34,438 nucleotides of DNA from Desulfuromonadales bacterium (lineage in GTDB: Bacteria; Desulfobacterota; Desulfuromonadia; Desulfuromonadales; BM103). Position 1 is the first letter of the stretch. Each line of letters opens with the position of its first letter. The notes under the pieces are model-generated. The model did not search any database and had not been told where the DNA came from. It saw nothing but the letters and a program-made list of their open reading frames with translations. Made by a program: the position numbers and the translations under genes. The DNA is taken from NCBI GenBank assembly GCA_027065695.1, contig JAMONP010000048.1, forward strand, positions 1-34,438. The letters run 5' to 3'. Below are positions 1 to 34,438 of the stretch, in pieces.

Positions 1-163
1 CTCGAAAACTTATGACGATGAAAGATTCAATTTAATCTGAAATTCTCACCCTCCTGTCTAACACATTCTGAAAATAACCTGCCACTTTTTATTAAGCCAA
101 TGTGGGAACTAACACCAGACTGCACACTTTTCAGATAACCCAGAATGACCGACTTAGGTAACC

Positions 164-493
164 ATGAGCAAACACATTTTAGTGATCGACGACGATCCCG
201 TCCTGCTGGCCATGGTCGGTGATTACCTCAAAGATGCTATATACAAAGTCTCAACGGCGGACTGCGTCGTTTACTCCAACAACATCATCTATGGGAAGAA
301 TCCTCCGAATCTGGTCGTGCTCGACGTCATCATGCCGCTCATGTCCGGCGTCAAAAAAGCCAAGCTACTCAAACAGCGCGAAAAAAGTGCTCACATCCCC
401 ATCATTCTGATGTCTTCCAAGGAAGAAGAGGAACTCAAAGGTCTGGCGGACTCAGAATCCGCCACTCAGGTATATGCGAAGGAAAAGCGATGA
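164..493 (+). CDS. Response-regulator receiver domain protein, C-terminally short
   Basis: Single CheY-like receiver (REC) domain, 109 aa. The acidic cluster is D9-D11, the likely phosphoacceptor is D54 in the VVLDVIMP strand, and the switch Ser is S84/S85 at the end of beta4 (IILMSS). After that the protein loses the family pattern: the usual K-P-F turn and the whole last helix (about 12-20 residues) are missing, and it ends in VYAKEKR. A weak AGG at 156-158 precedes the ATG. No output domain follows, and no reading frame downstream restores the missing part. The gene stands alone upstream of a GC-rich non-coding stretch, so it may be a 3'-truncated remnant rather than a working single-domain regulator. 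Family assignment is solid; activity is doubtful. Confidence 0.72.
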   Translation: MSKHILVIDDDPVLLAMVGDYLKDAIYKVSTADCVVYSNNIIYGKNPPNLVVLDVIMPLMSGVKKAKLLKQREKSAHIPIILMSSKEEEELKGLADSESATQVYAKEKR

Positions 494-1163
494 ACGATTA
501 AATACTGACATTTACCGTCATATTAAGGAACATGACGGTCCGGCCGCCAGACAGAGGGCCAAACTTTTCGCGGAGGCCATCGGAGAGGTTGTGGAGGATG
601 GCGAGGCGAAGTTTCGGAGGTTTACACAGATCGGCCCTCGAGGGGCGTACGGATGGGGCGAGTGTGCATGTATCCCCCAAGGCTCTGGTTACTCCCTTTA
701 CATGTCATTCGTTTTGGCGTAGACTAACGACGTCTTAATTTGATGCTTTCCATGGGGGTGGAAATGATCGCCGTTCTTGCAGGATATATTGAGATAATTT
801 ACTGACCGCTGTTGTTGGCCATGTGCTGACCGGCGGTTTTTGTTTATAGTTTTGAGCTGTCGGTAATCGGGGAAGCTTACGAACTCAACAAGACATGTTG
901 GTGACAGTTACAACAATGATCAAAAAACATTGATTTTGCACAATGAATAAAGACAACCTCACGGTACCTTTAAACACCTGATTTTCCTAAAATTAGCTCC
1001 TTAGAGGGCAGCCTCAGGTGGGCAGACAAAGGCAATATCCGGTTCGTTATTTTTATTATGTTTATTAGTACTTTGTCTCCATATTTTATTTTTCATGGAC
1101 CTCCTTCATAATAAAACTCAGTTATAATTTAAGTATAATTCTTATTAATAAGGTTAAAATATT
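494..1163. other. Intergenic region without a convincing gene
   Basis: About 530-720 is distinctly GC-rich and open in several frames on both strands (ORFs of 60-82 codons), but none has a ribosome site or a recognisable family. The stretch around 650-720 (GTGCATGTATCCCCC, then CTGGTTACT) is reminiscent of degenerate interspersed repeats in proteobacterial genomes, from memory only. Near 803-842 a CTGACCG direct repeat is followed by GGCGGTTTTT, possibly a weak terminator. From about 900 on the DNA turns AT-rich and leads into the next cassette. Confidence 0.4.
1123..1139 (+). promoter_or_regulatory. Tandem TATAAT boxes upstream of the AT-rich cassette
   Basis: Two perfect TATAAT hexamers lie at 1123-1128 and 1134-1139, 25-41 nt before the ATG at 1164. 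I find no good -35 box at normal spacing for either, and the surrounding DNA is very AT-rich, so chance occurrence is possible. Confidence 0.3.
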
Positions 1164-2039
1164 ATGAAATTGACAACAAGCAGGCTTGTTGACCTAGCTG
1201 CTAGTCCTAAAATTATAGTTATCGGGGGAATATCTAGTATAGGTTCAGTACTATGGTTATTGTTCGCACAGATAAATGATACATTCCATCCTTTTCAGGC
1301 GTTTATTGTTGTTTTATCTTTAGCTATATTAGTAATTGGATATGTTTATTCTATTGCTGTACGTGTTGAGAATATATCACTAAGAAGACTGCCTTTTTAT
1401 TACTATGAAATTAATCATCTATACAAAAACACTCTTCTTGAAATGTTTGGTGAACAGGAAAACACAAAAGACAGCGATACTCTAATAAAATATGAGAAGG
1501 ATATTTTAAGTTCTGTTTGCCAAAGAATAAGTGATATTTTTAGTAGTTTAATAAACAGAAAGTGTATGGCAACCATTAAACTTGTAACAATTGAAGATGA
1601 GGCTGTTTATGCTCGAACTTACGTGCGAAGCCATTCTCATAGCGAAAGAGATTTTAAAAATAAAACAAAATTCTCTGTAGGTAACGGGAAGAACACAAGT
1701 TTTGATGAGGCATTGCGTTCAAGAAATGATGGTCTCCCTCAACACTTTTACTCACCAGACCTAACTATAAAAGGAAGTTATCATAACGAGAGAGTTGGAT
1801 TTAGCAATTTTTACAAAAGCACCTTAGTTGTTCCAATTGGAGGGCACTATTGTGAAGACAAAGAGAGCAACCAAGAGCTTTTTTATGATCTCATTGGGTT
1901 CCTTTGTGTAGACACTATGTCCACCAATAGGTTAAACGATAACGATCATTTATACATGCTGTCTGCTCTTGCAGAACAAATGTATAATTTCATATCTCTT
2001 ATGCGGGGGAAATACAGCACCGCCGAAGAAGCCAAATAA
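1164..2039 (+). CDS. Two-TM protein with cytoplasmic GAF-like domain, unknown function
   Basis: 291 aa. Two hydrophobic helices lie at about residues 16-34 and 44-66, joined by a short loop, so both the short N-terminus and the large C-terminal part are probably cytoplasmic. Residues about 115-285 have a GAF-like look: a VVPIG strand, an LIGFLCVDT strand, then an NDNDHLYMLSALAEQMYNFI-type helix, which matches the end of many GAF domains. No catalytic residues are recognised. TAAGG at 1149-1153 serves as a ribosome site for the ATG. First gene of a three-gene AT-rich cassette; the next ATG follows one base after this stop. The GAF-like call is pattern-based; a sensor or effector role is inference. 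Confidence 0.62.
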   Translation: MKLTTSRLVDLAASPKIIVIGGISSIGSVLWLLFAQINDTFHPFQAFIVVLSLAILVIGYVYSIAVRVENISLRRLPFYYYEINHLYKNTLLEMFGEQENTKDSDTLIKYEKDILSSVCQRISDIFSSLINRKCMATIKLVTIEDEAVYARTYVRSHSHSERDFKNKTKFSVGNGKNTSFDEALRSRNDGLPQHFYSPDLTIKGSYHNERVGFSNFYKSTLVVPIGGHYCEDKESNQELFYDLIGFLCVDTMSTNRLNDNDHLYMLSALAEQMYNFISLMRGKYSTAEEAK

Positions 2040-2040
2040 G

Positions 2041-2637
2041 ATGAGAGCAATGAGCAAATCCTACGCAGCAGTAATGGTTGAAAAGTTGGGCAAGGGGCAG
2101 GTTTGCGAGAGGACTTTGCTCGATGTCAGTGACGTCCTTGCGGCTACAGAACACTACAATAAAATCAACAAAAGGGCCTTGTCACTTTTACTTCGTGACC
2201 AAAGAGCCAATTTGTTTGTTGGTAAATCAGATAAAATTATAATTCCTTTGACTGAGGGAGGAGAAAAGTACATCTACAATCACAAAAACTTCAGTGAAAA
2301 AAACACTCATGCAATTGAGATTGTCGGATCAATTCAAGAAAGAAACAAAAATATCTCAGTATATTTTTTGCCATACTGGCTTCCTACAATAATAGTATTA
2401 TTCGTTAATTTATTATTTTCAGCAAAAATTGGTTTCGGTTTTATAAAGCCCTTAACTATTTCTTTATTACTTGCTTCTACTCTTTTTATCGGCGGATTGT
2501 CTGTTAACTACCTATTAACTAACATCTATAGTTATTTTAAAAATACTCTATCAAGAGTTTTGATTTCCATCACAGCATTTATTCTTATTTGTGAAGCTCT
2601 AATGTTACTCAGAATTATTTTTGAATTAAAGTTTTAA
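2041..2637 (+). CDS. Winged-helix-like plus three-TM membrane protein, unknown function
   Basis: 198 aa from the ATG at 2041, one base after the upstream stop; an ATG at 2050 (195 aa) is equally possible. The open frame extends back to 1969, but that start lies inside the upstream gene. Residues about 20-80 resemble a winged helix: helices around LLDVSDVLAATEHY and KRALSLLLRDQR, then a strand-turn-strand ending in IIPLTEGGEKYI, the typical wing-side pattern of MarR/PadR-like folds. Three hydrophobic helices follow at about 107-128, 136-160 and 172-192. A membrane-anchored winged helix next to a GAF-like membrane protein suggests signal sensing, but no family is recognised. Base composition is AT-rich like its neighbours. 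Confidence 0.58.
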   Translation: MRAMSKSYAAVMVEKLGKGQVCERTLLDVSDVLAATEHYNKINKRALSLLLRDQRANLFVGKSDKIIIPLTEGGEKYIYNHKNFSEKNTHAIEIVGSIQERNKNISVYFLPYWLPTIIVLFVNLLFSAKIGFGFIKPLTISLLLASTLFIGGLSVNYLLTNIYSYFKNTLSRVLISITAFILICEALMLLRIIFELKF

Positions 2638-2639
2638 AT

Positions 2640-2996
2640 ATGCCAAATCAAATTGACAAGCACAACTTCATTGTGAGGTGTATTGGGGCGGTATTTGCTA
2701 TAGCAATTTTTTATGCCGTCAAAAAATTACTTCTACCTGACCTCTCGCTCCTTGAAGACCCGGGTCAAATGGTTATGTATTTAGAGATTGCTGCCCTAAC
2801 TTGTGCGATAACTGCCATTATCCTGCATGAAGTAAAAGGGATAGGTAAAGATATGACAGAAGGTGACCATGACAACGCAGACTCAGGACGCCACTCTGAT
2901 CCCATAAAAATAATTTTGTGTTTATTTGTTTCCTTGGGTTTTTCCGTCTTTCTTTACCTTTCCACCCTTACGGTTGTCTATTTGTTGAGCACCTAA
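2640..2996 (+). CDS. Small three-TM membrane protein, unknown function
   Basis: 118 aa. Hydrophobic segments lie at about residues 10-27, 44-63 and 88-115, with a polar His/Asp-rich loop (about 66-87) between the second and third. No family is recognised. The ATG begins two bases after the preceding stop and has no Shine-Dalgarno of its own, so translation is probably coupled to the gene before it. Last gene of the AT-rich cassette. Confidence 0.55.
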   Translation: MPNQIDKHNFIVRCIGAVFAIAIFYAVKKLLLPDLSLLEDPGQMVMYLEIAALTCAITAIILHEVKGIGKDMTEGDHDNADSGRHSDPIKIILCLFVSLGFSVFLYLSTLTVVYLLST

Positions 2997-3198
2997 ACTC
3001 AAAGCTTCCTTTACCGAAAAGTCCTGTACAAGCAGACCTAAAGAAGTTCGAATATCGTTCAGTTTGGGGAGCCAACTGCCCCTAAAAACGGGCAACCCGT
3101 CACAATGAACAAGCTTGACTGTGAAATGTTGTAACTATATGGTGTGACAATAGTTTCTTGGACGCAGGGAGGGGACCTGGTGAACTTGACTACTCAGA

Positions 3199-3585
3199 TC
3201 ATATTGGGGAGACCGGGGTCAGACCAAGCAAACATCCTGTTTTTACACGAAAAGAACACCATAAAAGTGCGTTTTTAGGTGCTATAGGCTCATTTTTGAC
3301 CCCAAAAACAGACCCATAACTCTCTTCAGTCTCCCGCAACACGCACCCAGCATCATTTTCAGCGATATTCCTCTTCCGGCCTCGAACTCCAAGTGCGGCC
3401 TGGGTCCTTTGAGCAAACTCGGCACTCCCAACGGCAACACTTTGCAACCAAACTTCTTCCCGTCTCTGAACACCTCCAAGCAATGACTCTCCGACCCATT
3501 CTCTATGTGCCGCTCGCAAGGATTCTACGCTGTTAAATTCCAGAGTGTTCACAAGGGCTTTCAGATCAATAACTGTAAGTGGCAT
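3199..3585 (-). pseudogene. Truncated C-terminal remnant of a REP-associated (Y1/RAYT-like) transposase
   Basis: The 128-codon frame carries the C-terminal signature of Y1/REP-associated transposases: an AHREWVGESLL helix, a W-x-x-SVAVGSAEF motif, GVRGRKR, LRETEESYGSVFGVKN. The catalytic HUH/tyrosine domain that should precede it is absent; a stop codon sits directly upstream of the ATG in this frame. The last about 25 codons (after GVKNE) run into repeat-like DNA and look like read-through. GGGGTCAGACC (3215-3225) and TTTTTGACCCC (3293-3303) flank that tail as inverted copies, as expected for REP-type sequences near such genes. Family recognition is from memory of the C-terminal motif pattern. 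Confidence 0.62.
3215..3303. repeat. REP-like inverted GGGGTC / GACCCC pair
   Basis: GGGGTC at 3215-3220, within GGGGTCAGACC, is mirrored by GACCCC at 3298-3303, within TTTTTGACCCC and followed by CAGACCC. The pair brackets the 3' end of the transposase remnant. Motifs of the GGGGTCAGACC type commonly flank REP-associated transposase genes; whether this one is repeated in the genome cannot be seen here. Confidence 0.4.
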
Positions 3586-3687
3586 AGTTTATAGTCAGCT
3601 CCTGGGTGGTCAACAACCAAGTTAATTGCTTAAGAATGTCCCTTCGGGGAGAGCTCGGAAATATCTTACCCCTTTACATCCTGGAAC

Positions 3688-5217
3688 TCACTGCGCCTTA
3701 CGATCCAGCCCCCGATACTGGATGGCTTCGGCCAGATGAGGTTGGAGAATGCTCTCCTCACCGGCCAAATCCGCAATGGTCCGTGCAACCTTGAGGATGC
3801 GACTGTAGGTACGCGCTGAAAGTCCGAGCCGGTCGGTGACCATCTCAAGGAGTTTTTTACCCTCATCGTCGACGGCGCAGAATTTACGGATATGTCGCGC
3901 CTGCATTTGGCTGTTGGCATATAGAGTATAAGGGGCGAGGCGTTTACACTGTACTTGACGAGTTGCTTCGACCCGGGCGCGAATTGCTTCGGAGGACTCG
4001 GCATCAACCGGGTCGGCGAGATCCTTATGCGGCACCCGCGGTACCTCAATATGCAGATCGATGCGGTCGAGCAGAGGGCCGGAGAGACGGGTGCGGTAGC
4101 GCTGCAACATTGCCGGGGTGCAGATGCAATCGTGCTGTGGATCGCCGATAAAACCGCATGGACAGGGGTTCATTGCCGCAACCAGCATGAAAGATGCTGG
4201 ATAGGTCAGACTCTGCGCTGCCCGGCTGATACAGACCTGGCCATCCTCAAGAGGTTGACGTAGCATTTCCAGGATATTTTTTTTGAATTCGGGCAGTTCA
4301 TCAAGGAACAGCACCCCATTGTGAGCCAGAGAGACTTCTCCCGGTCGAGGGTGAGTACCGCCACCGATCAGGCCGGCATCGGAAATGGTGTGATGAGGAG
4401 ACCGGAACACTCGTTTGGCGACCAGTGATTGACCCGCAGGAAGCAGGCCGAGGATCGAATGAATCTTGGTGATTTCGAGAGCCTCTTCGAATGTTTGTGC
4501 CGGTAAAATCGTGGCAATACGCCGCGCCAGCATGGTTTTGCCGCTGCCTGGTGGCCCGACCATCAAGATATTATGGCCACCGGCCGCTGCAACCTCTAGA
4601 GCCCTTTTAGCATGCTCCTGGCCGCGCACCTCGGCAAAATCAACCTCATCCCGTGCCGCATTGCCGAGTAGCGATTTGATATCAACTTGACAGGGTTCCA
4701 GGACCAGATTGCCGGTCATAAAATCAACAATTTCGCCAAGGGTGCCTGCAGAGTAGACGGGCAACCCATCGACCAAAGCTCCTTCTTCAGCATTGGCGGC
4801 AGGCAGAATCAATCCGTCCAGATCCCAGCGCCTCGCGGCGACAGCCACCGGCAGAGCACCGCGCACCGACTTGATGCTGCCATCCAGGGAAAGTTCGCCC
4901 ATAAAGAGAAAGCGTGCGGCACGTTCCCTCGGTACAAGACCGGTCGCGGTCAGTAGTCCGACTGCCATTGGCAGATCGAATGCTGTGCCTTCCTTGCGGA
5001 TATCGGCTGGAGCAAGATTGATAGTGATGCGACGGGTGGGGAATTCGTAACCGGAATTCTTGATGGCGGACTTGATGCGATCCTTGCTTTCCTTAACCGC
5101 ACCTTCGGCAAGACCGACCGTAGCGAACTGCGGCAGTCCCTGGGCTATATCGACCTCGACCTCAACCGGGTAAGCGTCGATACCTAGCAGTGCCCCGGAC
5201 AGAACCTTGGCAAGCAT
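3688..5217 (-). CDS. yifB: YifB/ComM-family Mg-chelatase-like AAA+ ATPase
   Basis: 509 aa, full length for the family. The N-terminal Lon-protease-like fold domain (about 1-170) is followed by the Mg-chelatase AAA+ module: Walker A GPPGSGKT at 221-228, Walker B GVLFLDELPEF at 301-311, then the cysteine-bearing NPCPCGFIGD segment, RYRTRLSGPLLDRIDLH, and a C-terminal Mg_chelatase_C domain (about 410-505). ComM, the characterised relative, is a hexameric helicase promoting branch migration during natural transformation; that role here is inferred from homology. A strong AAGGAGGG ribosome site (5222-5229 on this strand) sets the ATG. It lies 76 bp downstream of trxB on the same strand, so cotranscription is likely. 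Confidence 0.95.
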   Translation of the reverse strand: MLAKVLSGALLGIDAYPVEVEVDIAQGLPQFATVGLAEGAVKESKDRIKSAIKNSGYEFPTRRITINLAPADIRKEGTAFDLPMAVGLLTATGLVPRERAARFLFMGELSLDGSIKSVRGALPVAVAARRWDLDGLILPAANAEEGALVDGLPVYSAGTLGEIVDFMTGNLVLEPCQVDIKSLLGNAARDEVDFAEVRGQEHAKRALEVAAAGGHNILMVGPPGSGKTMLARRIATILPAQTFEEALEITKIHSILGLLPAGQSLVAKRVFRSPHHTISDAGLIGGGTHPRPGEVSLAHNGVLFLDELPEFKKNILEMLRQPLEDGQVCISRAAQSLTYPASFMLVAAMNPCPCGFIGDPQHDCICTPAMLQRYRTRLSGPLLDRIDLHIEVPRVPHKDLADPVDAESSEAIRARVEATRQVQCKRLAPYTLYANSQMQARHIRKFCAVDDEGKKLLEMVTDRLGLSARTYSRILKVARTIADLAGEESILQPHLAEAIQYRGLDRKAQ

Positions 5218-5293
5218 ACATCCCTCCTTAAGTTGTTGATTGCAATACCCCTTAGGGCAAAAAATAAACTTCTTACAGCGTACTGATAACTAA

Positions 5294-6226
5294 CTACGAC
5301 TCCATATCATCCAGATACTTCTCAGCAACAATGGCGGCAATGGCGCCGTCACCTACCGCCGTGGCAATTTGTTTGAGAATCTTCTTGCGCACATCTCCGG
5401 CAGCGAAAACGCCGGGCATTGAGGTTTGACAATCGGAGTCGGCCAGAATATATCCTTCCGGGGTTAAATCCAGGATGTCGGCGAGAAAATGCGCTTTTGG
5501 TGTTACCCCAACCGCGACAAACATACCGTCGACTTGAAGAGTATATTGCGAATCATCCTGACGATTACGCAGGAGCAGGCTGGTGACGCCAGTATTATCA
5601 CCCACAACCTGGTCGACTGTGCTATTCCATACTGGTTCAATTTTGTCATTGGCAAAGATACGGTCCTGCAGAACCTTGGTGGCTCGTAGCTCGTCACGCC
5701 GATGTATCAGGTAGACTTTGCTGGCAAAACGACAAAGGAAAAGGGCCTCTTCGGCGGCTGTATCACCGCCACCAATAATTGCCACCGGCACATTCCGGAA
5801 AAACGCGCCATCACAAGTTGCACAATAGGAGACTCCGCGACCTGTGAATTCAATTTCGCCAGGGATGTCAAGTTTACTCGGTTCGGCACCGGTCGTTATA
5901 ATAACCGCCTTGGTACGTATCTCCCTGTCGTCGACAGTAACCAGCTTCTCCTGGCCCTTGTCAGCCAGGCTGGTCACTTCGCCTGTGATTGTCTCCAGGC
6001 CAAATTCATGGCAGTGCTCCTGAAAACGCACCATCAGATCGGGACCATCTATGCCACCGGGAAAGCCGGGATAATTTTCCACCTTGGTCGTGGTCATCAC
6101 CTGGCCACCGAGAATCATCCGTTCCACCAGCAGGGTCTTCAACTTGGCACGCGAGGTATAGAGCCCAGCCGTTAACCCGGCGGGGCCGCCACCAATGATT
6201 AGTACGTCATAAAGGGTTTCACTCAT
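5294..6226 (-). CDS. trxB: Thioredoxin-disulfide reductase
   Basis: 310 aa from the ATG at 6226, chosen because the protein then begins MSETLYDVLIIGGG as in the family and places the redox pair at C135/C138 (CATC), as in E. coli TrxB. An in-frame GTG at 6259 would add 11 polar residues. FAD is bound by GGGPAG near the N-terminus and by TMPGVFAAGDV near the C-terminus; the NADPH site is VAIIGGGDTAAEEA. The flavoenzyme moves electrons from NADPH to thioredoxin in the cytoplasm. yifB follows on the same strand. Confidence 0.96.
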   Translation of the reverse strand: MSETLYDVLIIGGGPAGLTAGLYTSRAKLKTLLVERMILGGQVMTTTKVENYPGFPGGIDGPDLMVRFQEHCHEFGLETITGEVTSLADKGQEKLVTVDDREIRTKAVIITTGAEPSKLDIPGEIEFTGRGVSYCATCDGAFFRNVPVAIIGGGDTAAEEALFLCRFASKVYLIHRRDELRATKVLQDRIFANDKIEPVWNSTVDQVVGDNTGVTSLLLRNRQDDSQYTLQVDGMFVAVGVTPKAHFLADILDLTPEGYILADSDCQTSMPGVFAAGDVRKKILKQIATAVGDGAIAAIVAEKYLDDMES

Positions 6227-6460
6227 AACTCGTGTCCTGTTTTGCTTGTTTGTATCCACAATAGAAAATCGGCGGTCACCATAGCATAGCTGTTAATAAA
6301 AAGGAATATTTGCCGCAACACCGTGGAGGCTTGATTTAACAATCACCATAAGTCTAAAATGCTGTCTATAAGTTGAATCAAGTGACCGATTGCGCCAAGG
6401 TGAGATTCTCGGTAATCTTGCAACCTTCTGAACCGCGACCATCATTCACACTGAGGACTC

Positions 6461-6868
6461 ATGCACCGTTTGATCAAACCGATTTTCTGGACCTTTCTTT
6501 TTCTGCTTATGATGATTGTCATCGATCAGTTCCTGGTACAGGTGCCCCCTGTTCACCCGGCCCACGCGGCTGTCAGCAATTTCTACCAGGATTTTCGCAG
6601 CCGTCTGATTGATCTGACGTTCGGTGAGAAGCAAGCCACACCAAAAACAGTTGCAGCTGTGATCGAGAAACAGCAGAAGAGCCAGAAGTCGTCTCCGCAA
6701 AAGGTCAATAGACTGAACCGAAAGCAGGTAAAACCCGCAACCAAGTCCCAAGTAAAAAACTCGCAGCGCTACCTCTATTCCGACGGCAAGGGAGAATTGC
6801 ACTTTGCCGACTCGTTGGGAGATGTTCCTGAGGAATACCGAGGACAGGCGCAACCAATGGGGAAGTAA
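6461..6868 (+). CDS. Membrane-anchored or exported DUF4124-like small protein
   Basis: 135 aa. A hydrophobic segment at about residues 7-27 acts as a signal anchor or signal peptide (an AHA site near residue 36 could be cleaved). A basic, Lys/Gln-rich linker (about 56-100) follows. The C-terminus has a short motif of the form RYLYSDGKGELHFADSLGDVPEEYR, which resembles DUF4124 domains (Y-x-W/Y-x-D-x-x-G-x-x-H/Y-F/Y-x-D...P). GAGGA at 6453-6457 precedes the ATG. The gene is convergent with the nitrilase-family gene, whose stop is 17 bp away. Function unknown, probably in the envelope. Confidence 0.7.
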   Translation: MHRLIKPIFWTFLFLLMMIVIDQFLVQVPPVHPAHAAVSNFYQDFRSRLIDLTFGEKQATPKTVAAVIEKQQKSQKSSPQKVNRLNRKQVKPATKSQVKNSQRYLYSDGKGELHFADSLGDVPEEYRGQAQPMGK

Positions 6869-6885
6869 CCCGTAGCGCCACACAC

Positions 6886-7677
6886 TCAAAACAGCTTGCC
6901 GTAAACCTCCGGCCGCCGATCTGCAGAGCAATTAATCTGCGCCCGATAGTCAACCATATCCTGATAATCAAAGGTTGCAACCAACTCGGTCTCAGTCTCG
7001 CCACCTTCAGCGAGGACGTCCCCCCGGGCCGATAACAGCAGACTCATACCGAAAAAATCAAGTTTGCTTTGCATGCCACAACAGTTGGTTGCCACCACGA
7101 AGAGCTGGTTTTCCATAGCCCTGGCACGGAGCAGGGTCCGCCAATGCTCCTGGCGAGGTTTGGGCCATTCTGCTGGCAGGCAGAAAATCTCGGCCCCTTC
7201 AAGTGCCATTTTGCGAAACAGTTCAGGAAAGCGCACATCATAACAGATTGCGACGCCGAGACACCCCGCAGAGGTCGACACAACCAGCGTCTCATTGCCA
7301 GGGCTGAGAAAACGGTCTTCACCCATGGTTGAAAACATATGTAATTTGCGGTAACTGCCGACCAGTTCACCCTGGTCAATCACGTAAGCAGTGTTGTAAA
7401 TTTTCCCATCATCCTGCTCCGGTAAACTACCGACTACAACCAGGTTTAGTTTAGATGCCAGCAGACTAACGGCTTCTATCACCCGTGGAGTTTCGGCCGC
7501 ATGTCTGGCCAGGCGTTTGTAGTCGTAGCCGGCACTCCACATTTCAGGCAGAACCGCCAGCTTCACGCCTTGCTTGGCAACCCGGCCAAGGGCAGTCTCA
7601 ACTTTAGCCAGATTCCTGTCTATATCACCAAAAGTGATATTGAATTGAATCGCTGCTACCTTCAGACTTTCCTGCAT
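6886..7677 (-). CDS. Carbon-nitrogen hydrolase (nitrilase superfamily, omega-amidase-like)
   Basis: 263 aa, usual length for single-domain nitrilase-fold amidases. The catalytic triad is visible: E45 (VLPEMW), K111 (YRKLHMF) and C146 (VAICYDVRFPEL). The motif set best fits the YafV/omega-amidase or predicted-amidohydrolase branch, which hydrolyses small amides such as alpha-keto-glutaramate; the exact substrate is not determined. GAGGTG lies just upstream of the ATG. The gene stands alone, divergent from the antiporter operon across a 273-bp gap and convergent with the small membrane protein gene. Confidence 0.9.
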   Translation of the reverse strand: MQESLKVAAIQFNITFGDIDRNLAKVETALGRVAKQGVKLAVLPEMWSAGYDYKRLARHAAETPRVIEAVSLLASKLNLVVVGSLPEQDDGKIYNTAYVIDQGELVGSYRKLHMFSTMGEDRFLSPGNETLVVSTSAGCLGVAICYDVRFPELFRKMALEGAEIFCLPAEWPKPRQEHWRTLLRARAMENQLFVVATNCCGMQSKLDFFGMSLLLSARGDVLAEGGETETELVATFDYQDMVDYRAQINCSADRRPEVYGKLF

Positions 7678-7950
7678 AACACCTCACATTAGTAAAACTC
7701 AGGACGCAGTAAAACAAGGTTTTTCATTCTTCAATTTTTAATTAAATACCTGTTGACCCAACGATTATAAGCGAGTCGAAGAAGACAGACAAGAGCTCTG
7801 TGGAATGTCCAGATTCTCTTGACCAGTCAGATGAAAACATGCTAAGACATGTGGCGTTTTAGTGGTTAGATAGACGTTTTATATCTTTCCGTTTTTGTGT
7901 CGGTTCCCCATACGAATTGTACAGAAAATACTGCTTAACCGCAGAGGATT

Positions 7951-8436
7951 ATGAAAGCAAAACTTGCCACATTTGTCGCGATGTTTACCTTCTGGGTCGT
8001 TCTGTCGGGCATGTTTGATGCCTTTCACCTGACCCTGGGCGTGATCTGCTGCATGTTGGTTGCTCACTTCAGTCACGATCTGCTTTTCTCCGGTGATGAT
8101 GATCAATCCTGCGTGCGGGGTCTTTTGGGCTTCGTCACCTACCTGCCCTGGCTCTTCTACCAGATCGTCATCGCTAATCTGCAGATAGCGTATGTGGTCC
8201 TGCATCCCCGTATGTTCGAACTGATCGACCCACATGTCATACGCTTCAAGACCAAACTCAAGCGGCCGATATCCAAGGTTACTTTTGCCCAATCGATCAC
8301 CCTGACTCCAGGAACGATTACCGTCAGTATCCACGATGATGAGTTTTCCGTTTATGCCCTGACCCGCAGCGCCAGTGATGCCCTGCCCGGTGAGATGGAG
8401 GCCCGTGTGGCCCGTGCGCTGGAGCCTGACCTATGA
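7951..8436 (+). CDS. mrpE: Mrp/Mnh-type cation:proton antiporter subunit E
   Basis: 161 aa. N-terminal membrane helices (about 5-45 and 60-85) and a cytoplasmic tail with the MrpE hallmark SITLTPGTITV (about 115-125). Corresponds to MbhA in archaeal membrane-bound hydrogenases. First gene of the operon; AGAGG at 7943-7947 is close to the ATG. Its stop overlaps the next start (ATGA), implying translational coupling. MrpE is a structural subunit of the multi-subunit Na+(Li+)/H+ antiporter complex. Confidence 0.92.
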   Translation: MKAKLATFVAMFTFWVVLSGMFDAFHLTLGVICCMLVAHFSHDLLFSGDDDQSCVRGLLGFVTYLPWLFYQIVIANLQIAYVVLHPRMFELIDPHVIRFKTKLKRPISKVTFAQSITLTPGTITVSIHDDEFSVYALTRSASDALPGEMEARVARALEPDL

Positions 8437-8735
8437 TGCATTCCTTCTTCCTTGCCACCGGCATTGCCATGGTCCTGTTGATGGCCCTGAGTCTGTTTCG
8501 CGCAGTGGTCGGCCCAACCATTCTTGACCGAATCCTTGGCGGCAACGTCATCGGCACCAAAACAACGGTACTGCTGCTGGTGATCGGCATGCTCTACGAT
8601 AACCTGGGGATGTTTATCGACATTGCTCTGGCCTATGCCCTGCTTAACTTCATTGCTACGCTAGGTGCCGCCAAGTTTTTCCTGCGCCAGCTCAGTGTGT
8701 TTATAGAAGACACTGAGCGGGAGGAGAGTTTATGA
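8433..8735 (+). CDS. mrpF: Mrp/Mnh-type antiporter subunit F
   Basis: 100 aa, three predicted helices. The family motif VVGPTILDRILGGNVIGTK (about 26-44) and an intramembrane Asp in MFIDIALAYALLNF (about 63-76) fit MrpF/MbhB. Small helical subunit of the Mrp complex. Overlaps both neighbours by 4 bp. Confidence 0.92.
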   Translation: MMHSFFLATGIAMVLLMALSLFRAVVGPTILDRILGGNVIGTKTTVLLLVIGMLYDNLGMFIDIALAYALLNFIATLGAAKFFLRQLSVFIEDTEREESL

Positions 8736-9082
8736 CGATCCTGTCGATTCTCACCATAATCCTGATGGTGTCAGGTCTATTCTTTTTTCTTGCCGGAACC
8801 ATTGGGCTGCTGCGACTACCGGATTTCTACTCCCGTCTGCATGCTGCTGGCAAATGCGATTCTCTGGCGGCGGTACTGATGATTGCAGGCATGGCCGCTT
8901 ACAACCTCGAAACTTTCTCTTTCGGCGCGCTTCTGGTCAGCACTAAACTATTCCTGATTGCCGCGTTTGTTTTTGTCACCAGCCCGACTGCTACCCACGC
9001 AATCACCGAGGCTGCTCTGGTGCTTGGTGTAAAACCCTGGAAACGCACAAGAGGGCGACAAGCAGGAGGGACACGTCCATGA
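8732..9082 (+). CDS. mrpG: Mrp/Mnh-type antiporter subunit G
   Basis: 116 aa, three predicted helices. The diagnostic GTIGLLRLPDFYSRLHAAGK segment (about 22-41) identifies MrpG/MbhC. The C-terminus is a short basic tail (KPWKRTRGRQ). Start and stop overlap the flanking genes by 4 bp. Confidence 0.93.
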   Translation: MTILSILTIILMVSGLFFFLAGTIGLLRLPDFYSRLHAAGKCDSLAAVLMIAGMAAYNLETFSFGALLVSTKLFLIAAFVFVTSPTATHAITEAALVLGVKPWKRTRGRQAGGTRP

Positions 9083-9324
9083 TCTGGCAAATTGACCTCA
9101 TGATCCTTACCCTGGTGGTGGTTTGCGCTCTGGTGGCAATCAACACCAAGGATCTGCTTGGCGCTACAGTTATATTCGGTATCTACAGTTTTTTGATGTG
9201 CCTGTTGTGGGCTGAAATGGGTGCCGTCGACGTAGCCTTCACTGAAGCCACCGTCGGTGCCGGTGTCAGCACTATCTTCTTTATCGCAGCTATTTTGAGA
9301 ACCACCAGAAGGAGCAAAGATTGA
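9079..9324 (+). CDS. MbhD-like (DUF4040) subunit, equivalent to part of the MrpA C-terminus
   Basis: 81 aa, three helices. The motif AEMGAVDVAFTEATVGAGVS (about 45-64) is the conserved core of DUF4040/MbhD proteins and of the equivalent helices near the end of the giant MrpA subunit; the Asp and Glu within it are the likely charged residues of the cation pathway. Here it is a separate gene, as in archaeal Mbh/Mbs clusters, rather than fused to MrpA. Its TGA overlaps the TTG start of the next gene. Confidence 0.85.
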   Translation: MIWQIDLMILTLVVVCALVAINTKDLLGATVIFGIYSFLMCLLWAEMGAVDVAFTEATVGAGVSTIFFIAAILRTTRRSKD

Positions 9325-9596
9325 AAAATTTGGCATTGCTCGCAACCCTGGTAACAGGGGCTCTGTTGCTGTACGGAACCAAGGATTTTCCGGCCTGGGG
9401 AGACCCCCGGGATCCGGCCAGCACCTACCTCTCGCCCTACTATATTGAGAAGGCCATAGAGCAGACTCATGTCCCTAATATCGTCACAGCTGTCCTCGGT
9501 GATTACCGAGGCTACGACACTATGTTTGAAACAGTGGTCATCTATTGTGCAGGCATGGCCGTGCTCAGCGTCTTGTGGAGGAAAAAGGAAGAATGA
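9321..9596 (+). CDS. MbhE-like antiporter subunit, TTG start
   Basis: 91 aa. An N-terminal helix (about 3-18), a periplasmic loop, then NIVTAVLGDYRGYDTMFETVV (about 53-73), the hallmark of MbhE-type subunits and of the last segment of MrpA. GAAGGAG at 9308-9314 fits a TTG start at 9321, and no alternative ATG keeps the first helix. Overlaps both neighbours by 4 bp. Confidence 0.83.
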   Translation: MKNLALLATLVTGALLLYGTKDFPAWGDPRDPASTYLSPYYIEKAIEQTHVPNIVTAVLGDYRGYDTMFETVVIYCAGMAVLSVLWRKKEE

Positions 9597-10060
9597 GGGA
9601 CATCAACGAACATACCGCCGGAGAAGACCTGATCATCAAGACTTCGGTGCGATTGATGGTTCCCTTTATCCAGGTGTTCGGCCTTTATGTCATCGTCCAC
9701 GGTCACTATAGTCCGGGTGGCGGCTTCCAGGGTGGCGTCATTCTCGGTGCCTCCTTCATCCTGCTGGCGTTGGCCTTTGGCATGAAAGCCTCCCAGGAAT
9801 ACATGACGGTTAGTGTTAATGCAGTGTTCAACAATCTCGGCCCGGCCATTTTTGTCGGGGTAGGGGTGCTCTGTACTCTCTTCGGCGGTCTTTTTCTCGA
9901 CTACAGCGCTCTCGACAATCTGATTCCTTTAGGGGTGGTTGAGTGGCGTTCTTTTGGTATCTTCCTGGTTGAAGTCGGGGTCGGTGTGGCAGTTATGAGC
10001 ATTATGGTGCTGCTCTACTGGAACCTCAGTTCCGGTGGTGCCATGGATGAGGGCCTCTAG
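9593..10060 (+). CDS. mrpB: Mrp/Mnh-type antiporter subunit B
   Basis: 155 aa from the ATG at 9593, which overlaps the upstream stop (ATGA) and follows GGAAAAAGGAAG; the open frame extends to 9545 only inside the upstream gene. The MrpB signature HGHYSPGGGFQGGVILGASF (about 38-57) is complete. Four helices are predicted. Equivalent to MbhF. The next gene starts two bases after the stop. Confidence 0.92.
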   Translation: MRDINEHTAGEDLIIKTSVRLMVPFIQVFGLYVIVHGHYSPGGGFQGGVILGASFILLALAFGMKASQEYMTVSVNAVFNNLGPAIFVGVGVLCTLFGGLFLDYSALDNLIPLGVVEWRSFGIFLVEVGVGVAVMSIMVLLYWNLSSGGAMDEGL

Positions 10061-10062
10061 CT

Positions 10063-10452
10063 ATGGAGGCTATAATCGGCGAAGTTGTCGCCAAATATAA
10101 CTATTGGATCTACGTTGTGCTGATGATGATCGGCTTCTACGCGATGATCGGCAAGCGCAACTTGGTCAAAAAGCTGATCGGTATGAACATCTTTCAGACC
10201 TCGATCATTCTCTTCTTCGTTTCAACCGGAGTAAAAAAGGGTGGCGGCATCCCGATTGTTGACAAGTACAAGGCGCTAGCCAGCAACATTGATGCAGCGA
10301 CCATAGTCAACCCCCTGCCGCACGTATTGATGCTGACGGCAATCGTCGTCGGTGTCAGCGTTACCGGCGTAGCTTTGGCGGTACTGCAGCGCATCTACCG
10401 GGAATACGGCACCCTCGAAGAGGATGAAATCCTGGAGAAGCTCCAGCGATGA
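10063..10452 (+). CDS. mrpC: Mrp/Mnh-type antiporter subunit C (NuoK-like)
   Basis: 129 aa, three helices. NuoK/MnhC features: RNLVKKLIGMNIFQTSIILF (about 28-47) and NPLPHVLMLTAIVVGVSVTG (about 84-103). Equivalent to MbhG and, in complex I, NuoK. It ends in an acidic tail and overlaps mrpD by 4 bp. Confidence 0.93.
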   Translation: MEAIIGEVVAKYNYWIYVVLMMIGFYAMIGKRNLVKKLIGMNIFQTSIILFFVSTGVKKGGGIPIVDKYKALASNIDAATIVNPLPHVLMLTAIVVGVSVTGVALAVLQRIYREYGTLEEDEILEKLQR

Positions 10453-11939
10453 ACGCAACCAATCTACATCTCTTCGTGCTGGTCGTGCCGCTCCTCGCGG
10501 CCCTGGCTATCAACCTGCTGGGGCGCAGATCCCGACAGTGGATCGCACCGCTGGTGCTCGGTTCTCTGGCTTTCTCCGTTTTTGGCTCGGTCATCATCAT
10601 GGCCCGTGTGGTCGAGTATGGAACCCTGCGCTACACGGTCGGCAACTGGCAACCTCCCTATGGTATCGAACTCGTCGTCGACCCTTTAAGCGCCCTGATG
10701 ATGGTGCTCATTGCTGTGGTTGCCCTGTTAGCATCCTTCTCGTCGTTGAAAAGCGTCGAACAGGAACTCCCCGGCCGGGAACATTTTTTCTTTACCCTCT
10801 ACATGATCCTGATTGTCGGTCTGTTTGGCCTGGTGTTGACCGGCGACGCTTTCAACCTCTATGTTCTGCTTGAGATCACCTCGATCACTACCTACGGCCT
10901 GATCGCCATGGGCAAAGGACGGGCAGCTCTCTCCAGCTTCAATTACATTATCATGGGCTCGATCGCCGCCTGTTTCTACCTGCTTGGCATTGGTTACATC
11001 TACATCCTCACCGGAACCTTGAACATGGCCGATATCGCCAGGATTCTGCCAACCCTGAATGCCCCGGTGGCAACGGCCACAGCGATCGCCTTTGTGCTGG
11101 TCGGCTTATGGATCAAGATGGCATTTTTCCCCCTGCACAGCTGGCTGCCCAACGCTTACAGCCAGGCACCCACCGGTGCCGGTACCCTGATTGCGCCACT
11201 GATGACCAAGGTAACGGTCTATCTGATGGTACGTGTGATAATAACCATGTACACACCAGCGCTGGTCTTTACCCACGAATGGATCGCCCGGGGTGTGGTG
11301 TGGGCTGCCTCCCTTGCAATTATCTGTGGATCAGTGCTTGCCTTGGGGCAGAAAGACCTGCGGCGCATGCTGACCTACATTATTATTGCTGAAGTTGGCT
11401 ATATGGTTGGTGGCATATTCCTGGCTAATGCCAATGGCCTGACCGGCAGCATTCTGCATATTGTCAATGACGCTTTTATGACCCTCTGTCTCTTTCTGGT
11501 TGTCGCTGCCATCATCTACCGTCAGGGCAGCGTCTCCCTGGTTTCGTTGCGAGGAATCTTTCGCCGCATGCCAATTACCATGGCGGCCTTCACACTGGGT
11601 GCTTTTGCCATGATCGGCGTACCACCGACCTGCGGCTTCTTCAGCAAATGGTATCTGATCCTTGGCGGCATAGATGGCGGTCACTGGGAATTTGTTGTCG
11701 CCCTGATTGTCAGCAGCCTGATTAACGCCGTGCTCTTCTTTCGAATTATCGAGTTGGGCTATTTCGGTTCCCTGCCAGACGGCGACAATCAGGAACACGC
11801 AATTGACGAGCGGCGTGAAGCCCCCTGGTGGATGCTCAGTCCTCTGGTCCTGACCGCGGTCATCCTTATTGTGGTGGGTTTAAGCACCGGACCGTTGGTT
11901 AACAACGTCATCCGACTGATGATTCCGGTCGGTTTTTAA
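10449..11939 (+). CDS. mrpD: Mrp-type antiporter subunit D (first NuoL/M/N-like subunit)
   Basis: 496 aa, about 14 TM helices. The key ionisable residues of antiporter-like subunits are all present: E142 in LLEITSITTYG (TM5), K223 in WIKMAFFPLHSWLPNAY (TM7), K254 in LMTKVTVYL (TM8) and the Lys of GFFSKWYLI (TM12). Corresponds to MrpD/MbhH. It moves H+ and/or Na+ across the inner membrane within the complex. A 51-bp spacer with a hairpin separates it from the next antiporter-like gene. Confidence 0.93.
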   Translation: MNATNLHLFVLVVPLLAALAINLLGRRSRQWIAPLVLGSLAFSVFGSVIIMARVVEYGTLRYTVGNWQPPYGIELVVDPLSALMMVLIAVVALLASFSSLKSVEQELPGREHFFFTLYMILIVGLFGLVLTGDAFNLYVLLEITSITTYGLIAMGKGRAALSSFNYIIMGSIAACFYLLGIGYIYILTGTLNMADIARILPTLNAPVATATAIAFVLVGLWIKMAFFPLHSWLPNAYSQAPTGAGTLIAPLMTKVTVYLMVRVIITMYTPALVFTHEWIARGVVWAASLAIICGSVLALGQKDLRRMLTYIIIAEVGYMVGGIFLANANGLTGSILHIVNDAFMTLCLFLVVAAIIYRQGSVSLVSLRGIFRRMPITMAAFTLGAFAMIGVPPTCGFFSKWYLILGGIDGGHWEFVVALIVSSLINAVLFFRIIELGYFGSLPDGDNQEHAIDERREAPWWMLSPLVLTAVILIVVGLSTGPLVNNVIRLMIPVGF

Positions 11940-11953
11940 TCCTATTTATGAGC

Positions 11954-11971
11954 CCGGGCAAGTTTGTCCGG
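11954..11971 (+). other. Intercistronic hairpin between the first two antiporter-like subunits
   Basis: CCGGGCAA (11954-11961) and TTGTCCGG (11964-11971) pair over 7-8 bp with one G-T pair and a tiny loop. No T-run follows, so it is not an intrinsic terminator; it lies 19 nt before the next ATG and could affect mRNA stability or translation. Confidence 0.45.
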
Positions 11972-11990
11972 AACCCGTTTTGAGAGAAAT

Positions 11991-13457
11991 ATGACACCGA
12001 TTGTTTCCATCTGGCCGCTGGCCGCGATCCTGGTTTCCCTGCTGGGGGCTTTGCCGATCATCCTTTCTGATCGTCACCCAAACCTGCGCGAGAGCTGGAC
12101 AATCCTGATCGCCCTGGTCAAACTGATGATCGTCGCCTCACTCTTGCCGTGGGTACTGGAAGGTGGCAGTTACGTCTTCACCATCGCCCAAGTGGTTCCG
12201 GGTGTGCCGATTGAACTGCGCGTCGATGCCCTGGGAATGATTTTTGCCCTGGTAGCCTCCTGCCTCTGGCTGTTTACGTCGATCTATTCAATTGGCTACA
12301 TGCGGGCCCTCGACGAGCACGCCCAGACCCGTTATTTTGCCTCATTTGCCGTGGCTATCTCAGCCACTATTGGTATCGCTTTTGCTGGCAACCTGCTGAC
12401 CTTGTACCTTTTCTACGAGGTTCTGTCACTCTCGACCTACCCTTTGGTCACTCATAAACAGAACGCTGAAGCCAGAACCTCAGGGCGCAAATACCTGACC
12501 TACATTCTCGGCACATCCATCGGTCTGGTACTGCCAGCCATGCTGATTACCTACTCTATCGCCGGGACTCTCGATTTCACCACTGGTGGCATTCTGGCGG
12601 GCAAGGCCTCACCGGAAATCCTGGCACTCCTGGTCGTGCTATTTTTGTTCGGTTTTGCCAAGGCAGGCTTGATGCCGTTCCATGGCTGGCTGCCGGCGGC
12701 AATGGTGGCACCAACCCCGGTCAGTTCTTTCCTGCATGGTGTGGCCGTGGTCAAGGCCGGTGTCTTCGCGATCTTCCGGGTCATTTTTCATATTCTCGGT
12801 CCCGAGACACTGCAATCTGCCGATCTTGGCTCCCTGATTACTTACATAGCCTCGGTAACCATACTGGTTGCCTCTCTGATAGCATTGACTCAAGATAGCA
12901 TGAAGCGGCGCTTAGCCTACTCGACTATAGGTCAGCTTGCTTACATGGTGCTCGGTGCCGGCATGCTCTCAGCGATAGGCATGCTCGGCGGAATCATGCA
13001 TCTGGCGATGCATGCTTTTGGCAAAATCACCCTCTTTTTCTGTGCCGGGGCGATCTATGTTGCCAGCAAGAAGAAGAATATCAGTCAGATGGATGGCCTG
13101 GGACGGCGGATGCCGATCACCTATCTGGCCTTTTTCATCGGCTCCCTGAGTATCATAGGCATGCCGCCACTGGGCGGTTTCATCAGCAAGTGGAACCTGC
13201 TGCTCGGTGCCGTCGAGGGCGACCAACTGGTCCTGATCGTTGTGCTGCTGGTTAGTTCCTTGCTTAATGCCGCCTATTTTTTCCCGATCGTCTACCGTGG
13301 CTTCTTCGTACCGGCAACGGATGGTGAAGAAGAGGGGATCAAGGAAGCACCACTCTTCTGCCTGATACCACTGTCGGTGACTGCACTGGTGTCGTTGGCC
13401 CTGTTCTTCTTCCCCGACACGCTGTTGCGACTGGCACGTATGGCGCTCGGGTCTTGA
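11991..13457 (+). CDS. Second NuoL/M/N-like antiporter subunit
   Basis: 488 aa from the ATG at 11991. The open frame reaches back to a TTG at 11964, but that lies in a hairpin and would add nine polar residues before the first membrane helix. About 14 TM helices. Key residues are intact: E143 (LFYEVLSLSTYP, TM5), K224 (FAKAGLMPFHGWLP, TM7), the TM8 Lys (GVAVVKAGVFAIFRV) and the TM12 Lys (GGFISKWNLL). Similar to MrpD/MrpA-N and complex I NuoL/M subunits. Its extra copy distinguishes this operon from a plain eight-gene Mrp module. Followed by a 62-bp gap and a small membrane protein gene. Confidence 0.9.
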   Translation: MTPIVSIWPLAAILVSLLGALPIILSDRHPNLRESWTILIALVKLMIVASLLPWVLEGGSYVFTIAQVVPGVPIELRVDALGMIFALVASCLWLFTSIYSIGYMRALDEHAQTRYFASFAVAISATIGIAFAGNLLTLYLFYEVLSLSTYPLVTHKQNAEARTSGRKYLTYILGTSIGLVLPAMLITYSIAGTLDFTTGGILAGKASPEILALLVVLFLFGFAKAGLMPFHGWLPAAMVAPTPVSSFLHGVAVVKAGVFAIFRVIFHILGPETLQSADLGSLITYIASVTILVASLIALTQDSMKRRLAYSTIGQLAYMVLGAGMLSAIGMLGGIMHLAMHAFGKITLFFCAGAIYVASKKKNISQMDGLGRRMPITYLAFFIGSLSIIGMPPLGGFISKWNLLLGAVEGDQLVLIVVLLVSSLLNAAYFFPIVYRGFFVPATDGEEEGIKEAPLFCLIPLSVTALVSLALFFFPDTLLRLARMALGS

Positions 13458-13519
13458 TGATATCTGGGGCTTTGACGGCACTGGGGAGGTTTAATGGTCT
13501 GGAGAATTTGTGAGAATTC

Positions 13520-13678
13520 ATGATGAGTACGCACGAACAAAATAACGAGCAAGATGACGCAGAAGACGGTCCGATGATCCTGGCTCACGAAGCCGTCGAA
13601 GGCTACCGGACCATCTTTTACATCTGCATTACCATCGGCACCCTCTATCTGGCCTTTGTGCTCTGGCAGACCTGGTAG
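13520..13678 (+). CDS. 52-aa single-TM protein in the antiporter operon
   Basis: Reads MMSTHEQNNEQ..., with an acidic soluble N-terminus (about 1-28) and one hydrophobic helix (about 31-50), ending in WQTW. The second ATG (13523) is an alternative start. A GTGAG 5 nt upstream is a modest ribosome site. It is on the operon strand, 62 bp after one antiporter gene and 10 bp before the next small gene. No family is recognised; by position it is probably an accessory subunit or assembly factor of the complex. Confidence 0.65.
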   Translation: MMSTHEQNNEQDDAEDGPMILAHEAVEGYRTIFYICITIGTLYLAFVLWQTW

Positions 13679-13688
13679 GAGAACGCAA

Positions 13689-13958
13689 ATGTCCAAACAT
13701 CCGATCTCGACAGATGAAGAACTGGCGATATTTGACAAACCCAAGAACGTCAAGCGCGTACTTTATAGCCTATACACCTGCGTGTTCCTGCTACTGGCAG
13801 TCGACCTCTTCTATAATAAACACGGCATATTCACTTGGGAAAGCTCTTTCGCCTTCTACTCGGTCTACGGTTTTGTTGCCTGTGTCATCCTGGTGATCAT
13901 AGCCAAGTACGTACTGCGGCCTTTAGTCATGCGTAAAGAGGATTATTATAATGATTAA
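13689..13958 (+). CDS. 89-aa two-TM protein in the antiporter operon
   Basis: Start taken at 13689, preceded by AGGAGA; the open frame to 13656 overlaps the previous gene. It has a charged N-terminus (about 1-22), two helices at about 24-40 and 53-74, and a basic/acidic tail ending DYYND. No family is confidently recognised. Its stop overlaps the next antiporter gene start by 8 bp, so translation is likely coupled, and it is probably a subunit of the same membrane complex. Confidence 0.75.
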   Translation: MSKHPISTDEELAIFDKPKNVKRVLYSLYTCVFLLLAVDLFYNKHGIFTWESSFAFYSVYGFVACVILVIIAKYVLRPLVMRKEDYYND

Positions 13959-15729
13959 TGCGTTGCCGCCAGCAGTGATCCTGATTATCGGCGGACTTCT
14001 GATCCCACTTTTCAAAGGTCGTACACGCCAGGCATTGCTCCTGCTGTTGCCGGTGGTCAGCTTCATCAACCTGCTGCAACTTCCGCACGGCAGCCTCTGG
14101 GTTTACCCGTTTTTAGGCGACCAGATCGTTCTGGCCAGAGTGGACAAACTGAGCCTGATCTTTGGCTACATCTTCCATCTGGTGGCGTTCCTCTCAGCAC
14201 TCTATGCCCTGCATGTTAAGGACTCCGTGCAGAACGTTGCTGGCACCGTCTACGCCGGGGCAGCGATAGGTGCGGTCTTCGCTGGTGACATGTTCACTCT
14301 GTTTGCCTTCTGGGAAATGCTCACCATCAGTGCCACCTTCCTGATCCTGGCACGTCGTACCGAGCGGGCTCTCAGCGCGGGTTTCCGCTACTTTATGGTG
14401 CATGTTGCCGGCGGCCTCTGTCTGCTGGCAGGAATTATCATGCACGTCTCCCAGACCGGCTCAGCTGCCTTTGACCTGATTGGCCTGGGAACAACCGCCT
14501 CATGGCTGATATTTATCGGTATCGGCGTCAACTGTGCCTGGCCGTTTCTGCACCCCTGGTTGACTGACTCTTACCCTGAGGCGACCATCACCGGCACCAT
14601 TTTCCTCTCGGCGTTCACCACCAAGACAGCAATCTATGCTCTGGCCCGGGCCTTTCCCGGTACCGAGGAGTTAATCTTCATCGGCGGAGCTATGGCAGCT
14701 TTCCCGATCTTCTATGCTGTTATCGAAAATGACCTGCGACGAGTTCTGGCCTACAGCCTGATCAACCAGGTCGGCTTCATGGTGGTCGGTATCGGCATCG
14801 GCACGGCCCTCTCTATTAACGGTGCAGTCGCCCACGCCTTCAACGACCTGCTCTTCAAGGGGCTGCTCTTTATGACCATGGGCGCAGTCATGTATCGCAC
14901 CGGTAAGATTAACGCCACCGACCTCGGCGGCCTTTATAAATCAATGCCCTGGACTTGCGGCTTCTGCATAGTCGGTGCGGCCTCGATCTCGGCCTTTCCG
15001 CTTTTTTCCGGCTTCGTCAGTAAATCGATGGTCATGGAGGCCGCGGCCCTTGGTGACATGCGCTGGCTCTGGTTTGTCCTGCTGTTTGCCTCGGCCGGGG
15101 TTTTTCACCATGCCGGCATCAAGATCCCCTTCTTCGCTTTCTTCTCGCACGACTCCGGCATACGCTGTAAAGAAGCACCACCACATATGTTGCTGGCCAT
15201 GGGTATTTCGGCAGTGCTCTGTATTCTGATCGGCAGCTTCCCGCAATACCTTTACAGTCTTCTGCCTTACGCCACCGACTATCAGCCCTACTCGATCAGT
15301 CACGTACTCTCGCAGTCCCAGTTGCTGGTCTTCTCGGCTCTGGCCTTCACCCTGCTGCTGCTGGCCGGTATCTACCCGGCGGAGATTCGTTCGGTCAATG
15401 TTGATGCCGATTGGTTTTATCGCAAAGGCGGTCGCCAGATTTACCGTTTCTGCAAGTGGGCTTTCAATGGTATCAACGATTGGGCGGATCGGGTTTTTGT
15501 CCAGCAGTTTACTAAGCTCCTGGCCCAGTTCTTCGAAGAACCTGGCAGCAACCTCCAGAAGCATGGCTACCGGCTTTTGGTTGAAGCCACGGGCATTGAT
15601 GATCATCAGGAGCAGGTCATTGAACAGATCGATCGTCGCAGTCGCAGTGCGGCCTATCCGGTCGGTGTCGGGGTTTTGCTGGCCGTCATGCTTCTCGCCC
15701 TGGTCTCTCTGCTGCTTTACCTCAGGTAG
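13951..15729 (+). CDS. Third NuoL/M/N-like antiporter subunit, lacking the TM7 lysine
   Basis: 592 aa: an antiporter-like core of about 14 helices plus a C-terminal extension (about 490-592) with an amphipathic stretch and a final TM helix (about 570-590), reminiscent of NuoL-type tails. E122 (FWEMLTISATF, TM5), K225 (AFTTKTAIYA, TM8) and the TM12-type Lys (SGFVSKSMVM) are present. The TM7 Lys, five residues before P-F in the two paralogues, is replaced by V193 (N194 adjacent) in GIGVNCAWPFLHPWL. It may therefore be a modified or structural subunit. The start overlaps the previous gene; the stop overlaps a hairpin. Confidence 0.88.
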   Translation: MINALPPAVILIIGGLLIPLFKGRTRQALLLLLPVVSFINLLQLPHGSLWVYPFLGDQIVLARVDKLSLIFGYIFHLVAFLSALYALHVKDSVQNVAGTVYAGAAIGAVFAGDMFTLFAFWEMLTISATFLILARRTERALSAGFRYFMVHVAGGLCLLAGIIMHVSQTGSAAFDLIGLGTTASWLIFIGIGVNCAWPFLHPWLTDSYPEATITGTIFLSAFTTKTAIYALARAFPGTEELIFIGGAMAAFPIFYAVIENDLRRVLAYSLINQVGFMVVGIGIGTALSINGAVAHAFNDLLFKGLLFMTMGAVMYRTGKINATDLGGLYKSMPWTCGFCIVGAASISAFPLFSGFVSKSMVMEAAALGDMRWLWFVLLFASAGVFHHAGIKIPFFAFFSHDSGIRCKEAPPHMLLAMGISAVLCILIGSFPQYLYSLLPYATDYQPYSISHVLSQSQLLVFSALAFTLLLLAGIYPAEIRSVNVDADWFYRKGGRQIYRFCKWAFNGINDWADRVFVQQFTKLLAQFFEEPGSNLQKHGYRLLVEATGIDDHQEQVIEQIDRRSRSAAYPVGVGVLLAVMLLALVSLLLYLR

Positions 15730-15745
15730 CAGGAGGTTCTCCTGC
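15729..15745 (+). other. Perfect 7-bp hairpin after the antiporter operon
   Basis: GCAGGAG (15729-15735), loop GTT, CTCCTGC (15739-15745). It begins on the last base of the upstream stop codon and would bury an AGGAGG sequence. No T-run follows, so termination is unlikely to be intrinsic; it could limit read-through translation into hemW. Confidence 0.5.
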
Positions 15746-15758
15746 AGAGCCGAAGCAC

Positions 15759-16889
15759 ATGAGCGGTCTTTATCTGCACATCCCTTTCTGTCTCCGGAAA
15801 TGTCCCTATTGCGACTTCTATTCTGAAGAAGTTTGTGAGGTGACGATTCAGGGTTACCCTGATCTTCTCAAGCAGCACCTTAGCTGGGTCAAAGAACAGG
15901 GTTGGTCAGAATCGATTGACAGCATCTATTTTGGCGGCGGAACACCCTCCTTGCTTGCGCCGGAAGCCATTGGCGATATTCTTAAAGCTATTAACCGAAC
16001 TCTCTGCCTGGTTGAAGACGCAGAGATTACTCTGGAAGCCAACCCGGGCACCGTCTCGCAACAAAGCCTGGCCAGCTACCGTAGCGCTGGCGTCAACCGG
16101 CTTTCCCTCGGCCTGCAAACATGTAACGAAAAACAACTGATACTGCTGGGCCGACTGCATGATCTTCAGGATGGGCTCAACGCGTTCCAATGGGCACGTG
16201 ATGCAGGTTTTGACAATATATCTCTCGATCTTATGTTTGCTCTGCCTGGCCAAGCTACTGTAGATCTTGAAGAAGATCTCTGTGCTTACCTTGAGTTGCA
16301 GCCTGAGCATTTCTCCTGTTATGGCCTGACCGCTGAGCCACAAACTCCACTACAAAGCAGCATTGCCGCCGGGGAGCTGTCCCTGCCGGACGAGAACTTC
16401 TACGCCGATGCATTTATGCAGATTCATGAGCAACTGACCGCTGCCGATTATGAACATTATGAAATCGCCAACTATGCCCGTGGGGGTTACTCTTGCCGTC
16501 ATAACCTCGGTTACTGGCAACGCCACCCCTACCTCGGCATAGGTGCCGGGGCACACTCCTTTTGTGCTGATCAATGGGGTAGTCGTTGGCATGTGCCCGC
16601 CGATATGACAGCTTATCAGCAAGCGTTGCATGACAGTCAGGAACCGATGAGGTGTCTTGAAGCATTTGATCGTGAGGCTGCCATGCGAGAAACTATCTAT
16701 CTGGCTTTGCGCACCCGGCGCGGCATCACAGATAATGAACTGCAGCAGCGCTTCGGTTGCACTCTCCAGGACACTTTCCCCGAGGCGATCGCAAGCAGCG
16801 CTCCGTGGCTGATTAATGACGATGGCCGCTGGTCTTTTACCCCTGCCGGGTGGCTTCTTTTCGACCGCTTGATTCTGCCTTTTCTTTAG
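15759..16889 (+). CDS. hemW: HemW-like radical SAM protein (coproporphyrinogen III oxidase-like)
   Basis: 376 aa, typical length. The radical-SAM cluster motif is C11-x3-C15-x2-C18 (CLRKCPYC), followed by GGGTPS (about 59-64), EANPGT and RLSLGLQ. The HemW-specific region CRHNLGYWQRHPYLGIGAGAHS (split across about 246-267) and the C-terminal HemN_C domain are present. HemW proteins bind heme and are implicated in heme delivery; many are mis-annotated as HemN, which they are not, as they lack the extra residues needed for oxidase activity. The ATG is preceded only by a weak GAAG; the better AGGAGG lies in the upstream hairpin. Confidence 0.9.
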   Translation: MSGLYLHIPFCLRKCPYCDFYSEEVCEVTIQGYPDLLKQHLSWVKEQGWSESIDSIYFGGGTPSLLAPEAIGDILKAINRTLCLVEDAEITLEANPGTVSQQSLASYRSAGVNRLSLGLQTCNEKQLILLGRLHDLQDGLNAFQWARDAGFDNISLDLMFALPGQATVDLEEDLCAYLELQPEHFSCYGLTAEPQTPLQSSIAAGELSLPDENFYADAFMQIHEQLTAADYEHYEIANYARGGYSCRHNLGYWQRHPYLGIGAGAHSFCADQWGSRWHVPADMTAYQQALHDSQEPMRCLEAFDREAAMRETIYLALRTRRGITDNELQQRFGCTLQDTFPEAIASSAPWLINDDGRWSFTPAGWLLFDRLILPFL

Positions 16890-16904
16890 GAACAATTTAC
16901 CCTA

Positions 16905-17066
16905 GGAGCCTGTCCGACAATCCATGATCGGCTGCAAACCCAGCTGCTTGGCCCATATTTCAGCTCCTTTTCGGCCCATAGCTACTGCTATGAGCTCTCA
17001 AACGAGCCAAAATTTGTTCTCAAACTTCTGGGCTTTCGCTTCGACCCTTATTGTCGGACAGGTTCC
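16905..17066. mobile_element. MITE-like element with 17-bp terminal inverted repeats
   Basis: GGAGCCTGTCCGACAAT (16905-16921) is mirrored by ATTGTCGGACAGGTTCC (17050-17066), matching at 16 of 17 positions. The about 162-bp interior carries no transposase; its 83-codon frame is not credible. Inside is a hairpin, CATAGC-TACT-GCTATG (16977-16992), and a direct repeat of GGCCCATA. This fits a non-autonomous palindromic repeat. No clear target duplication is visible. It lies between hemW and the heat-shock promoter. Confidence 0.6.
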
Positions 17067-17089
17067 CAGGAAAATCACTTTACCGTCCC

Positions 17090-17118
17090 TTGACAAAGGC
17101 AATTGGCGTTGTTATGTT
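17090..17118 (+). promoter_or_regulatory. Sigma70-type promoter of the hrcA operon
   Basis: TTGACA at 17090-17095, a 17-bp spacer, then TATGTT at 17113-17118. The expected start point (about 17125) lies immediately before the CIRCE operator, the arrangement needed for HrcA repression. Confidence 0.78.
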
Positions 17119-17128
17119 GACAGTGCTT

Positions 17129-17155
17129 TTGGCACTCTGCGTAAAGGAGTGCTAA
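17129..17155 (+). promoter_or_regulatory. CIRCE operator (HrcA binding site)
   Basis: TTGGCACTC (17129-17137), nine-base spacer, GAGTGCTAA (17147-17155). This matches the consensus TTAGCACTC-N9-GAGTGCTAA with one change. HrcA, encoded 74 bp downstream, should bind here and repress the operon at normal temperature. Confidence 0.92.
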
Positions 17156-17187
17156 GGAGCTTTAGCAGTCTGTAGGACTGTTATCAG

Positions 17188-17214
17188 GCCGGATTATCCG
17201 GCTTAAGTTTTTTT
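17188..17214 (+). terminator. Terminator-like hairpin in the hrcA leader
   Basis: GCCGGA-TTA-TCCGGC (17188-17202) followed by TTAAGTTTTTTT (17203-17214) has the form of an intrinsic terminator, yet sits between the promoter/CIRCE and the hrcA start at 17229. A second small hairpin, CAGTC-TGTAG-GACTG, precedes it (17166-17180). It may attenuate the operon. Confidence 0.55.
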
Positions 17215-17228
17215 GTACGGAGCCCAGC

Positions 17229-18269
17229 ATGGCAAAAATATTGCCTGATCGCAGTCAGAAAATCCTCGAAGCAATCATAGAGGAATATATCGCAACCGCC
17301 CAGCCGGTTGGCTCCAAATCCCTGACCCGGAATCACGGCATCAAATTGTCTCCGGCCTCAGTACGCAACGTCATGGCAGAACTGGAAGAGCTTGGCTACC
17401 TGGTTTCCCCCCATACTTCAGCGGGACGCATCCCTACGGAAAAAGGCTACCGCTTCTACGTCGATACCCTGCTGCAAGTCAACGACCTGAACAGTCTACA
17501 GAAAGACCAGATTGAGTCGCAATACCGACAGCACGGCTTACAGATGTCCGACATGCTGCGCGAAGCCAGTCGCACTCTGTCGACCATCTCTCGCTACACC
17601 GGTTTGGTCATGGTGCCACGCCTCAAGGTAACCATCTTCCGGCATATTGAGTTCGTCAGGCTATCGCCACGACAGATTCTGGCTGTTTTTGTTACCCAGT
17701 CCGGCTTGGTACAGAACAAATTGGTTGAAATCGACGAGGAGTTGACATCCCGCGATCTGGAACAGATCACCAACTATTTGAACCACACCATGACCGGTCT
17801 TAGCATCCAGGAAGTCCGTGCCCGGATCGTAACAGAAATGACTCAGGAGAAGGCCCTGTATGATCATCTTCTGCGGCGGGCCTTTGCCCTTTCCAGCGCC
17901 GCCCTGGTCGATGAGAGTACTGGCGATATCATTATCGAAGGGACCAGCTATTTTCTTGAGCAACCGGAATTTTCCGACCTTAAATGCATGAAGCGCATCG
18001 TGCAGACCTTCGAGCAAAAAAGCATCCTGATCGATCTGCTCGACCGTGGGCTTGATGCCGTAGGTGTCCAGGTCATCATCGGCAGTGAGACGAAATATAG
18101 TGAACTCGCCGACTGCAGCCTGATCACCGCAGCTTATTCCGGTAAACGTGGCACCCTTGGTACTCTCGGTATTATCGGTCCGAACCGTATGCCCTATTCA
18201 ACCATCATTCCAATTGTCGAATACACAGCAAGCCTGATCAGTAACTTGCTGGACACGGACAACGATTAG
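17229..18269 (+). CDS. hrcA: Heat-inducible transcription repressor HrcA
   Basis: 346 aa, usual length. The N-terminal winged helix (about 1-75) contains SPASVRNVMAELEELGYL and HTSAGRIPTEKGYRFYVD, both diagnostic. The GAF-like dimerisation domain and the insertion domain follow. HrcA binds CIRCE and is kept active by GroEL in characterised systems. GGAG at 17219-17222 sets the ATG. First gene of the hrcA-grpE-dnaK-dnaJ operon and autoregulated through the upstream CIRCE. Confidence 0.97.
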   Translation: MAKILPDRSQKILEAIIEEYIATAQPVGSKSLTRNHGIKLSPASVRNVMAELEELGYLVSPHTSAGRIPTEKGYRFYVDTLLQVNDLNSLQKDQIESQYRQHGLQMSDMLREASRTLSTISRYTGLVMVPRLKVTIFRHIEFVRLSPRQILAVFVTQSGLVQNKLVEIDEELTSRDLEQITNYLNHTMTGLSIQEVRARIVTEMTQEKALYDHLLRRAFALSSAALVDESTGDIIIEGTSYFLEQPEFSDLKCMKRIVQTFEQKSILIDLLDRGLDAVGVQVIIGSETKYSELADCSLITAAYSGKRGTLGTLGIIGPNRMPYSTIIPIVEYTASLISNLLDTDND

Positions 18270-18282
18270 GAGGTAAAAAGTC

Positions 18283-18927
18283 TTGGCAAAGAAACGAAAG
18301 CAGCAGGGCCCGGAGACGGCCCCAAAGACGGAATCGGCCACAAAGACTTCGGAAGATCTGGCAGGCGAGGAGGTTATAGAGACGGCGACGGAAAAAGCCG
18401 TCGATCCGCTGACTGAACTTAAGAATGCCATTGAAACCGCAAATACTGCCGCTGCCAAGAACTGGGATCTTTATTTGCGCGAGCGAGCCGACCTGGAAAA
18501 TGCCCGTAAGCGTCATCAGCGCGACAAGGAGGAGGCCTTGCGCTTTGCCAATGATCGTTTGCTCAAGGAGATGATCCCGGTACTCGACAACCTTGAACGC
18601 GCAGTCGATCATGCTGATCAGGATAACGATGACAACCAGGGACTGCTTGAAGGCGTCAATATGACCATCAATCAGTTTCGCAAGGCGCTGGAAGACTTCG
18701 GCGTCAAATCGATCAACGCCATCGGCGCAGCCTTTGACCCAAACCTGCACCAGGCTATGGGGCAGGTGGAATCAGTTGAGCAGGAACCGAATACGGTCGT
18801 CACCGAATTCCAGAAAGGCTACCTGCTGCACGACCGACTGCTACGCCCGTCGATGGTCATGGTGGCCAAGGCCCCGACTGACGAAGCGATTGATTCAGAA
18901 ACAGAAGACTCGAAAACTATCGAGTAA
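18283..18927 (+). CDS. grpE: Nucleotide exchange factor GrpE, TTG start
   Basis: 214 aa. Charged, low-complexity N-terminus (about 1-50), a long coiled-coil helix (RERADLENARKRHQRDKEEA, about 67-86), and the C-terminal beta domain (FDPNLHQAMGQVE, VTEFQKGYLLHDRLLRPSMV). It releases ADP from DnaK. AGGAGGT at 18268-18274, overlapping the hrcA stop, is well spaced for TTG at 18283; no ATG is nearby. Confidence 0.95.
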   Translation: MAKKRKQQGPETAPKTESATKTSEDLAGEEVIETATEKAVDPLTELKNAIETANTAAAKNWDLYLRERADLENARKRHQRDKEEALRFANDRLLKEMIPVLDNLERAVDHADQDNDDNQGLLEGVNMTINQFRKALEDFGVKSINAIGAAFDPNLHQAMGQVESVEQEPNTVVTEFQKGYLLHDRLLRPSMVMVAKAPTDEAIDSETEDSKTIE

Positions 18928-19001
18928 TAAATCGGCAGACGTCCGACGATCTGTCCGCATAGCAACGATAAACGACCCAATTTTTCAGGAGGATTCTCAT
19001 C

Positions 19002-20930
19002 ATGAGTAAAGTTATTGGTATCGATCTGGGAACAACAAATTCCTGTGTCGCAGTTATGGAAGGCGGCGAGCCCGTCGTTATCGCCAACACCGAAGGAACT
19101 CGCACCACACCCTCGATGGTGGCATTTACCGAGAGCGGAGAACGTCTGGTCGGCCAACAGGCCAAGCGTCAAGCTGTCACCAACCCGGAGAACACCCTGT
19201 TCGCCATCAAACGCCTGATCGGCCGCAAGTTTGATTCTGACGCGGTCAAAAAAGATATCAAGATCAGCCCGTTTAAAATTATCAAGGCCGACAACGGTGA
19301 CGCCTGGGTTGAAGTGCGCGACAAAAAGTACAGCGCCCCCGAAATTTCGGGCATGATCCTGCAGAAAATGAAGCAGACCGCAGAAAACTACCTGGGCGAG
19401 ACGGTTACCGACGCTGTCGTCACAGTACCTGCCTACTTCAACGATTCCCAGCGCCAGGCCACCAAGGATGCCGCCAAGATCTCAGGTCTGAATCTGCTGC
19501 GCATCATCAACGAACCGACAGCAGCCGCTTTAGCTTACGGTCTTGATAAAAAGGATGAAGAAAAGATTGCCGTTTTCGACCTCGGCGGCGGCACGTTTGA
19601 TATCTCCATCCTCGAACTCGGTGACGGCGTCTTTGAAGTCAAATCGACCAACGGCGACACTTTCCTCGGTGGTGAAGACTTCGATCAGTTGATTATTGAC
19701 TACGTTGCCGATGAGTTTAAAAAGGAGCAGGGGATCGATCTGCGCAGCGACAAGATGGCACTACAGCGTCTCAAGGAAGGTGCCGAAAAGGCCAAATGCG
19801 AGCTCTCTTCCTCGATGGAAACTGACATCAACCTGCCCTTTATCACGGCTGATGCCTCAGGGCCGAAACACCTCAACATCAAGCTGTCTCGTGCCAAGCT
19901 CGATAGTATCTGTAGCAAACTGCTCAACAAGCTGACCGGCCCTTGCAAGATGGCCATCAAGGATGCAGGCCTCTCTGCCTCCGATATCGACGACGTTATT
20001 CTGGTTGGCGGTATGACCCGTATGCCCGCTGTACAGGCCAAAGTGCAAGAGATCTTCGGCAAGGTTCCCAACAAAGGTGTCAATCCTGACGAAGTGGTAG
20101 CTATTGGCGCAGCAATCCAGGGCGGCGTTCTCAAAGGTGATGTTAAAGACGTGTTGCTACTCGACGTCACTCCACTCTCGCTGGGGATCGAAACCCTCGG
20201 TGGTGTCATGACCAAACTGATCGACAAGAACACCACCATCCCCTGCAAAAAGAGCCAGGTGTTCTCTACTGCTGCAGATAACCAGCCTGCTGTATCGGTG
20301 CATGTCCTGCAGGGTGAGCGCGACATGGCCAACGATAATAAAACCATAGGTCGTTTTGAACTGACCGATATTCCACCGGCACCACGTGGTGTGCCGCAAG
20401 TTGATGTCACCTTTGATATCGATGCCAACGGTATTCTCAATGTCGGCGCCAAGGATCTCGGTACTGGTAAAGAGCAATCTATTGTCATCACGGCTTCGTC
20501 CGGCCTCTCCGAGGAAGAAATCGAAAAGATGGTCAAGGATGCCGAGCTTCATGCTACCGAGGATCACAAAAAACGCGAAATGATCGAAGCCCGCAACCAG
20601 GCCGACGGTTTGGTCTACACGACCGAAAAAGCTGTCAAGGAGCATGGTGACAAGGTCGACGACGAAACCAAAAAGGCCATTGAAACGGCTCTCGAAGATC
20701 TTAAGAAAGCTATGGAAGGCGACGATCCAGAAGAAATTAAGAGCAAAACCGAAGCCTTGGCCACGGCCTCACACAAACTGGCAGAAGTCATGTACCAGCA
20801 AACACAAAGCGAAGCGGAAGCTGGCGGTGAAGGTGCCTCTGACAGTGATAGCCAAGATGATGATGTCGTTGATGCAGAATTTGAAGAAGTTGACGACGAT
20901 AAAAAAGACGGCGACAAAAAAAATAAATAA
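19002..20930 (+). CDS. dnaK: Chaperone protein DnaK (Hsp70)
   Basis: 642 aa, full length. ATPase signatures: [14 protein letters not shown] (about 4-17), [12 protein letters not shown] (about 191-202), [17 protein letters not shown] (about 336-352). The substrate-binding domain and lid follow, ending in an acidic tail with VVDAEFEEV and a Lys/Asp-rich end. It works with GrpE and DnaJ in protein folding. A strong AGGAGG lies at 18987-18992. A hairpin separates it from dnaJ. Confidence 0.98.
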
Positions 20931-20944
20931 GTTGGTAAAGGATA

Positions 20945-20996
20945 AAGGGTTAAGGGTTCAGGAGAGGTGGGCTATCTTTTTGAACCCTTGACCCTT
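20945..20996 (+). repeat. Long hairpin in the dnaK-dnaJ spacer
   Basis: AAGGGTTAAGGGTTCA (20945-20960) pairs with TGAACCCTTGACCCTT (20981-20996) at 15 of 16 positions plus a G-T type mismatch, around a 20-nt loop. Each arm is itself a tandem AAGGGTT repeat. No T-run follows. It may tune mRNA decay or expression between dnaK and dnaJ, or be an interspersed repeat. Confidence 0.6.
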
Positions 20997-21021
20997 AGCC
21001 TTGCACCTGAAGGGTTATGTT

Positions 21022-22137
21022 TTGGCCAAACGCGATTATTATGTGGTTCTCGAGGTTAACCAGAACGCCAGCGATACCGAGATCAAAAAAGCCTACCGTA
21101 AGCTGGCGCTGAAATGTCATCCCGACAAAAATCCTGGCGACAAACGAGCCGAGGAACGCTTCAAGGAACTTTCCGAGGCTTATGCCGTTCTTTCTGATGG
21201 ACAGAAGCGCGCACTCTATGATCAGTACGGGCATGCCGGAGTCGATCAACAGGGCGGCTTCTCTTCCGGTGGTTTCGGCGGAACCCCGTTTGAAGATATC
21301 TTTGGTGATATCTTCGGCGATATCTTTGGTAGCGGTGGTGGTGGCGGACGACGTGGCGGCGGACGGCGCGGTGATGATCTGCGTTACAATCTGACCATCA
21401 CCTTTGAGGACGCAGCCTTCGGTCTTGAGACCAAGATTCAGGTTCCACGTCATCAACCGTGTGAAACCTGTAAGGGCTCCGGCGCCAAGCCAGGGACAAG
21501 TCCCGAAACTTGTCAGACCTGTTCTGGCAACGGCCAGGTCCGTTTTCAGCAGGGATTCTTTTCCTTGACCCGCACCTGCCCCGATTGCAACGGCGAAGGT
21601 AAGAGGATTAATGATCCTTGCAAAGATTGCCGTGGCACCGGCCTGATCCGCGGACAAAAGACCCTTTCCTTAAAAATCCCACCCGGTGTAGAATCGGGCA
21701 ATCGCCTTAAGATGAGCGGCGAAGGGGAGCCAGGGTCAAAGGGTGCCCCTCCCGGCGATCTCTATATCGTCATCACTGTCAAGATACACACGATTTTCCA
21801 TCGGGAAGGGAATGACCTCATTTGTGAGATTCCCATTTCTTTTCCACAGGCAGCTATGGGCTGTGAGCTTGAGGCTCCAACTCTGGAGGGCAAGGTTAAG
21901 CTCAAAGTTCCTGCTGGCACCCAGAGTGGCAAAATTTTCAAACTTGCTGGCAAAGGAATCCCGGTTCTGCAAGGCTATGGACGGGGTGATGAACTGATCA
22001 TTGTGCGGGTGGAAACACCAACCAGCCTGACGTCCCGCCAGAAGGAACTGCTCGAAGAATTTGCCAAGGAAGCCGGTGAGGATATCCATCCCATGGGTAA
22101 AAGCTTTTTCGACAAGGTTAAGGAGCTCTTCGACTAA
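21022..22137 (+). CDS. dnaJ: Chaperone protein DnaJ (Hsp40), TTG start
   Basis: 371 aa from TTG at 21022, giving the canonical M-A-K-R-D-Y-Y start; GAAGGG at 21009-21014 is well placed. The longer frame to 21001 is rejected. J domain with HPDKNPGD (HPD near residue 33), Gly/Phe-rich region (about 75-115), four CxxCxGxG zinc repeats ([32 protein letters not shown]), and the C-terminal substrate domain. Stimulates DnaK ATPase. The stop overlaps the next start by one base (TAATG). Confidence 0.96.
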
Positions 22138-24035
22138 TGCGCTTCAGGATCGTCTGCTTCTCGCTGCTTATGCTGTTGTGTGCCGGTTTATCGACTGCTT
22201 TGGCTCAACAGACGGAAACAACTGTTCCGGCCGTGGAGAAAACCACTTCACAGGCTGATGTCGCTATGCAGCGGGCGCTGGATCACTACAATAACGGCAA
22301 GTTGAATGAAGCTGCGGGGCTACTGCGAGGCTTTGTTATCAGTCAACCCGATTCCGATCTGATCGACCAGGCCTATTTTTATCTGGCCCGGATTCATCAC
22401 GATCTAGACGATCCTGTCAGTGCCCTCGATTACCTGAAACAGATGGCCGAAAAGTCGCAGACTCCCGCAAGTATTCTTCTGCAAAGTGAACTCCTGCTGC
22501 AAATGGGCGACGCAGTTAGCGCAGTTGATCTACTTCTGCAACTCGACACGCAAAGCTGGCCACTGCATCAACGCCAGGAACGTTACCTTTTGCTGGCGGA
22601 AGGACAGCTTGCCCTCGATGAACAGTTCAAGACCCTTTACTTTTATCAACAAGCCCTGGTGGTTGAAGGGGAGAAAACCCCACGTGATATTCTGGCCCGC
22701 ATTTATACTCTCCTCAGTGACCGTTTTAATGAAGCAGACCTCGCTGAAGCGGCTTTCATGTATCGTGACAAACCCGTTGCCTACCTGGCTAAGCTGCAAC
22801 TCGGCTGGCGAGCTTTAGCCGCCGGTAGAAAAGACCTGGCCCAGGAATGGGCAACCGCGGCCATCGCGGCACCTGCCGGATTTGCCTACCATGAAGAAGC
22901 TTTGTCATTACTTTCGCAAGTCACCGACCCTACACAGCTGCAGCGTGCCATTGGCGTACTGCTCCCTTTAAGTGGTCGTTACGCAGCTTTCGGCCAGCGA
23001 GTCAAACGAGGCATGCAGCTGGCGCTCGAAGAGTTTCGTCCTTACATCCCGGTTCGTTTCATTTTCCGTGATACCGCCGGGGATGAAACCGTTGCCGCCC
23101 AGCAGGTTGCTGAGCTGGCAATCAGTGATCGGGTCATGGGTATAGCCGGTCCCCTGGTTGGCAATGCCGCCCAAGGGGCGGCCAGACGTGCAAACCAGGA
23201 ACGTATTCCGCTCCTGACAATGTCGCAAAGAGAGGGCCTCGCGGCTTCAAGCCTTTATGTTTTTCGTAACTCACTGACTCCACAGCTGCAGGTTAAGGCC
23301 CTGATTGATTACGCCATGGAGGAGCTCGGTTTTTCTAAATTCGGCATCATGAATCCACAGACCCGGCAAGGTGAACATTTTGCCGAACTTTTTCGTGAAG
23401 AAATCATACTGCGTGGCGGGGAAATTGTTGCTGAGCAGAGCTATCTAACTGAACAGACTGACTTCCGTCGTCAGGTTCGCTTGCTGCAGGGTCTCAATCC
23501 GAACGCGGCCGATGAAGAGCCCGCAAAAAACCCGGATGGTTCCTATGTTGAAGAAAAAGAGCCGCCCCCTTTTGAGGCGCTTTTCGTCCCTGATTACGCA
23601 GATCATATCAGCCTGATCGCTCCGCAACTTGCATTCTATGGTCTGGAGGATGTCCAGTTGCTCGGGCCCAGTGGCTGGAACGATGCTGACTTACCACGTT
23701 TAACCCACCAATTTGTGGAAGGTGCCATTTTTACTGACGGTTTTTTCAGTCACAGCAGCTATCCATTTGTTCAGGAGTTTGTCAAACGCTACTTCAGCCA
23801 ATTTGATGAAGAACCAACAATCCTTGAGGCTCAGGGTTACGACATTGCCGGCATTTTGCTGACGCTGCTCAACGATTCGCATGTTCGCAGTCGCGAAGAT
23901 CTGCGACGCGCCATGGCTCACCTACAGGATTATCCCGGGGTTACCGGCGCCACCCGTTTTGATCCTCTGGGAGAAGCCGACAAGATCCTCTTTCTGCTCC
24001 AGGTACAGAACGGCACCATCGTACAGATAAACTGA
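22137..24035 (+). CDS. LpoA-like penicillin-binding-protein activator / periplasmic binding protein
   Basis: 632 aa. A Sec signal peptide (about 1-24, cleavage near ALA-QQ) has no proper lipobox, unlike E. coli LpoA. A TPR-like helical region (about 37-260) precedes a type-I periplasmic-binding fold (about 280-630) starting at IGVLLPLSGRYAAFGQRVKRG. This two-part layout matches proteins annotated as penicillin-binding-protein activators, though leucine/amide-type ABC binding proteins share the second half. Its ATG overlaps the dnaJ stop, so it is translationally coupled to the heat-shock operon. A role in periplasmic cell-wall control is inference. Confidence 0.78.
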   Translation: MRFRIVCFSLLMLLCAGLSTALAQQTETTVPAVEKTTSQADVAMQRALDHYNNGKLNEAAGLLRGFVISQPDSDLIDQAYFYLARIHHDLDDPVSALDYLKQMAEKSQTPASILLQSELLLQMGDAVSAVDLLLQLDTQSWPLHQRQERYLLLAEGQLALDEQFKTLYFYQQALVVEGEKTPRDILARIYTLLSDRFNEADLAEAAFMYRDKPVAYLAKLQLGWRALAAGRKDLAQEWATAAIAAPAGFAYHEEALSLLSQVTDPTQLQRAIGVLLPLSGRYAAFGQRVKRGMQLALEEFRPYIPVRFIFRDTAGDETVAAQQVAELAISDRVMGIAGPLVGNAAQGAARRANQERIPLLTMSQREGLAASSLYVFRNSLTPQLQVKALIDYAMEELGFSKFGIMNPQTRQGEHFAELFREEIILRGGEIVAEQSYLTEQTDFRRQVRLLQGLNPNAADEEPAKNPDGSYVEEKEPPPFEALFVPDYADHISLIAPQLAFYGLEDVQLLGPSGWNDADLPRLTHQFVEGAIFTDGFFSHSSYPFVQEFVKRYFSQFDEEPTILEAQGYDIAGILLTLLNDSHVRSREDLRRAMAHLQDYPGVTGATRFDPLGEADKILFLLQVQNGTIVQIN

Positions 24036-24055
24036 TCCTTTTCGATACCGGCTAT

Positions 24056-24832
24056 ATGAAAACACCTCTCATTAACTATTTTGTGCTGTTGTTGGTCTTT
24101 GGCCTTCTTTCTGCCTGTACGCAAGCTCTCATAATTGAAGATCGCAACAACACTGACAAGTTTGCCCTTGGCATCTCCGGCCGGATAATAGATGCTCAGG
24201 GAGAACTGGCAACCGGTACCTACGTTTATGCCTACCGTAACCTTCGCAGCAACCTGCGTGGTCCTGCCGATTTCGAAGCTCAAGTTGGTAAGGACGGTCA
24301 TTATTTCCTGGATCTGGTTGAGGGGAACTACTACCTGGTGGCGCGCATGCGTCACACCGGGGCTGATGCCGGGCCGCCGAAATCTGGCGACGCCTGGGCG
24401 CTCCCGGCAACAAACCCGGTGACGGTTAAGCCCGGGGAAGTTACAACGGTAAATTTTATTCTCCAGGGCATCTCTCAGCCGATGCTGATGCGTGAGGGCA
24501 CCCTGACCAGCGGCGACACTGGCTTCACTGGCTTGCTGATTGGTGTTGATGGCCAACCCCTTGCCGGGGCTTTTGTCATCGCTTACCCTGAAGCCAACTT
24601 CCAGCGTATGCCTGAAACAACCTCACCGGCGGTAGGCAAAGATGGTCGCTTTCACCTCTACGTCGAACGTATCGGCCAATGGTGTCTCGCCGCCCGTACC
24701 CGCACCCGTGGACAGCCGATTGCCGGTGAACTTTATGGCTTGTTGGGAACAAAAGAAACCGGTTGTCGTAACACAGTATCGGGACAGCTTATCGATGTCG
24801 GCACGATTCGTCTGACACCATACCGGCAATGA
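24056..24832 (+). CDS. Lipoprotein with two carboxypeptidase-regulatory-like domains
   Basis: 258 aa. Lipoprotein signal with lipobox LLSAC, Cys21 being the lipidated residue. Two related beta-sandwich repeats follow: about 36-145 and 150-258, each with a GKDG-(H/R)-(Y/F)-x-L turn and a (Y/C)-L-(V/A)-A-R strand (GNYYLVARMR, GQWCLAARTR). They resemble CarboxypepD_reg / transthyretin-like domains, which usually act as structural or binding modules. It lies 20 bp after the LpoA-like gene and is probably the last gene of that transcript. Function unknown. Confidence 0.78.
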   Translation: MKTPLINYFVLLLVFGLLSACTQALIIEDRNNTDKFALGISGRIIDAQGELATGTYVYAYRNLRSNLRGPADFEAQVGKDGHYFLDLVEGNYYLVARMRHTGADAGPPKSGDAWALPATNPVTVKPGEVTTVNFILQGISQPMLMREGTLTSGDTGFTGLLIGVDGQPLAGAFVIAYPEANFQRMPETTSPAVGKDGRFHLYVERIGQWCLAARTRTRGQPIAGELYGLLGTKETGCRNTVSGQLIDVGTIRLTPYRQ

Positions 24833-24866
24833 CAACATTGGGCATTCCTACAAGTAGAGAAAACCC

Positions 24867-24896
24867 TTTACAGAAAAGCGTTCTTTGGTGTATTTT
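24867..24896 (+). promoter_or_regulatory. Possible promoter of the tRNA-Ser/SRP RNA unit
   Basis: TTTACA at 24867-24872, 18-bp spacer, TATTTT at 24891-24896, ending 11 nt before the mature tRNA 5' end. Confidence 0.4.
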
Positions 24897-24907
24897 TCCT
24901 CTTCTGC

Positions 24908-24997
<90 letters not shown>

Positions 24998-25031
24998 TCT
25001 TTTTCATCCATTAGTATGTATTTGCCGTCAG

Positions 25032-25141
25032 AAGTGACAGCCGGGTCCCGCGCAACGGACGGTCGTGAACTCCGTCAGACCCGGAAGGGAGCAGCGGCAG
25101 CGACCTCAGCCGTGTGCCGCGGGGGCGCCTGGCTGTCACTT
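25032..25141 (+). ncRNA. ffs: Signal recognition particle RNA (4.5S type)
   Basis: The conserved SRP domain-IV core is present: GTCAGACCCGGAAGGGAGCAGC around 25074-25095 (GGAA tetraloop and the asymmetric AGCAG side). The ends pair as AAGTGACAGCC (25032-25042) with GGCTGTCACTT (25131-25141), giving an RNA of about 110 nt, the small bacterial form without an Alu domain. With Ffh it targets nascent membrane proteins. The exact ends are estimated from the pairing. A CCGGCAA-A-TTGCCGG palindrome (25145-25159) follows, without a T-run. Confidence 0.92.
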
Positions 25142-25193
25142 GTGCCGGCAAATTGCCGGTTGCGATGTCCCCCATCAGCCGAACTGTGAGACA

Positions 25194-26936
25194 ATGGCCT
25201 ACTTGGTACTCGCCCGTAAGTGGCGCCCACAATACTTTACCGATCTGATCGGCCAGGAGCATGTCAGCCAGACCTTGACGAATGCCATCCGGTCCGGTCG
25301 TATTCACCATGCCTTTCTCTTCACCGGCGCTCGCGGTGTCGGCAAAACCTCTGCGGCCCGTATCCTGGCCAAAGCGCTGAACTGCGAAGAAGGCCTTTCC
25401 GACCAACCTTGTGGTGCCTGTTCTTCCTGCACAGAAATCACGGCTGGTCAGGGTCTGGATGTTCTTGAAATTGACGGTGCCTCAAATACCGGTGTTGATG
25501 ATATTCGTGAGCTGCGTGAAAATATTCGTTACCTACCCAGCCGCTCACGCTTCAAGATCTTCATTATTGACGAAGTCCACATGCTTTCTACCAATGCCTT
25601 CAATGCGTTGCTGAAAACCCTTGAGGAGCCCCCGGAGCATGCCAAGTTTATCTTTGCCACCACAGAACCGCACAAGATCCCGATAACTATCCTCTCGCGC
25701 TGCCAACGTTTCGATTTTCGCAAGATCCCCCTGGCTCGCGTTGCCAAGCGTCTGCGCGAAATTTCCGATGCAGAAGCTCTGACGATTTCAGATCTCAGCC
25801 TCAGCCTGGTTGCCCGCCAGGGTGAAGGCAGTATGCGCGATGCGCTCTCTACCCTCGATCAGGTGATTGCCTTCTCCGGCGATGAGGTTGAAGATAATGC
25901 CGTGCAGACCTTGCTCGGCATGGTCGACCGCCGTCTTCTGCTTGATACTGTAGAGGCCGTTCTACAGCGTGACAGCCGTCGGGCTCTTGATGCCGTGCAT
26001 CGAGTTGATCAGCTCGGCTTGGCCCTGCGACAATTTATCCGGGACCTGCTCGAAATGTTCCGTGGCATGGTCATCTGTAAAGTGGTTGATGAGCCTGCTG
26101 AAATGCTCGATCTGGTCGGTGACGAATTGCAGGAGCTGAAAACTTTGTCTGCAGAGGCGTCACTTGAAGATCTGCAGAGGATTGTCACCTTGATCATGAA
26201 AACCCAGAGTGAACTGGTCCACAGCAGCTATCCCCTGTTGACTCTGGAAATGAGCCTGGTGCGCCTGGCTACCCTTGCTCCATCCCAGGAACTTGGCAAG
26301 CTGATCAGTCACATCGAACGCTTGGAAAAGCGCTTGGGTTCAGCACCCAGGGCAGAGGTCCAAAGCACGAGGTCCATTCCAAATACTCCCATTCCAAATA
26401 CCCAGAGAGCACCACAGCAGCCAACTCCAGAGAGACAGCAATACTCCAGCCCAGAGAGACAGCAATACCCGGCCGCAGAGATACCGCCGCCAAAAAAGTC
26501 TGAAGCCCCCGTCGCCGTATCGATCGACAACAAGGGTTGGCTGGGGCTGGTTGAGAAGGTCAAGCAAAGCCGGCCGATGCTCGGCTCGGTCCTGGAGCAT
26601 GGTCGTCTGCTCAAGCTGGATCTGCCGATCCTGGAGGTCGGCTATGCGAAAGAATCGTTCATGATCAGCCAGCTCCAGGAGCGGGAAATCAGCCATGACC
26701 TGGAGGTGCTGGCCACCGACTATTTTGGTCAATCGGTCAAGCTGCGAGTGACCCCCATTGATGTCGAGCAGCAGAATACGCCGCCTTCCCTGGTGGAAGA
26801 CCGTAAGGCCAAGGAAACCGATCGTATGCGACGTCTGCGTGAGGATGCCATGGAGCATCCGGCCTTGAAATCGGTTCAGGATATTTTTAACGGAAAAATC
26901 AAGAAAGTTATCCCTATCGACAAGGGCTTTGTTTAA
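25194..26936 (+). CDS. dnaX: DNA polymerase III subunits gamma/tau
   Basis: 580 aa from the ATG at 25194, giving MAYLVLARKWRPQ, the standard N-terminus. The frame stays open back to 25065, but that passes through the SRP RNA. Walker A GARGVGKT at 45-52, zinc module C64/C73/C76/C79, DEVH at 126-129, KTLEEPPEH, and domain III to about 370. A low-complexity linker (about 383-445) contains tandem repeats, then a tau-type C-terminal domain. It is the clamp-loader motor. Followed after 64 bp by ebfC. Confidence 0.95.
   Translation: MAYLVLARKWRPQYFTDLIGQEHVSQTLTNAIRSGRIHHAFLFTGARGVGKTSAARILAKALNCEEGLSDQPCGACSSCTEITAGQGLDVLEIDGASNTGVDDIRELRENIRYLPSRSRFKIFIIDEVHMLSTNAFNALLKTLEEPPEHAKFIFATTEPHKIPITILSRCQRFDFRKIPLARVAKRLREISDAEALTISDLSLSLVARQGEGSMRDALSTLDQVIAFSGDEVEDNAVQTLLGMVDRRLLLDTVEAVLQRDSRRALDAVHRVDQLGLALRQFIRDLLEMFRGMVICKVVDEPAEMLDLVGDELQELKTLSAEASLEDLQRIVTLIMKTQSELVHSSYPLLTLEMSLVRLATLAPSQELGKLISHIERLEKRLGSAPRAEVQSTRSIPNTPIPNTQRAPQQPTPERQQYSSPERQQYPAAEIPPPKKSEAPVAVSIDNKGWLGLVEKVKQSRPMLGSVLEHGRLLKLDLPILEVGYAKESFMISQLQEREISHDLEVLATDYFGQSVKLRVTPIDVEQQNTPPSLVEDRKAKETDRMRRLREDAMEHPALKSVQDIFNGKIKKVIPIDKGFV
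26374..26468 (+). repeat. Short tandem repeats in the dnaX linker
   Basis: CCATTCCAAATAC occurs at 26374-26386 and 26389-26401 (period 15). CCAGAGAGACAGCAATAC occurs at 26427-26444 and 26451-26468 (period 24). Both periods are multiples of three, so the frame is kept and the peptide repeats as IPNT-P-IPNT and PERQQY-SS-PERQQY. Confidence 0.8.
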
Positions 26937-27000
26937 AGGAAAGTAGCGCGGGACGCGAAAAGACAAAATCCAATAAATACAAATAGTGGAGGAAGCAACA

Positions 27001-27317
27001 TGGCACGAGGTGGTATTGGCAACATCATGAAACAGGCGCAACAGATGCAGCGTCGCATGGCCGAAATGCAGGGAGAACTTGAGAATAAGCAGGTCGAAGC
27101 CTCTGCTGGTGGCGGCATGGTCACGGCTGTGGTCAACGGCAAACAACAGCTGCTTGAACTGAAGATTGATCCGACAGTCGTTGATCCAGAAGACGTGGAA
27201 ATGCTCCAGGATCTGGTGACAGCAGCCGTCAACGAGGCGATCAAGCAAAGCCAGCAAATGGCTCAGGAAGAAATGGGCAAAATTACTGGCGGCATGAATA
27301 TTCCAGGTCTCTGTTAG
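27001..27317 (+). CDS. ebfC: YbaB/EbfC-family nucleoid-associated protein
   Basis: 105 aa. Typical YbaB/EbfC: GGIGNIMKQAQQMQRRMAEM at the N-terminus, a central GGGMVTAVVNGKQQLLELKIDP strand region, and a helical DLVTAAVNEAIKQSQQMAQEEM C-terminus. Forms dimeric tweezers that bind DNA. TGGAGGAA precedes the ATG. It sits in the conserved dnaX-ebfC-recR order. Confidence 0.94.
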
Positions 27318-27371
27318 TCTTCGCCTGGTCTTCGTTAACTCGTCAAAGGGGCCGCGGGCAGAGTTTATTGC

Positions 27372-27401
27372 TTGCAAAAGTCATGAATTTTAAGCTAAAA
27401 T
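27372..27401 (+). promoter_or_regulatory. Possible promoter upstream of recR
   Basis: TTGCAA at 27372-27377, 18-bp spacer, TAAAAT at 27396-27401, in a 201-bp AT-rich gap between ebfC and recR. The AT-rich setting makes chance matches likely. Confidence 0.25.
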
Positions 27402-27518
27402 AAATTTTTTTATTATAAATAAAAAAATACCCGGTTATTTTTTCAGTGATACGAAATTTTTTTGGCCACCTTAAATATCTTTGAAATCGCATAAACTATT
27501 GAATTGCTGTGAAAAATT

Positions 27519-28118
27519 ATGTTAAACTCCATCCCATCTTTCGCACGATTGGTGGCAGAATTAGCTAGGTTTCCGGGCGTCGGTAACAAGACGGCAACCC
27601 GACTGGCTTTTTTCTTGCTCCGTCAACCCGAGGCTCAGGCTGAGGCCTTGGCAACTGCGATTCTGGATCTGCAACGCAACACTCGGTTTTGCTCCGTATG
27701 TTTTCATATTACGGAGCAGGATCCTTGTCCTCTCTGTAGCAACCCGGGACGGGATGAACATCTAATCTGTGTCGTTGAGGAACCACAGGCACTGATGGCA
27801 ATTGAGCGCAGCCGCTCTTTCAAAGGCCACTATCATGTGCTGCATGGTGCGCTGTCGCCACTGGATGGCATCGGTCCGGAAGATCTCAAAATAGCTCCCT
27901 TGATCAAACGTCTTGAACAAGGCGATTTCCAGGAGGTGCTCATAGCAACAAATTTTACTGTCGAAGGGGATGCTACAGCTCTTTACCTGGCGAAACTGAT
28001 CCAGCCCCTCGGCATCAGGGTGACCCGCCTGGCTTACGGCATCCCTATGGGCAGCGAACTTGAGTACGTCGACGAGGCAACCGTGAATCGTGCCGTTGAA
28101 GGTCGACGTGACATCTGA
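27519..28118 (+). CDS. recR: Recombination mediator protein RecR
   Basis: 199 aa, family length. Helix-hairpin-helix (LARFPGVGNKTATRLAFFLL, about 15-34), zinc finger C58-x2-C61-x8-C70-x2-C73, Toprim domain (ICVVEEPQ... to about 175), and a C-terminal LAYGIPMGSELEYVDEATV (Walker-B-like) motif. With RecO/RecF it loads RecA at gaps. No clear Shine-Dalgarno precedes the ATG. Separated from ebfC by 201 AT-rich bases. Confidence 0.96.
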   Translation: MLNSIPSFARLVAELARFPGVGNKTATRLAFFLLRQPEAQAEALATAILDLQRNTRFCSVCFHITEQDPCPLCSNPGRDEHLICVVEEPQALMAIERSRSFKGHYHVLHGALSPLDGIGPEDLKIAPLIKRLEQGDFQEVLIATNFTVEGDATALYLAKLIQPLGIRVTRLAYGIPMGSELEYVDEATVNRAVEGRRDI

Positions 28119-28188
28119 TCCATAAGTTCAAAAGCTAATGAATATAAACGATTTATAGAGACAACATTCCAGTCAAGGAGGAGTTCCA

Positions 28189-31100
28189 ATGTCCAAGAAA
28201 ATGGTCTGTATTGACGGCAATACCGCCGCTGCGCATGTAGCTCATGCAACCAATGAGGTGATTGCTATCTACCCGATCACGCCCTCTTCAGTAATGGGCG
28301 AGATATCCGATGCCAAAAGCGCCATGGGGCAAAAAAACATCTGGGGAACCATCCCCAAGGTGGTAGAGATGCAGTCAGAAGGCGGCGCGGCCGGAGCCGT
28401 TCACGGGGCCTTGCAAGCTGGAGCTCTGACGACAACCTTCACCGCATCTCAGGGTCTGCTACTGATGATCCCGAATATGTTCAAAATTGCCGGTGAATTG
28501 ACGCCGACGGTTTTCCATGTTTCGGCCCGCGCAATTGCCGCCCAGGCACTATCGATCTTTGGCGACCATTCCGACGTTATGACCTGCACTTCTACAGGCT
28601 GGGCATTTCTCTGCTCAAACAATGTTCAGGAAGTCATGGACTTCGCGTTGATCGCCCAGGCCGCAACGCTTGAATCGCGCATTCCCTTCCTGCATTACTT
28701 TGACGGCTTCCGGACTTCGAGTGAAGTACAGAAAGTCCATGAGCTCTCCGAAAACGACATGCGGTTCATGATCAACAACGAACTCACCAAAGCCCACCGC
28801 GCCCGTGCCCTGTCACCTGACCATCCAGTCCTGCGCGGCACAGCGCAGAACCCGGATGTTTTCTTCCAGGGACGCGAGACGGTTAACCCATACTATGACA
28901 AGATCGCCGGCATTCTTCAGGCCCAGTTTGACAAGTTCGCCCAACAGACCGGCCGTCAGTACAACCTGTTCGATTATGTTGGTGCCCCGGATGCTGAGCG
29001 CGTCGTGGTGATGATGGGTTCCGGTTGTGACACCATGCATGAGCTGGTTGAGCACCTGGTCTCGCAGGGCGAGAAGGTCGGCCTGATCAAGGTTCGCTTC
29101 TTCCTGCCATTCGATGTTGCTGCTTTCGCCAAAGTACTGCCGAATACGGTCAGAAAGATTGCCGTGCTCGACCGCACCAAAGAACCTGGTTCTATCGGCG
29201 AACCGCTCTACCACAATGTTCGTACCGCCTTTGGCGAAGCGATGAGTGACGGCCTGGTGTCCTTCCAGGGCTATCCAAGTATTGTCGGTGCACGCTACGG
29301 CCTCGGCTCTTACGAATTCTCGCCCGGCATGGCCAAGGCGGTGCTTGACAACCTGTCAAAAGACAAGCCAATGAACCACTGCGTAGTCGGTATCAAGGAT
29401 GATGTTACCGGTCGCAGTCTCGATTTCGAGGCTGACTACAAGGTGCCTTTCGACGGCTACTCGGCTATGTTTTACGGTCTCGGTGCAGACGGTACGGTCG
29501 GCGCTAACAAGAACTCGATCAAGATCATCGGTGACGCCACCGACAACGAAGTACAAGCTTACTTTGTCTATGATTCCAAGAAGGCCGGCAGCATGACCAC
29601 CAGTCATCTGCGCTTCGGCAAGAAAGTGATTCGTGCGCCCTACCTGATCACCACCTCAGACTTTGTCGCCTGTCATAACTTCTCTTTCCTGGAGAAATAC
29701 GACATGTTGAAAAACGCTAAACAGGGTGCTACTTTCCTGCTTAACAGCCCGTTCAACAAAGACGAAGTCTGGCCACATCTGCCGAAATCAGTCCAACAGG
29801 CCATTATCGACAAACAGCTCAAGTTTTTCGTCATCGACGGCGTGAAGCTTGGCAACGAAATCGGCCTGGGCTCCCGCATAAACGTCATCATGCAGACTGC
29901 TTTCTTCAAGATCTCCGACATCATCTCCCTAGATCTTGCTGTCCGTGAGATCAAGGACGCCATCGTCAAGTCTTACAGCAAGGCTGGTGAGAAAGTCGTT
30001 AACATGAACAACCAGGCGGTCGATGTCGCCTTGGAGAACATTGAGGAAGTCACTGTCCCGGCCAGTGCCGACAGCAGTATTACAATGACCATCGGACAAT
30101 GGTCCGGCACTCCAGAAACAGTGCAGAAAACCCTCGGACCGATCATCGATGGTCTCGGTGAGAACCTGCCGGTCTCAGCCATGCCAGTTGATGGCACCTT
30201 CCCGACCGCGACAGCAATGTACGAGAAGCGTAACATCGCCATCGAGAGTCCGGTCTGGGATGAAAAGCTCTGTATCCAGTGTGGCATCTGTTCGTTCGTC
30301 TGCCCGCATGCCACTATGCGCATGAAGATCTACGACGAAAAAGATCTTGGGGAAGCACCTGAGACTTTCAAGTCTTGTGCAGCCAAGGGCAAGGGTATGG
30401 AAGGCAAGCTCTTCACTCTGCAGGTAGCTGTGGAAGATTGCACTGGCTGCGGTGCCTGTGTCCATAACTGCCCGGTAAAAAGCAAGGACGACGAGAGCCA
30501 TAAGGCGATCAACATGCAGCCACAACCACCGCTGCGTGAGACCGAATCCAAGAACTTCGACTTCTTCCTCAATCTGCCTGATACTGACCCGGCTCTGATT
30601 AACACTGCCACGCTCAAGGGCAGCCAGTTCTTGCCACCTATGTTCGAATTCTCCGGTGCTTGTGCCGGTTGTGGCGAGACTCCGTTTGTCAAACTCTGCT
30701 CGCAACTTTTCGGTGACCGCATGGTAGTCGCCAACGCAACTGGTTGTTCGTCGATCTATGGCGGCAACCTGCCAACGACCCCCTGGACCACACGCAAAGA
30801 CGGTCTCGGTCCGGCATGGAGCAACTCGCTCTTTGAGGATAACGCCGAGTTCGGTTTCGGCTTCCGACTCGCCATTGACAAAACCAATGAATACGCGCGC
30901 GAATTGCTGGTCAAAAGCATGGCCTGCGGTTGTGTAGCATGCAAAGGCAGCAGTGAGCTGAAGCAGGCTATTCTCGATGCTGATCAGTCGTCCCAGGCCC
31001 TGATCGAAGAACAACGTGGCCGGGTCAAGCAGCTCAAAGCGATTCTCGCCAAGTGTAGCCACGAGACCGCACCACAGCTACTTGCTGATGCCGACTATCT

Positions 31101-31767
31101 TGTTACCAAGTCAGTCTGGATTCACGGTGGAGACGGCTGGGCTTACGATATCGGTTACGGCGGCCTTGACCATGTACTGGCCACCGGTGCCAATGTCAAT
31201 GTGCTGGTACTCGACACAGAGGTCTACTCAAACACAGGTGGACAGGCCTCCAAGGCAACCCCAATGGCAGCCGTGGCGCAGTTTGCTGCCGGTGGTAAAG
31301 CACAACCAAAGAAAGACCTCTCGATGATCGCCATGACCTACGGCAACATCTACGTTGCCAGGGTCTCGATGGCCAACCCTGGCCAGGTGGTCAAGGCAAT
31401 GCTTGAAGCCGATGCCTACGACGGTCCGTCGTTGATCATTGCCTACTCGCACTGCATCGCCCATGGTATCGACATGGCGAGCGCTGTGGATAACTGCAAG
31501 CGGGCTGTCAACTCCGGTTACTGGCCACTGTTCCGTTTCGATCCTCGCTTGGCCAAGGAAGGCAAAAATCCGTTGCAGCTCGACAGCAAGGCACCGTCGA
31601 TCAGCTTCAAAGATTTTGCCAACCAGGAAAATCGTTTCCGCGTGCTCAAGAAGAATAACCCTGAGAATGCCGAAGCATTGATGGATGCCTCCGCCAAGGA
31701 CGCAGCCAACCGCTACGATCTCTACAAAAAACTGGCGGAGATGTCGGCAGACTGCGGTACAAAGTAA
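28189..31767 (+). CDS. nifJ: Pyruvate:ferredoxin (flavodoxin) oxidoreductase, single-chain
   Basis: 1192 aa, typical of the homodimeric enzyme. Domain order: N-terminal pyrimidine-binding and CoA domains (YPITPSSVMGE; FGDHSDVM; LDRTKEPGSIGEPLY), gamma-type domain (about 420-630), a two-[4Fe-4S] ferredoxin domain (C695/C698/C701/C705 and C751/C754/C757/C761), then the TPP domain with the third-cluster cysteines (C825, C828 in CAGCGE) and GDGWAYDIGYGGLDHVLATG...DTEVYSNTGGQ. It converts pyruvate and CoA to acetyl-CoA, CO2 and reduced ferredoxin, or the reverse. A strong AAGGAGGAG precedes the ATG; a strong terminator follows. Monocistronic. Confidence 0.97.
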   Translation: MSKKMVCIDGNTAAAHVAHATNEVIAIYPITPSSVMGEISDAKSAMGQKNIWGTIPKVVEMQSEGGAAGAVHGALQAGALTTTFTASQGLLLMIPNMFKIAGELTPTVFHVSARAIAAQALSIFGDHSDVMTCTSTGWAFLCSNNVQEVMDFALIAQAATLESRIPFLHYFDGFRTSSEVQKVHELSENDMRFMINNELTKAHRARALSPDHPVLRGTAQNPDVFFQGRETVNPYYDKIAGILQAQFDKFAQQTGRQYNLFDYVGAPDAERVVVMMGSGCDTMHELVEHLVSQGEKVGLIKVRFFLPFDVAAFAKVLPNTVRKIAVLDRTKEPGSIGEPLYHNVRTAFGEAMSDGLVSFQGYPSIVGARYGLGSYEFSPGMAKAVLDNLSKDKPMNHCVVGIKDDVTGRSLDFEADYKVPFDGYSAMFYGLGADGTVGANKNSIKIIGDATDNEVQAYFVYDSKKAGSMTTSHLRFGKKVIRAPYLITTSDFVACHNFSFLEKYDMLKNAKQGATFLLNSPFNKDEVWPHLPKSVQQAIIDKQLKFFVIDGVKLGNEIGLGSRINVIMQTAFFKISDIISLDLAVREIKDAIVKSYSKAGEKVVNMNNQAVDVALENIEEVTVPASADSSITMTIGQWSGTPETVQKTLGPIIDGLGENLPVSAMPVDGTFPTATAMYEKRNIAIESPVWDEKLCIQCGICSFVCPHATMRMKIYDEKDLGEAPETFKSCAAKGKGMEGKLFTLQVAVEDCTGCGACVHNCPVKSKDDESHKAINMQPQPPLRETESKNFDFFLNLPDTDPALINTATLKGSQFLPPMFEFSGACAGCGETPFVKLCSQLFGDRMVVANATGCSSIYGGNLPTTPWTTRKDGLGPAWSNSLFEDNAEFGFGFRLAIDKTNEYARELLVKSMACGCVACKGSSELKQAILDADQSSQALIEEQRGRVKQLKAILAKCSHETAPQLLADADYLVTKSVWIHGGDGWAYDIGYGGLDHVLATGANVNVLVLDTEVYSNTGGQASKATPMAAVAQFAAGGKAQPKKDLSMIAMTYGNIYVARVSMANPGQVVKAMLEADAYDGPSLIIAYSHCIAHGIDMASAVDNCKRAVNSGYWPLFRFDPRLAKEGKNPLQLDSKAPSISFKDFANQENRFRVLKKNNPENAEALMDASAKDAANRYDLYKKLAEMSADCGTK

Positions 31768-31786
31768 ACATTCACTATGTAATGAC

Positions 31787-31820
31787 AAAAGCTCCCGGCG
31801 TTAGCGTCGGGAGCTTTTTT
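31787..31820 (+). terminator. Intrinsic terminator after nifJ
   Basis: GCTCCCGGCG-TTAG-CGTCGGGAGC (31791-31814) forms a 10-bp stem with one G-T pair, preceded by AAAA and followed by TTTTTT. Confidence 0.93.
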
Positions 31821-31941
31821 GTGCGCAGGCTGGAATCTTCTCCAAGCAGACCATGGCTGACAATGGCAGCATGACAGCGCAGCCAGACTCCCGAACAGCA
31901 TTTGATCATGAGATTGGCGCCGAAGAATCAGGCAAAAAGCC

Positions 31942-31971
31942 TTGATAAGGGGCTGGATGAAGTGCTATAAG
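31942..31971 (+). promoter_or_regulatory. Probable mglBA promoter
   Basis: TTGATA at 31942-31947, 18-bp spacer, TATAAG at 31966-31971, five of six consensus bases in each box. It lies between the nifJ terminator and mglB, about 38 nt before the start. Confidence 0.5.
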
Positions 31972-32008
31972 GACTATTGGTGTAGAACCCCCACAAGGAG
32001 AACCCCGC

Positions 32009-32509
32009 ATGCTCGATCCACAGCACAACTCCTTTGTCATGTACGACGAGGAATTCCAGAGGATCAGCGCAGTTATCGAAAAACTCTTGCGCGAGTCCAA
32101 CTCCAAAGTCATCTTCCTGGTTGATAAAAACGGCCAGCTGATTGCCAGCTGTGGTGAAACCGAGCATCTCGATACGACCAGCCTTGCTTCGCTAACGGCT
32201 GGCAACATAGCGGCCACTGGTGGTCTTGCCAAGCTGATTGGCGAAAAAGAATTCTCCATTCTGTTTCATGAGGGGGAAAAGGACAACATCCATATCTCGA
32301 TTATTGCGCAGCGAGTTATCCTGGTGGTCATCTTCGACCATCGCAGCTCGCTCGGTCTTGTCAGGCTGCGTGTTAAAAAAGCGAGTGATGAACTGGCTAA
32401 GATTTTTGAAGATCTTGCGGTTAAGGCAGCCGAAATGGAAAAAACCGGCAACGCCGACAGTCCTTTTGCCGAAATCACCGACGACGACATAGACAACCTG
32501 TTCAGTTAA
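32009..32509 (+). CDS. mglB: MglB-like Roadblock/LC7 protein (MglA GTPase-activating partner)
   Basis: 166 aa. A Roadblock/LC7 domain (about 10-130): KVIFLVDKNGQLIASCGE, TSLASLTAGNIAATGGLAKL, ISIIAQRVILVVIFD. An acidic tail ends in DDDIDNLFS. MglB in Myxococcus and relatives is the GAP for MglA and marks a cell pole. AAGGAG at 31995-32000 is well spaced. mglA starts 12 bp downstream, so the pair is cotranscribed. Confidence 0.88.
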   Translation: MLDPQHNSFVMYDEEFQRISAVIEKLLRESNSKVIFLVDKNGQLIASCGETEHLDTTSLASLTAGNIAATGGLAKLIGEKEFSILFHEGEKDNIHISIIAQRVILVVIFDHRSSLGLVRLRVKKASDELAKIFEDLAVKAAEMEKTGNADSPFAEITDDDIDNLFS

Positions 32510-32521
32510 GGATACCGGACC

Positions 32522-33115
32522 ATGTCTTTCATCAACTACGCATCCCGCGAAATCAACTGCAAAATTGTCTATTACGGTCCGGGGCTCTGCGGTAAAACGA
32601 CCAATCTGCAATTGGTCTACCAGAAAACCGCTCCCGACGCCAAAGGTAAAATGATCTCGCTGGCGACCGAAACGGAACGGACTCTCTTCTTTGATTTTCT
32701 GCCCTTGGCCTTGGGTGAAATTCGCGGTTTCAAAACCCGCTTTCATCTTTATACTGTTCCTGGCCAGGTTTTTTACGATGCCTCACGCAAGTTGATCCTC
32801 AAAGGTGTTGACGGCGTTGTCTTTGTTGCCGACTCCCAGGAAGAACGTCTCGATGCCAATATTGAGAGTATGGAAAATCTCAAGGATAACCTCGAAGAGC
32901 AGGGTTACGAGTTGGAGAAGCTACCTTTTATTATTCAGTACAATAAACAGGATCTGCCCAACTGCACGCCGCTCGAAGAGTTACGCGAACTGTTGAACCC
33001 CAATGGCGTTCCCGATTTCACCGCCTGCGCCCAGACAGGTGAAGGCGTTTTTGAAACCCTGAAAGCTGTTGCCAAGCTAATTCTGCTTGAACTCAAAAAA
33101 GGTGGGACAGGCTGA
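32522..33115 (+). CDS. mglA: MglA-like Ras-family GTPase
   Basis: 197 aa. P-loop GPGLCGKTT at 19-27, catalytic-region R53 (TER), the switch/PM3 motif TVPGQ at 78-82 with T78 instead of the usual Asp, as in MglA, and NKQD at 141-144. In characterised bacteria MglA-GTP sets polarity of motility or type IV pilus machinery. Immediately downstream of mglB; followed by a terminator. Confidence 0.93.
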
Positions 33116-33141
33116 TTCAATCGGTAAATGACAATATGATA

Positions 33142-33175
33142 GAGCTCTCAAGCCCTTAGGTTTGAGGGCTTTTTA
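33142..33175 (+). terminator. Intrinsic terminator after mglA
   Basis: AAGCCCT (33150-33156) and AGGGCTT (33165-33171) pair and run into TTT. An alternative stem, CTCAAGCC-CTTA-GGTTTGAG, overlaps it, so two competing folds are possible. Confidence 0.75.
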
Positions 33176-33238
33176 TATTTAAGATCGCAGAGTTTTATGC
33201 AGAGACGACTCAGAATTGCAAGAGACTGCGCATTCCCA

Positions 33239-33266
33239 TTGCACAGTATGTCTGAGTGTCTATAAT
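33239..33266 (+). promoter_or_regulatory. Promoter of the malic enzyme gene
   Basis: TTGCAC at 33239-33244, 16-bp spacer, perfect TATAAT at 33261-33266. Transcription would start near 33273, which rules out the upstream ATG at 33256 and supports 33328. Confidence 0.6.
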
Positions 33267-33327
33267 ATCTTGGAGTTTTTTTTATCATCATGTCCACAAG
33301 TATGCTGAGTATATAGCGGAGAAAGTT

Positions 33328-34438
33328 ATGGAAATCGAACAGGGCGCGGGGAAAATTGCCAAATGTTTACGACTGATGCTCAACGACAAACCGGGGCATC
33401 TCGCGAGCGTGACGACTGTGATTGCAGAAAATGATGCCAGCGTCGGCGACATCCACTTGGTGAGGTTTGGACGTACCTACAACACGCGCGAGATTGTTGT
33501 TTATGTGGATTCTGATCAGCAGTTTGAGGACCTGGTCGATGCCATTGCCAATCTGGAAGGAATTATAGTCGAGGATGTGATCGATCTGGTTCACCAGGTG
33601 CACGAAGGCGGGAAAATTGCCACGAAGAGTCAGGTGAGAATCGAGACTATCACGGACGTGCGTCAGATCTACACGCCGGGAGTTGCCGTCATCTGTAAAG
33701 ACATTGAACGCTCTCTGGAGCTCGCCTACCAGTACACCTCGATCCCCAACCAGGTTGCCATCGTCACCAATGGCACAGCGATCCTCGGGCTAGGTGATAT
33801 TGGTGCTGTGTTCCCGGTATGCCCGTGATGGAAGGCAAGGCCGTACTTTTCGACTATCTGGTTGGTGTCAGCGGTGTGCCGATCCTGATTCAGAATCGCG
33901 ACCCCCAGGTGATTATCGAGACAGTGCGTAATATCGCGCCGACCTTCGGTACCATCAAGCTCGAAGACATCAAGGCACCGGAATGCTTTGAAATTGAGGA
34001 CACCCTCGATGCCGAACTTGATATTCCAGTGATGCATGACGACCAGCACGGTACCGCAGTTGTGGTGCTGGCGGCGCTGCTCAATGCCAGCCGTTTCTCC
34101 GGCCTGATGTTGAATAAATCAATCGTCGGCATGGTCGGCCTGGGTGCTGCAGGTATGGGTATCAGCAAGCTGCTGCTTGCCTATGGGGTTAAAGAAGTGA
34201 TCGGTGCCGACCTCGATGAGACCGCCTGCGAGCGGCTCGTTGCGCTGGGTGGTAAGGCCGGTTCATTGGGTGATGTCATGAAGAAAGCTCACGTCATAAT
34301 CGCCACCACCGGTTGCCCAGAGTTGATCAAGCCGGAGATGGTGCGTAAGGGATCGGTCATTCTCGCCCTCTCCAACCCGAAGCCAGAAATCAAGCCTGAC
34401 GTTGCCATACGGGCGGGAGCTTCCTTTGCTGCCGACAG
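33328..34438 (+). pseudogene. ACT-domain malic enzyme, frame broken near 33810, 3' end outside window
   Basis: The start at 33328 follows GGAGA (33318-33322) and lies downstream of the promoter. An N-terminal ACT-like domain (about 10-85: LRLMLNDKPGHLASVTTVIAEND...) precedes the malic enzyme part: VRQIYTPGVAVICKDI (catalytic Tyr region) and VTNGTAILGLGDIGAV. The first frame then ends in a TGA at 33826-33828. From the ATG at 33819, in a frame shifted by two bases, the protein resumes exactly where expected (MPVMEGKAVLFDYLVG, PVMHDDQHGTAVVVL, the Rossmann GLGAAGMG) and stays open to the end. Converts malate to pyruvate and CO2 with NAD(P). A 1-nt loss or 2-nt gain between 33808 and 33818 explains the break; a sequencing error is as likely as a real mutation. 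Confidence 0.85.

Follow-up and report, generated by a model that had tools for sequence, protein, structure and literature searches.

A probable stand-alone Mrp-type antiporter with three antiporter-like subunits in a Desulfuromonadales bacterium, and its subunit cassette common to complex I operons

The window analysed here, a stretch of 34,438 nucleotides of contig JAMONP010000048.1 (assembly GCA_027065695.1) from a Desulfuromonadales bacterium, carries at positions 7951-15729 twelve genes, all on the forward strand:

MrpE, 161 aa, 7951..8436 (+); PF01899, 107 bits
MrpF, 100 aa, 8433..8735 (+); PF04066
MrpG, 116 aa, 8732..9082 (+); PF03334; TIGR01300, 81.3 bits, cut-off 63.1
MbhD, or part of the MrpA C-terminal domain, 81 aa, 9079..9324 (+); PF13244
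MbhE, or part of the MrpA C-terminal domain, 91 aa, TTG start, 9321..9596 (+); PF20501
MrpB / MbhF, 155 aa, 9593..10060 (+); PF04039, 98 bits
MrpC / NuoK-like, 129 aa, 10063..10452 (+); PF00420; NF005621 above cut-off
D1, first antiporter-like subunit in the MrpD/MbhH/MbsH position, 496 aa, 10449..11939 (+); PF00361, 178 bits
D2, second antiporter-like subunit, 488 aa, 11991..13457 (+); PF00361, 213 bits; NF006236, 649 bits, below cut-off 663
s52, one-helix protein, 52 aa, 13520..13678 (+); recurrence and dN/dS
s88, two-helix protein with KEDYY-type tail, 89 aa, between D2 and D3, 13689..13958 (+); recurrence and dN/dS
D3, third antiporter-like subunit, 592 aa, 13951..15729 (+); NF009310, 754 bits, cut-off 564

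Open reading frames, Pfam matches and recurrence confirmed the initial annotation of a twelve-gene Mrp module with the order E-F-G-MbhD-MbhE-B-C-D and extra subunits behind it; the three antiporter-type subunits and two small membrane proteins that it had named were equally borne out (three Proton_antipo_M matches; s52 and s88). Curated Pfam cut-offs were passed by ten of the twelve products (MNHE, MrpF_PhaF, PhaG_MnhG, MbhD, MbhE, MnhB, Oxidored_q2 and three times Proton_antipo_M). No NCBIfam model reached its curated cut-off for seven of the ten proteins scanned, G, C and D3 being those with a match. Start codons were refined for B (9593), D2 (11991) and s88 (13689); the start of D3 overlaps the end of s88. 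Against locus L082, the closest relative among the matches listed, dN/dS was 0.039-0.080 for the ten genes with a Pfam family, 0.161 for s52 and 0.222 for s88, and because of these low values all twelve genes look real.

MrpB, C, D, E, F and G are encoded together in this one cluster, with Pfam matches above cut-off, and an ORF of MrpA length is absent from it, three separate antiporter-like proteins being found instead. Both features are those of group 3 Mrp (CPA3), which excerpts of PMC8415708 describe as having no mrpA and mrpD only, sometimes in several copies. The stand-alone mrpEFGBB'CD of P. furiosus, as presented in the same excerpts, likewise has the order E-F-G-(MbhD/MbhE)-B-C-D, no mrpA and no redox module; the window differs from it in separate MbhD and MbhE and in the addition of D2, s52, s88 and D3. 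Compared with group 1 Mrp (MrpABCDEFG, e.g. Bacillus pseudofirmus), the functional modules are the same, but MrpA is not one protein, and three subunits instead of two make up the proton arm. Among PDB entries, the best matches to E, F, MbhD, MbhE and C were their counterparts in MBS and MBH of P. furiosus (MbsG and MbhG in the case of MrpC); MBS contains MbsH' as a second antiporter-like subunit, and the window differs from both complexes in having three such subunits instead of one or two and no hydrogenase-like arm of the J-N type.

In the cation module, the MrpA C-terminal domain, MrpE and MrpF all kept their essential residues, as in group 3 Mrp. T119-P120 of MrpE align with T113-P114 of B. 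pseudofirmus MrpE (7qru_E), and D32-R33 of MrpF with D32-R33 of MrpF (7qru_F); E56 of MbhD aligns with MbhD E69 (6cfw_D), a homologue of MrpA E706 according to an excerpt of PMC7419157; D66 and E70 of MbhE align with D792 and E796 of A. flavithermus MrpA (6z16_A), and its R63 with R773 of B. pseudofirmus over a range of equal length (37-85/747-795). Mutating the matching residues in characterised Mrp abolishes or disturbs activity, as reported in excerpted text of PMC5703873 and PMC7419157. MrpC is the exception, with Q, T and I at the positions of Mrp S36, H37 and H40, and Q and I at those of MBH D37 and H41, N42 alone matching MBH (N34); the roles of these cation-site residues were taken from excerpts of PMC7419157. 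Since MBH, too, differs from Mrp at this site, we did not treat its residues as defining group 3; since the window differs from both, the ion specificity of its cluster is uncertain.

The MrpC site is one reason to consider an Mrp-type machine that serves another cargo (K+, Ca2+, or uptake of bicarbonate/CO2) and has additional subunits adapted to it, and the D3 lacking its TM7 lysine (see below) may be read in the same way. Excerpts of the literature mention Ca2+/H+ activity of an Mrp (PMC5703873) and place BicA and NhaB in the Mrp region of ‘Ca. Nitrospira alkalitolerans’ (PMC7784846). This reading is nonetheless unlikely: the Na+ path equivalents of E706, D792 and E796 are kept, and the Pfam scan of ten other window proteins showed neither a bicarbonate transporter nor a carbonic anhydrase.

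The antiporter-like subunits were compared in a quick tree with SH-aLRT support only, whose 105 rows comprised the window, references and hand-picked sets of 16 Mrp-type and 10 complex-I-type loci. D1 formed its own clade with support of 100 outside the MrpD clade, D2 its own clade as sister to NuoL plus MrpA (support 91), and D3 a separate clade inside neither the MrpA nor the MrpD reference clades. MbsH' stood beside D3 as a long branch, and this placement may be false. Phylogeny, proposed in the initial annotation as a check on the unusual character of these subunits, thus keeps all three outside the ordinary MrpA and MrpD groups, but an Mrp with two extra genes of this kind is already in print: ‘Ca. 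Nitrospira alkalitolerans’ and Nitrospirales lineage IV have mrp plus two nuoM/nuoL-like genes, read as extra mrpA/mrpD-like ones, and the excerpted descriptions of that locus name neither a small protein between them nor a link to complex I (PMC7784846, PMC12342949). It is the cassette common to complex I, described below, that is less expected.

D1 has the TM5 Glu and the TM7, TM8 and TM12 Lys, and D2 keeps the TM5 Glu and TM7 Lys, all key charges examined in it being retained. D3 keeps the TM5 Glu, TM8 Lys and TM12 Lys, with N194 at the TM7 position; this helix-7 lysine, called absolutely conserved and essential, is Asn in the window D3 and at all 24 complex-I-type loci. Asn as an invariant of D3 held in a first alignment of 35 sequences and was given up when Lys appeared in 44 of 119 in the larger set. 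Excerpts of PMC9474812 and PMC7684303 record the TM7 Lys as missing in HycC (Leu208) and in MbsH (E219), the latter still being proposed to pump, so that Asn in D3 need not mean that pumping is lost.

The AF2 model of D3 (pLDDT 87) has a NuoL/MrpA-N-like fold and matches NuoL and MrpA at Z of about 44; against the MrpA N-terminal part (7qru_A), which it resembles, Z was 43.6 and rmsd 2.2 over 490 residues, in a comparison that re-aligned the top Foldseek chains only, where absence of a fold carries no meaning. AF2 confidence is low in the tail (about residues 471-592), and a lateral helix is therefore not established. Its length as a measure of subunit count was discarded, as median D3 tails are 101 aa in Mrp-type and 99 aa in complex-I-type loci, i.e. 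without lengthening.

By hydropathy s52 has one membrane helix and s88 two, and the AF2 model of s88 is a two-helix hairpin (pLDDT 79). Neither found a family in Pfam or NCBIfam searches, and profile comparison with nine known Mrp or Nuo subunit families gave homology probabilities of at most 2.5% for s88 and at most 0.5% for s52; compared with each other, the two reached 10.2%. Their occurrence differs: s88 precedes D3 at 118 of the 119 loci with D3, s52 is present at 37 of these 119.

The possibility raised in the initial annotation that the cluster supplies the membrane arm to a redox-driven complex, with its ferredoxin- or NADH-oxidising arm encoded elsewhere, e.g. by the truncated NuoABCDEFG on contig C42, was followed through the genome. 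Searches with PF00346, PF00374 and PF00361 found no group-4 hydrogenase large subunit, in agreement with the absence of hydrogenase subunits reported earlier. PF00346 returned two NuoD-type proteins, both in complex I operons; PF00374 one protein, a frame of 571 aa on another contig; PF00361 D1, D2, D3 and one NuoL/M/N set. An arm of the J-N type was found neither among the twelve genes nor by the PF00346 and PF00374 genome searches, and the twelve genes include no NuoB, C, D, H, I, J, K, M or N. Contig C60 holds a full 14-gene complex I operon with NuoL. In favour of a catalytic arm elsewhere, C42 has a NuoA-BCD-E-F-G run without visible H-N, the genome has only one NuoH, and homologous D2-s88-D3 cassettes do occur in complex I operons. 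The run on C42, however, stops inside NuoG at the contig end, and in L173, L174 and L175 (all with this order, one from the same family) the operon of this type runs on through H-I-J-K-L-M-N, a fourth relative stretch, L176, itself ending at a contig end; an assembly gap is hence the better explanation, and C42 was set aside as an orphan catalytic arm. With Nuo queries only and within the stretches covered, the 72 Mrp-type loci introduced below gave redox-type matches in no more than two, L055 (NuoG-like) and L137 (one, on the other strand); the NuoK/L/M/N-type matches of L155 are membrane subunits. Together with the Mrp-type tail of the window D3, this makes a redox arm encoded elsewhere highly improbable. 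The suggested supply of ferredoxin reduced by NifJ found no support either: between the cluster and NifJ, which starts 12.5 kb downstream, lie HemW, HrcA and DnaK, and NifJ had no tblastn match at 1e-20 in 119 related loci, whose flanks reach about 10 kb at most, so that L082 cannot decide on this link.

The search for the same gene order in relatives, also proposed earlier, was positive: 72 of the 120 loci examined have the gene set of the window, mostly in the same order. Exceptions are B in first place in L048, L057 and L069 and permuted E, F and G in L138, L151, L155 and L160; many loci did not give a separate match for each of MbhD and MbhE. Five of the loci with this gene set belong to Nitrospirota (L086, L087, L088, L094 and L098). 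The 120 include the best 80 of at least 585 matches, and since this best-match set leans to the type of the window itself, the ratio of Mrp to complex I clusters is no natural frequency. Loci were typed by genes on the strand of D3, three of E, F, G, B and D1 standing for Mrp and two of six Nuo genes for complex I, and 23 were too short for typing. From a search across the phylum 37 stretches were taken, 36 of them around a match above cut-off: 14 Mrp-type, 21 complex-I-type, one partial and one without D3. At nearly all complete Mrp-type loci D2, s88 and D3 come after D1.

A homologous D2-s88-D3 cassette was found at the 24 complex-I-type loci, where D2 and D3 replace NuoL as in ‘green complex I’, an enzyme known here from excerpts of PMC9040806 and PMC7415380; the former describes two MrpD-like subunits in place of NuoL. 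Unlike the window, green complex I has NuoA-K, M and N with a redox arm and no E, F, G, B, MbhD/E module. In the S. meliloti operon, homologues of D2 and D3 flank a ‘hypothetical protein’ of s88 type. A quick tree (SH-aLRT only) of the 95 loci that passed a length filter, with one complex-I-type locus dropped, requires four switches between Mrp and complex I, and in evolution the cassette behaves like a separate unit. The C-terminal tail of D3 follows the type of complex, the NuoL-like form occurring at none of 72 Mrp-type loci, the window included, and at 20 of 23 complex-I-type loci; the pattern had been widened after exceptions were seen, the first version giving 17 of 23 and again none of 72. 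Of 4 independent pairs on the tree, a mean of 3.6 show agreement between tail and complex type (p 0.125), too few for significance. Bacteria thus appear to swap D2-s88-D3 between two different ion-moving machines. We tentatively consider it possible that the trio is an exchangeable distal proton-arm cassette, moved repeatedly between Mrp and complex I with the D3 tail adapting, that s88 is an undescribed obligatory subunit, and that the window form of D3, having lost the TM7 lysine, transports ions in another way or does not transport them.

Taken as a whole, the cluster probably encodes a stand-alone group 3 antiporter of the Mrp type for cations and H+, whose proton arm has three subunits and which lacks a redox arm. 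This reading follows from the presence of E, F, G, B, C and the split MrpA C-terminal parts with their residues kept, from the lack of a group-4 hydrogenase or orphan arm, from recurrence of the gene set and from the Mrp-type tail of D3. It also gives support to the first of the two options in the initial annotation, an antiporter that stands alone and has an unusual number of ion channels; most likely, this is a widespread bacterial sodium/proton type enlarged by a cassette shared with an unusual complex I. Protons let in would drive a monovalent cation out, presumably Na+. All twelve products may form one complex, with a membrane order of cation module (E, F, G, B, MbhD, MbhE), C, D1, D2 and D3, in which D1 would occupy the place of MrpD, D2-s88-D3 would fill that of the missing MrpA N-terminal half, and s88 could be a helical hairpin adjoining the distal D3 or at the D2/D3 contact. 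Because Asn replaces the TM7 lysine, the window D3 is expected to be not an ordinary third proton pump but a distal spacer, a gating or a modified-pump subunit; stoichiometry would be near 2 H+ per Na+ in the window form, and Lys-bearing versions of D3 could reach 3.

That D2, s88 and D3 make a separate complex, merely sharing an operon with an eight-gene EFG-MbhD-MbhE-B-C-D Mrp, would accord with the P. furiosus antiporter, which stands alone without an MrpA homologue (excerpt of PMC8415708), and with the independent evolution of the cassette. We hold it very unlikely, given the position of the trio behind D1 and the replacement of NuoL by the D2/D3 pair in complex I operons, which make the end of the membrane arm its natural place.

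Complex I is thought to derive from an Mrp-like antiporter. If the cassette is exchanged between both machines in living bacteria, this modular evolution would become testable at the bench, and homologous pump proteins could be compared in the presence and absence of a redox engine. An easy target is s88, which has no Pfam or NCBIfam family and yet stands beside D3 at nearly every locus, and whether every antiporter-like subunit must carry a proton can be tested directly on the Lys/Asn variation that D3 shows in nature.

A weak D3-like match in L077, outside the 119 loci, has Ser at the TM7 position. The surroundings of the cluster are partly conserved, with a CN hydrolase upstream in L082, L043 and L159, and HemW, HrcA and DnaK downstream in L082, L043, L139 and L159; this sharing of flanking genes fits vertical descent in the lineage.

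The initial annotation had proposed a twelve-gene Mrp cluster with three antiporter-type subunits, and both the gene positions and the Pfam matches, above cut-off for 10 of the 12 proteins, agree with it. The genes are tightly spaced on a single strand within the window (D1, D2 and D3, antiporter-like, i.e. NuoL/M/N-like, subunits in gene order; s52 and s88, small membrane proteins):

from 7951, + strand, MrpE
from 8433, + strand, MrpF
from 8732, + strand, MrpG
from 9079, + strand, MbhD
from 9321, + strand, MbhE
from 9593, + strand, MrpB
from 10063, + strand, MrpC
from 10449, + strand, D1
from 11991, + strand, D2
from 13520, + strand, s52 (one helix, 52 aa)
from 13689, + strand, s88 (two helices)
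13951-15729, + strand, D3

Curated NCBIfam cut-offs were passed by MrpG, MrpC and D3 (the latter with 754 bits to NF009310, cut-off 564) and by none of the other seven cluster proteins scanned, D2 scoring slightly below that of NF006236 (649 bits, cut-off 663). Purifying selection acts on all 12 genes, with dN/dS of 0.039 to 0.222 against deltaproteobacterium IMCC39146 (L082), the closest relative found.

In the phylum search, matches to the D3 family above cut-off were detected in 88 of 198 genomes and in none of 14 control genomes; at E up to 0.001 these numbers were 178/198 and 13/14, as expected for the superfamily. For comparison, 120 loci were collected: 37 from the phylum search, the 80 top-ranking of at least 585 matches in a contig scan, two from rhizobial plasmids, and the window. 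D3 was present at 119 of them, typed by neighbouring Mrp or Nuo genes as Mrp-type (72) or complex-I-type (24), the remaining 23 being too short to type. Labels among the Mrp-type records include Thermodesulfobacteriota, Nitrospirota, Verrucomicrobiota, Planctomycetota, Pseudomonadota, Gemmatimonadota, Latescibacterota, Acidobacteriota and Myxococcota; the gene set is thus widespread, and it recurs mostly in the order seen in the window, s52 being optional (37/119 loci). It should be added that a Brocadiaceae record (L099:12273-17920) carries the three-pump Mrp cluster and, immediately after it, an MrpA-B-C-D-E-F-G cluster that looks canonical, so that nature offers both forms next to each other for comparison, and that the s88-D3 pair is doubled in tandem (D2-s88-D3-s88-D3) at L069:3995-9771.

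An s88-type protein accompanies D3 at 118 of the 119 loci, and the record of the sole exception, L122, starts about 40 bases ahead of its D3 match. With reading frames counted stop to stop, 116 of 120 s88 matches lay within 200 nt of that of D3 and the other four at 211 to 292 nt. The consensus ends C-terminally in EDYYd, and AF2 models the protein as a hairpin of two helices (pLDDT 79). When 41 s88 proteins were scanned, any given Pfam or NCBIfam family matched at most one of them.

In a reference tree including NuoL, M, N, MrpA, MrpD, MbhH, MbsH and MbsH', the three antiporter-like subunits formed one clade each (support 100), D1 outside the MrpD clade, D2 as sister to NuoL + MrpA (support 91), and D3 apart, with the long-branched MbsH' as sole neighbour (support 87). 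Fourth antiporter-like subunits, encoded immediately after D3 in the Mrp clusters of a Desulfobacterales (L137:11724-13274) and a Desulfobacula record (L143:11763-13295), formed a clade of their own.

Unexpectedly, the unit D2-s88-D3 is shared with complex I. Locus L049 reads NuoB, C, D, H, J, K, D2, D3, NuoM, NuoN, with s88 between D2 and D3, whose best NCBIfam models are identical to those of their window counterparts; the annotated order in S. meliloti is NuoJ, NuoK, D2, hypothetical protein, D3, NuoM, NuoN, A, B, C, D, E, F, G. Such loci fit the 'green complex I', already known from PMC9040806, where a pair of MrpD-like subunits takes the place of NuoL. On a tree of D2 and D3 without its C-terminal tail (95 loci), the Mrp and complex I labels needed four changes, four being forced by the starred branches alone. 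An Mrp locus (L053) was nested in a complex-I clade with L052 of the same genome, two others (L046, L073) clustered with the two rhizobial complexes (support 97), and constraining complex-I rows together was rejected (AU p 2.7e-87). The tail of D3 tracks the type of complex, being NuoL-like at 0/72 Mrp-type vs 20/23 complex-I-type loci, which amounts to four independent contrasts only, non-significant alone (p 0.125). A complex-I-type unit with two D2-like pieces, s52, s88 and D3 (L144:2673-4485) stems from a record titled Euryarchaeota archaeon, and may reflect a binning error or transfer.

Related arrangements are on record: group-3 Mrp without mrpA (PMC8415708), extra nuoL/M-like genes next to Mrp in Nitrospira, and, in 'Ca. 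Manganitrophus', two MrpD-like subunits within a terminal-oxidase complex. In the passages searched, mainly from open-access papers, no account was found of one D2-s88-D3 unit serving both Mrp and complex I, of s88, or of the Asn in D3 described below.

According to PMC7419157, the antiporter-like subunits form the proton arm of Mrp, charge-coupled to a cation module, and the Lys residues of TM7 and TM12 are absolutely conserved and essential. The cation-module carboxylates are retained in the window (MbhD E56; MbhE D66 and E70), as are MrpF D32-R33 and MrpE T119-P120. MrpC has Q, T and I at the positions of S36, H37 and H40, which argues against a simple Na+ reading. The TM7 position holds Lys in D1 (74/74) and in D2 (106/109; two gaps, one Thr); in D3 it is Asn at 75 of 119 loci (N194 in the window) and Lys at 44. 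Asn occurred in 24/24 complex-I-type, 38/72 Mrp-type (the window among them) and 13/23 untyped loci, and its distribution requires one change on the tree, 34 Lys rows lying on one side of a branch with support 100. Loss of this Lys in D3 is not unique, the position being Leu in HycC and Glu in MbsH (PMC9474812, PMC7684303). The AF2 model of D3 (pLDDT 87) matches NuoL and the N-terminal part of MrpA about equally (Z within 1).

It had also been suggested that the cluster could be the membrane arm of a complex whose catalytic arm is encoded elsewhere. In the genome, which is 99.95% complete and comprises 3.39 Mb in 108 contigs, PF00361 matches six proteins, the cluster's own D1-D3 plus NuoL, M and N from contig C60. 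PF00346 detects two NuoD-type proteins: the first belongs to the complete set of 14 complex I genes on C60, and the second is part of a NuoBCD fusion encoded on C42. The run of the latter, NuoA-BCD-E-F-G (L040:4558-11608), stops at the contig end, inside NuoG, and a single NuoH exists in the genome, so that C42 might appear to encode an orphan arm needing a membrane partner. Most likely, however, the absent part is an assembly gap, because three relatives, two of the same order (L173, L174) and one of the same family (L175), have H, I, J, K, L, M and N following the equivalent genes.

The single PF00374 hydrogenase lies in a 571-aa frame on contig C98. The NifJ-type pyruvate:ferredoxin oxidoreductase (1192 aa), noted as encoded nearby, was confirmed at 28189-31767 of the window, but 12.5 kb from the cluster, behind HemW, HrcA and DnaK. 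Furthermore, two Rnf/Nqr-type (PF02508) genes are present (C60:161-703 and C17:42387-42944), and their products are therefore possible partners in a sodium cycle; lying on separate contigs, these membrane subunits may belong to one cluster broken by assembly.
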